From a virus, in the IMG/VR virus record IMGVR_UViG_3300009080_000020, positions 1-43,431 of that record: a DNA stretch of 43,431 nucleotides, one strand, 5' to 3'. A program made the position numbers and the translations under genes. Positions 1-43,431 of this stretch are shown here, piece by piece. Under the pieces are notes generated by a model. It saw only the letters and a list, made by a program, of their open reading frames with translations, searched no databases and had not been told where the DNA came from. Numbering within the stretch: the first letter of the stretch is position 1; every line of letters begins with the position of its first letter.

Positions 1-111
1 AGCGGCGCGCAGCTCTTGCGCGCCCAACTGTTCGCAGAGCTCAAGCGTAGGCACCCCGGGCACGGCAATGGCGCCCCACGGCAAAAACACGTACAGGATG
101 AAAGTCGGCAT
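1..111 (-). CDS. Small unknown protein, 3' end outside window
   Basis: A reading frame opens with ATG at 109-111 on the minus strand and stays open for 37 codons to the left edge, so only the N-terminus is seen. It begins MPTFILYVFLPWGA, a hydrophobic stretch that could be a membrane anchor or a buried strand, and turns polar from about residue 20. A GGAGG ribosome binding site lies nine bases upstream of the ATG, which supports the start. It lies downstream of and in the same direction as the integrase, 120 bp away. I do not recognise the family. Confidence 0.5.
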   Translation of the reverse strand, partial: MPTFILYVFLPWGAIAVPGVPTLELCEQLGAQELRAA

Positions 112-231
112 GGCGGCGGGCCTCCGGTTATGGGGGGGGGGAAATGGGGTGTCCGGTTTGTCGTCCGACAACAGACAGCGCACCCAAGAACGCACACCAA
201 GACACCCTTTGTCAAGCTCGTCAGGAAAAAA

Positions 232-1323
232 TTAACCGTTCACCGCCGCGCGCAGATAGTCTGGGTCCAAGTGGGCGTAGTGCTTGGCCGTCGTGGCGAC
301 GCTGTCTCCCAGCACAGCAGCAATCTGGTCCATCGGCACACCTCGACGGGCTCTCAGCGTGGCCCAGGTGCGGCGCAGGTCGTGCCGAACCACCGGCGGG
401 ATATCCAGACTGTCCCGGAATGTCCCCCAGGATCGGCGCACCGAGCCACCCCCGGCAACGACAAAAGGGTCTCCCGCCATTTGGGCCTCGATCGTGGCCC
501 GCGCCAGGACAGGGCGCAAACGGTCAGATATCGGCACCGGAACCCGGCGCTTTTTGGTCTGTCGCGACCGCCCCAGGTCCCGGAAATCGACGATCCCAAC
601 GGCGAGGTCTACTTGATCGACGCGCAGCTTCTCGATGGATTTGGCCCTCGCGGCGGTCTCCAGAGCCAGACAAACGAACAGCCCCACTCGGCGCTGCGCC
701 CGGGACAGGCTTCCATCCTCGAACCGCACAACGGCAGCCGTCCACAGGACTTCCACCTCGGCCTCAGACAAGACTACCTGCCGGGGTGCCCCCTCCTCGG
801 GTAGCTCGATCAACGGCAGATCTGCGTTTCGGGGTATAATTCTTTTGCGCTTGCCCCAATTCAACATGGCCGTGAGCGCGCCCAGCTCCCGCCGGACCGT
901 CGGGCCCTTGACCCTCCGGCGGCGCTGCGCAACGTATTGCTCGATATCCATGTCAGTCAGCGTCGTCGGCGCGTGCGAACCCAGCACCTCCAACACGCGG
1001 TCTAGGCTGCCCTCAGTTGTTTTCCCGGCAGGTCTGCCCACCATGCGTTTTGCAGACAGATATTGGTCGGCAAGGCTGGTCAGCGTATCCCCCGGGCCGC
1101 CGCCCGAGATATGCTTGACGGCGTTCGCGGCGGCTAACCACGCCCGGTATTCGGCGTCCGCCCGCGCACGATCCTTTGTGCGAAACGAGAAAGCGCGCGT
1201 TCGTGCTGCGCCGGTGACAGGGTCCCGCTCGGTCCAGCGCACCTCGTAGTTTCCGCTTCGGCTGACACACGGGTATCTAGGCAAGGACTGACTGCCTTGC
1301 CCCGACCAACGGGCTTGCTGCAT
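232..1323 (-). CDS. int: Tyrosine-family site-specific integrase
   Basis: Catalyses integration and excision between attP and attB through a covalent 3'-phosphotyrosine intermediate. The 363 residues fit a phage integrase: an N-terminal arm-binding part (to about 75), a SAM-like core-binding domain (about 80-170) and the catalytic domain (about 180-363). Visible catalytic residues are R226 (in TAARAKSIEKLR), K258, H314 and R317 (RHDLRRTW), and the nucleophile Y349 (KHYAHLDP). The usual second His is D340 (LGDS instead of LGHS), a substitution seen in some active family members. The ATG start has a GAGGGAG ribosome binding site about nine bases upstream. It is the last gene of the leftward repressor-excisionase-integrase block, and its 5' end overlaps the excisionase frame by 190 bp. 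It marks the phage as temperate. Confidence 0.95.
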   Translation of the reverse strand: MQQARWSGQGSQSLPRYPCVSRSGNYEVRWTERDPVTGAARTRAFSFRTKDRARADAEYRAWLAAANAVKHISGGGPGDTLTSLADQYLSAKRMVGRPAGKTTEGSLDRVLEVLGSHAPTTLTDMDIEQYVAQRRRRVKGPTVRRELGALTAMLNWGKRKRIIPRNADLPLIELPEEGAPRQVVLSEAEVEVLWTAAVVRFEDGSLSRAQRRVGLFVCLALETAARAKSIEKLRVDQVDLAVGIVDFRDLGRSRQTKKRRVPVPISDRLRPVLARATIEAQMAGDPFVVAGGGSVRRSWGTFRDSLDIPPVVRHDLRRTWATLRARRGVPMDQIAAVLGDSVATTAKHYAHLDPDYLRAAVNG

Positions 1324-1508
1324 CGTATAAACTCCCTCTTGGTGATGTACCGCTCAAGGTCCGACGCCCGGATCAGCACCGGGCGCCCGCCGATGTACGG
1401 CAGTTTCTTCTCACGGCGCAGACGCGCCACGGTGCCGACCGAACAGCGCAGCCTCTCAGCCACCTCGGTTTGCAGCAGCAGCGCGTCACCCTCAAAAGCC
1501 CGAGGCAT
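1134..1508 (-). CDS. Excisionase-like helix-turn-helix protein
   Basis: Small DNA-binding protein of the MerR/excisionase-like winged-HTH type (helix-turn-helix 17 family). Residues about 11-60 contain the typical pattern of this fold: TEVAERLRCSVGTVARLRRE, then KLPYIGGRPVLIRASDLERY. It starts with ATG at 1506-1508, one base inside the stop of the repressor gene, so translation is probably coupled. The frame stays open to 124 codons, but the recognisable domain ends near residue 66, just where the integrase ATG begins. The remaining 190 bp overlap the integrase in another frame. The C-terminal extension may therefore be a short unstructured tail, or a frame error may separate what was once a shorter gene. 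Position between repressor and integrase suggests control of excision direction. Confidence 0.75.
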   Translation of the reverse strand: MPRAFEGDALLLQTEVAERLRCSVGTVARLRREKKLPYIGGRPVLIRASDLERYITKREFIRCSKPVGRGKAVSPCLDTRVSAEAETTRCAGPSGTLSPAQHERALSRFAQRIVRGRTPNTGRG

Positions 1509-1930
1509 CAGGACGAAGTGCCGTTCTCGTCGGCCTCCTGCACGATCGCGACAATTTTCATCGCGGCAGCAGTGGGCAGGATCGCGTGAACGTCCAAGCG
1601 AACTTTGCCGGGCGAGCTCTCCAGCGCGGTGAAACTCAGCACCGGTTGCGCGGCAGAGGTCACCCGCCGGGACAGGTTGTCCGGCCAAAGAGCCATCGGC
1701 GTTGTCTCCAGAGCCGTGCAGAGCTTACGGAAGTTTTCCGGGTTGGGTCGGCTGTTACCCAGCTCATAGGCAGACACGCGGTCGCGGTTTTTCGCCGCTT
1801 TGTAGCCCGCTGCGGTTATCTCCTCGCCCCAAACCAGACGCGCCAGGTCGGATTGAGACAGTTTTCGTAATTCCCGGGCGGCACGCAAACGACGGGGGAA
1901 GTCGCCTGAACTGCCATCGTTGTCGGTCAT
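1508..1930 (-). CDS. XRE-family repressor (Cro/CI-type HTH)
   Basis: A 140-residue transcription factor with a lambda-repressor-like HTH at about 12-75: RLRAARELRKLSQSDLARLV, then a second part ending RVSAYELGNSRPNPENFRKL. A 15-residue insert (WGEEITAAGYKAAKNR) sits between the second and third helices. No LexA/CI-type autoprotease pattern is visible in the C-terminal half, so induction by self-cleavage looks unlikely. It is transcribed leftwards away from the divergent Cro-like gene at 2246 and heads the repressor-excisionase-integrase block. The probable role is maintenance of lysogeny by binding the palindromes at 2174-2217, and possibly the recurring TTTGTCTG elements; that target assignment is inferred. 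Confidence 0.8.
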   Translation of the reverse strand: MTDNDGSSGDFPRRLRAARELRKLSQSDLARLVWGEEITAAGYKAAKNRDRVSAYELGNSRPNPENFRKLCTALETTPMALWPDNLSRRVTSAAQPVLSFTALESSPGKVRLDVHAILPTAAAMKIVAIVQEADENGTSS

Positions 1931-2173
1931 CGGCGTGCACTACGGTTCGGTTCGTCCCCCTCGAATGAGAGGAAAGGGTCTCTAATCTCATAAAATTTAA
2001 GCATCGGGGGCTTCTCCTAAGAACTATTACGTACATCAATGGCCTCGAGTAACTGGCTTCAAGTACATGGGGGTGTCTGACAGATTTGTCAAGTGTCGTC
2101 ACACAAAGCTTACGTGAAAAGCGAAATATGCCATAGACTATGTCAAATTCCACAAAAAAAGGCTTGAAAGGGC

Positions 2174-2195
2174 TTGTTGGTTCGCAAACTAACAA
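2174..2195. promoter_or_regulatory. Operator-like inverted repeat (TTGTTGGTT / AACTAACAA)
   Basis: The half-sites TTGTTGGTT (2174-2182) and AACTAACAA (2187-2195) pair at eight of nine positions around the centre CGCA. The site overlaps the likely rightward early promoter and is a good candidate for binding by the XRE repressor or the Cro-like protein. Confidence 0.5.
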
Positions 2196-2199
2196 ATAC

Positions 2200-2217
2200 T
2201 GTCTGTCGAAACAGACA
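2200..2217. promoter_or_regulatory. Operator-like perfect palindrome TGTCTGT-CGAA-ACAGACA
   Basis: A perfect 7-bp inverted repeat around a 4-bp centre, 29 bp before the GTG of the Cro-like gene. Its right arm is part of the element CAGACAAA (complement TTTGTCTG) that recurs in other intergenic regions of the window, which suggests a common binding protein. Confidence 0.55.
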
Positions 2218-2245
2218 AAAGAGACAGCCAAAAGGGGGCTCTTTA

Positions 2246-2521
2246 GTGAGCGCAGTACCTCCCGATCCCGAAGTCAACTGGAACGACCCTGTGCTGATTG
2301 AAGCGGCGGGTCGGTCGCCGGACGCTATCCGGGCGCTTCTCCGGAAGTATGGGCAACCAGCACCCACGGTGGAAAGCATCTACCAGTGGCCCTCTCGCGG
2401 ACACGTCCCGGCGCAGTGGCGCCCCGGGCTTGTCTACGCGCTGCTCCGGGAAAACCGGATCAAGGTGCAGCAGTTGTTCCGCCGCGTGGCAGCGCCTGCC
2501 GATGATCCTGCTCGCGGTTGA
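2246..2521 (+). CDS. Cro-like early regulator
   Basis: First gene of the rightward early block. I place the start at GTG 2246-2248, preceded by AAAGGGGG at 2231-2238, giving 91 residues; a longer frame exists upstream but runs through the operators. Residues about 22-65 resemble the small Cro/YdaS-like HTH group of phage regulators: IRALLRKYGQPAPTVESIYQ, then WPSRGHVPAQWRPGLVYALL. The ending 'W..R..VPA.WRP.L' is typical of that group. It probably represses the lysogeny promoter as Cro does in lambda. The next gene starts inside its 3' end. Confidence 0.65.
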   Translation: MSAVPPDPEVNWNDPVLIEAAGRSPDAIRALLRKYGQPAPTVESIYQWPSRGHVPAQWRPGLVYALLRENRIKVQQLFRRVAAPADDPARG

Positions 2522-2999
2522 CCCCGGAAAGTCCGGCGCTCTCGCTTGGCTGAAGTGCCCCCACGGATCGCCCCGGGCCGAGTTGCTCCAGATCATGGAC
2601 ATGCCCACCCGGAAGCACCGCACAAAAACCACTCTCGACGTTCGCGTACTCGCGGCGCAGATCCGCGACGCGCCGTTCCCGAACCTGGCGATCGTGGAAA
2701 AGGTAGGGGCGATGCCCGGCCAAGGCGTCACGAGTATGTTCGATTTCGGGTTTTCCACCGGCGGCGTCCACGGTTGTTTGGCGGGCCACGGTATCCTCAT
2801 AACCGACATTTCACCCCAAGAGTGGCGCTCGTGGGCGCAGCTTCGGGGAAATAAATCGGATGCACTTGGCCGCGCGTCGGAGTTGTTCCCGGAGTTTGCT
2901 AAGTCGTTCTCCCGAAAGAAAGATCACGGCAGGGCTGAGGCCGCGCTGATCGGATACGCGGCCATCTGCCGAAGCCGAAACCAGATTTTGAACAAGTAA
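2502..2999 (+). CDS. RuvC-like Holliday junction resolvase
   Basis: A 165-residue RNase H-fold nuclease that would resolve four-way junctions or branched DNA before packaging. The start MILLAVDPGKSGAL carries the RuvC signature, with the first catalytic Asp at residue 7. A second acidic residue lies in LAIVEKVGAMPGQG, and the C-terminal catalytic pair fits KKDHGRAEAALIGYAA. The order and length match phage RuvC-like proteins. I choose ATG 2502, because upstream codons overlap the Cro-like gene and do not resemble the family. It overlaps the preceding gene by 20 bp. It likely works with the helicase, nuclease and single-strand binding protein downstream. Confidence 0.8.
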   Translation: MILLAVDPGKSGALAWLKCPHGSPRAELLQIMDMPTRKHRTKTTLDVRVLAAQIRDAPFPNLAIVEKVGAMPGQGVTSMFDFGFSTGGVHGCLAGHGILITDISPQEWRSWAQLRGNKSDALGRASELFPEFAKSFSRKKDHGRAEAALIGYAAICRSRNQILNK

Positions 3000-3015
3000 T
3001 TTTCAAAAAAAAGTC

Positions 3016-3070
3016 TTGACCTTTTGGCGAGTGTCGTTTTGTCTGCTTTGACAAACAGAGGAACCCGACA
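3016..3070 (+). promoter_or_regulatory. Intergenic control element with TTTGTC-N6-GACAAA repeat
   Basis: The 71-bp gap before the 3071 gene is AT-rich. It contains TTGACC (3016-3021), a possible -35, and an inverted repeat TTTGTC (3038-3043) / GACAAA (3050-3055). The left arm continues as TTTGTCTG, the element that recurs in other intergenic regions. No good -10 box is evident. Confidence 0.4.
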
Positions 3071-3652
3071 ATGCCAGACGATCATGCCGCCGAAAAGTCG
3101 GCGCGCGGGGGGCCCTCCCCGAAAAAACCCTCCAAAAACCTTCGTAAGGCGGTGAACCAGGAGCTTCGCAATAGGGGGGCCCACACGTCGGAAGTGTTTC
3201 TCACCGAAATCATTCCCGCCCTGCGGCGAGACGTGGCAAAACTGATCCAAGAGGGCAACGCCGCACTCAAGAACCCTGAAAGCATTAACTCGATGCCGCA
3301 AGACGTGCCACCCGAGGCTATGGTCTGCGCGGGGTTGAATATCTTTGTGCAGAACGACGTCAGGGCGCTCCAACAGACGACCCAGGAGGCTCTCGCGCAC
3401 GGTGACTATGATATGTACGACCGCGCAACCACAACCCTCGTGGCTGAAACATCGGTAATGATCCGCACGACGGCGTTCTTGCTGGTGCAGATGCAGCTTG
3501 CCGCCCAGAGGAACACGGGCGATCCGATCGATGAAGAATGGTTCGGAGAGCTTGCCGCTGTGCTGGACGGCTTCACTGGGTGCCGCCTCAACCGCGAGAC
3601 CGGCGAAACCTTCCTTGTTGAGGCGCCTGCGGGCGCGGGCACCCTGCACTGA
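3071..3652 (+). CDS. Unknown early protein, 193 residues
   Basis: Not recognised. The first 30 residues are basic and Ser/Pro-rich (KSARGGPSPKKPSKNLRK), followed by a mostly helical acidic body with no catalytic motif that I can identify. The start ATG has a weak GAGGAA upstream. Its stop overlaps the helicase start by one base (TGATG), so the two are probably translated together and may work together. Its place just before a SNF2-like helicase makes a replication or recombination accessory role plausible but unproven. Confidence 0.7.
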   Translation: MPDDHAAEKSARGGPSPKKPSKNLRKAVNQELRNRGAHTSEVFLTEIIPALRRDVAKLIQEGNAALKNPESINSMPQDVPPEAMVCAGLNIFVQNDVRALQQTTQEALAHGDYDMYDRATTTLVAETSVMIRTTAFLLVQMQLAAQRNTGDPIDEEWFGELAAVLDGFTGCRLNRETGETFLVEAPAGAGTLH

Positions 3653-5070
3653 TGACACCAGACCGGTCATACCAGAACGAGGGCGTGGCGTTTCTTCGCG
3701 CCCGTCAGAAGGCGATACTCGCCGACGACGCCGGGCTGGGGAAGTCGCGGCAGGTCATTGTCGCCGCCAACGACGAGGGGCTGGACCGGATACTGGTCGT
3801 CTGCCCGGCCATTGGGCGCGTGTCATGGCGGACCGAACTGCTCAAGTGGGACGACACTCAGCGGGCTATCGCTGTCTACAAGTCCCGCGCCAAGATCCCT
3901 CCCGGGCGCATCGCCCTGATCGTGACGTATGACACTTTCTCCAGAAAGAATACGCTGCAAAAATTTCTGGAAGCCCTTCGGTGGGCGGTTGCTTTTGGCG
4001 GCGACTTCGATCTTGCGGTGTTGGACGAGGCGCAGGCGCTCAAGACCGCCGGGTCCAACCGAACCAAGGCCCTCTATGGCAGACGGATGGACCTCAAAGG
4101 CTCTCCGCTGGATCAGATCAAGCGTGTCTGGCTGGCGTCGGCGACGCTTACCCCGAACGACGCCAGCGAGCTTTTCCCCCACATCAAAGCGATCCTGCCG
4201 GACGTTATGGCCGAACTGCTCGCGGGCCGACCGCAGACCCTGACCAACTTTGTCGCGGCGTTCTGCCGCGTCACCCGAACGCCCTTCGGCAACCGGATCG
4301 TGGGGAACAACTCCAAGACTATTCCCCGACTGCGCAAAGTGCTTGCGCCGCACATTCTGTCCCGCCGAAAGGCCGACGTGGCCAAAGACTTACAACCGAT
4401 AACCTGTCTGGACCTTCCACTCGAAGTAAAATGGACCGATCGCGAACAACGGTTGGCCGTGGAAACCTTCCTGACAGGTGCTCTCCCGGAGGAGGCGCAA
4501 GATGGGGACGACGAGGATCAACTGCTTCTGCTCGGGCAGTGTCTCGCGGACCCTGCCTTCTCCGGGCAGCGGCGGGCTCTCGGCCTGCTCAAAACACCCC
4601 CGGCGATTGATTGGGTCGCGGCCTTTCTGGAGGCCAACCCGACAAAAAAGATCGTGGTGTTCGCCCACCACCGCGACGTGTTGGACGCGCTGGCCGAAGG
4701 GCTGCGCCCGTATGGTCCCGTGGTGGTCATGGGCGGTGTCAGTGCGCAGAAATCCGCAGAGAATGTTTACGCATTCCAGAACGACATAGCCTGTCGTGTC
4801 TTTCTTGGGCAGACAAATGCCTGCGGTACTTCGATTACGCTGACCGCTGCGCACTACGTGCTTGTCCTCGAACCAGAAGGCAGTCCTGTCTACAACTACC
4901 AGGCAATCAGCCGGACGCATCGGATCGGGCAGGCCGAAAGCGTGTTTGCTTACTTCGCTTCGGCTCACGGAACTCTCGATGTGCGAATGACCCAACTGCT
5001 GCGGCAGCGGGCGCAGGACCACATGGAACTGCACGGGTTTGCACCCGCGGGATACTTACCGCCAAATTAA
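3652..5070 (+). CDS. SNF2-type superfamily 2 helicase/ATPase
   Basis: A compact 472-residue DNA-dependent ATPase. Motifs in order: Walker A variant DDAGLGKS (25-32), DEAQ box (125-128), motif III SAT (163-165), and motif VI as QAISRTHRIGQ (417-427). The HRIGQ ending is the hallmark of the SNF2/Rad54 branch rather than of replicative helicases. No accessory DNA-binding or nuclease domain is present, as in other small phage SNF2 proteins. It starts at ATG 3652, overlapping the preceding stop by one base. It would remodel or unwind DNA during phage replication and recombination, next to the RuvC-like resolvase, the Cas4-like nuclease and the single-strand binding protein. Confidence 0.9.
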   Translation: MTPDRSYQNEGVAFLRARQKAILADDAGLGKSRQVIVAANDEGLDRILVVCPAIGRVSWRTELLKWDDTQRAIAVYKSRAKIPPGRIALIVTYDTFSRKNTLQKFLEALRWAVAFGGDFDLAVLDEAQALKTAGSNRTKALYGRRMDLKGSPLDQIKRVWLASATLTPNDASELFPHIKAILPDVMAELLAGRPQTLTNFVAAFCRVTRTPFGNRIVGNNSKTIPRLRKVLAPHILSRRKADVAKDLQPITCLDLPLEVKWTDREQRLAVETFLTGALPEEAQDGDDEDQLLLLGQCLADPAFSGQRRALGLLKTPPAIDWVAAFLEANPTKKIVVFAHHRDVLDALAEGLRPYGPVVVMGGVSAQKSAENVYAFQNDIACRVFLGQTNACGTSITLTAAHYVLVLEPEGSPVYNYQAISRTHRIGQAESVFAYFASAHGTLDVRMTQLLRQRAQDHMELHGFAPAGYLPPN

Positions 5071-5087
5071 ACAGAGGGGAAAGATAC

Positions 5088-5612
5088 ATGACGACAAATA
5101 TTCAGATCAACATCAACTCCGACCATAGTGACCCGGCCCAAGCGGCCCGGGATATTCGGGGCGTGCTCGCGGCGCTGGCCGCGACGGTATCCCCGGATAA
5201 CATCGCCTCGATCGCGGTGGACGAAGACAACGCAGAGGTGAAGGTCGAGGTCACAAAGCCCGAGACCAAAACTCCGGTTAAGCGCGGACGTGGTCGCCCA
5301 AAAAAGGGGGAAAACAAGGGCGAGCCCCAGGCGGACGGTGATCCGGAGCACGACAGCTCGGCAGACACGCCAAGCGACGTGGCAGACAAGACCGTCGAGG
5401 ATCTGAGCCCCGCCGATGCGCGCAATAAAGCCATCAAGATCATGCAGAAACTCTACTCGGCAGACGCCGCTAAGATCGATCTGCTGGTCTCGTTGCAGGG
5501 CAAATACGGTGTGACCAAGTTCGGCGACGTGCCTGACGACAAGGCGCACGCCTTTCTGGCGGATGCGGTGCTGGCAGAGAATGGCAACCTCGCGCTGGGA
5601 GGCGCCGCCTAA
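5088..5612 (+). CDS. AT-hook-containing unknown protein
   Basis: A 174-residue protein starting at ATG 5088 with AGAGGGGA upstream. After an N-terminal alpha/beta-like segment (to about 60) there is a basic AT-hook, KRGRGRPKKG (about 65-75), a minor-groove DNA-binding motif. An acidic linker (about 76-105) and a helical C-terminal domain (about 108-174) follow. I recognise the general type from phage early regions but not a function. It lies between the helicase and the Cas4-like nuclease and its stop overlaps the next start by one base, so a DNA-bound accessory role in that module is likely. Confidence 0.75.
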   Translation: MTTNIQININSDHSDPAQAARDIRGVLAALAATVSPDNIASIAVDEDNAEVKVEVTKPETKTPVKRGRGRPKKGENKGEPQADGDPEHDSSADTPSDVADKTVEDLSPADARNKAIKIMQKLYSADAAKIDLLVSLQGKYGVTKFGDVPDDKAHAFLADAVLAENGNLALGGAA

Positions 5613-6937
5613 TGCCGCCGTCAGCACACAGTGCTTTTTCTGCGTCGGCAGCCAAGCGGCTGCTGGCCTGCCCCGGCAGCTATGCGCTGGGGCGGGCGCT
5701 CGCGCAGGCGCAGCCCCCCGGGAGGGCCGCAACCACGTCGATCTTCGCGGCAGAGGGCACGGCGGCGCACTCGCTGTCTGAGGCGTGCTTGTTCTCTGGG
5801 CAGTCGCCTGACGCTTTTGTCGGCACGACGCTGAGTGCTGACGGCTTTGACTTCGAGGTGGACGAGACCTTCGCCGAGGCGGTGACTGTCTACATCAACG
5901 TGGTGAAGGGCCTTCGAGCACTCGGCTACGTCGTCGGGTTGGAAGTGCGCGTGTCCCCGGTCCATCTTTGGGGCGGGCTGCCGCCTCTCGGGATTGATCT
6001 GTTCGGCACGGGAGACACGGTCGCCTACAACTTCGCCACCCGCCACCTCGTGATCGCCGATCTGAAATTCGGCAAAGGCATCCCGGTGGACGTGACCGAC
6101 AACCCGCAACTCAAGTATTATGGGGCTGGCTCGGCGGACCCGAAAGTCCTGCGGGAGCTGTGCGAGAAGAACGGCATAGACACAAGCCAGCTCACCGACG
6201 GCGAGCTGACCCCCGAGGAAATCACCCTTGCCGTGGTCCAGCCCCGGGCGCCGCACCCCGACGGACTTGTCCGCCGGTGGAACTTGTCTCACCGGGAGCT
6301 GGAACACTGGGCTCGGCAGGATCTGTATCTCGGGGTCAAAGCCGCGCTGGACGACGACGGCACGAGACTGTCTGCGGGCGAGCACTGCCGGTTCTGTCCC
6401 GCGTTTTCGGTTTGCTCGGAGCCTCGCAAGAAATCTCTCGCGGCGGCCAAGGATGCTTTCGCCGCCGCGCCGCCGACGAACGCGCCTGCAACCTCGACAC
6501 CCGCCCTGCCGCTAGCGGCGCAGTTGTCTGACGCGGAGCTGGGCGACCTGATGGACAAGATTACCTTGATCACGCCGTGGATCGCGGCGGTCAAGGATCA
6601 TGCGCTGGAGCGCATGAAAGTCGGAAAGAGTGACGTCCCGGGTTGGAAAATTGTTCCCAAGCGCGCCGTCCGGGCGTGGGCATCGGATGATGACGACGAA
6701 CTCCGCGACACCCTCAAAAAAGAGGGCCTTTCGGACGACGAGTTCCTGACAAGTCAGGTTCTGTCCCCGGCAAAGGTTCAGGCCAAGACAGGCAAAAAGA
6801 GATACGACGCGAAGGTCGCCCCTCACGTTGTCAAAAGATCCTCCGGCGTGACGACTGCGCCCGATGGGGACCCCCGGGCCCGCGTTATGGCCCACCAAAC
6901 GCCACAACAGGCATTCAACAAAGGAACCAAACCATGA
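5612..6937 (+). CDS. Cas4/AddB-like Fe-S exonuclease (DUF2800 family)
   Basis: A 441-residue protein of the phage DUF2800 type, a PD-(D/E)XK nuclease related to Cas4 and the AddB C-terminal domain. The N-terminus (HSAFSASAAKRLLACPGS) is characteristic. Catalytic acidic residues fit GTGDTV and the following IADLKFGKG (D-x-K). Four Cys match the Fe-S cluster arrangement of these enzymes: C20 near the N-terminus and C259-x2-C262-x5-C268 (CRFCPAFSVC). A Pro/Ala-rich linker (about 285-310) leads to a C-terminal helical region. It would resect DNA ends for recombination or degrade DNA. It overlaps the next gene, a DUF2815 single-strand binding protein, by four bases, and this gene pair is a common phage arrangement. 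Confidence 0.85.
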   Translation: MPPSAHSAFSASAAKRLLACPGSYALGRALAQAQPPGRAATTSIFAAEGTAAHSLSEACLFSGQSPDAFVGTTLSADGFDFEVDETFAEAVTVYINVVKGLRALGYVVGLEVRVSPVHLWGGLPPLGIDLFGTGDTVAYNFATRHLVIADLKFGKGIPVDVTDNPQLKYYGAGSADPKVLRELCEKNGIDTSQLTDGELTPEEITLAVVQPRAPHPDGLVRRWNLSHRELEHWARQDLYLGVKAALDDDGTRLSAGEHCRFCPAFSVCSEPRKKSLAAAKDAFAAAPPTNAPATSTPALPLAAQLSDAELGDLMDKITLITPWIAAVKDHALERMKVGKSDVPGWKIVPKRAVRAWASDDDDELRDTLKKEGLSDDEFLTSQVLSPAKVQAKTGKKRYDAKVAPHVVKRSSGVTTAPDGDPRARVMAHQTPQQAFNKGTKP

Positions 6938-7584
6938 GCGACACCTCCTGCATGACCCCTGTCGGGATGATGTATTTCCCGGCGCTGTTCAGCCCGAAGG
7001 CGAACAAGAACAACCCCGCTGCTGCGCCACAATACGCGGCGGTCCTTCTGCTGGACAGCGCGGCGGTCCAGACACAGGCTTACCAGGCCATGCGCCAGGC
7101 GGTGGCCTCGGCGATCAGCGAAAAGTTCGGCGCGGCGAAAGCGGCAGACCCCGCCTTTGTCCGGAAGCTGGCCCTGCCGTTCCGCGACGCCTCCGAGAAG
7201 GCGGGAGAAAGCGGATACCCCGGGTTTGAAGACGGGGATACTTTCTTCCGCGCGTGGCGCAAGGAAGATTTCGACGCCCCCGGCGTGATCGACTTGCACG
7301 GCGAGGATATCGTTGTGCCCGGCGACGTGTGGTCCGGTCAGTTGGCCCGCTTCACGGTTCGCGCGTTCGCGTGGGAGAACACAGGCAAGCGCGGCGTGAG
7401 CTTCGGCCTCGACCACGTTCAGATCGTCAAAAAAGACATGCCAAAACTCGGCAGCGCCAGCGCAAGCGCGGCGTTCAAGGGCGCGGAGGCTGCCGACGGG
7501 CAGGACCTGTCTGGGTACGGCGTGACCGGCGCGCTCGGTTCGTCCGACGGCGGCAGCACGCCCGCCGCCGACTTGCCGTTCTAA
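6934..7584 (+). CDS. Single-stranded DNA-binding protein (DUF2815, Enc34-like)
   Basis: A 216-residue protein of the DUF2815 family, whose members are OB-fold single-stranded DNA-binding proteins of the Enc34 type. The body has alternating strand-like segments, including FTVRAFAWEN and GVSFGLDHVQIVKK. The C-terminus is Gly/Ser-rich and ends in the acidic-aromatic tip DLPF, as in bacterial SSB and T7 gp2.5, where the tip recruits partners. Coupling to the Cas4-like nuclease upstream, and the polymerase and helicase nearby, support a role in replication-recombination. A strong hairpin follows the stop. Confidence 0.85.
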   Translation: MSDTSCMTPVGMMYFPALFSPKANKNNPAAAPQYAAVLLLDSAAVQTQAYQAMRQAVASAISEKFGAAKAADPAFVRKLALPFRDASEKAGESGYPGFEDGDTFFRAWRKEDFDAPGVIDLHGEDIVVPGDVWSGQLARFTVRAFAWENTGKRGVSFGLDHVQIVKKDMPKLGSASASAAFKGAEAADGQDLSGYGVTGALGSSDGGSTPAADLPF

Positions 7585-7590
7585 AAACAA

Positions 7591-7622
7591 CAAACCGGGC
7601 AGCATTTCTTCTGCCCGGTTTG
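7591..7622 (+). terminator. 12-bp perfect stem-loop after the SSB gene
   Basis: CAAACCGGGCAG (7591-7602) pairs perfectly with CTGCCCGGTTTG (7611-7622) around an 8-base loop. The plus-strand tail is TCTGCTG, with no T-run. It could be a partial terminator or an mRNA 3'-end stabiliser rather than a classic terminator. The right arm runs into the TTTGTCTG element. Confidence 0.6.
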
Positions 7623-7641
7623 TCTGCTGTAGCCTGACAAA
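7619..7641. promoter_or_regulatory. TTTGTC-N11-GACAAA inverted repeat
   Basis: TTTGTC (7619-7624) and GACAAA (7636-7641) form an inverted repeat ahead of the DUF5664 gene at 7668. The left arm extends to TTTGTCTG, the recurrent intergenic element. Probably a regulatory site; no clear promoter boxes are seen. Confidence 0.4.
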
Positions 7642-7667
7642 ACACCCAAACCTCCGGAGGAACCGCG

Positions 7668-8120
7668 ATGTTCGGCGAACTGCGACACCTGTTTCTGCAA
7701 TCACCCCCACGCCCTCGGGTCGCGGGGCAGCCAACCCAAGACGATCCCCGGCTGGCGCGGGTGCGGCGCATGGGCCAGACCGAAGGTCGCAAAGACGACC
7801 AAGACAAGCCTCGCCTCGAACTTGTGCCGCCGGAGCTGGTATTCGGCGTCGGCCAGGTGCTGACGTTCGGGGCCAAGAAATACTCGGATCGGAACTGGGA
7901 AAAAGGCATGAGCTGGGGCCGCGTCTTCGGCGCACTTATGAGGCACATGTGGGCTTGGTGGGGCGGCGCAGGCCCGACGACCAAGAGTTTTCTCTTTGGG
8001 GACCTCGACGACGAGACAGGTTTCTCGCACCTATGGCACGCCGGGTGCTGTCTATCGTTTCTGATCGCCTACGAGGAGCGATCGGTGGGCGCTGACGACC
8101 GGTTCCGGGATCCGGCCTAA
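7668..8120 (+). CDS. dATP/dGTP pyrophosphohydrolase-like protein (DUF5664, MazZ-like)
   Basis: A 150-residue protein. From about residue 43 it matches the DUF5664 family, whose MazZ members remove pyrophosphate from dGTP or dATP in phages that use 2-aminoadenine. Recognisable blocks are KPRLELVPPELVFGVGQVL, FGAKKYSDRNWEKGM, and near the end DDETGFSHLWHAGCCLSFL. The conserved acidic and His residues of the all-alpha NTP pyrophosphohydrolase fold fall in these blocks. The first 42 residues are an unrelated basic extension. The ATG at 7668 has GGAGGAA upstream. No PurZ gene is seen in the window, so 2-aminoadenine synthesis is not established; control of the dNTP pool is the safer reading. Confidence 0.8.
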   Translation: MFGELRHLFLQSPPRPRVAGQPTQDDPRLARVRRMGQTEGRKDDQDKPRLELVPPELVFGVGQVLTFGAKKYSDRNWEKGMSWGRVFGALMRHMWAWWGGAGPTTKSFLFGDLDDETGFSHLWHAGCCLSFLIAYEERSVGADDRFRDPA

Positions 8121-8500
8121 TGGGGCGGGCCCGGGAGCACTGGGGCGCCACCAAGCACGGGAAGAAGCGGTTCAAGCAACGGCTGAAACTTCCGCTGCGC
8201 GCACTGCGGCGGATGACTGCTAAGGCGCTGGCCGAGGGGCTTGCCCCGGAGGATCTGCCGTCGCCGCAGAGGGAAGTGGTTCTGAGCGCCCGTCGCCGCC
8301 ACGACGTATCGGAGAAAGCCAAGGTCCGCGTTCTCGGAAAGCACCTGTTCGTCTTCACGGAGACAGACAGCCTGGTCACCGTGTTCGACTGTCAGGACCT
8401 GATGGCGGGCAAGCACCCGACCCCCGTCCGCAGAAAAGTTGTCTACCCCCGCCCGGGGGGAAGGGTCGCCACGTACTCGGAGCGGGATCCGGACGCGTGA
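8120..8500 (+). CDS. Small basic unknown protein, 126 residues
   Basis: The N-terminus (KHGKKRFKQRLKLPLRALRR) and the later pattern 'V.VLGKHLFVFTE.DSLVTVF' resemble small phage proteins of the DUF4258 / RelE-like toxin-related type. The resemblance is weak and rests on overall pattern only. It overlaps the preceding stop by one base (TAATG) and the polymerase start by four bases, so it is clearly part of the early operon. It has no transmembrane segment and no Cys motif. Function unknown. Confidence 0.65.
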   Translation: MGRAREHWGATKHGKKRFKQRLKLPLRALRRMTAKALAEGLAPEDLPSPQREVVLSARRRHDVSEKAKVRVLGKHLFVFTETDSLVTVFDCQDLMAGKHPTPVRRKVVYPRPGGRVATYSERDPDA

Positions 8501-10515
8501 CCACCCCAATCCTCTCGATTGATTTTGAGACAGCATCGCAGGTCGATCTGCGGCAGACGGGCGCCTACGCCTACGCCCAGAGCGAAACAACCCGCGTGCT
8601 GTGCATGGCCTTCGCCTTCGACGACGGCCCGGTGTCGGTCTGGCGCGAGGGGCAGAATTTCCCCGCGACGGTGTCTGAACACGTCCGCCACCTCCGGCCT
8701 GTGCGCGCGTGGAACGCAGCGTTCGAGTACGCTGTCTGGAACCACACTCTGTCCCGCCAACTGGCGAACTGCCCGCTTCACCAGATGGCCCCCGCTGACC
8801 TCGATCTGGACCAACTCCACGACACGATGGCCGCCGCCGCGTACTGGGGCCTGCCGATGAAGCTGGACGACGCGGCGCCCGCAGCGGGGCTCAACGTCCA
8901 GAAAGACAAAGCCGGACACGCGCTTATGATGCGCATGAACAAGCCCCGGCACGTGAACAAGCGCACCGGTGAGGTACGCTGGTGGCACGAGGAAGACCCG
9001 GCGAAGTTCGACCAACTCGCAGACTACTGCGCGCAGGACGTCGTGGTCGAGCGCGCGATCGCCAACACAATCCCCGAGTTACCGGAGCAGGAGCGCCGGA
9101 TCTGGCTCATGGACGCCCGGATCAACGAGCGTGGCGTCGGCATAGACAAGCCGTTGGTGTCATCGCTGACCGGCCTCGCCCGGCAGGCGCAAGACGCGAC
9201 AAACGCGCAGGTTTTGCGGATCACCGGGGGCGACGTCCGGACCGCGACGTCCACGGCGGCGATGCTCGGCTACCTGACAGCCAACGGATACCCCGAAGAT
9301 AATCTCCGCAAGGCCACCGTCGAGGCTCGGATGCCTCAGCCAGATTGTCTGGGCGTCGAGCGGGAGCTGCTGGAGCTCAGACAGTCCGGGGCCAAAACCT
9401 CCACGGCAAAGCTGGCCCGGATGCTGACGGCTGCCGACCCCCAAGACCCGGCAGACTTCGGCACGGTCCGGGGCATGTTGCAGTATTATGGCGCAAGCCG
9501 CACGGGCCGGTGGGCCGGGAGGTTGATCCAGCCACAGAACATGCCGCGCGGCTCTCTCGGCAGCGCCATAGATGATGCGATCGCCGCTGTCCTGTCGAAC
9601 ACGCCGCTGGACATAGTCGAGCTGCTCTACGGCGCGGGGCTCGAAGTCGTCAGCTCCTGCCTGCGGGGCTGTCTGAGAGCGAGACGCGGCAAAGAGCTCG
9701 TGGTTCTGGACTTCTCGCAGATCGAGGCGCGCGTGGTTGCCTGGCTGGCCGGGCAAACCGACATTCTCGACGTCTTCAAAAGCGGTCGTGACGTTTACAT
9801 CTACACCGCAGCACGTGTCACCGGCACGCCAGAAGACCAGATCACCAAGAACAGCCCGCTCAGACAGTTGGGCAAGGTCCTCGTGCTGGCCTGCGGTTTT
9901 GGCATGGCCGCGCTCAAGTTCCGCGAGACCGCCGAAGGCTACGGCATCGACCTGTCGGAGGCAGAGGCGGCAACCGCCGTGACCGGCTGGCGGGACGCGA
10001 ACAACAAGATCGTAAATTTCTGGTGGGACTTGGACCGCGCGGCACGGCACGCGATCGAGAACCCGCGCGAGACATTCGCGGTTCGGCACATCACGTTTGG
10101 CATGTGGCGCGGGCATCTTCTGATGCGGCTGCCGTCTGGGCGGACCTTGTGTTACCGCGACGCCGAACTGCGCCCACAGGAAGATCGCCCGGGCGATGAA
10201 ATCACATACATGGGCATCAACCAGTACACCCGGAACTGGGAGCGGCTGCGGACCTACGGCGGGAAATTGGCGGAGAATGCGACACAGGCTGTCGCCCGCG
10301 ATGCGATGGCGGACGCGATGCTGGCTGCGGACGAGCGCCCCGAACTGGATTTAGTTTTGACCGTCCACGACGAACTGGTCGCCGAGGCCCCCGAGGGGCG
10401 CCCCGCCGTCGAAGCCCGTGAAATCATGGAACAAATTATGCTGACGCCGCCCGTGTGGGCCCCGGATCTGCCGGTCGATTGCGACGGCTGGGTCGGTTCG
10501 CGGTACAGAAAATAG
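8497..10515 (+). CDS. Family A DNA polymerase with 3'-5' exonuclease domain
   Basis: The replicative polymerase of the phage, 672 residues. The N-terminal domain has the proofreading exonuclease signature SIDFETAS (D9, E11), with later exonuclease motifs around residues 65-75 and CAQDVVVE. The polymerase domain has motif A LDFSQIEARVVAWLAG with catalytic D405, motif B as RQLGKVLVLACGFGMA (K and the FG pair in place), and motif C TVHDELV with catalytic D625. There is no 5'-3' exonuclease domain. Such DxE-exo/PolA proteins include the DpoZ type found in phages with 2-aminoadenine DNA, but I cannot tell DpoZ from ordinary phage PolA by eye. The GTG start at 8497 overlaps the previous gene. Confidence 0.93.
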   Translation: MTTPILSIDFETASQVDLRQTGAYAYAQSETTRVLCMAFAFDDGPVSVWREGQNFPATVSEHVRHLRPVRAWNAAFEYAVWNHTLSRQLANCPLHQMAPADLDLDQLHDTMAAAAYWGLPMKLDDAAPAAGLNVQKDKAGHALMMRMNKPRHVNKRTGEVRWWHEEDPAKFDQLADYCAQDVVVERAIANTIPELPEQERRIWLMDARINERGVGIDKPLVSSLTGLARQAQDATNAQVLRITGGDVRTATSTAAMLGYLTANGYPEDNLRKATVEARMPQPDCLGVERELLELRQSGAKTSTAKLARMLTAADPQDPADFGTVRGMLQYYGASRTGRWAGRLIQPQNMPRGSLGSAIDDAIAAVLSNTPLDIVELLYGAGLEVVSSCLRGCLRARRGKELVVLDFSQIEARVVAWLAGQTDILDVFKSGRDVYIYTAARVTGTPEDQITKNSPLRQLGKVLVLACGFGMAALKFRETAEGYGIDLSEAEAATAVTGWRDANNKIVNFWWDLDRAARHAIENPRETFAVRHITFGMWRGHLLMRLPSGRTLCYRDAELRPQEDRPGDEITYMGINQYTRNWERLRTYGGKLAENATQAVARDAMADAMLAADERPELDLVLTVHDELVAEAPEGRPAVEAREIMEQIMLTPPVWAPDLPVDCDGWVGSRYRK

Positions 10516-10536
10516 CGGCAGGGCTGGATTTTCCAC

Positions 10537-10572
10537 TTGACGGTTTGTCTGTTTCTTGTCAGTTTTGTCAAA
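10537..10572. promoter_or_regulatory. Cluster of TTTGTC elements before the 10605 gene
   Basis: The 89-bp gap after the polymerase gene holds TTGACG (10537-10542), TTTGTCTG (10544-10551) and TGTCAGTTTTGTCAA (10557-10571). The last is identical to 15 bp at 42831-42845 in the divergent region before the AAA+ gene. Such identity in two noncoding places suggests a shared binding site. Confidence 0.5.
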
Positions 10573-10604
10573 CTACCGACTACAACACCGGATGGAGACT
10601 AAGC

Positions 10605-10967
10605 ATGGTCCGAACCACAACATCAACTCGGTTGGAGCACATGGAGCGTATGGCGAACGTCGGCAGAAAAGAGGCGCAAGCGTTCAGTGACGAGCTGCAC
10701 ACGGCGTTCCGCAACCGCGAGCTTATTCACATCGACGACATTGTCGGGCCGACACACGAGGCCGCGACGCAGGGCTACCAAAAGGGCGTCGAGCAATCGA
10801 TCTGGCGCCTGCGGAATATGGAGCGCAACGTCAAAATCGTGTTCCGCTCGGGCGTGAAGCTGGCTCGGGAAGAACTGGAAAAGCTGCACGCCCCGCCTGT
10901 TGGATCCGACGAAGCCACCCCGCCACCCGAAGACGAACCAAATCAGGAGAATACAGATGGGCAGTAA
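10605..10967 (+). CDS. Unknown early protein, 120 residues
   Basis: The start is ATG 10605 with GGAGA upstream; an earlier in-frame ATG lies inside the polymerase gene and is unlikely. The protein is helical and charged to about residue 95 and then ends in a Pro/Glu-rich disordered tail. No motif is recognised. The next gene starts inside its last codons. Confidence 0.7.
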   Translation: MVRTTTSTRLEHMERMANVGRKEAQAFSDELHTAFRNRELIHIDDIVGPTHEAATQGYQKGVEQSIWRLRNMERNVKIVFRSGVKLAREELEKLHAPPVGSDEATPPPEDEPNQENTDGQ

Positions 10968-11268
10968 ATATAATTACAAACGGATCCCTTGTCCCCACCT
11001 CCAAGGTCTGTCCGAGACCACGAGTAATACCGAACTCGGCGGCCTGCTGGGTTGCAGCTCCTCCGCCATCGCCCGGTATGTGAACGAAAATTCAGCCCCG
11101 GTCGCTATCGAACTGGCCGCAGAGTATCTGTCTTGGCAGCGGTCCGGCGCGGCACCGGAGGATGCCCCCCGGAAAGCGTACTTTGTCAACCCGACGGCTG
11201 AGCAGGAGAAAGTTGTGCTGCCCTTTTTCGCGGCGCTCTCGGTGCAAGTCGTAGAGGTGAACCTCTGA
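10957..11268 (+). CDS. Small unknown protein with HTH-like segment
   Basis: A 103-residue protein starting at ATG 10957, with CAGGAGA upstream. The segment NTELGGLLGCSSSAIARYVN (about 24-43) has the spacing of a helix-turn-helix, with a Gly at the turn, so it may bind DNA; this is judged by eye. Its stop overlaps the next start by one base (TGATG), coupling it to the alpha-CTD-like gene. The pair could form a transcription-control unit. Confidence 0.6.
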   Translation: MGSKYNYKRIPCPHLQGLSETTSNTELGGLLGCSSSAIARYVNENSAPVAIELAAEYLSWQRSGAAPEDAPRKAYFVNPTAEQEKVVLPFFAALSVQVVEVNL

Positions 11269-11639
11269 TGGGCCTGCGAGACCTGCCGTTTAACTCGCTG
11301 GAGTTGTCAGTCGTGACCCACAACCTGCTCAAGGCCCACGGGGTTGAGACCGTGGGGGCCCTCATCGACCTCAACCACGGCGAGTTGGCCCGGGTCAAGC
11401 ACCTGACCGCCCGAGGGCGAAAAGAGGTTCGGGCGCTGCAACAGGAGCTCGAAAACCTCGCCGACGTCGCGGAAGCCGAGGTCGCCTTGGCAGAGTTCAA
11501 GTTGTTCGAGCACGTAGCCGCGATCAACAAGCTGATGAAAGACCTGCCGGGGGACTTCGCTGTCTGGTTCGCCGAGGCAGACAGCGAGCTGGTCGCGGCG
11601 CGGTTGCTGTGCGACCCGAAACCCTTGAGTGGGCAGTGA
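11268..11639 (+). CDS. RNA polymerase alpha C-terminal-domain-like protein
   Basis: A 123-residue protein whose first 60 residues strongly resemble the alpha-CTD of bacterial RNA polymerase, a helix-hairpin-helix fold that contacts UP elements and activators. Compare 'LSVVTHNLLKAHGVETVGAL' and 'LARVKHLTARGRKEVRALQQ' with the alpha-CTD pattern 'LSVRS.N.L...I.TVGDL ... L..I.NLG.KS..EI...L'. The alpha N-terminal dimerisation domain is absent; instead a helical, acidic C-terminal part follows (about 62-110). It may bind phage promoters or compete with host alpha-CTD. A structural use of the same fold in plain DNA binding is the alternative. It sits near the end of the early block, where a late-gene activator might be encoded. 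Confidence 0.7.
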   Translation: MGLRDLPFNSLELSVVTHNLLKAHGVETVGALIDLNHGELARVKHLTARGRKEVRALQQELENLADVAEAEVALAEFKLFEHVAAINKLMKDLPGDFAVWFAEADSELVAARLLCDPKPLSGQ

Positions 11640-11687
11640 TCCGCTTGATGGACAACTATTTCCCACCGGACAACGAGGAAGAAACTG

Positions 11688-12320
11688 ATGGACAGACCGA
11701 ACGAGACAGCCGTGCGCCCGGGGGTCGAACTGACTAATCGCGGGCCTTACGTTTCGACTTGGACCGGGACGAAATTCCACATCGCAGATCCCCGGCCCGA
11801 CGAGATTTTCCTCCAGGATATCGCCCATGCGCTCGGCAACACTTGCCGTTTCGGAGGGCACACCGTCCGGTTCTATTCGGTGGCGGAACACTGTATCCGC
11901 ATGTCCTGGGCGATGGACTGGAACCACGAGTGGGCTGTCTGGGCGCTGATGCACGACGCGGCAGAGGCTTACATCGGAGACCTGCCGTCGCCGGTGAAGC
12001 AACTCCTGCCGGAGTTTTCCCAGATCGAAGACAAGATTATGGACGCGGTCGTGGAGCGGTTCGACCTGCCCGGGGCGCAGATCCCGGCAGAAGTCAAACG
12101 CCTCGACCTCGCCATGTGCGTCGCGGAGTATGACGCGCTCATGGGCAACAGCACCGACGTCTGGCCGAATATGCCCCAGGGCGCACGTGGTCAGGAATTC
12201 CACAACCGCTGGGGGTCCGAGACTTACGGGACCGGCGCCGCGTTCCTGGCGAGAGCGGCAGAACTCGGGATCGCCGACCCGGTGCAGGCGACGGACACCG
12301 ACCGCATGAACCCGGCGTGA
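11688..12320 (+). CDS. HD-domain nucleotide phosphohydrolase (YfbR/DatZ-like)
   Basis: A 210-residue metal-dependent phosphohydrolase. The HD signature is complete: SVAEHCIRMS with H68, LMHDAAEAYIGDLPSPVK with H89-D90, and a distal Asp in LDLAMCVAEYDALM. Length and motifs match the small HD enzymes that act on deoxynucleotides, such as YfbR (dNMP 5'-nucleotidase), and phage DatZ, a dATP triphosphohydrolase that clears dATP in 2-aminoadenine phages. With the MazZ-like gene and family A polymerase upstream this is two of the three marker enzymes of that pathway, but PurZ is not seen. ATG 11688 is preceded by GAGGAAGAAA. It is the last early gene, followed by a strong hairpin. Confidence 0.8.
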   Translation: MDRPNETAVRPGVELTNRGPYVSTWTGTKFHIADPRPDEIFLQDIAHALGNTCRFGGHTVRFYSVAEHCIRMSWAMDWNHEWAVWALMHDAAEAYIGDLPSPVKQLLPEFSQIEDKIMDAVVERFDLPGAQIPAEVKRLDLAMCVAEYDALMGNSTDVWPNMPQGARGQEFHNRWGSETYGTGAAFLARAAELGIADPVQATDTDRMNPA

Positions 12321-12330
12321 TGCGCGGCGC

Positions 12331-12361
12331 TTGTGCTGCACTGTGCCGAAGTGCAGCACAA
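12331..12361 (+). terminator. 12-bp perfect stem-loop after the early operon
   Basis: TTGTGCTGCACT (12331-12342) pairs perfectly with AGTGCAGCACAA (12350-12361) around a 7-base loop, 10 bp after the HD gene stop. There is no T-run after it, so it may need a factor for termination or may protect the mRNA 3' end. Confidence 0.55.
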
Positions 12362-12442
12362 CTCGGGCTTGCCGTTTGTCGGTGGACAGCAAAACAGACT
12401 TCTTTTTCTGCCCGCATAACAAGGCGTTACGAGGTTTTTGGG

Positions 12443-12470
12443 TGGTGCTGTGAGGGAGGATTGAACTCCC
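12443..12470 (-). other. tRNA 3'-half-like sequence (possible attachment site or tRNA remnant)
   Basis: Read on the minus strand, 12470-12443 gives GGGAG-TTCAATC-CTCCC, a perfect 5-bp T-stem with a canonical 7-base T-loop. TCACAGC (acceptor 3' strand), A (discriminator) and CCA follow. No matching 5' acceptor strand, D-arm or good anticodon arm is found within about 120 bases upstream, so this is not a complete tRNA gene. Phage attP sites often carry just the 3' part of a host tRNA gene, and a decayed phage tRNA is the other possibility. Distance from the integrase (11 kb) argues against attP in this map. Confidence 0.35.
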
Positions 12471-12590
12471 GCACACACCCCTCCCCAGGGTTTTTGTATG
12501 CCGCTTAGACAGACAGTCAGACAGTTTTTTAATTGATCTTAAACAGGAAGCCACTCCCCATAAACCGACAGAACCATACAAACTCGCGCC

Positions 12591-12621
12591 GTGATGCGGC
12601 ACTTGTGCCGCGCCATATCAC
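12591..12621 (-). terminator. Stem-loop after the late operon
   Basis: GCGGCAC (12596-12602) pairs with GTGCCGC (12605-12611), and the outer arms GTGAT (12591-12595) and ATCAC (12617-12621) extend the stem past a 5-base bulge. It lies just beyond the stop of the last late gene on the minus strand. It lacks a T-run, so its role as a terminator is tentative. Confidence 0.45.
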
Positions 12622-12635
12622 TGTAGGTGGGCTTA

Positions 12636-15600
12636 CTAGTCCCCATAAACGCTCGTGCCGCTGGAGCCCCGGCGCGGGGGCTTGGGGCCCGCGACAGTGT
12701 CTGCGAACGCTTCGGCGGCGGAGTTGGACGTGCCGCCGAGCAACGCCGCGTAGCGGGCCGCTGCCGTGACAGGCCCGCCCACCGGTAGCGCCGACAAGAA
12801 CAGTGACATCGCGGGCACCACGGCGAACTGATATCCAGCCTTGGCCCCACCCCACTCAGCGGTATTCGTGTTCGGGCTGTTCCTGCCGCCTACACCTCCG
12901 GCGGCCATCATGCGCTGGATCTGAGACAGCCGGGATGAAATCCCTGGGCCGACGAGAAGGTTCGCCAAGTCCCGCTCGTACCGCAGGCCGAACACGGCGT
13001 TGATCAGCACGTCCATCGGCCCACCGACGCCTGTCCGGGACGCGGCACGTGTGCCCAGCCAAGCGAACAGCTCGTCCGCCTCCTCGCGCTCCTCCCACTG
13101 ATCCTGGTTGAAGATCGCTTCGCGCGCAGCCGAGACAGCCATCTGTCCGGCCCACATCATGCCAAAACCAATTCCCAGCGACTGGAGGGCTGGCAGCCCA
13201 GCGGCGACGGCAGCCTCGGCTTTCCCGGCGCCTGCTTCGCGCGTGATGTTGTAGTCTCGTTTAGTCCGGTTGACCGTGGCCAGATGGACGTTCCGGTAGA
13301 ACGTGTAAAGGAAACTCGTCAGCGCGAAGATGACCCGCCCGGCGGGGGTCGCCGCCAGCAGAGGCTTGTCTGCGCGCCGGGGGTTCTGGATTGTTTGGTC
13401 CACGAACCGAGAGACCGCCCTCGCTGTCTGGTCCCCTGCGAATGTGTCTAGATCGTCGAGAGCCCAGAGCTCCGTCCGATCCTTCATGTACTTCACGACG
13501 TCGTCGATCGCGTCAGGTCCGATGCCCAGCTCGGAAAATTCAGCCTTGATGATGTTCTTACGCGCCGTGTCTGTCCTGGGGTTCGCGTATTGCTTGGCCA
13601 GGTCGCGCATCCAGAAGAAACCGCCGTCCATCATCGCGCGCCTTTGCGCGTTCGTGACCTGCGCCAGCATGTTCGCCCGGAAGAAGTTCGCCATGATCAC
13701 GTTGCTGCCGACAGCATTTCCGAAGTCTCCAGACAGTCGGTTGAGCATGACCACATCGTGGAGTTTGGTGGACACGATGCCGATCTGCCGGGCCAGCTCG
13801 GCGCGCTCCTGCACGCTCGGCATGGCCCGGACCGCCTCAGACAGGTATTTGCCCATCACGCGGAACGTCCCAGGCACGTCACCGGTGCGCAGTGCGTAGG
13901 TGATCGGTTCGGTGATCGCCGTGAGGGTCGCTCGCGGCAGCAGTGCGATATATGTCAGAACATACATCGAGGTGGAAACGGCGTTCGCTGCGGCCATCGT
14001 GGGGTTGTCCCGCTGGGACCGACCGGTGATCTGCTCGACGATGCCTTTTATCGCGACGATATCTTCGCCGATGCCGCCCTGCTCCTGCGCCTCCCAGATC
14101 GCCATCGCCATCCGGTTGTCTTTGCGGGTGTCCGTCAGGTCCTGGATAATGTTGGTTCGGCCTTCGGGCGTGTTCACGTCGTACTTTGCCGGGTCGGATC
14201 GGATGCCCGCCGCGACGTCGGCGCGTTTCAGCACTTGGTTCAGCTTTTTGTTGCCCGAGGTCTGCCCGTAGTGGCGCACATGCGCCGCCCGGGACGTCAC
14301 GCTCCCGGCGTAGGACAGGGCCGACGTCAGCACGTCTGTCTCGTACCAATCGGCCAGCAAATCGTCGGCCTCCGGGGGCAGCGTCCGGTGTTTCAGAAAG
14401 TCTGCCGACGGTCCCAGGCTGTCGAAGCTCATGCTGTCTCCGACAAGCACGCGACCCTTCCAGTCCTCGGCAGCCGTCGCCGAATAGGGCTCCCGCAAAA
14501 GGGGCTTCAAGTCGTCGATCTGGCGCTGTTGCCCGAGCAAGTCGTTGTCCTTGATTGCCTTCCGCAGGGCCTTGATCTCGGACGCGAAGGGCCCGTTGGT
14601 GCCCGCGCTTGTCTGCGGCGCCGCCCGATTAGACACGCTCGTCGCAAGCCGGACCATGTCCTCGGCAGAAATATCCGCCACCAGGGCGTCGTAGACAATC
14701 TCATAGACCTTGGTCGCATCGGCGACGAATTGCTCCGCAGCCTGATGGACCTTGGAGTTCTGCAAAACCCGTTGGAAATACCCGGTGTTTTCAATGTAGC
14801 CAATATCCAGCCCTGCCGCGTTGCCCTCCCGGCGGGTATCGTTTTGCATCCGGCGGATGCCCGCCGCCACCCGGACGTGCCGCTCGGTCGCGCCTTTTAC
14901 TGTGCTCTTGGGCTTACCCAGCAGCAGGTCCCGGACGATATCGTTGTCCTTGGTGGAAAGTTTCGACCCGAATTTTTCCACTTTCAAAAGGTTCATAATT
15001 CGCGCAGCGACTTTGTTCGTCTCGGTGTCGCGTTGCTCCTCGAACGTGGCGGCCACGTTCTTGCCGGTGCCGGGGTCCGTCATCACGCCAGACAGCAAAA
15101 ACTCCAGCGCGTGCTGGGCGTTCGCAGGCTGCGCTTTGACGAGGGCTTTCGCTACGCCACGCGTTGACCCCACAAGGTGGTGCAGCGTCCGCGCAGTGCG
15201 CTGACCCAACAGCTTGAAGTTCGCGCCGACGCTTCGGTTTGGGTTCAGACCAGCGTTCACCGCGATCTCAGACACGCTGTCCCGGATCCGCTGTTTGCGG
15301 CTGCGGGAGTGGTCTGTCTTGAGGATATTCAGGAGCTTACGGCCTTCCTCCCGGACGGCACGGGCGACGGAGGGGTCCCTGATCTCGGCAGCCGCCAGGT
15401 CCACCGCGCGGGCGTTGTAGACGACACCGTCGGCAGGGACACTCGCCGCAGGTCCCGTGCCCAGGAGCTGGTCCCGCACGATCTGCGTGAACAGGTCGTC
15501 GAACGCGGCGAAAATCGCCATACGCTCGGACGCCTTCGGGTACGCCAGGTTCATGTAGTCGTTGGCCTCGTTCAGATAAGCCCGGTCGCCCTTGGTGATG

Positions 15601-18600
15601 AACTCGTTTTTGCCCCCGGCACGCTCGACCTGATACGCGACATACGCCTCGAAGGCGCGCGCCGTCAGCTCGTGAACCGACGAGAGATACTTGCCGTTGG
15701 TGAATTTCGAGGACCCCTCGCGAAGGTTCGACGGCTTGATCTTGATGCGGGTCGCACCCGTCAACAGCCGATCGAGCTGTTTCTGCGCCGCAATGGCGCC
15801 TTTGGTCGGGTCGCCGTTCTTGTCGGTCTTAGCGGCGGTGACTTCGAGGGCCATCGCGTGCTGGGCCAAGTTGGCCTCGTCGAAGAACAGCCGGTGGATC
15901 AGGTTTACAAACGCGCCGTTCAGGTCGCTCGCCGGGTCGATCCCGGTGCCTCGGGTGCCCTGAGACAGCAGTTCGCCCACGACCTGCGGGTTTGTCTCGT
16001 CCCGCAAGAAGTGATCGAGCGCGTGCATCCACTCGTGGGCGAACGAGTTGCTCCGCCCCGGCAGACCGATCTCGTGGGTATCGTGCCGGTAGACGCCCAG
16101 GTACTTGCTGGTGCGACGTTCCAGAGACAGCTTGAGCCTGCCGCCGAGGGACAGAGCTTTGGCAGGCAACCCCAGAACACTCGCCATAAACTGCAAGTTC
16201 CGGTGTGCGTCGAGGAGTTGGTCCGTCGCGTCCTGTCCGTCGGCCCGCTGGTTGTTCGGCGCGCGGCCCACCTCGAACCCGAACTTGTCTGACACGGCCT
16301 GCGACAACGCTCGGACACGTTTCCCGGCGGGCATGAGCTGCGCCTCGTCCGGGTCGAGCCCCGCGTCGATAAAGGTCTGCTCGTTGACCGAGGCACGCTC
16401 GGTTGTGCTGGACCCCTCGGGCGTAATCTCGTCGCCGTCGCGCGGCTTTGTCGGGGCGGCGTCTTGGAGCTCACCGGCGGGTTGCTCTCGGAACCGCTGG
16501 TTGGGGCCGACGCTAGGGTTCGCAGCCGTTGGTGCTCCCCCGGGGCTCATTCCACTGCGGCCTTTGGTCATCCGCTTTCGGAAGCTCTCGATGTGGCTCA
16601 CGCCGGTGTCGCGCGCGCCGCTCATCACGTTGCCAGTTTTCAACGTGTAAAGCGTATCACCTGTTTCCCGGCGGAGCCGGTATTCCACAGTCGGCATTTC
16701 ATCATTGGTCAAGCCGTGCTTTTCGCGCAGGCTGGCGGCGAAACTTTCGATCTCGGCCATGTCCTGCTCGAACTGGGCCTGTGTGGCCTTCGAGCTGTAT
16801 TTCGCCGTGCCCTGTTTCGGGTCGGTGTCTCGGCTCTCGATCTCGCGAGACAGCTCGCCCATTTCGTCTTGGGCCGCTTGATACCTTGCTTGGCTGGCCG
16901 CTTCGTCGTCCGCCTTCTTCCTCTCGGCTTCGGTTTTCCGGGCCTCCCGCACCTCTGCGGTCGAGGGGACCGCCAACCTACCCCCATCCTGGGGGACGGG
17001 ATTTCCAAGGTCGTCCACTTCTGGAGCTGCCGGGGCTGCCGGGGCTGTCTGAGCTGCCGGGGCTGTCTGAGCTGCCGGGGCTGCCGGGGCCGCCGGGGCT
17101 GTCTGAGCTGTCTGAGACACGACTTCGCTGTCTGGAGCTGGAGCTGCGGGGGTCGTGTCTGTCTGAGGCAGCGAGTTTAACTTTGTCTCAAGCGCAGAGA
17201 TATATGCGCCTTCCCGGTCTTCGGGGGCGAGCTTCTCGATCTCGGCCTGAATTTGCGGGGCGACGTCCGCGAGGTTTGCGCTGTAATCCCCTGGACGCGC
17301 AGGATCCCGGCCCAAACGAGAGGCTTCGCCGACGAGCCGCTCGATCTCAGCCATCGGCCCCCGCTGGTCGTCCAGACCGTCTGGCTCCGGCAGCGCCGGG
17401 GGTTCGGTCTGAGCCTCGGGTTCCGCCGGAGCCCCTGTCTGGACAGCGGGCGCGGCGGGGTTCTCCCCGGTGTTGGGGGCCTCGCCCGGGATCGCGCTTG
17501 CGGGAGGAGCTGCGGGAGTGGCGGGCACGGTTGGAGCTGCGCCGGGAGCGGGTTCCGCCGGAGCTGCGGGGGCAACAGGTGCAGTTGGAGCTGCGGGAGC
17601 AACAGGTGCAGTTGGAGCTGCGCCGGGAGCGGGTGCCGTTGGAGCTGCGCCGGGAGCAACAGGTGCAGTTGGAGCTGCGCCGGGAGCAACAGGTGCAGTT
17701 GGAGCTGCGCCGGGAGCGGGTTCCGCCGGAGCTGCGGGCGCGGCAAGGGTAGACCCCGCTTCAACAGGGGCCGGGGCGGTTTCCGGGGGTGAAACGGCCT
17801 GCTCGGGCGCGGCCTGCGGGCTCTCAGGCGCCGCTCGTTCTCCGGGAACGGGGGGTTGGGCGACTTGCGGGACCTCAGACGTCGATGTTTCGGGTAGGAT
17901 TTCAAACCCTTCGGGAACTTGGGGCTCCGAAGGCGCCTCGACTTTCCGGGGACCGGCCAAAGCCTGCGTTGTCTGGATCGCCGTGCCGGGGATGCCGATG
18001 CCCGCACCGCCGATGATCTCGGCCAGCACTTCGCCCGGGTTAATCTCGCCTTCGGTGACTTTCAGTGCCGTCGCTTCGCTGACCCCTTCGGTCAGGGCCT
18101 CCGCTGAGCCCCCGCCAAGGGCACCCGCTACACGCTTACCCGCGCCCTTGTTCACTGTGCTCTGGGCGATTTTCCCGATGATGCCCCCCGAAACGGCGTC
18201 CAGCGCGCCAATGATGCCTGCGCGGGTCAGGCCCTTTCGCAGGGCCGCGTCAAACTCGTCCGGGTTGGCTTTAATAAATTCGGCGATTGCCTCGGGGTCT
18301 TTCTGGTCCACTCCGGCGTCGGTCAGGAGAGGACCAACCTCGTCCGCCATTGTCGCGCCAAGTTCGGTGATGCCGCCCGCGATACCTGCGCCCGTGGCGC
18401 CGCCGCCGGGGCCAGCCACCGCCGTGCCGAGGATACCAGTCAGGATCGACGGCAGAGACGTACCGCCAGCGCGCAGACCGAAAGTCCGGGTGACGCCGCC
18501 GGGGTCCTCAAGGAAACTGCCGATCGCGTTCTGAGTTCGTTCCCAAAAGCCGTCGCCCTCTGGGTCGCCGGTTGCCTTCGCCGAGGGGTTCATCGGGATT

Positions 18601-19124
18601 TCGCTGATCTGTGCCTGTCGGGATATGATCGTCGCAATTTGGCCGGGGAGCTGGGCGCGCAGTTCGCCCGCGCGTGTCTCGCGGCGGGCCATTTCGTCGG
18701 CAAACTCCGGACTGGTGGCGATCTCGCCGAACCCCTGCATTTCTGTCTGCATGTCCGCGAGTGTTTGGCCGAGCATCGCTTGCTCTGCAGCCGAAGGGGA
18801 CGCCGCGATCTGGGCTTCGAGGGCTTCGATCTCTTGCCCGAGACGGTTTGCGGCAGCACCCGGAACGTTTCCGATCGCTTGGTGTCCTTGCGCAACGGCA
18901 GCGTTCTTGGCGACACCCGCACCTGTCAGTGCGTTCCGCAGGCCGAGATACCCAGCCTCAACGTCGCCCTGCCACGTCGATTTGTCTTCGGGGCCCGTCG
19001 GCGCGACTGCTGCCGCAGCCGGAGGTGTCTCCGCTTCGGGCACAACGACAAAGCCCTCTGGCAGTGCCGGGGCTTCGGGTTCTTCGACGATCTGGAACCC
19101 TGCGGGGAGGCTAACCCCCGCCAT
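12636..19124 (-). CDS. Giant internal virion / polyvalent ejection protein with zincin motif
   Basis: A 2162-residue protein, last in the late operon. Layout: short N-terminal motif repeats (PAGFQIVEEPE, PEGFVVVPE, and later PEGFEILPE); Gly/Ala-rich membrane-active-looking helices at about 205-255; a low-complexity Ala/Pro/Gln linker (about 395-730); and a zincin-like domain with HEWMH (H1030, E1031, H1034) inside an LPD1-like block that also has VHELTARAFEAYV. A long helical C-terminal part (about 1250-2162) resembles the LPD38 type of phage polyvalent proteins. Such giants are packed in the capsid and injected with the DNA, as with T7 gp16 or the P22 ejection proteins. The peptidase-like domain may cut a host or virion protein. 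ATG 19124 overlaps the M15 peptidase stop by one base. Confidence 0.8.
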   Translation of the reverse strand: MAGVSLPAGFQIVEEPEAPALPEGFVVVPEAETPPAAAAVAPTGPEDKSTWQGDVEAGYLGLRNALTGAGVAKNAAVAQGHQAIGNVPGAAANRLGQEIEALEAQIAASPSAAEQAMLGQTLADMQTEMQGFGEIATSPEFADEMARRETRAGELRAQLPGQIATIISRQAQISEIPMNPSAKATGDPEGDGFWERTQNAIGSFLEDPGGVTRTFGLRAGGTSLPSILTGILGTAVAGPGGGATGAGIAGGITELGATMADEVGPLLTDAGVDQKDPEAIAEFIKANPDEFDAALRKGLTRAGIIGALDAVSGGIIGKIAQSTVNKGAGKRVAGALGGGSAEALTEGVSEATALKVTEGEINPGEVLAEIIGGAGIGIPGTAIQTTQALAGPRKVEAPSEPQVPEGFEILPETSTSEVPQVAQPPVPGERAAPESPQAAPEQAVSPPETAPAPVEAGSTLAAPAAPAEPAPGAAPTAPVAPGAAPTAPVAPGAAPTAPAPGAAPTAPVAPAAPTAPVAPAAPAEPAPGAAPTVPATPAAPPASAIPGEAPNTGENPAAPAVQTGAPAEPEAQTEPPALPEPDGLDDQRGPMAEIERLVGEASRLGRDPARPGDYSANLADVAPQIQAEIEKLAPEDREGAYISALETKLNSLPQTDTTPAAPAPDSEVVSQTAQTAPAAPAAPAAQTAPAAQTAPAAPAAPEVDDLGNPVPQDGGRLAVPSTAEVREARKTEAERKKADDEAASQARYQAAQDEMGELSREIESRDTDPKQGTAKYSSKATQAQFEQDMAEIESFAASLREKHGLTNDEMPTVEYRLRRETGDTLYTLKTGNVMSGARDTGVSHIESFRKRMTKGRSGMSPGGAPTAANPSVGPNQRFREQPAGELQDAAPTKPRDGDEITPEGSSTTERASVNEQTFIDAGLDPDEAQLMPAGKRVRALSQAVSDKFGFEVGRAPNNQRADGQDATDQLLDAHRNLQFMASVLGLPAKALSLGGRLKLSLERRTSKYLGVYRHDTHEIGLPGRSNSFAHEWMHALDHFLRDETNPQVVGELLSQGTRGTGIDPASDLNGAFVNLIHRLFFDEANLAQHAMALEVTAAKTDKNGDPTKGAIAAQKQLDRLLTGATRIKIKPSNLREGSSKFTNGKYLSSVHELTARAFEAYVAYQVERAGGKNEFITKGDRAYLNEANDYMNLAYPKASERMAIFAAFDDLFTQIVRDQLLGTGPAASVPADGVVYNARAVDLAAAEIRDPSVARAVREEGRKLLNILKTDHSRSRKQRIRDSVSEIAVNAGLNPNRSVGANFKLLGQRTARTLHHLVGSTRGVAKALVKAQPANAQHALEFLLSGVMTDPGTGKNVAATFEEQRDTETNKVAARIMNLLKVEKFGSKLSTKDNDIVRDLLLGKPKSTVKGATERHVRVAAGIRRMQNDTRREGNAAGLDIGYIENTGYFQRVLQNSKVHQAAEQFVADATKVYEIVYDALVADISAEDMVRLATSVSNRAAPQTSAGTNGPFASEIKALRKAIKDNDLLGQQRQIDDLKPLLREPYSATAAEDWKGRVLVGDSMSFDSLGPSADFLKHRTLPPEADDLLADWYETDVLTSALSYAGSVTSRAAHVRHYGQTSGNKKLNQVLKRADVAAGIRSDPAKYDVNTPEGRTNIIQDLTDTRKDNRMAMAIWEAQEQGGIGEDIVAIKGIVEQITGRSQRDNPTMAAANAVSTSMYVLTYIALLPRATLTAITEPITYALRTGDVPGTFRVMGKYLSEAVRAMPSVQERAELARQIGIVSTKLHDVVMLNRLSGDFGNAVGSNVIMANFFRANMLAQVTNAQRRAMMDGGFFWMRDLAKQYANPRTDTARKNIIKAEFSELGIGPDAIDDVVKYMKDRTELWALDDLDTFAGDQTARAVSRFVDQTIQNPRRADKPLLAATPAGRVIFALTSFLYTFYRNVHLATVNRTKRDYNITREAGAGKAEAAVAAGLPALQSLGIGFGMMWAGQMAVSAAREAIFNQDQWEEREEADELFAWLGTRAASRTGVGGPMDVLINAVFGLRYERDLANLLVGPGISSRLSQIQRMMAAGGVGGRNSPNTNTAEWGGAKAGYQFAVVPAMSLFLSALPVGGPVTAAARYAALLGGTSNSAAEAFADTVAGPKPPRRGSSGTSVYGD
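17020..17760. repeat. GC-rich Ala/Pro/Gln-coding repeats in the giant virion gene
   Basis: Imperfect short direct repeats built on GGAGCTGC, GGGGCTGC and GTCTGAGCTGCCGGGGCT encode the flexible linker of the 2162-residue protein. Two stretches are densest, about 17025-17150 and 17505-17745. Copy number probably varies between relatives by slippage. Not a CRISPR. Confidence 0.7.
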
Positions 19125-19759
19125 CAGACAGACACCCGCCCAAGCGCCTCAGACAGGAGCGCGCGCTGGGCCGCTTTCCGACCGTCTACGTTTTGCACGA
19201 GACCACTGCGAGCAGGTTCGCGGGGGTCTTGGGGGTCTTGGGGGTCTTGGGGGTCTTGGGGTTGCTCCGCAGTCGCGCCCGCGATAGCCAGCCCCAGAAA
19301 ATCGCCAACGCCGGGGGGTCCTTGGTCGCCGTAGCCCGCGTGCGCGCCGTGCGCGCCGTGCGCGCCGTGCGCGCCGTTCGCGGCAGCCTTGGCCAGTTCG
19401 ATGTGCCAGGGTTCGTGCTTCATCCGGAAGTTGAGGCCGTAGTTCGCCGCGTTCTCGTGGGCCCACGCTTTGACCGCGTCGCTCGCATACCGAAGGTCTG
19501 CGGCCCCGCCGTGGTTATGCCGAGACCGCCCGGGTGGTGCGACCCATTTGCGAGCCGCGCTTTCGGACCCATATTTGGCGAGTGCATTTCGGAACAGCCG
19601 GGCCTGGTGCTCCGGGGAGCGATACCCCGAAAAAATCGAGATCCCTCGCCCGGGGGCCGCCTGCAAGAACGGTTGCAGTGCCGCCGCGAAAGCCGGGTCA
19701 AGCCCGGTTGCGTGGCTACCCGCCTTGCCCGACGTGAGATATTCGAGCAACCCGCTCAT
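19124..19759 (-). CDS. M15-family (VanY-like) peptidoglycan peptidase, virion-associated
   Basis: A 211-residue D,D- or L,D-type carboxypeptidase/endopeptidase that would cut peptide stems of the cell wall. Zinc ligands follow the family pattern S-x-H-x2-G-x-A-x-D: S79, H81, G84, A86 and D88 in RSRHNHGGAADL, with the third ligand H119 in EPWHIEL. The catalytic domain spans about 20-125. The rest is low complexity: GAH triplets (about 129-141) and QDP triplets (about 165-178), each from 9-bp DNA repeats. It lies in the run of internal virion genes far from the lysozyme. It may therefore be a virion enzyme that opens the wall at entry rather than an endolysin. ATG 19759 overlaps the previous stop (ATGA). 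Confidence 0.85.
   Translation of the reverse strand: MSGLLEYLTSGKAGSHATGLDPAFAAALQPFLQAAPGRGISIFSGYRSPEHQARLFRNALAKYGSESAARKWVAPPGRSRHNHGGAADLRYASDAVKAWAHENAANYGLNFRMKHEPWHIELAKAAANGAHGAHGAHGAHAGYGDQGPPGVGDFLGLAIAGATAEQPQDPQDPQDPQDPREPARSGLVQNVDGRKAAQRALLSEALGRVSV
19223..19263. repeat. 9-bp tandem repeat (GGGTCTTGG), codes QDP triplets
   Basis: About four and a half exact copies of a 9-bp unit inside the M15 peptidase gene. Slippage would add or remove whole triplets without breaking the frame. Confidence 0.85.
19338..19378. repeat. 9-bp tandem repeat (CGTGCGCGC), codes GAH triplets
   Basis: Just over four exact copies of a 9-bp unit inside the M15 peptidase gene, coding a His-containing linker next to the catalytic domain. 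Confidence 0.85.
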
Positions 19760-21267
19760 GGTCCGGCCTCAACCAGAACCCACTGGCCGCCTTTGAACAC
19801 GATTGTCTGGCCCGTTTTGGGGTTGACCGCGCGGGTGCCCTCTTTGACGGCTCCGGGAGCGGTCGAGGCCGCAGGCGTTCGCGGCGCGGGGGGCACGTAC
19901 TCGGGGACGGTTCCCGTGACCCTCGGCGGGTTCCAGAAGCCCCACTTATCCTCATACTGCGGATCGAGCAGCTTGAGGACGATTTCGACCGCAGCCGCGT
20001 GGTCGCCGTTTGTCTCGCGGAACGCCTGGGTCAGGTGGGGCAGCGCACTGGCCATGAGCCGAGGATCAACCGCGCCGTCGCCCTTCCCGGTGCCGCGCAA
20101 ACGGTCCTGGAGCTGTGTCTGTAAGATCTTGATATCCGCCGCCGCGATGTTCTCGGGCTTGCTGGACCCGGTTCCCAGACCCGCGATCGCCATATCCATC
20201 GCGTGCTGGTTGTTTGCTTTAGCGATATCGGCGGCGCTGACGTTGTCCGCGTCGTTCATCGAGACGGCGTTCTCGTTGTCTGCGTCGTTCATCGAGACTG
20301 CGTTCTCGTTATTCGCGCTGTTGCGCGCGTTCCCGGCGAGCTCAGCCATAGCCGCGCGTACCGCCGCTGCCTCGTTATTTGCCCCGGCGATATCGGCGGC
20401 ACTGACGTTGTCTGCGTCGTTCATCGAGACTGCGTTCTCGTTATTCGCGCTGTTGCGCTCGTTCGCTGCGAGCTCAGCCATAGCCGCGCGCACCGCCGCC
20501 GCCTCGTTATTTGCCCCGGCGATATCGGCGGCACTGACGTTGTCTGCGTCGTTCATCGAGACTGCGTTCTCGTTATTCGCGCTGTTTATCACGCGCGCGT
20601 TCTCGTTAGCCGCACGCGCCACGGCTATTGCGCGCTCGTTATCCCGATCTGTCTGAGTGAGCGCGCGCTGTCTATCCAGCGCGGCGATGCCTTCGGCGCT
20701 GGCGTTACCCGCAGCCGCCACGGCCATTGCGCGCTTGTTATCCAGCTCTGTCTGAGTGAGCGCGCGATCGTTGTCTGCGTTATTTGTCGCGATTGTGGTC
20801 TGGTTGTCGGCGTCGTTCATCGCGATCGCGTTTTGGTTGTCAGCCGCGTGGCCCGAGGGGGTGCCCGCGTGGTTTGCGACCACACCGGTGCCCAATAGCG
20901 CCCGCGAAAACTGATCGTCCGGGAGGAAATTCGGCTGGACGAACGTGCTCATCCCCATCGCCGCGCTTGGGCCGTATTGCAGCCCGTCCTCGGTGCCCAA
21001 CAGCGCGCTCGCGAAAGCCCGCCGGGCTTCCTCCTCCGTCATGTCGCCGTTGAGGACAGCCTGCTGCGCCGCTTGCAGGCTCGCCGCCGCGCGTTGTGCA
21101 TCAAGAAGTTTTTGTTGCTCTGTTCCGGTCTGTGCCGTGACAAACCCTGCGCGGCGACCGTTCAGGTCCGCGCTGATCCGAGACGACGCTGACTGCGGCG
21201 CGAACGCCTTGGCTAGAGCCGAGAAGCCCTGGCGCATGTAAGGGTCTTGGATATTTTGAATGGCCAC
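19756..21267 (-). CDS. Internal virion protein with 44-residue tandem repeats
   Basis: A 503-residue protein starting at GTG 21267. The N-terminal region (to about 150) is helical. The middle (about 150-350) is built of repeats rich in Asn, Ala and Asp (NNENAVSMNDADNVSAADIA and variants) that look like a long alpha-helical rod. The C-terminal part (about 350-503) has a helical domain and a Pro-rich stretch, and ends in a small strand-rich motif (KTGQTIVFKGGQWVLVEAG). It sits between the gp14-like gene and the M15 peptidase, in the place of the podoviral ejection-core proteins (compare T7 gp15). No enzymatic motif is seen. The internal repeats have a DNA period of 132 bp. Confidence 0.7.
   Translation of the reverse strand: MAIQNIQDPYMRQGFSALAKAFAPQSASSRISADLNGRRAGFVTAQTGTEQQKLLDAQRAAASLQAAQQAVLNGDMTEEEARRAFASALLGTEDGLQYGPSAAMGMSTFVQPNFLPDDQFSRALLGTGVVANHAGTPSGHAADNQNAIAMNDADNQTTIATNNADNDRALTQTELDNKRAMAVAAAGNASAEGIAALDRQRALTQTDRDNERAIAVARAANENARVINSANNENAVSMNDADNVSAADIAGANNEAAAVRAAMAELAANERNSANNENAVSMNDADNVSAADIAGANNEAAAVRAAMAELAGNARNSANNENAVSMNDADNENAVSMNDADNVSAADIAKANNQHAMDMAIAGLGTGSSKPENIAAADIKILQTQLQDRLRGTGKGDGAVDPRLMASALPHLTQAFRETNGDHAAAVEIVLKLLDPQYEDKWGFWNPPRVTGTVPEYVPPAPRTPAASTAPGAVKEGTRAVNPKTGQTIVFKGGQWVLVEAGP
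20227..20592. repeat. 132-bp direct repeats in the internal virion gene
   Basis: The word CATCGAGACTGCGTTCTCG begins at 20422 and 20554, exactly 132 bp apart, and a near-identical copy begins at 20290. The blocks between are nearly identical. The unit codes 44 residues, so expansion or loss keeps the frame. Confidence 0.85.
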
Positions 21268-21277
21268 GTTTCGGCTC

Positions 21278-21988
21278 CTAATATCGTGGGTTCGGCATGG
21301 GGCGGATCGAAGACGTTACGGCACCCCCGGGGGAACCGCCGAAGATCCCACCGAGACCTCCGCCGCCTGCGGCCCCACCGAACTGGGCCATGCTGAGCGC
21401 GCCCCCCGCGCCAGACAGAATGTCCCCAAAGAGCGAAGATCCCTGGGTCACGGTCGCGGCGGGAATGGTCTGCTCCTGCTGAGACACGCCGAGCGAACCC
21501 CGACGCAGGCCGTTGATCGTGGTAAGAATGTCCCCGGTGTTTGTCAGTTCTTCCCGGCGATCCGCGCCGGTGGTGTTGTATGCCGACAAATCGGCCAGCG
21601 CCTTGATCCGGTCGATGACGCCCTTGGTTACTTCGTTTGTCTTGGCTGCTGCGGCAGAGCGAACAACTTCCGACGTGTCTTTGACCTCTGGGACGAAACC
21701 TTGTTCGAGGCTCCCCGGGCGCTCGGCCAGAAGGTTGACCAGCTCGGTGCTGTCCTCCTCGCGGGACGCTGCGGACTTGTCTGCTGTCATTGTCTGGGTG
21801 GTGTCGGACCACGATTGGACCGCGTCCCCCTCGAAGGCGCTCTGCCGGGCGCGTTCTTCTTCCCGGGCACGCTGCGACATAGCGAACGCGTCCTTGTTGG
21901 ACTGGTTCACCGCATCGATGTACGCGTTTTCTTGCCGGGATTTAACAAGCCCCCCGGCGGCTGAGAGTGCTGCTCCGATACTACACAT
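21278..21988 (-). CDS. Internal virion protein, gp14-like
   Basis: A 236-residue protein. It begins MCSIGAALSAAGGLV, a small hydrophobic segment, followed by a long charged helix (about 15-60), and ends with a Gly-rich, membrane-like region (GGAAGGGGLGGIFGGSPGG). This build, with a position after the gp13-like gene, resembles T7 gp14 and similar ejection proteins that insert into the host outer membrane. I see no direct sequence signature. It overlaps the preceding gene by eight bases. Function by context only. Confidence 0.6.
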   Translation of the reverse strand: MCSIGAALSAAGGLVKSRQENAYIDAVNQSNKDAFAMSQRAREEERARQSAFEGDAVQSWSDTTQTMTADKSAASREEDSTELVNLLAERPGSLEQGFVPEVKDTSEVVRSAAAAKTNEVTKGVIDRIKALADLSAYNTTGADRREELTNTGDILTTINGLRRGSLGVSQQEQTIPAATVTQGSSLFGDILSGAGGALSMAQFGGAAGGGGLGGIFGGSPGGAVTSSIRPMPNPRY

Positions 21989-22625
21989 TGCCGATCACCG
22001 TTGTGTTGCCGCCACCGACCCCACCGTTCGCGCTGCGAAGGTACTGGTCGTATAGGGACTGCTGTTGTTGGTTGTAATAGTTGTTGCCGATGCCCGACGA
22101 GACGCCTGCGAAGATCGGCCCCAACGGCGAAACGTTGGGCACTTCCTCGAACAACTGCTGACTGCGGGACAATGCCTCGTTCGCCGCCATGTCTGCGTCG
22201 CCGGTTGCGTTGAGAAGTGAGATAAGGCCCGACCGTTCGGAGTTTGTCTTGCCCCGGAGGGTGGACGTGGCGCTCAGTGCGTTCGCTGCGGTGCTGGCCC
22301 GCTGGTCTTGGTAATTCTCCCCAAGTTTGGCGAATTTCTCCGCCGCCATTGTGGATTTCAGAGTGCCTGCGCGGGTCAGCGCATATGTGAGTTGGTCCTG
22401 CGCGTCCCCATACTGCCGGTCAATCTGCGGCTGATAGTAGTCGAGGTAGGTGTCGCGAAAGTCGTCGTAATACTCCTCACCGAACCCCGAAAAGATATCG
22501 TTAATCTGCCCGGTTCCATCCTTGATACGCGCCTGACGTCCTTCTTCCTTACGCCGCGCCTCTTGGCTGTCGGCGAGCATCTGGTCTTGAACCGATGTAT
22601 CAACTTTGGGACTGCTACCGCACAC
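21981..22625 (-). CDS. Unknown virion protein, 214 residues
   Basis: GTG start at 22625. The N-terminus (MCGSSPKVDTSVQDQMLADS) and long helices rich in Tyr, Asp and Gln (about 45-150) resemble phage proteins found in the internal-core gene group. The C-terminus is Gly/Asn-rich. The Cys at position 2 is not within a lipobox. It overlaps the gp14-like gene by eight bases, so the two are translated together. Probably an ejection or tail-associated protein. Confidence 0.6.
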   Translation of the reverse strand: MCGSSPKVDTSVQDQMLADSQEARRKEEGRQARIKDGTGQINDIFSGFGEEYYDDFRDTYLDYYQPQIDRQYGDAQDQLTYALTRAGTLKSTMAAEKFAKLGENYQDQRASTAANALSATSTLRGKTNSERSGLISLLNATGDADMAANEALSRSQQLFEEVPNVSPLGPIFAGVSSGIGNNYYNQQQQSLYDQYLRSANGGVGGGNTTVIGNV

Positions 22626-22662
22626 TGGGCCTGCTCCGGGTTCTCCGGGGGTCCGGGCACGT

Positions 22663-22686
22663 GATCAAGTGGCGCGGGGCTTGATC
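22663..22686. other. Short inverted repeat GATCAAG / CTTGATC
   Basis: A 7-bp perfect inverted repeat with a 10-base GC-rich loop, in the 80-bp gap between the gp13-like gene and the next late gene. Possibly an mRNA hairpin that tunes expression; no T-run follows. Confidence 0.35.
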
Positions 22687-22705
22687 GTGGCTCGGTCTGT
22701 CGCTG

Positions 22706-23209
22706 TCAGGTGTAAGTGCTGATCAGCTCTTTGGCGTGTTGTCGCGTCCAGACATAACTGACAAAGGTTTGCCCGTTTTTGCCCCACCCGTCAAGGGTAT
22801 GTTCTTCCTCCGCCCCGAGGTACTCCAGCCACTGTCTGGCGTCTGTGTGTGACGCCAACGCGACCGCGTCCGCGCGATGCGCACCAGAGTTCACGATCGC
22901 GGGCAACATAAACCGGCGGGCGTGCCGGGTCACAGAGATCACGACCTTGGGCCAGTCGTCGGTGCCGTAGGCCCACATCGTCCAGACATTGGGCCAACGC
23001 GGCAGCGCGCCGATGGCCGCGACGGGTTCGCCCTCAAGGTACGCCCCCCAGCGAAACGCCCCCGACGCCACGGCCTGCCGCGCGAGGGCCGCCGGGTCCT
23101 CGCCGTATTCGGTGGCGAAAAGCTCCTCCCGGTCCCGCGCTCGCAGGTTACTCGTGATCTCCAGCATGTCCTCAAAGGGGGGCTCTGCGCGGAGCTCGAC
23201 CCTCCTCAA
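22706..23209 (-). CDS. T7 gp13-like internal virion protein (GNAT-like fold)
   Basis: A 167-residue protein that fits the phage T7 gp13/DUF2833 group: ITSNLRARDREELFATEY near the start, GAYLEGEPVAAIGALP, then the Trp-rich WPNVWTMWAYGTDDWP and a C-terminal GWGKNGQTFVSYVW. The fold is acetyltransferase-like, but these proteins act in virion assembly, not as proven enzymes. The TTG start at 23209 overlaps the preceding stop as TTGA, which argues for coupling; the first ATG lies 14 codons later, inside the domain. Confidence 0.75.
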   Translation of the reverse strand: MRRVELRAEPPFEDMLEITSNLRARDREELFATEYGEDPAALARQAVASGAFRWGAYLEGEPVAAIGALPRWPNVWTMWAYGTDDWPKVVISVTRHARRFMLPAIVNSGAHRADAVALASHTDARQWLEYLGAEEEHTLDGWGKNGQTFVSYVWTRQHAKELISTYT

Positions 23210-24642
23210 CCCTCGTCGCCTCCCTCGGCATGGACCGCAAGCGACATGAGCTTGGCCTCGCCGCTGCCGCTAGACAGCAGGCGTAAGGCAATGTGCGTGC
23301 TTTCCATGTCGAGGGGGATCCGCTCCTCATAGAAGGTCGAACGCGTGATCCGGGCGACTGTCAGCCACTCGTCTTCGCGGTTCGGATCCGGGTTGACCTG
23401 GACCTCCCACGTGCCGATGGCGGCGATATCGATCCCGTCCCACTTTTTCGTTGTCGCGGGCTTGTCCAGGTCCAAAAATGGCGTGACCACTTCGACCACT
23501 TCGGACCCGTGCGGCGTGCCCTGGTTGACCGGCACGTTAAAATCGAAGGGGTTCGTTCCGCTGGCGACGCCGCCGTAGACGACGAGCTCCTCGCCTTGTC
23601 TCATGGCGATGCGCGACCCGGCTACGACGACGTATTCGGGGGCCGTGGCCAGTTGGAACGTGCTCCACGCCGTGATCTTGGAGTTCAGATACTGCGCCAG
23701 GACGATAATCTGGGTGCCCCAGACAAGCCAGAAGTGCCCAGACAAAGGATCAACGATCGCGCGGATCTCCTGCGCGGCCTCCGGGGTTAGCGTGTCCCGC
23801 AGCGTTTTGACCAAGGCGTCCACCGGCGACCCGAGGTCAGACAGGACGGCGGCGTTTGAGCTGTTGCGCGCTCGCAGCGACCGGATGCCGGTGTCAGACA
23901 GGAACAGCACGTCGCCGTTTCCGTACCGTGCTGCGGCGTGCGGGCCGATAAGCCCGATATTCCCGAGGGTCTGCTGCTTGTTGTTCTGCACCGGGTCGGC
24001 GTCCATGATCCAGATCTGCACCTGGTTGCGCGCAAAGAGCGCGAGGCTGCCGTAGTATTCCTCCATACCGACGAGGTTGACGTCGCCCGTGTCTTGCGAG
24101 TTGAGGTCGATGATCCCGTTGCCTGCGGCGGTAGTCCAATCCGCCGCGTCGAGGACCGCCGAGAAGCGCAAGTTACGCTCGTCGCAAGAGTACATCTTGC
24201 TCTTGTGGGCTCGGACATTGGTCCCTGCGACGTCTAACGGGTCGATGCGGGTCCCGTCGAGAAAATGGCGGTACTCGCCGTCTGTGAACAGCGCGACGAC
24301 ATACAGCGACGTCCCGAAGCTCTCCACGTCGATGATCTTGTCGATCGTCTCGCCGTCGCCTGCCTCGTCCAGCTCCTGGTATGTGACTTCATCCGGCAGG
24401 GTGCCGACCGCTCCGGGACTGACGGTGCCGAATACCACGAGCCCGGCGCCGCTTGCGGCGAGGCCGTGGGTTGTCCCTGTTGGTAGGGTGCCGATGCCGG
24501 TGAGCGTCTTCCGCTTCTCGATCTCGCCCCCGGCGTTCACGAACGCGTTGGTCAGTGTCCGGAGCGTTCCGGGGGGAGCCGTTAGCATGTCCCGGCGGAG
24601 GTCGATCCCGGCGGCAAAGTCTTCGAGGACAAGATACGCCAT
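23206..24642 (-). CDS. Phage stabilisation / tail hub-like protein (P22 gp10-like)
   Basis: A 478-residue strand-rich protein. The start (LVLEDFAAGIDLRRDMLTAP, then TLTNAFVNAGGEIEKRK) and the repeated short beta motifs, including DVLFLSDTGIRSLRA, are typical of the podoviral stabilisation proteins that plug the portal, such as P22 gp10. It lies directly after the adaptor-like gene, in the same order as in P22-like phages. It would form part of the short tail that closes the channel after packaging. The C-terminal quarter (about 380-478) looks like a carbohydrate- or partner-binding beta domain. Confidence 0.7.
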   Translation of the reverse strand: MAYLVLEDFAAGIDLRRDMLTAPPGTLRTLTNAFVNAGGEIEKRKTLTGIGTLPTGTTHGLAASGAGLVVFGTVSPGAVGTLPDEVTYQELDEAGDGETIDKIIDVESFGTSLYVVALFTDGEYRHFLDGTRIDPLDVAGTNVRAHKSKMYSCDERNLRFSAVLDAADWTTAAGNGIIDLNSQDTGDVNLVGMEEYYGSLALFARNQVQIWIMDADPVQNNKQQTLGNIGLIGPHAAARYGNGDVLFLSDTGIRSLRARNSSNAAVLSDLGSPVDALVKTLRDTLTPEAAQEIRAIVDPLSGHFWLVWGTQIIVLAQYLNSKITAWSTFQLATAPEYVVVAGSRIAMRQGEELVVYGGVASGTNPFDFNVPVNQGTPHGSEVVEVVTPFLDLDKPATTKKWDGIDIAAIGTWEVQVNPDPNREDEWLTVARITRSTFYEERIPLDMESTHIALRLLSSGSGEAKLMSLAVHAEGGDEG

Positions 24643-24645
24643 GCG

Positions 24646-25368
24646 TCAGCTCTCGATATAGTCGATGCCGCGCCGGGGGGCACGCGCGCCGGGGGTTGGC
24701 CCAGACAGGTTGAACTGCCGGTTGTCCAGTGCGGCGTGCTGGCTTTTGATGAACTGAAAGCGCGACCGGGCGCGCTCTAGGACGATCGGCGTGTCTTCGG
24801 ACTTCTGGCCCGCCAGAAGCTCGGCGGCGGTGTGAAGGACCACGAGGGGGCCGTCGATCGTGGAGTAATCGGTTTCGGGGTCCACCAGGGGCATAAGTTT
24901 TTGCTCGCCGAGGAACATGAGCTCCGTCGAGGCGATCGGAATGGGCCAGACTTCGATTTCATCGGAGGTGATTTGCTCCCCGCCGCTGGGTTGATACGCC
25001 GCAAAGCGCCGGATCAGCTCTTTGCGCTCGTCTGCGTCGCTGTCTGAGGCCGACAAATGGTCTGGCGTGATGCCGTACATCAACCGGCACCACTGCTTGG
25101 TCCCGGCGGGGCGAGCCCAGACCGCGTCTAGTCCGCGCTGAGACAGACGTTCGGGCAGCGCAATCGTGCGCTGTCCAGGGGACAGCGTCTTGGTCGTGTC
25201 TCGGATCTGGAGAGGTTTCCAGTCCGGGGTCAGGTAGAGTTCTTCCTGAACCCGGCGGAGGCGCGAGATATGCCCCGGTTCAAGGTGGCTGCCGTGCGCC
25301 GCATTCGCACTGAGACGGGCCTCCACGCGGAGGTCCGTCAGCATTTCGCGGAGGCTTTGAATACGCAC
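24646..25368 (-). CDS. Head-tail adaptor-like protein (P22 gp4-like)
   Basis: A 240-residue protein starting at GTG 25368 (MRIQSLREMLTDLRVEARLS). The N-terminal helical part with 'HISRLRRVQEELYLTPDWKP' resembles the podoviral tail accessory/adaptor family that binds below the portal. The middle has a strand-rich region (ITSDEIEVWPIPIASTELMF). Position between the head gene block and the stabilisation protein agrees. It ends three bases before the next start. Confidence 0.65.
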   Translation of the reverse strand: MRIQSLREMLTDLRVEARLSANAAHGSHLEPGHISRLRRVQEELYLTPDWKPLQIRDTTKTLSPGQRTIALPERLSQRGLDAVWARPAGTKQWCRLMYGITPDHLSASDSDADERKELIRRFAAYQPSGGEQITSDEIEVWPIPIASTELMFLGEQKLMPLVDPETDYSTIDGPLVVLHTAAELLAGQKSEDTPIVLERARSRFQFIKSQHAALDNRQFNLSGPTPGARAPRRGIDYIES

Positions 25369-25382
25369 GGCGGTTACCCTTT

Positions 25383-25832
25383 TTACTCAGCGCCGAGGGG
25401 CGGCAGACCGGTGTCCGTTTCGGGCCCCACTGCCGGTTCCGGGTCAGTCTTGGCCGCAGCCTTGGGCTTCGCCTTGGGCTTCGCCTTACTGCGGGCCTTC
25501 GCAGAGGCCGATTTGCGGGCGGTCTCACCGGCTTGGACTTCTTCGAGCGTCGGCAGATCCGGGTTCACGCCTTGGAGCGAAACCATCGTCCCCATCAGCG
25601 GGAACACTTCGGTGACGACGCGTCCGTACTTCCGGGTCAGCCGTTCGTGCTCTTTGGCTGGCTCGCGGTCTTCGCGCCGCAGTTCGACCATGTCCGTCAC
25701 CGCCGACTTGCCGTGGACAGTCTGGAGGATCACGGCCTCGGGGAAGGTGATGGGGTTGTCGGTGCCCCGGGCGACGACGTTGCGTGCATCCCCGGCGAGG
25801 GCGACGTTTGCGGATAGGATCTGAATTTCCAT
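25383..25832 (-). CDS. Unknown head-region protein with Lys/Ala/Pro-rich tail
   Basis: ATG 25832 gives 149 residues. The first 95 form a compact strand-and-helix domain (MEIQILSANVALAGDARN at the start). The remainder is a basic, disordered tail of KAKPKAK type and an acidic end. It follows the capsid gene, so a head decoration or head-completion role is possible; I do not recognise the family. A GC-rich hairpin sits between it and the capsid gene. Confidence 0.65.
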   Translation of the reverse strand: MEIQILSANVALAGDARNVVARGTDNPITFPEAVILQTVHGKSAVTDMVELRREDREPAKEHERLTRKYGRVVTEVFPLMGTMVSLQGVNPDLPTLEEVQAGETARKSASAKARSKAKPKAKPKAAAKTDPEPAVGPETDTGLPPLGAE

Positions 25833-25861
25833 TTGGGCTTTTGCTCCGGTTTGTCTGGTGT

Positions 25862-25888
25862 CGGAGGGGCGCATAACGCGCCCCTCCG
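25862..25888. terminator. 11-bp stem-loop after the capsid gene
   Basis: CGGAGGGGCGC (25862-25872) pairs perfectly with GCGCCCCTCCG (25878-25888) around a 5-base loop. No T-run follows on the minus strand. It may lower expression of downstream genes relative to the capsid gene. TTTGTCTG lies beside it at 25850-25857. Confidence 0.5.
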
Positions 25889-25903
25889 GTTCACTTGCCT
25901 GGC

Positions 25904-27010
25904 TCAGGCGATATCGATGACCAGCCCAGAGTTGAGCTGATACGCGACCATCTGGCCCGTCGAGGTGACCGAGCGGTAGAGAACGAACTTGTTCTCGGGA
26001 CGCGCAGGCTTGTGCGTCCGGCGCCACTCGTTCTGCATTTTCATCAGACAGATGTGGCGGCTGTCGAACCAGTAGCCACGTTTTTCGAGGCTAAGGTCGT
26101 CCAGCGTCGGGTCGTACTGCACGGTCGTACCGTCGAACAGCATCGGACCAATCGCGCCGTCTTGCGATCCGGTCATGCCGTTGTTGTTGTAGTAACCGTT
26201 TGCCCGCATTTCGATCTGCAAAGCCCCGATGAAGTCGGAGCCCGCCAGGAACGTGTCAGGCTTGCCGCCATAGCGGCGAAGCTGGAGTAGCTCCTGTTGC
26301 AGAACCTGCCAGAGTGCGCCGCCGTTGGCCGCAGCCGAGGTAACTTCGTCACCCCCGTGCGCCGCCAGCGAGGCGTCCCCGCCGATTGCGGTCTGGAATG
26401 CCGCAGTCCGTGCGCGGTTGCGGATATACTCGTTACCCGCAGTCGCACGGTTCATGCCGCCGACGGTCCCGATCCCGGGGTTCGGAACAAGGAAGTGTTG
26501 GATGCCGTGAAGCGCCTTCGCATCCCCAGTGCCGTCGCCCCAGAACAGGTCGTTCGCAGAGCGAGCATACCGCTCGCCGAAGTCGAACAACTTGTTTTCC
26601 CACATGTTGACCAAGACAGTCTGGTCGCGCCCGGAGTGGACGGACGAGTTGCCCATTTCATCCGTGACGGACAAGCCGTCGTGTTTCATTTCGGTGTGAG
26701 TAACCGAAATACCAATGTGGTGCTCACGCCAAGTGTAGGCCAGGCGTTCGAGGTTGGTCGGGTTGTAGAAGGTGACGGTGTCGTCGTAGTTGTAACCCGT
26801 CAGGCTGTCGTCAGTGCCACCGGCACCATAAGCCCCTTGTACGGCGACGGAAATATCGCCCTTACCGCCGGGGAACGACTTAGCTTTGCGCTCCATGAGA
26901 GCGACAAGCGGACGTTCCTGCAGTTGCTGTTGAAACGCGTCACCCTTGTTCAGATAGAAGTCAAGCGCGGCGTTAGCGATGAAGTCGAGTTGAGCCTGTG
27001 TCACGGCCAT
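25904..27010 (-). CDS. Major capsid protein (HK97-fold type)
   Basis: A 368-residue protein placed directly after the scaffold-like gene. It has features of podoviral/N4- or P22-type coat proteins: an N-terminal helix (QAQLDFIANAALDFYLNKGD), a strand-rich E-loop region (GGKGDISVAVQG and YNYDDTVTFYNP), a spine helix around NMWENKLFDFGERYARSAND, and a C-terminal P-domain part with RRYGGKPDTFLAGSDFIGAL. No protease-cleaved N-terminal delta domain is needed because a separate scaffold gene is present. The ATG at 27010 lies 15 bp after the scaffold stop. It is likely the most expressed virion gene. Confidence 0.8.
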   Translation of the reverse strand: MAVTQAQLDFIANAALDFYLNKGDAFQQQLQERPLVALMERKAKSFPGGKGDISVAVQGAYGAGGTDDSLTGYNYDDTVTFYNPTNLERLAYTWREHHIGISVTHTEMKHDGLSVTDEMGNSSVHSGRDQTVLVNMWENKLFDFGERYARSANDLFWGDGTGDAKALHGIQHFLVPNPGIGTVGGMNRATAGNEYIRNRARTAAFQTAIGGDASLAAHGGDEVTSAAANGGALWQVLQQELLQLRRYGGKPDTFLAGSDFIGALQIEMRANGYYNNNGMTGSQDGAIGPMLFDGTTVQYDPTLDDLSLEKRGYWFDSRHICLMKMQNEWRRTHKPARPENKFVLYRSVTSTGQMVAYQLNSGLVIDIA

Positions 27011-27025
27011 TGTATCAGTCCTTGA

Positions 27026-28162
27026 TCAGCCCGCCTGCGCGAGGCTTTGCCGGATCACATCTTCGAGTGACGCCGGTTCAGCCGTCGGAGACGAACGGGG
27101 TGTGGACGTGCCGGGTGCCGGGGTGGGCCGAGTGGCCTTCCGGGCTGGACGAGCGCGCTCAAAGAGCCGGTTCACTTGCTCGTAGACTTCCTGCGAATAG
27201 GCGACTGCCTCCTCCGAGGTCCTTGCGGGGCCCCGTTGGGCGACTAGCGCCTGCGCGTAGGTCGTCATCACGTCCTGTTTTTGATCGAAGTCGGGGTCGG
27301 ACTGCCGTGTCTTGAGCCGCCACCGGTCCACCGCAGACAAGACTGTCTGCTGGACGTTTGCGTTGGCCTGCGCTGTCTCATACGCTGTCTGATTTCGCTC
27401 GGCTTTCTCCGCCCGTTGTTGGGCGGCGGCTGCCGTGGCCTTGGATCGTGCGATCGCAAGGGCCGCGTCCTCCGTCATTTCTCCGCTTTCAACCTGCTCC
27501 GTCAGATCCGAGGGGACCATCTGGCCGGTTGCCACGAGGGCCTGCTGCACAAGGGGCAACACGCGATCGAGGAAGCTCTGGAGCCGCTGTGGTTCGCCGG
27601 ATTTCAAATCGGCGCCAGCGATAAGCAGGTCCGCGAACTCGGTGTCCCCGAGGTCATTTTCGGACATGTACTTTTGGAGCGAGCGGTATCGGCCTGCGTC
27701 GGGCTGGAGTTCAGCCGCTTCGGCGCGTGCCATGCTGCGTTGAGACAGAAGCTGTTTAACCCGGCGGCGGACTTGAGGCTTAAACTGCCCCAGCTCCTCC
27801 TCGGTCGGGTCTTCTAGCTCGGCGTCGTCGTCGTCGTCTTCGGGTTCTGGCTGTTTCCCGGGTTTTTTCGCACCCTTGTCTGGCGCGTCCTCGGCGTCGG
27901 ACCCCTTCTCGTCAGACAGATCCCCATCGGCGTCTTCGCCGCTGCTGTCAGGATCGTCAGGGTCTTCCGAGGTTTTTTGATCCAGCGCGGCGGAAATCGC
28001 TTCCGCCATAGTCGTTGGCTCAGATTGTCCCGTTTTTTCAGCACTTTCAGCGGTTTGCGAGGCCGTAGTATCGCTAACTCCGTCGTCGGCTGTCGCGTCG
28101 GACACTTGGTCAGACGGCGGATCGATCAGGTCCGTTTCGGATTTTTTTGCGTCAGGGGGCAA
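27026..28162 (-). CDS. Scaffolding-like protein
   Basis: A 378-residue acidic, highly helical protein between portal and capsid genes, where scaffolds lie. The first 125 residues are disordered and rich in Asp, Glu and Ser. The middle holds long helices with many Ala and Gln (about 130-320). The last 60 are Pro/Thr-rich, then a short amphipathic helix (SLEDVIRQSLAQAG), the sort of end that contacts coat protein. The start is TTG at 28162 with AGGAG upstream. Its transcription is separated from the portal gene by an intrinsic terminator, so a promoter of its own should lie in 28164-28231. Confidence 0.7.
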   Translation of the reverse strand: MPPDAKKSETDLIDPPSDQVSDATADDGVSDTTASQTAESAEKTGQSEPTTMAEAISAALDQKTSEDPDDPDSSGEDADGDLSDEKGSDAEDAPDKGAKKPGKQPEPEDDDDDAELEDPTEEELGQFKPQVRRRVKQLLSQRSMARAEAAELQPDAGRYRSLQKYMSENDLGDTEFADLLIAGADLKSGEPQRLQSFLDRVLPLVQQALVATGQMVPSDLTEQVESGEMTEDAALAIARSKATAAAAQQRAEKAERNQTAYETAQANANVQQTVLSAVDRWRLKTRQSDPDFDQKQDVMTTYAQALVAQRGPARTSEEAVAYSQEVYEQVNRLFERARPARKATRPTPAPGTSTPRSSPTAEPASLEDVIRQSLAQAG

Positions 28163-28233
28163 TGTTGGCTCCTGCGGGTTGCATATTCACGCCTGTTTTG
28201 TGCGTTCTGTCTGACAGGCAAGGCAAGACAAAA

Positions 28234-28263
28234 AGGCCCCCGGAACCAAAATTCCGGGGGCCT
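28234..28263 (-). terminator. Intrinsic terminator between portal-side and scaffold genes
   Basis: AGGCCCCCGGAA (28234-28245) pairs perfectly with TTCCGGGGGCCT (28252-28263) around 6 bases. On the minus strand it is followed by TTTTTGTCTT, a proper U-rich tail. It lies after the hairpin-distal part of the lysis-terminase block if transcription runs right to left as the genes do: it follows the portal stop (28308) and precedes the scaffold start (28162). Confidence 0.8.
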
Positions 28264-28307
28264 CGCTGTCTGAAAGCGCCTTTGTGGCGTGGTTTCTGTC
28301 TAGGGTG

Positions 28308-30521
28308 TCAGTACGCGCCTGCCGTTGCGGGGGGCGCCTCCGGGGGCCTCGGCGCCGAGTTGACCTGCGGCGCGCTCGTGCTCGGCGCGTTGTTCGAGCC
28401 CTCCGAACCCTGCGCTTTGGGGTCGTCTCCGCCGGGGGCGCCCCCGGGTTGGGGCGGCCCGCCGGTGCCTCCCGCCGCGTTCATGGACTGAATAGACGGC
28501 ATTCCTGCCGCGAAAGCATCAGAAAGGTCTATGCGGTCGTCCATCCGGCGCAACATTTCGCGGGCCAGCCACTCCGGGGACAGCCCGGGGACCTGCATCA
28601 GGAGTGGGAACACCTGGGTGGCGACCTGCACCTCTTGCGACTTGTTCGGTCGGCCAGTGCTGCCCGCTTCGACTTCGAGATAAATCTCCTCCGCCGTATC
28701 CTGCGCGCTCAACCCCGGCCAGACAGCGCCGGGGCCTACAATGCGCTTCACTTTTTCGGGGCTGCACTCCCGGATCAGGACCTGACCGACTGCGCGGGCC
28801 AGTTCGCTGAGGAACTCGTCGAGGTCGTCAACAACCGCCGAGGCGTCACTACGCCTGCTGCTCTCCGCGATACTTGCTTCGGTGGCCGTTGCCCCGCTGG
28901 TGCCGCCGAGGTTTGCTTCCTGCTGGCCCAACGTCCGCAGATAGTCCTCATAAAAAGGCCCCGTCTCATAGAGCGCCGGGTCGATAGGTACACCCCGCAT
29001 GGGCTGCATGACGTCTTCGATTTTGCGATCTGGTGGCAGACCCTGAACTTCGACAAGATCGTTCGCCTCGCAATTCGCCAACTTGTCCTTGTCCTCGGTG
29101 GACAAGAGCCCCTGCGTCGCGACGTGGCGCGGACGGTTCGCCCGGCGATGTTCGCGCAGCCCCTGCCGGGAGCGGTTGAGTTCTGTCTGAACACCGCGCA
29201 TGAGCCGGACGTCCGAGGGTGGGTATACGTGCGCCGGTGAGTAAACCTCGTTCGTTACGAAGGGGAACCAGGGCCAGAACCGATCGACGCGAACGTCCGG
29301 CTCGCCCGGCTCCAGCAGAAAGTCGTTGTGGCCGTCGCAAATCGTATAAACGAGGCCGTCGCCCTTGTTGTAGATTTCCCAGACACAGAAGAAGGTTTCG
29401 GCCTTGCTCTCTATTCCGGGCTCCGCCTGCTCGAAGGTCGCGCCGGGGCCCGCACTGCCCTTGACGTTGTACTCGGTCGCCCGAGCCTTGGCGTCCCCTC
29501 CGCCGTTGGGCGACTTAACGTCCACTTCGTAGATCTGCTGGATGCGCGCCGCTGTCAGGAAGTATTCCTCCGCGACCCACTCGCAGCCGACGAAGCCCCG
29601 GAGCTGCACACAGTCCGGGTCGGGAATAACCGCCGTGCTGTCTGGGTATGACAGCGTCAGCCCTTCCCGGACGATCACGTCCTCTTTTTCAGACAGGGCC
29701 TGCATCCCGAGGCGCAGTTCCTCGACCTCGGGGTCGTCCTCCTGGATCTCCCCGTCGGCGAGGTCTGCCGAAAGCTGCTCAACCCGGGCCAACCGGCGGG
29801 TAATGTCCAAGATCGCATTCTCGTCCTCGGGCGTCCGCCCCATGACCCGCGTGTACCCGACTTTGACGAAGCCCACGCACGTCGTGAGACCCCGTCGGAC
29901 GGTCGCCTTCATCTGCTGCTTGAACGGCAGCGGCTGCTCGTCCAGCTCGTGCTCGGTCAGGAGCTCAAGGGTCCGGGCGTATTTGTCCAGAAACTCGTTT
30001 TGTTTTTGTTGCTGGGCGGCGTCCTCGGTGATCGCCCCGGCGGCGGCGGCGACCTGCATGGCCTTCGGGTCGTTCATGGCGTTGGGGTCTTGGGCCACGG
30101 CGTCCAACATGCCCTGCGCTTCAACGAGCTGCTGCATCGAGCCGTTCCAGACAGTGCTCAGCAACCGGTTTTTCCGGCGAGCGACGATGCGCGGGTTCTT
30201 GCCGTAGATGTTCGCCGTGCGTGTCTGAACGTGCCGCAGGACGATATTCGCCTGGTAACGATCTTCCGAGGCGATCCCCAGATCTTCAAGGATTTTCGGG
30301 TTGGTGCCTTTCCACTGGTCCCCGGCACAAAAGCGCATATCCTCCTGCATCTGTTTGAAGCTGGAGGACCAATGCGTCTTGGCGTCCCGCACGCGCGCCG
30401 ACCACTCAGTCACAAGTTTGCGGCGTTCTTCTGCCGGGTCTGGGGCGTTCCGGTCGATGATCTTTTCATCGCCACTCTGCTCGACGATTGCGCCGACTTC
30501 GTTTGTAGTTTGCTGATCCAT
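28308..30521 (-). CDS. Portal protein (P22-like podoviral type)
   Basis: A 737-residue portal, the dodecameric ring through which DNA enters and leaves the head. I start it at ATG 30519-30521, one base after the terminase stop. The core begins around WKGTNPKILEDLGIASEDRY, followed by the long stem and wing helices. The conserved C-terminal half has GGTSGATATEASIAESSRRS and the helix LDEFLSELARAVGQVLIREC, characteristic of P22-like and related portals. The length agrees with that class (about 725). The C-terminal 60 residues are Gly/Pro-rich and probably flexible. It is followed by an intrinsic terminator. Confidence 0.85.
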   Translation of the reverse strand: MDQQTTNEVGAIVEQSGDEKIIDRNAPDPAEERRKLVTEWSARVRDAKTHWSSSFKQMQEDMRFCAGDQWKGTNPKILEDLGIASEDRYQANIVLRHVQTRTANIYGKNPRIVARRKNRLLSTVWNGSMQQLVEAQGMLDAVAQDPNAMNDPKAMQVAAAAGAITEDAAQQQKQNEFLDKYARTLELLTEHELDEQPLPFKQQMKATVRRGLTTCVGFVKVGYTRVMGRTPEDENAILDITRRLARVEQLSADLADGEIQEDDPEVEELRLGMQALSEKEDVIVREGLTLSYPDSTAVIPDPDCVQLRGFVGCEWVAEEYFLTAARIQQIYEVDVKSPNGGGDAKARATEYNVKGSAGPGATFEQAEPGIESKAETFFCVWEIYNKGDGLVYTICDGHNDFLLEPGEPDVRVDRFWPWFPFVTNEVYSPAHVYPPSDVRLMRGVQTELNRSRQGLREHRRANRPRHVATQGLLSTEDKDKLANCEANDLVEVQGLPPDRKIEDVMQPMRGVPIDPALYETGPFYEDYLRTLGQQEANLGGTSGATATEASIAESSRRSDASAVVDDLDEFLSELARAVGQVLIRECSPEKVKRIVGPGAVWPGLSAQDTAEEIYLEVEAGSTGRPNKSQEVQVATQVFPLLMQVPGLSPEWLAREMLRRMDDRIDLSDAFAAGMPSIQSMNAAGGTGGPPQPGGAPGGDDPKAQGSEGSNNAPSTSAPQVNSAPRPPEAPPATAGAY

Positions 30522-30522
30522 T

Positions 30523-32097
30523 TTACCAGTCTCCGGCTGCTCGACGGGCTTCGCTTTCGTCCCGGCGTGTCTGTTCTTTGAGCCAGCCCAGGGTGCCCCG
30601 GGTGGTCGGTTTTGTTGCGCCCCGGATCGCGTTGGCCGACACTTGGGTTTGCAGCCCCAGGCCGACCCAAGCGAGCGCATCGACGAAATCGTCGTTAGCG
30701 CCGTTGGGGAATTTCAAGAGTTGGTCCTTGGCCTCCGGCCACCACGGGGCCCGCCGGGGGAAGTGGACGCGGCCCATAGAGCACCGCGCCTGGATCGATT
30801 GCGCCCGGGTCAGTTTGTCTGCCACCGGGACCATTTCGAGGATCGAGCAATAAGTGCCCTCCTCTTGCATCCGCTTGCGCAAAAAGGGGCCGATTGCCTT
30901 GGTGATGTGGCCGCGCTCGGCCCACCAGAACAACGGTTTGCGGTTCTGCATCAGGCGGAGCATGGCCTCGACGACGCGGTTGCTGTCTGCGGCCTCCCAG
31001 AACACGTCGTTCAGGACCCAGATATCCCCGTCCTCGTCCACGCCGACGGGGATGATCGCTGTCTTGTCCCGGTCCTGCCGGGTCGAGACCGCGTGATCGC
31101 TGGCCACGTAAAGCTGCAAGTTGTCTGGCAATTCGTCCGGGTCGTACTCTTTCAGGCTGTCTAGCTCGAAAAAGTTGCCCTCCTCGGGGGACGGTCGGCC
31201 TTGGTAGAGCGCCTGAAAACCCCGGGCATCGAGCCGCTGCTGCGCCTTGAGAAAGTCCACGTTGAACCGCTCAGGCCAAAGCGCCGTGCCAGGCTTGCGG
31301 CCCAGAACGTCATTGTCCCCCGCCAGCGCGGGCAGATCGATAACAGTCCACTGCGCGGCCTCGCGCTTGTCGTAGAACGGGTTGGTCGGGTCCGTCAGTC
31401 TGCCGACCAGATCGTCTTCATGCCAGCGCGTCTGGATAAGCATGATCCAACTGTCGTCGGTCATCCGGCGCGTTGCGACCACCTGCGTAAACCAGTCCCA
31501 AAGCTGATCGCGGATCGTGCCGCTGTCAGCCTCCCGGCGGTCCTTGATAGGGTCGTCGATAATCAGTCCGTGTCCGCCCCGGCCCGTGATCGAGCCCCCT
31601 CGGCCCACGAACGAAAGCTGCCCCTCCTGCGTCGTCATAAGACGCTGCGCCGCGACGCTGTCCTGCTTGAGCTCATGCTCGGGGAACACCAACCGGTGTT
31701 CGGGGCTTTGGATAATGCTACGGACGGCCCGCCCGGTGTCGCCCGAAAAGTTCTCGTTGTACGTGCCAAAAATCAGAGACATTTCGGGGTGTTTGCCGCT
31801 GAACCAGGCAGTGAACCGCTTCGAGGCCAGCTCGGTCTTGCCGTGACGCGGGCCGCAGTTGATGATCAGTCGCTGGATCCGGCCCGCTTCGAGGTCTTCC
31901 AGTTTGCGGGCGATATACTCGTGGTGGCGCCCCGTGTGGTATCGGGTGCGCGGGTTAGGGCTCGGGTCTGTGCTGTCCGGCATGGTCAACCGGACGTAGT
32001 CCAGCAGAGAGGTTTCGGCGGACTTCGCCGCCAGCAACCGCCGGATGATCGCCTGCCGACGCGCTGCCGGGTCCTGGATCTGGGTGAACGCGTTCAC
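30523..32097 (-). CDS. terL: Terminase large subunit (ATPase-nuclease)
   Basis: A 524-residue packaging motor protein. The ATPase domain has Walker A GPRHGKTE (82-89) and Walker B LIIDDP (D181-D182). The C-terminal RNase H-like nuclease has D333 (YVASDHAV) and D468/D469/D472 (NDDFVDALAW). Length and motifs are complete. The GTG start at 32097 overlaps the holin stop. Its small subunit candidate lies 6.4 kb away at 38500-38763, with fibre, modification and lysis genes between them, which is an uncommon order. Confidence 0.95.
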   Translation of the reverse strand: MNAFTQIQDPAARRQAIIRRLLAAKSAETSLLDYVRLTMPDSTDPSPNPRTRYHTGRHHEYIARKLEDLEAGRIQRLIINCGPRHGKTELASKRFTAWFSGKHPEMSLIFGTYNENFSGDTGRAVRSIIQSPEHRLVFPEHELKQDSVAAQRLMTTQEGQLSFVGRGGSITGRGGHGLIIDDPIKDRREADSGTIRDQLWDWFTQVVATRRMTDDSWIMLIQTRWHEDDLVGRLTDPTNPFYDKREAAQWTVIDLPALAGDNDVLGRKPGTALWPERFNVDFLKAQQRLDARGFQALYQGRPSPEEGNFFELDSLKEYDPDELPDNLQLYVASDHAVSTRQDRDKTAIIPVGVDEDGDIWVLNDVFWEAADSNRVVEAMLRLMQNRKPLFWWAERGHITKAIGPFLRKRMQEEGTYCSILEMVPVADKLTRAQSIQARCSMGRVHFPRRAPWWPEAKDQLLKFPNGANDDFVDALAWVGLGLQTQVSANAIRGATKPTTRGTLGWLKEQTRRDESEARRAAGDW

Positions 32098-32486
32098 CGG
32101 CGCAGGCTCTTGATAGACAGCGCGCCCGCGTCAGCGATCACGATCGCCGGGATAAGGATCCGCGCCATTGCGTCGATCTTTGCCGGGAGGGCCAGCGGAT
32201 CCCACGCGAAGCCGAACGTGCTGTCCAGAAAAACTGCGGTCCACCAGACACCGAAGGGGACCACGATCAGATACCTGCCGAGGCTGGTCGCGGACCAGCG
32301 GTCCTCGTTCGCCAGACGTGCCGCCGCGATGCTGGCCTCGATGGAGTGAACCCGTGTCTGCGCCACAAGAACTTCTGTCTGTGTCTGCGCCGCGATCCGG
32401 TCCTTGTGGGCTAGCCGCAGTTGGTCGGCGAGGCCGCCGCCTCCTGTCACGAGTTTCAGAACAAAGGCGAAGGCTGCACCAATCAT
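32094..32486 (-). CDS. Holin of the three-TM GTA type
   Basis: A 130-residue membrane protein that resembles the three-TM holins of gene transfer agents. A hydrophobic N-terminus (MIGAAFAFVLKLVTGGGG) is followed by a charged helical stretch (about 20-65, AHKDRIAAQTQTEVLVAQTR), then YLIVVPFGVWWTAVFLDSTF and a last hydrophobic segment ILIPAIVIADAGAL. It would form the membrane lesion that lets the lysozyme act. It overlaps both neighbours by a few bases (ATGA at its start), as expected in a lysis cassette. Confidence 0.7.
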   Translation of the reverse strand: MIGAAFAFVLKLVTGGGGLADQLRLAHKDRIAAQTQTEVLVAQTRVHSIEASIAAARLANEDRWSATSLGRYLIVVPFGVWWTAVFLDSTFGFAWDPLALPAKIDAMARILIPAIVIADAGALSIKSLRR

Positions 32487-32710
32487 AGGCCGTTTCGCTC
32501 CAGAGCTTGGGACACGCCGGGGGCGGCGCGTAGCCCTACCAGGGCCAGCCCGGTGTTGATCAGGGCCATAGGCTGCGCGTCGGTCATCAGCCGCACGATT
32601 TCTGCCGCTGCCGTGACGTTGTGCAGGGGCGTGGTCAGCAGGATCAGGCCCTGCACCAGCGGCAGCACGCCCATCCAGAAGGTGAGGGAGGTTGGTTTGA
32701 AATACTTCAT
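32483..32710 (-). CDS. Small membrane protein of the lysis cassette
   Basis: Start at ATG 32710, one base beyond the lysozyme stop, giving 75 residues. It has a hydrophobic segment LTFWMGVLPLVQGLILLTTP and a second weaker one (INTGLALVGLRAAP). This is the size and form of a class II holin or holin regulator. Function rests on position between lysozyme and the GTA-type holin. Confidence 0.6.
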   Translation of the reverse strand: MKYFKPTSLTFWMGVLPLVQGLILLTTPLHNVTAAAEIVRLMTDAQPMALINTGLALVGLRAAPGVSQALERNGL

Positions 32711-32711
32711 G

Positions 32712-33455
32712 TCAGCCCCCGCAGAACCAAAGCGCCGCGCAGGCCGTGGCTTTGATTTCGGCCCACCAGACCGCTGTCGCGGTTGCGACCGCCGCGCCCG
32801 CGCCAAATGTGGCGGCCCCGTTGGCTTTGTTCAGGGCGGTTTTTTCTTTCTCGAAGGGTGTGGGCTCCGGCGTGGGCTGGGGTTTGTCTGCGGGTTTGGG
32901 CTTGTTCATCAGCCCAAGAATTTCTGTCTGAGACAAGGTCCGGATCGGTTTCCAGATGACGCGCCCCTCGGCGGTCACGCTGTAGACCGGCGCGCGGCCT
33001 TTCGGGTATGTGCCGGTGCGAAACAGTTTTTGCTCGGCTTTGCGCCGGTCGATGATCGACGCGGGTTTTTTCCAGCTCATAATCGCTCTGGCCGCGCCCT
33101 TGCGGTCGCCCGCGTTGAGCTTTTTGACCCAAGAGGCCCTGCCGATTGCGCCGGTGTTATAGTGAAACGAGACTGCGGCGTCGAACTCGTGCTGGCTGAC
33201 CTTGACCTTGATCGCCTGGTTGACGGCCTTCTCGTAGACTTTGAGATCGCTGCGCAGCAGGGCGAAGATTTTCTCCAGCTCCGGACCCAGCTTGAGGGGC
33301 GCACCCCGGCGCATATACTTGGGGTTCGGCGCCAGACCAGAAGTTTCGGCGTGGCCTACGCCGTAGGTCCAGTACCCTTCGCTGTCCAGATACGGCCCGG
33401 GGACAACCCCCTCGTGCTGCACCAGCGCGGCAATTCCTTGATCAGAAGTTTTCAC
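32712..33455 (-). CDS. GH24 phage lysozyme with C-terminal membrane segment
   Basis: A 247-residue muramidase that cuts the MurNAc-GlcNAc bond. The T4-lysozyme-type triad is exact: E15, D24 and T30 with E-x8-D-x5-T spacing, in HEGVVPGPYLDSEGYWTYG. The catalytic domain covers about 1-175. A Pro/Lys linker (about 185-205) leads to a hydrophobic C-terminus (ATFGAGAAVATATAVWWAEI, then a Cys-containing end CAALWFCGG). A C-terminal membrane segment on a GH24 endolysin is unusual, since known membrane-anchored lysozymes carry an N-terminal SAR domain. The start is GTG 33455, preceded by AGGTG. Two or three small membrane proteins flank it. Confidence 0.9.
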   Translation of the reverse strand: MKTSDQGIAALVQHEGVVPGPYLDSEGYWTYGVGHAETSGLAPNPKYMRRGAPLKLGPELEKIFALLRSDLKVYEKAVNQAIKVKVSQHEFDAAVSFHYNTGAIGRASWVKKLNAGDRKGAARAIMSWKKPASIIDRRKAEQKLFRTGTYPKGRAPVYSVTAEGRVIWKPIRTLSQTEILGLMNKPKPADKPQPTPEPTPFEKEKTALNKANGAATFGAGAAVATATAVWWAEIKATACAALWFCGG

Positions 33456-33537
33456 GGGAACACCTGTCCGTTGTCTGTCTTATGCCAGACATACGCCAGA
33501 CAAAGCCGTTTGGGAAGCGTCTCCAGGTTGAGGGCGC

Positions 33538-33780
33538 TTACCGCTGTTTGCGATCCAGGAAAATCGAGGCGTGCCGCTCAAGTAAGTCGAGGGTCGCCGC
33601 GATCTTTTCCAGCGCGTCCGCAGACCTTATTTCACTGCGCGTATCGGGCCGGGCGATCGCCTGGTGCGGCGCCGGGGTTTTGTTTCCCGGGGCCTTCCCC
33701 CGCATGCCGATAGCGAGAAGGAGGGCCCCAAGCCCCGCGCCGAGCGCGGTGGCAACGTCGGGCGTCAGCCAATCTGTCAT
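33538..33780 (-). CDS. Small one-TM protein, spanin- or holin-like
   Basis: An 80-residue protein with one N-terminal transmembrane helix (VATALGAGLGALLLAIGM), followed by a polar, probably coiled-coil C-terminus (SADALEKIAATLDLLERHAS). This form fits an i-spanin or a phage holin-like accessory. No overlapping o-spanin lipoprotein frame was recognised. It lies between the four-TM protein and the lysozyme. Confidence 0.6.
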   Translation of the reverse strand: MTDWLTPDVATALGAGLGALLLAIGMRGKAPGNKTPAPHQAIARPDTRSEIRSADALEKIAATLDLLERHASIFLDRKQR

Positions 33781-33784
33781 CAGG

Positions 33785-34198
33785 CTACCCTTTCGATGCG
33801 ATGTTTAGGAAGCACCACAAGGATCCGAGAGCCAATGGCAGGTACAAAAAGGCTGCCAGGGAGATCGTTAGAGGGCTGTTGATTAAAAAAGTGAGTGTCA
33901 GCGCAATGTACCACATGAAGCCGACCCAAGCTCCCGCCATCCGGAGCGCGGGGGACCTGCGCCAGCGACCATTGACGACGACGCCGGACGTCTGCGCGGC
34001 ACCCGCAAAAACGGTTAATAACCCCCAATACAGCTCGGGCATGACCGTGGTGTACGACGCATAAATCTCGCCCATGCTGGGTGTGGGCAACGCGATTGCG
34101 AGCCCGCGAGACAGAAGGACGAACCCAAGAAGAAATTCCGCGCTGCGGGTGTCCAGGGACCAGAGCCAAATAAGGGTATTTCGGGCAACTAAGGGCAT
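33785..34198 (-). CDS. Four-TM membrane protein
   Basis: A 137-residue protein with four likely membrane helices: about 18-38 (AEFLLGFVLLSRGLAIALP), 52-72, 85-106 (AGAWVGFMWYIALTLTFLI) and 108-130. ATG 34198 overlaps the dioxygenase stop by ten bases. It lies between the fibre-modification genes and the lysis genes. It could be a holin, or a superinfection/immunity protein; I cannot decide from sequence. A frame on the same strand at 33780-34277 overlaps it but shows no protein-like pattern. Confidence 0.65.
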   Translation of the reverse strand: MPLVARNTLIWLWSLDTRSAEFLLGFVLLSRGLAIALPTPSMGEIYASYTTVMPELYWGLLTVFAGAAQTSGVVVNGRWRRSPALRMAGAWVGFMWYIALTLTFLINSPLTISLAAFLYLPLALGSLWCFLNIASKG

Positions 34199-34755
34199 AT
34201 CGCAACCCCATAAACTCTATCGCGGCCCAACGCGTCCCGCGTGTACCCGTGCAGGGGGTCTTCAACCTCCGCGACAAAATTCAAAAATCGCCTGGCATAC
34301 TGGGACGGCCCGCGCGGGGTTACGTGGTGCCACGCACTTCGCAGGTTTGGAAATATCACCATCACGTTTTCCGCGTATGGCACCCGGATATCGCCAACCA
34401 TCAGGTCGCCGCCTGCCTTGTCTTCTGGGTGCGCGAAGTACCATAGCCCGATTAGTGCTTTCCTGCCGTGGTCAAGGTGCGGCTGGCGCACATTGGTCGC
34501 CTCCGGTGAGGCAGGCTGTGTTGAAAACATCGAACGCACGCCTGTGATCTGTATCGGCTTGCCGTATTCGGCCAAAAGCGCCTCCCCAAACAGCGCCATC
34601 GCATCATTCATCTGGCCCGCGAGCCAGCCTGAGACTGCGGGAACATCGACGGGCACATCTGACCTGCCGCTACTGTCCGTTTTGCCAACCCTCCAGCTTG
34701 CTTTCACTTGTTCGTATAGGTGCGCTGGGCCGGGTTTGATAAGCATCGGGGTCAT
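34189..34755 (-). CDS. Fe(II)/2-oxoglutarate dioxygenase, prolyl hydroxylase-like
   Basis: A 188-residue enzyme of the 2OG-Fe(II) oxygenase superfamily (2OG-FeII_Oxy_3 / prolyl 4-hydroxylase type). The iron ligands follow the HxD...H pattern: H93 and D95 in RQPHLDHGRK, then H143 or H144 in SAWHHVTPRG. The 2-oxoglutarate-binding Arg is R155 or R156 (YARRFLNFV), and GGDLMV, YAENVMVIFP and the strands between give the double-stranded beta helix. It overlaps the gene before it (ATGA) and is third after the collagen-like fibre. Hydroxylation of prolines in that fibre is the most attractive role, but DNA or another phage protein could be the substrate. Confidence 0.85.
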   Translation of the reverse strand: MTPMLIKPGPAHLYEQVKASWRVGKTDSSGRSDVPVDVPAVSGWLAGQMNDAMALFGEALLAEYGKPIQITGVRSMFSTQPASPEATNVRQPHLDHGRKALIGLWYFAHPEDKAGGDLMVGDIRVPYAENVMVIFPNLRSAWHHVTPRGPSQYARRFLNFVAEVEDPLHGYTRDALGRDRVYGVAICP

Positions 34756-35387
34756 GCTGCCAGCCTCGCTTCAACATCATCCGCGAAGTATGGGTCTGTC
34801 ACGTTCACTGAGAAGTCCTCAAGCCACGTCAGGCACTTGACGACGTTAGCCCACGAAGGATCGGCAGCAAGAGGCCCGAACAGCCCGCCCATGGGGGCCG
34901 TCACAGGCTTGCCGGTCATCACCGCGCTAAGGATCAGGCCCGAATGCGGATTGTCGATCCTGATTTCACTGGCCGCGTGAAACAGACTTTCCAGTGAATA
35001 GCTGGGCGCCGCGTCTTTCGGGTGCCAGCGGTTCAGGTCGCAGCCCGGCATGTCGCCGAGCCCCAGAACAAAACCACTTCGGCCCGGCCAGTGAAGCCTG
35101 CAATCAATACTTCCCCACTTCTGCGGAACGCGCGGCACCCGCTCAATTACCGAGGGGTCGGGCCGTGTGCCCGCCCAAGGCGCTTCCGCCGAGAAGTGGC
35201 TAACGTGCAGCCCGCCACGGGACAGCATGAACCAGTGCGGGATGGGGTTGCCCTCAGACCAAACAACCCTGCTATCAACCGGGGCGTTCAGATCATCAAG
35301 GTGGACCATGTCGTCAGTGACACGCGGAGCGAATGCCGCCAACAGCGGAATTATACTGCTTTTCCAAGGCTGTTCAGCCCGGCGCAT
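34752..35387 (-). CDS. Unknown protein with weak glycosyltransferase-like C-terminal motif
   Basis: I choose ATG 35387 (211 residues), ten bases after the preceding stop; a TTG nine codons earlier would overlap it. The protein is rich in Trp and His in the first half. The segment ASEIRIDNPHSGLILSAVMT plus GKPV (about 150-172) has the look of the C-terminal donor-site strand-loop-helix of GT-B glycosyltransferases and related sugar enzymes ('..NP.SG...A...GKPV'). That likeness is partial and judged by eye. It lies between two dioxygenase-like genes behind the collagen-like fibre, so a role in fibre modification is plausible. It could equally be an unrelated structural or host-interaction protein. 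Confidence 0.6.
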   Translation of the reverse strand: MRRAEQPWKSSIIPLLAAFAPRVTDDMVHLDDLNAPVDSRVVWSEGNPIPHWFMLSRGGLHVSHFSAEAPWAGTRPDPSVIERVPRVPQKWGSIDCRLHWPGRSGFVLGLGDMPGCDLNRWHPKDAAPSYSLESLFHAASEIRIDNPHSGLILSAVMTGKPVTAPMGGLFGPLAADPSWANVVKCLTWLEDFSVNVTDPYFADDVEARLAA

Positions 35388-35397
35388 TTGCCATTCT

Positions 35398-35907
35398 TTA
35401 ACTGAGAAAACCAAAGCTGAATCTCGTCTTTTCCGTCCAGATGCTGTGCCACATCGGGTAGTCGGCGCTCACGTCGAACTGCCGACCGGTCCAACCTATG
35501 CCGTCTTCCTCGACGTGCATGTTGCCCTCTTGGTCCATCCATCGAAAGTAAGCTTTGCCCAGCGTGTGCGTGAAATATGTCCGTAAACCCGGTTCATCCC
35601 GGTTCGTATGAAACGGCATCATTGTCTGCGGCAGATAAACGCAGTGGTTCTTGACCTCACGCGCACCCGCCATTTCGGCGACACGCTTTAGCCTTGGCAT
35701 CTGGTGGTGAAAATCCAAAGGCGTAACCAGCAACGAAGGCTGTCCTGCGTTTTTCTTGTAGACCTCAACGTCAGGCACAGTCTGGGCGAAGAACTCGGCC
35801 TCTGAAATGTTCGGGCCCACCGACAGGTTTTGCCAATTCGGGGCCATGTCAGCAACCACGTTCGCCAACTCATTAGCGATCAGGGTCGTTACCTCGACGG
35901 TCTTCAT
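35398..35907 (-). CDS. Possible second Fe(II)/2OG dioxygenase-like protein
   Basis: A 169-residue protein with a likely jelly-roll fold. MPFHTNRDEPGLRTYFTHTL holds H100 followed by N102 and D104, and the C-terminal MWHSIWTEKTRFSFGF has H154 and R162, the spacing expected for the distal iron His and the 2-oxoglutarate Arg. The canonical HxD is changed to HTN, with an Asp two residues later, so the iron site may be atypical or lost. The nearest named type would be aspartyl/asparaginyl hydroxylase-like. It overlaps the preceding gene by four bases and sits two genes after the fibre. Confidence in the coding call is high, in the enzymatic call moderate. Confidence 0.6.
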   Translation of the reverse strand: MKTVEVTTLIANELANVVADMAPNWQNLSVGPNISEAEFFAQTVPDVEVYKKNAGQPSLLVTPLDFHHQMPRLKRVAEMAGAREVKNHCVYLPQTMMPFHTNRDEPGLRTYFTHTLGKAYFRWMDQEGNMHVEEDGIGWTGRQFDVSADYPMWHSIWTEKTRFSFGFLS

Positions 35908-36347
35908 GTGGGCTTCCTTTCCATGGCCGCGTTGATTTGATCAGCTTCAGTCGCGTCGATCTTCCCATCTTGCAGGATTTTATCTACCGCCTCCGGCTTC
36001 ATGTATTTTCGAGCGAGGCTGACCAGCGTGTTAAACCGCCCGATCTGGGTGGGCGACCGCGTGACTTCGCGCGTCTGATCTTCGACCATCTTGGTGATCT
36101 CGTCGGCCAGCATTTGCTGACCCTTTTCAGTCTTCGTCGGGGCAAGCATCGGCGCGGCGTCAACGATACCATCGTCAAATTCATCGTAGAAGGTCAGCGT
36201 CACATCTTCGAGCACGTCAACGTCCACCGTCAGGCGTCGCTGCGTCACACCCTCGTGGTTCATGTGCTTGGGGAATGGACGTTTCTGGTGGCAGTTGTAG
36301 CTGCCGTCCGCGTCATTAAAGAGGAAATACCATTGTTCAGCGGCCAT
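35904..36347 (-). CDS. Unknown fibre-associated protein
   Basis: A 147-residue protein whose ATG (36347) shares its first base with the last base of the fibre stop, so it is translationally coupled to the fibre. The N-terminal half is strand-like (EQWYFLFNDADGSYNCHQKR) and the C-terminal half is helical and charged. The arrangement suggests a tail fibre chaperone or fibre-tip partner, as often found directly after fibre genes. I do not recognise a known family. Confidence 0.65.
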   Translation of the reverse strand: MAAEQWYFLFNDADGSYNCHQKRPFPKHMNHEGVTQRRLTVDVDVLEDVTLTFYDEFDDGIVDAAPMLAPTKTEKGQQMLADEITKMVEDQTREVTRSPTQIGRFNTLVSLARKYMKPEAVDKILQDGKIDATEADQINAAMERKPT

Positions 36348-38149
36348 TAGCTCACACTCCTGTATTCGGTGCGGACCCGCATTGTTTTATATTGGGAATC
36401 GTTGCTTCCGGCGGTTGACTGCGCCCAATCGAACCCGGTAACGACCCCGTCGCTAGGCGCGTTCATTCCGTCGTCCAGCGCGCTTACCATCGATGACGCG
36501 TCATCCCATTTTTCGTAGCTGGACCAACTTCCGTACTGCGCAGCGCCGAGGGTTGTGCCGCCTGCACCGCCGGGGATAATCTCGACGTTGAGCTCGGCGG
36601 CGTTGTCCGGCAGAGCGCCAACATCACTCACGGTGACCGTCCAGTCGGTGTACCCGGCATTGTCAGTCACCGCCGTGATATCGAAGATAGCCCACTTTGT
36701 AGCGTCGTTGGCCTGCCGGATTATGATTTTCCCTGCGTCCACACTGGCGAAGAAGGCGGACAGGTCGCGCCCGGCGGCGTCCTCGTCGTCGATGTAAATG
36801 CCTGTTACACTGCCGATGGTCGCATTGTCGAAGCGGATCACGCCCGCGCCGGGGTCCGCGTCCGCCGTCGTACCGCTGAAAGTGAACGGGAAGCCTGCCG
36901 GGCTGCCCGCCGCCCCGGCTGCACCGGTGGCCCCCTGCGCACCCGCCGGTCCTTGGGCCCCCTGTGGGCCTTGGACCCCTTGATCCCCTGTGAGACCTGT
37001 TGAGCCTTGGGCCCCGGTCGGGCCTGCTGGTCCTGTGGTATCAAACCGCGATGTCCAGGTCGAAGCGCCAGTCTTCTCGTAGACAAGGCCGCTGTCCCTG
37101 AACGCGAAGTCCCCGATTTCGCCGAGGGCGCCGTCGGGTACGTCCGTGACGTAGTGCGTTGTCGCGCCAGTGTCCCCGGTGGTGCCAGTGGCCCCGGTGG
37201 GGCCTTGGATGCCTTGCGCCCCGGTTGCCCCGTCGGCGCCCGTGGGCCCTTGCGCCCCGGTGTCGCCCGCCGGGCCCGTAGGTCCTTGCGCTCCGGTGGG
37301 TCCTTGCGCGCCGCTCTCGGCCATAATGTCGAAGTAACTGGTGTTCGTCGGCAGCTCGCCCGGGGTGGTCGCCGCCGTGCAAATATACGCATTGCCATCC
37401 ACGGTGTAGTGCACGCCATCGCCGATCGCGTAAGCCGTGCCGACGTCCCAGGCCCCCTGCCAAGTGCTGCCGACTGGGCCGGTTGGTCCCGTGGGGCCTG
37501 TTGGTCCTGCCGGGCCAGTTGCCCCGTCGGGACCTCTGCCGAAGTTTACGCCCGTGGACCAGTCGGCGCTGGTGTTGGACAGCTTCCAGAAAATCTCGCC
37601 GATTTCCGTGTCGAGGAAGGCGAAGCCCATGGCTTCCGCATCATAGGTTGATTTGTCTGCGCTAGGGCCGGAGGCATCCGGTACGAAGCTGTTGCCTGCG
37701 GTGCCGGTGTCCCCCGTGTCACCTTGATCGCCTTGGGGCCCTTGCGCTCCGGTGGCCCCCGTGGGTCCTGCCGCACCCGCCGTGCCTTGCTGGCCTTGGA
37801 TACCTTGGGTGCCTTGGGGGCCTTGGGGCCCGGTTTCGCCCGTCGGGCCGGTTGCGCCTTGCGCCCCGGTGGGTCCTTGCGCGCCGGTGGAGCCTGTAGG
37901 CCCTGCCGGTCCGGTGGGGCCAGCGGGGCCGGTGGCGCCGATCAGGCCGACGTCTGCCGCTGCGGGTTTGATCCTGCCGTCGTCGTCGATTGCCTGCCGG
38001 ACAAAATCAATCGTGTCATTGAGGCTGGCGTTGGTGCCGTCGATCTCGGCGTCTACGCTCGCGCCGGGGAGAGGCGTCCCGGGGTCGTTGACCGCGTGGT
38101 TCGTGAACGACGTCGCGCGCGTTCGTTTGCTGGGGACTGGCTCGGTCAT
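36347..38149 (-). CDS. Collagen-like tail fibre protein
   Basis: A 600-residue receptor-binding fibre. I start it at ATG 38149; a longer frame exists but runs through noncoding-looking sequence. Residues 1-70 form the virion-attachment part ([20 protein letters not shown] near the start). Four collagen-like blocks follow: about 71-151 (27 uninterrupted Gly-X-Y triplets), a short one near 190-210, one near 265-320 and one near 355-400. Between them lie short globular inserts with Trp and Tyr. Triplets are mostly GPT, GAQ, GPQ and GAT, so Pro is mainly at X and Thr or Gln at Y. The C-terminal 200 residues are a beta-rich head domain. Directly downstream are dioxygenase-like genes. Confidence 0.88.
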
Positions 38150-38499
38150 TGGGATCGCTCCGGTTCTGTCTATTCGTCTGTAGCAGACAACAGACAAACC
38201 GCGCAAGAGCGTCGAGAGCGCCGGGGGGCCCTCCGAAAAAGCATGTCTCAGTCGCTGGTTTACGTATGCTTTTTTCGTTTGTCGGAATTGGCAGAAAGTT
38301 CAAAACAGGTGCGTTTAATTTTTGTGGCAGATAGAGAAAAACCTGCACGCGCCGGGGTAGCCCGGGGGGTCGGGTCCAGACAGATCCGGGGTGCCCGGGT
38401 CGGTCGCTCCTCTGTCTAGGGACACAACCCCGCAGCGTTGCCAGACACTTAGCCTGTCATGCGCTGCCCTGCGCCGCTTATCTGGCCCTATCCCGCCGG
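38150..38499. promoter_or_regulatory. Intergenic region upstream of the tail fibre
   Basis: This 350-bp stretch has no supported gene. It includes GTCTG-TAG-CAGAC (38176-38188) and CAGACAAA (38191-38198), the recurring element. An AT-rich inverted repeat AAAAAGCAT (38236-38244) / ATGCTTTTT (38276-38284) with a 31-base loop is also present. It probably holds a promoter for the fibre and later genes, but no convincing -35/-10 pair is seen on the minus strand. Confidence 0.5.
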
Positions 38500-38763
38500 T
38501 CAGCCGTCCAGCACCGACGCCGCAAGCTCTCGTTCCAGCTCGGCCCGTGACAGGTCCGCCAGCCGCCGTGTCGGATCCGTCGGCTTCTCTGAGTGTCGGC
38601 CCATCGCCCCTGCCATTTCCGCCAGCGTTCGGGCCGCTGTCGCCCGTGCCTGCGCGCCCGCCGTGTCGTCCTGGAGTATGGCCCGCAGGGCCTGGCGGAC
38701 CAGTTCGGCGTCGGTCAGGTCGCCCGCTGGCGCGCTGTCTGCAGTCTTCTTTGCCCGTGTCAT
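38500..38763 (-). CDS. Small terminase subunit candidate
   Basis: An 87-residue protein from ATG 38763 (MTRAKKTADSAP). The pattern LVRQALRAILQD, then ARATAARTLAEMAGAMGRHS resembles the oligomerisation core of short phage small terminases, in which 'A..AARTL.E..G..G' is typical. It would bind phage DNA and start packaging with the large subunit. A separate N-terminal HTH is not visible, so the assignment is by likeness and by its place as first gene of the late operon. Longer versions starting upstream at 38910 are possible but would overlap a terminator. Confidence 0.55.
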   Translation of the reverse strand: MTRAKKTADSAPAGDLTDAELVRQALRAILQDDTAGAQARATAARTLAEMAGAMGRHSEKPTDPTRRLADLSRAELERELAASVLDG

Positions 38764-38805
38764 GCCCTTGATATCCCACGATTTTAAGGCGTTCAGCCGC
38801 CACTC

Positions 38806-38834
38806 AATATAGGTCAGTAATACTGATATACCTA
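38806..38834 (-). promoter_or_regulatory. Palindrome and possible late promoter
   Basis: TCAGTA-A-TACTGA (38814-38826) is a perfect 6-bp inverted repeat, embedded in AGGT...ACCT (38811-38833). On the minus strand TATATT (38811-38806) is a good -10 box, but the -35 position reads TAGGTA, far from consensus. That is what an activator-dependent late promoter would look like. It lies 43 bp before the small terminase start. Confidence 0.45.
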
Positions 38835-38883
38835 GTCTTTTTGAGAATGGTTCGCAACTGGGGATGCGCCCAGACAGTAAAAA

Positions 38884-38903
38884 ACCGCGCCCGGGGGCGC
38901 GGT
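38884..38903 (-). terminator. Intrinsic terminator after the AAA+/VWA operon
   Basis: ACCGCGCCC (38884-38892) pairs with GGGCGCGGT (38895-38903). On the minus strand it is followed by TTTTTTACTG. It ends the operon that runs leftwards from 42768 and insulates it from the late operon. Confidence 0.85.
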
Positions 38904-38932
38904 CTATCATCGTCTGAAATCGCCCAGGTGAC

Positions 38933-39055
38933 TCACAGCGCCAGGTTAAACAGGATCACCACCGCCCCAAGCCAGAGCCCCTCCACCGCAAGCTGGCGCA
39001 CCAGACAGGCCAACCGGCGGCGGCGGCGCGCGCTGTCACGCGGCCCAGCAGTCAT
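38933..39055 (-). CDS. 40-residue single-TM protein
   Basis: ATG 39053-39055 overlaps the VWA gene stop as ATGA. The product has an Arg-rich N-terminus (DSARRRRRLACLV) and a C-terminal hydrophobic helix (LWLGAVVILFNLAL), so it should be a small inner membrane protein with its N-terminus inside. It lies between the VWA gene and the terminator, so it belongs to that operon. It may tether the AAA+/VWA complex to the membrane; this is inference. Confidence 0.5.
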   Translation of the reverse strand: MTAGPRDSARRRRRLACLVRQLAVEGLWLGAVVILFNLAL

Positions 39056-41142
39056 CGCGCCACCTCGCCCAGCAGCGCGGCCTCGATAGCGCCAGGCAAG
39101 TCTGCCAGCCGCTCGCCCACGACACTTGCGCGGCTGCGCCCGAAAACCTCCTGCATAGTGTCTAGATCGATGCCGGATCCGATGCCGACACCGCAATGCT
39201 CGACACCCTGCGCCAGCGCCAGCCGCATCGCGGTCGCCGCAGCAGCCGCGTCGAATGCCTCCCCGTCGCAAAGCCACAGGGCAATCCTGCGCTCAGCGCG
39301 CTGGCCCAAAAGCTGCGCGGTTGCCCAGTTCGCCTCTCTTGCCATAGGTGTCCCGCCTAGCCGATTGGCCTTCCGAAACGCTTCCAGACAACGTGCCGAA
39401 GTGGGGCGATCACCAAACCGGAAAAGCGGAAACACGCTAGGCTTGGACGCGCTGTCTGCCAGCAACCCAACGCCCTTGGTCGCACCTTGTGCCACCGCTT
39501 GCCCATCTCCTGACGCGCAAGAGGTTGTAAACGCCGCCAGCGCAACCCTGGCACCGGCCCGATGTATCGCCGGGACCACAACAGACAGAACCGCCAGCGC
39601 TGCGGATATTCGCGACACGCGCCCATAGGTCATGCCTGGGGCGTCCTCCGGATCACCCATAGACCACGATGCGTCCAGCATCACCTGAACCGCAGTCGTC
39701 ATGCCGGGGGTGATGCCGCGCCGAGACATAACGTCCGGCGCGCCCATCGCCGTCCGTGTAACCGCGCGCCGGTCTAGTCTGCCGTGCTGCAATCTCCTCT
39801 CGTGTGTCACGCGCTCAACAGATTTGAGGCCGCGCCGGGTGGCGGTCTCAAGCTGTCTTGTCGCCAATAGTGCGCGAAATTCCCGGGTTTCATCCGCGCG
39901 TATGCCCGCTTGGCTGTTTTTCCAGACAGTGCCCGCGCGCCCCTCGAACGCCATTGACGTACGAAAGCCCGAGATCGGATCCTGGGGGTTGTCCTCGTTT
40001 GCAAATGGTTTCGCACCATCCTGCGCAGTGCTGTCCGACATGTCTGCCGCGCGCATATCATCTGGCGACGCCAGCGCGACGCCCCGCTGGTCCTGCTGAC
40101 CGTCCTGACCGTCCTGACCGTCCTGACCGTCCTGACCGTCCTGGCCCTGACCCTGGCCCTGACCGTCCTGGCCCTGACCGTCCTGGCCCGGGCCCTGACC
40201 GTCCTGACCGTCCTGACCGTCCTGACCGTCCTGACCGTCCTGGCCCTGGCCCTGGCCCTGACCGTCCTGACCGTCCTGACCGTCCTGACCGTCCTGACCG
40301 TCCTGACCGTCCTGACCCTGACCGTCTTGCTGGTCCTGGTCCTGGTCCTGGTCCTGGTCCTGCAATTCGACAAAAGCGTCAGCGGCCCAGCGAAACCGCT
40401 CCGCGTGACAGTCAATCGGATTGCGCTGCGATCCCGCAGCCTGCCGGTCTAGCTGGTCGAGCAAACGGTCCAACACCGTGCGGACACTGTCCGGTGTATG
40501 CTCTTGCGCCGCCAGCATTGCCGCCTCCAGGCCCTGTGCGGTCTGATGCCCACGCCGGTTGATGTTGCAAACGATATAGTTTGATGCCGCGCGAACACGT
40601 GTCTCCGTGTCTGCCCAGTCGATCTTAGGCCATTGGCTCGCGGTCTCGGCGTAGAAATCGACGTTTAGTCCACCGAGCAATTCGCCAGCGTTCCCACAGA
40701 CAGAAGTGGCGGGGGCGCACCCCATCGTTTCGATAAAATAATCCTCAGCCGCGTTAAAAAACGAAGGAAAGGCCGTGTTGGATAGCATCACCCCGGTGCG
40801 CCTAGTTTCTTCTGAATAGCGGTGCTCTATCCGGGTCGGGTTTAGATCGGTGTGCAGGATGTGCAGAAGTTCGTGGATCACAAAGGCCAGCGTTTTCCGC
40901 GCCAGTTTGGCGCGGATCCGGGTCTCTGGATCAATCGATGGCAGCGCAACTGTGAGCGAACCGGGCTTGCCGGGTGTCTCGCCCACATAGGCTGTCTGCC
41001 CGCCCGTGATCGAAACCACAAACGGGTCTGGCGCATGGCGTCCCTTGCTGGCCAGAATGGCCAGCACCGCCTTGCGTGTGCTTTCGACAAAGTCGCGGTA
41101 AAGGACCTTGCCCGAAAAATCGTAGATGCTCGTGCTGGTCAT
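39052..41142 (-). CDS. CobT-like VWA protein with zincin-like N-terminus
   Basis: A 696-residue protein from ATG 41142. The N-terminal domain contains VIHELLHILHTDLN with H90, E91, H94 and H97, the pattern of a zinc metallopeptidase helix as in DUF2201-like and CobT-like proteins. A low-complexity acidic linker of QDG/QDQ units spans about 261-351. The C-terminal VWA domain has an intact MIDAS start (MLDASWSM, D490, S492, S494) and LWLCDGEAFD later. CobT pairs with the AAA+ protein CobS in cobalt chelation, but the chelating subunit CobN is absent here. A MoxR/VWA-type remodelling role is thus more likely. It is coupled to its neighbours by ATGA overlaps. Confidence 0.85.
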   Translation of the reverse strand: MTSTSIYDFSGKVLYRDFVESTRKAVLAILASKGRHAPDPFVVSITGGQTAYVGETPGKPGSLTVALPSIDPETRIRAKLARKTLAFVIHELLHILHTDLNPTRIEHRYSEETRRTGVMLSNTAFPSFFNAAEDYFIETMGCAPATSVCGNAGELLGGLNVDFYAETASQWPKIDWADTETRVRAASNYIVCNINRRGHQTAQGLEAAMLAAQEHTPDSVRTVLDRLLDQLDRQAAGSQRNPIDCHAERFRWAADAFVELQDQDQDQDQDQQDGQGQDGQDGQDGQDGQDGQDGQGQGQGQDGQDGQDGQDGQDGQGPGQDGQGQDGQGQGQGQDGQDGQDGQDGQDGQQDQRGVALASPDDMRAADMSDSTAQDGAKPFANEDNPQDPISGFRTSMAFEGRAGTVWKNSQAGIRADETREFRALLATRQLETATRRGLKSVERVTHERRLQHGRLDRRAVTRTAMGAPDVMSRRGITPGMTTAVQVMLDASWSMGDPEDAPGMTYGRVSRISAALAVLSVVVPAIHRAGARVALAAFTTSCASGDGQAVAQGATKGVGLLADSASKPSVFPLFRFGDRPTSARCLEAFRKANRLGGTPMAREANWATAQLLGQRAERRIALWLCDGEAFDAAAAATAMRLALAQGVEHCGVGIGSGIDLDTMQEVFGRSRASVVGERLADLPGAIEAALLGEVAR
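40091..40362. repeat. 9-bp tandem repeats (GACCGTCCT and variants) in the VWA gene
   Basis: About thirty copies of GACCGTCCT, GGCCCTGAC and GGTCCTGGT-type units code the Asp/Gln/Gly linker of the VWA protein. Slippage would change linker length without frameshift. No spacers, so not a CRISPR. Confidence 0.9.
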
Positions 41143-41324
41143 TGGATTAACTCCCCATTGATTTCGATTAGGTCCGGCGAACCGTCCAGTTCTGCGCAAT
41201 CCAGCGCGTCCCGCATGTCTGCGCAATCCAGCGCGTCCCGCATGATCGCGCGGGCGTGGCGCTCGTCTGCCGCCTCGAATGTGAGACTTGCAAAAAGTTT
41301 TAGGTCAAAAGTGAAATCAGGCAT
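41139..41324 (-). CDS. 61-residue protein between AAA+ and VWA genes
   Basis: ATG 41324 overlaps the end of the AAA+ gene, and the stop overlaps the VWA start (ATGA), so the three are one translational unit. The product begins MPDFTFDLKLFASLTFEAAD and contains a nearly exact duplication (MRDALDCAD / MRDALDCAE) caused by a 27-bp DNA repeat at about 41193-41246. Small and acidic, no known domain. Probably a subunit or adaptor of the AAA+/VWA complex. Confidence 0.65.
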   Translation of the reverse strand: MPDFTFDLKLFASLTFEAADERHARAIMRDALDCADMRDALDCAELDGSPDLIEINGELIQ

Positions 41325-42768
41325 CGGCCAAATCCCCCTTCTTAACTTCTGCGGTCCAAAGCTGCCGCAGGGTCTCGCGGTCCTCGGAAGGCGCTGTTTC
41401 CAGCACAGAGATCTGAAACGCCACATCCGCCGGGGTGCCAAAACGAAGCTGTTTGGCCAGCGCGCACAGCCGCCGGAAGCCGACCGCGTGAGACAGGTCG
41501 CCGTCGTCGGTCTTGCTGCGCGTCAAATTGGCCAGTTTGACCAGTGCGCCGCACGCTTTCTTGCCCAGCCCGGTGCGACCGTGCAGCGCGCGTGCCTCGT
41601 CTTGCGCGCTCATGTAATCCAACTTCACCGTGATGTTGGGCCGGTCCAGAAAAGCCCGGTTCAGCCGCCGGGTTGCCTCGTATGCTCCGGTTTCGTCCCC
41701 GGTGCCGTTCGTGTTGTCTGCAAGGATGAACAACACGCCAGGCGCGACCGGGATGCGCTCGCCGGTCTCGGCGATGTTCATGCAACGCCCGTCATCTAAG
41801 ACAGATTGCAGCACAAACAGTGCGCCAGGGCGCGCAACACTAGGCTCGTCAATCAAGATCACCGTCCCTGGGCGGCGGATAGCCTTTGCCAGTTGTCCGT
41901 CCTGCCATTTGGTGCCGCCGTTCAAGTCTGGCACAGTCATGCCAGACAAAACCGCTGCCTCGGTCTGGTCATCGCACGAGATCCGCACGAAAGGCCGCTT
42001 GTAGGTCGCGGCGATTTGCTCCGCGAACGTGGTCTTGCCCGTGCCTGCGGGGCCATACAAAAACACCGGCGCTTGATTGGCCAGTGCCGCGACAATCGGC
42101 CCAGTGTGGGCGGGCCAAATATATCCGGGGTCCACTGCTGGCGCGTTCCCGGCGTCGTATAGGTCCATTGCCGTAGCGTCGTCATTGACGGGCGTCTGCG
42201 TCGTGATGTTCGGCAACTCGGACAGTTTTTTGCGGTCTGCGATCTTTGCGACCTCGCCAGACAAGTGCGACGTGTCATAGTTCTGCACAGGCGCTGCCAT
42301 GATCGGCGCGGGGTCAGGGCGGCACGCCTCCCGGGCCATTGCCAACATGTCATCGCGATACTTGACCACGTCACCAGACGCAAAGGCCGCGTGTATGCCC
42401 TGCACCCGCGCTTGCGCCGCTGTCTCGACCGGGTCCGCCTTTGGTGCCGGTGTGCTGACCGGGGCGCTGACCGGGTCGCTTGTCGTGCCGCCAGCCTCAT
42501 GCAGCGCCTGCGCCTGCGCCGCCTCTACCATCGCCTCGCCCGCATTCACGCCAGCGCCTTTTGCGCTGTCATACGCCGCCGCCGCCGCATCGCATGGCAC
42601 CGGAATGCCCGCGACGTCTGCAAGCTGCAACAGTTCGGCATTGGGCAACGTGCTGACCGCTGCGCCGCCGTGCATCGCATCCAGCGCCGCGCTCGCCTCG
42701 CTGCTGGCGTTTATCAGCGCACGCAAGATCGTGCGCTTTGTTCCTCCAAGTTTCGTTCGGTCTGACAT
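41317..42768 (-). CDS. CobS/MoxR-like AAA+ ATPase
   Basis: A 483-residue AAA+ protein. Walker A is GPAGTGKT (239-246), Walker B VILIDEPS (D307, E308), sensor 1 lies near LFILADNTNGTG, and an Arg finger candidate is in ATRRLNRAFLDRP. These fit the CobS/MoxR branch, which works with VWA partners. The N-terminal 200 residues are helical and Ala-rich without a known domain and may bind the partner. ATG 42768 has GGAG upstream. First gene of a leftward operon (AAA+, 61-residue protein, VWA, small TM protein). It probably uses ATP to remodel a target held by the VWA subunit. Confidence 0.9.
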   Translation of the reverse strand: MSDRTKLGGTKRTILRALINASSEASAALDAMHGGAAVSTLPNAELLQLADVAGIPVPCDAAAAAYDSAKGAGVNAGEAMVEAAQAQALHEAGGTTSDPVSAPVSTPAPKADPVETAAQARVQGIHAAFASGDVVKYRDDMLAMAREACRPDPAPIMAAPVQNYDTSHLSGEVAKIADRKKLSELPNITTQTPVNDDATAMDLYDAGNAPAVDPGYIWPAHTGPIVAALANQAPVFLYGPAGTGKTTFAEQIAATYKRPFVRISCDDQTEAAVLSGMTVPDLNGGTKWQDGQLAKAIRRPGTVILIDEPSVARPGALFVLQSVLDDGRCMNIAETGERIPVAPGVLFILADNTNGTGDETGAYEATRRLNRAFLDRPNITVKLDYMSAQDEARALHGRTGLGKKACGALVKLANLTRSKTDDGDLSHAVGFRRLCALAKQLRFGTPADVAFQISVLETAPSEDRETLRQLWTAEVKKGDLADA

Positions 42769-43011
42769 TTCATTACTCCAGTTTGTCGCGGCAGACGGAA
42801 ATCGCCCCGCGCCCCTTTGTCCCTTTTATCTGTCAGTTTTGTCAAGTCTGTCTGTCTCTTGTCTGTGGATTTTTTCGGGCGATTTTCCGCCGGGTCCCCC
42901 GGGCGCATTTCTGTTAGCAAACAACCCGGTTTTGGCTAGAATACTTTCCGTGGGGGCGACCAAACAACCCGCCCCAACAGCCAGACAAAAACCTCAGAAG
43001 GGACCAGACAG
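42769..43011. promoter_or_regulatory. Divergent control region before the AAA+ operon
   Basis: Noncoding region between two divergent genes. It contains TGTCAGTTTTGTCAA (42831-42845), shared exactly with 10557-10571, a run of GTCTG units at 42846-42866, and CAGACAAA at 42982-42989. On the minus strand TTGACA at 42845-42840 could be a -35 for the AAA+ operon but has no clear -10. Confidence 0.55.
42914..42942 (+). promoter_or_regulatory. Sigma70-like promoter for the rightward gene
   Basis: TTAGCA (42914-42919) and TAGAAT (42937-42942) are separated by exactly 17 bp. The -10 box matches consensus at five of six positions and the -35 at four of six. It lies 69 bp before the ATG at 43012. Confidence 0.6.
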
Positions 43012-43431
43012 ATGGGTCGCAAAGAGCAGGACATTCACACCCACATGAACGAACTGATCGAGGAAACAACGGCCATGCCGGTGTATGACGCAAAGAACGA
43101 TTGGTACTGCACGCCGTTGGCGCCGAAGGTGCGAACGTCCGGGAGCCGGGTCATGCCACAGGAAATGATCGAGGCCCGAGACAAGATTAGACACCACACC
43201 CGGCTACACGGCCCGGGACACCGTAAATGCAGCAAGTGCAAGCGCATGGTCATGCGCAACAGCTTATTCTGCTACTGGCACGCCCACCCACAGGCGCGTT
43301 CCCTGCGCAAGCTGGTAGGAACTCAAAAGCGGCGATCCAGACCTGCCGAGTTGCTGAAACGGGTAAAGCAGGCAGCGCGCTGGGGAAAGCTGCCGAACGA
43401 CCTTGTCCAGAACAAGACATTCCAGAACGTC
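43012..43431 (+). CDS. Zinc-finger protein, 3' end outside window
   Basis: Open frame from ATG 43012 for 140 codons to the right edge, with no stop seen. A zinc-binding motif C73-x2-C76-x10-C87-x2-H90 (KCSKCKRM ... FCYWH) is flanked by basic helices (about 93-125). It should be a nucleic-acid-binding protein, perhaps a small early regulator. Upstream AGAAGGGA at 42997 serves as ribosome binding site, and a sigma70-like promoter lies before it. The full length and any further domain are unknown. Confidence 0.65.
   Translation, partial: MGRKEQDIHTHMNELIEETTAMPVYDAKNDWYCTPLAPKVRTSGSRVMPQEMIEARDKIRHHTRLHGPGHRKCSKCKRMVMRNSLFCYWHAHPQARSLRKLVGTQKRRSRPAELLKRVKQAARWGKLPNDLVQNKTFQNV

Follow-up and report, generated by a model that had tools for sequence, protein, structure and literature searches.

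The question raised by the locus considered here was which molecule would be acted upon by the putative modifying enzymes encoded behind a collagen-like phage tail fiber gene, and in particular whether the collagen itself would be hydroxylated and then glycosylated, as stated in the original prediction. The DNA analyzed, hereafter referred to as the window, was an IMG/VR virus record of 43,431 bases; the features concerned are listed in Table 1.

Table 1. Position and characteristics of the fiber gene, its C-terminal tip, and the four cassette genes in the window.
Feature	Coordinates	Strand	Characteristics
Collagen-like tail fiber	36347–38149	minus	600 aa, ATG start; Pfam Collagen and PHROG tail fiber matches, triplet blocks
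Fiber C-terminal tip	36347–36565	minus	72 aa; three-lineage alignment
Candidate fiber chaperone/assembly factor	35904–36347	minus	147 aa; conserved, C-terminus weakly XkdX-like
Possible double-stranded beta-helix oxygenase	35398–35907	minus	169 aa; invariant residues, weak cupin/2OG fold matches
Protein with a short GT-B-like motif	34752–35414	minus	220 aa, TTG start; motif NPxSGLILxAxMxGKP
2OG-Fe(II) oxygenase, PF13640 type	34189–34755	minus	188 aa; motif residues, profile matches

The fiber protein matched the Pfam family Collagen (PF01391; E = 2.3e-30), and tail fiber entries were obtained in the PHROG search. It contained 69 Gly-X-Y triplets, arranged as the long uninterrupted runs expected for PF01391 in four blocks of 29, 8, 17, and 15 triplets; in shuffles of the same protein (n = 1000), the longest run was 8 triplets. 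The four blocks had been predicted as such, and the 27 triplets originally assigned to the first of them represent its strict core, since the total of 29 includes the edge triplets GLI and GNS. Proline was indeed found mostly at position X (25 times, versus once at position Y), position Y was occupied mostly by Thr (31) and Gln (21), and no Lys was present in the Gly-X-Y triplets of the window fiber.

On the minus strand, 3' of the fiber gene, there were four overlapping genes, followed by two small ORFs and an endolysin gene. The junctions leading from the fiber gene through the four cassette genes were TAATG, ATGA, a 17-nt overlap, and ATGA, which confirms the coupled operon proposed earlier; the gene at 35904–36347, passed over in the original prediction, brought the cassette to four genes. 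Elsewhere in the window (39052–42768, minus strand), two adjacent genes encoded a CobT-like protein, in which there were extended low-complexity repeats of Gly-Gln-Asp, and an ATPase of the CobS/MoxR type (PHROG 249, E = 6.5e-58); this pair may be unconnected to cobalamin.

Viral contigs were scanned with the three candidate-enzyme proteins and with alignments, and the same seven contigs were obtained. Consequently, the cassette was known from eight virus records (the window and seven others) forming three lineages: three of the seven contigs were near-identical to the window, whereas the cassette proteins of L004 and of L005, L006, and L007 had identities of 39–72%, depending on the protein. 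In the relatives, the four genes followed the fiber gene in the same order (the last gene of L007 runs off the contig), and the overlaps were kept throughout the lineages, the one exception being the second junction of L004, which was a short gap and not ATGA. No host or prophage was found when genome contigs were searched with two of the cassette proteins, and among GenBank phages and plasmids the cassette relatives were confined to remote 2OG proteins and partial matches of 35%.

The product of 34189–34755 had the HxD...H iron triad and the 2OG-binding Arg of PF13640 (2OG-FeII_Oxy_3), with H93, D95, H143, R155, and R156 invariant in the alignment of the three lineages. The dioxygenase motif predicted for this protein was thereby upheld, apart from H144, the alternative to H143, which varied among the lineages. 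The PF13640 match of the window protein (E = 0.0011, 20.4 bits) was under the 27-bit cut-off, whereas that of its L005 relative was above it (28.6 bits), and its profile matched cyanophage 2OG proteins with a probability of 84–96.5%. Judging by motif and profile, this protein is a genuine 2OG-Fe(II) oxygenase with predicted catalysis.

Several observations concern the annotation of related proteins. PHROG 274, which is named DNA endonuclease (V), weakly matched the window oxygenase, and proteins annotated as 'DNA endonuclease (V)' (L180 3284–4490, L182 5417–6046, and L187 7932–8498) clustered by BLAST with 2OG oxygenases; therefore, the public annotation may be wrong. In Pelagibacter phage HTVC008M (L181 4962–7835), an uninterrupted run of four genes annotated as 2OG, with a 'ferrochelatase' gene behind it, was located near tail genes.

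Among the cassette proteins, the product of 35398–35907 showed the highest conservation (64–72% identity between lineages), with invariant H100, N102, D104, R109, H154, and R162 forming the motif H100-x-N102-x-D104...H154...R162. The HxD/E...H triad of the 2OG superfamily was absent, HxN being present in all lineages, and the family search returned zero matches. Its structure model was mediocre (pLDDT 64; the other four of the five models were below 38) and matched mainly cupin/2OG folds (E of about 0.004–0.03) along with unrelated entries. Thus, of the second dioxygenase-like protein predicted earlier, the weak fold matches of the model leave a possible second oxygenase, a candidate lacking HxD and a family match. 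The spacing H100...R109 had pointed to aspartyl/asparaginyl hydroxylase (AspH, PF05118); this assignment was rejected, as the PF05118 profile matched no protein of the window or its relatives and hhalign against weak phage PF05118 matches gave less than 1%.

The product of 34752–35414, whose TTG-start overlap was kept in all three lineages, had an identity of 46–59% between them. The sugar-transferase-like motif noted previously was found, whereas transferase identity did not follow from it: the Pfam search gave zero glycosyltransferase matches, hhalign against eleven phage glycosyltransferase (GT4) proteins reached a probability of at most 3%, the comparison with the GT4 structure HepE/Alr3699 gave E = 1.6, the structure model was unusable (pLDDT 37), and two Rossmann domains would usually need more than 220 aa. 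Membership among the glycosyltransferases was accordingly not adopted, the short motif being the one feature in its favor.

The 35904–36347 protein was conserved in all lineages (39–42% identity), its match to TIGR01669 (XkdX; E = 0.028) being under the cut-off, and from its position it is probably a fiber chaperone. The fiber itself differed strongly among the lineages. In L004, it was a collagen of the Gly-Ala-Asp/Thr kind that contained a single Pro and lacked Lys, and in L005, L006, and L007, it was a protein of 289 aa with zero Gly-X-Y blocks. The sole part of the fiber common to the three lineages was the 72-aa tip, in which 40 of 72 alignment columns were invariant, including P37, D39, N55, and D56 (tip numbering), and whose identity to the window was 61–64% despite the unlike shafts. 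A scan of viral contigs with the tip, which reaches close relatives, returned exactly the seven cassette contigs and no others, and both the PF13640 gene and the tip were present in all eight records. In addition, the gene immediately following the cassette in the collagen-free lineage (L014 6371–7123) encoded a repetitive protein of 250 aa, with units like VSVSTDANVPLTGVQATTALGT.

When every ORF of the window (43 kb) was compared by blastp with G001 (35 kb) and G002 (14 kb), the module alone was in common. G001 and G002 shared two further small ORFs just downstream of it, and the major head protein of the window belonged to a different PHROG from that of G002. Outside the module, no protein common to the window phage and the other two lineages was detectable in these fragmentary records; the pattern, with a conserved module in otherwise unrelated genome fragments, is that of a host recognition module. 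The tip and the four genes therefore travel together, with the shaft replaced from one lineage to another. Thus, within the fragmentary records of three lineages, sequence comparison demonstrated that the unit is co-inherited with the 72-aa tip by phages with no other detectable protein of the window phage.

These data bear directly on the proposal of Pro or Lys hydroxylation by the oxygenases within the collagen blocks and of their glycosylation by the third enzyme, which we consider quite unlikely. A collagen shaft was present in two of the three cassette lineages; however, the cassette of L005–L007 occurred without collagen, the L004 collagen had one Pro and no Lys, and that of the window had no Lys and one Pro at Y. 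Given this composition in L004, prolyl or lysyl hydroxylation of collagen cannot be the function that the lineages share, and lysyl hydroxylation of collagen was rejected because Gly-X-Y triplets contained no Lys in any lineage. Oxygenases in relatives without a collagen-like protein, an observation named beforehand as refuting the original prediction, were seen in the L005, L006, and L007 contigs, where no ORF with at least six consecutive triplets was found; as these contigs are fragments of 5.6–14 kb, a collagen gene could lie elsewhere in those genomes. Collagen as the conserved substrate was therefore rejected for this cassette, given the L005–L007 fiber without Gly-X-Y, and what stands of the predicted fiber–enzyme link is the gene linkage kept in the three lineages.

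A role for collagen is possible elsewhere, since PF13640 genes were found beside collagen fibers in several unrelated phages (L057, L075, L193, L191, L194, L192, and L087) and adjoin the collagen fiber of cyanophage S-8S56. A DNA scan for (Gly-Pro-X) yielded at least 59 records that had 10 or more triplets, and a PF13640 gene was present in 10 of the 59 listed collagen records (in 7 of them within about 2 kb of a collagen gene, including 3 in which it was directly adjacent). Among 50 listed control records with a different fiber repeat, there were two such genes, one of which was counted as adjacent. The differences in presence (10/59 versus 2/50; Fisher p = 0.036) and adjacency (7/59 versus 1/50; p = 0.068) refer to 2.13 and 0.81 Mb of collagen and control records, respectively, and the p values are uncorrected for record length, relatedness, and several looks, so that the association in the listed records is suggestive only. 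Meanwhile, 13 of the 14 phage 2OG neighborhoods examined, including two taken from weak matches, were without collagen, the remaining one being S-8S56 (55 triplets). As a separate observation, oxygenases unlike those of the window cassette lay beside collagen-like fibers in L177, L191, L192, L193, L194, L057, and L075.

Because the four genes and the tip recur without the collagen shaft, the enzymes look like tools that finish or accompany the tip. We therefore favor, with a probability of about 0.45, a mobile host-recognition module whose enzymes most likely modify the fiber tip; if they act on the tip, the collagen would be an interchangeable shaft and not the substrate. The fiber tip, the probable chaperone, the 2OG-Fe(II) oxygenase, the candidate second oxygenase, and the GT-like protein form one translationally coupled unit, and the shaft exchanged between phages is a Pro-rich collagen, an Ala-Asp/Thr collagen, or none. 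The fiber, chaperone, and enzymes would be co-translated late, and the enzymes would modify conserved residues of the tip as the trimer assembles or beforehand, which would alter folding or receptor binding. The four invariant tip residues named above may be the targets and are given as a lead, not as evidence. That the exchanged receptor-binding unit carries two oxygenases and a sugar transferase of its own through which its tip matures, for example, by hydroxylation followed by glycosylation, is a more specific version that we regard as doubtful.

Co-inheritance of the module without the enzymes touching the fiber could also result if all of its parts concern one host receptor. According to this main alternative, the enzymes alter the host surface (e.g., lipopolysaccharide) or another receptor and so exclude rival phages. 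Co-inheritance with a presumed receptor-binding tip across unrelated phages fits such a role, the GT-like motif would suit it, and the 2OG enzymes include lipid A hydroxylases of the LpxO type; however, the cassette is coupled to a late fiber gene and followed by lysis genes, and no known surface-modification family was recognized in the family searches of the cassette. We consider this alternative unlikely. Many marine T4-like phages have several PF13640 genes near unrelated genes, as would be expected if the window enzymes served auxiliary metabolism or nucleic acid modification and their adjacency to the fiber were incidental. The strict conservation of the four genes with the fiber tip while the remaining genome changes argues against this, and we consider it very improbable.

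The 2OG-Fe(II) oxygenases of marine phages are numerous and, to our knowledge, mostly of unknown substrate. For the preferred reading, modification of the tip, the persistence of the cassette with one 72-residue tip while shaft and genome change suggests a specific, small, and testable substrate. If it is correct, the recognition of a host by a phage can require that the receptor-binding tip be enzymatically modified, which would affect both sequence-based host range prediction and the production of recombinant fibers.

In literature searches on phage collagen with a hydroxylase, no paper describing such a pairing was found. The E. coli prophage proteins EPclA and EPclB resemble the window fiber in having a collagen shaft with Pro mostly at X but, unlike the window, have no modifying enzymes, and the EPclA fiber is stable without hydroxylation or glycosylation (PMC3368898). 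Mimivirus, a eukaryotic giant virus, is described as encoding collagen together with 2OG hydroxylase and glycosyltransferase activities, L230 being a bifunctional lysyl hydroxylase (Luther et al. 2011, as cited in PMC12220804; PMC9546862). In contrast, Lys is absent from the Gly-X-Y triplets of the window collagen, which is not kept across lineages along with the enzymes; these in L005–L007 accompany a fiber without a Gly-X-Y block, so that the co-occurrence with a collagen substrate expected of a mimivirus-type system was not found. In Synechococcus phage S-8S56 (OQ504984), a collagen fiber is followed on the same strand by a small ORF and then an adjacent pair of 2OG genes, an arrangement resembling that of the window; however, the small ORF had no profile match to the 35904–36347 protein, the 2OG proteins are remote from those of the window (PF13640 level), and a GT-like gene was not identified. 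The closest parallel to the mobile unit, set beside the window by description alone, is the module of Alteromonas phages A5 and V22: the part of PMC10579305 that presents this fiber/chaperone pair describes it without oxygenases and as common to unrelated, morphologically distinct marine phages, and, as in the window, where the chaperone is a probable one, a fiber and a downstream chaperone are conserved between phages.
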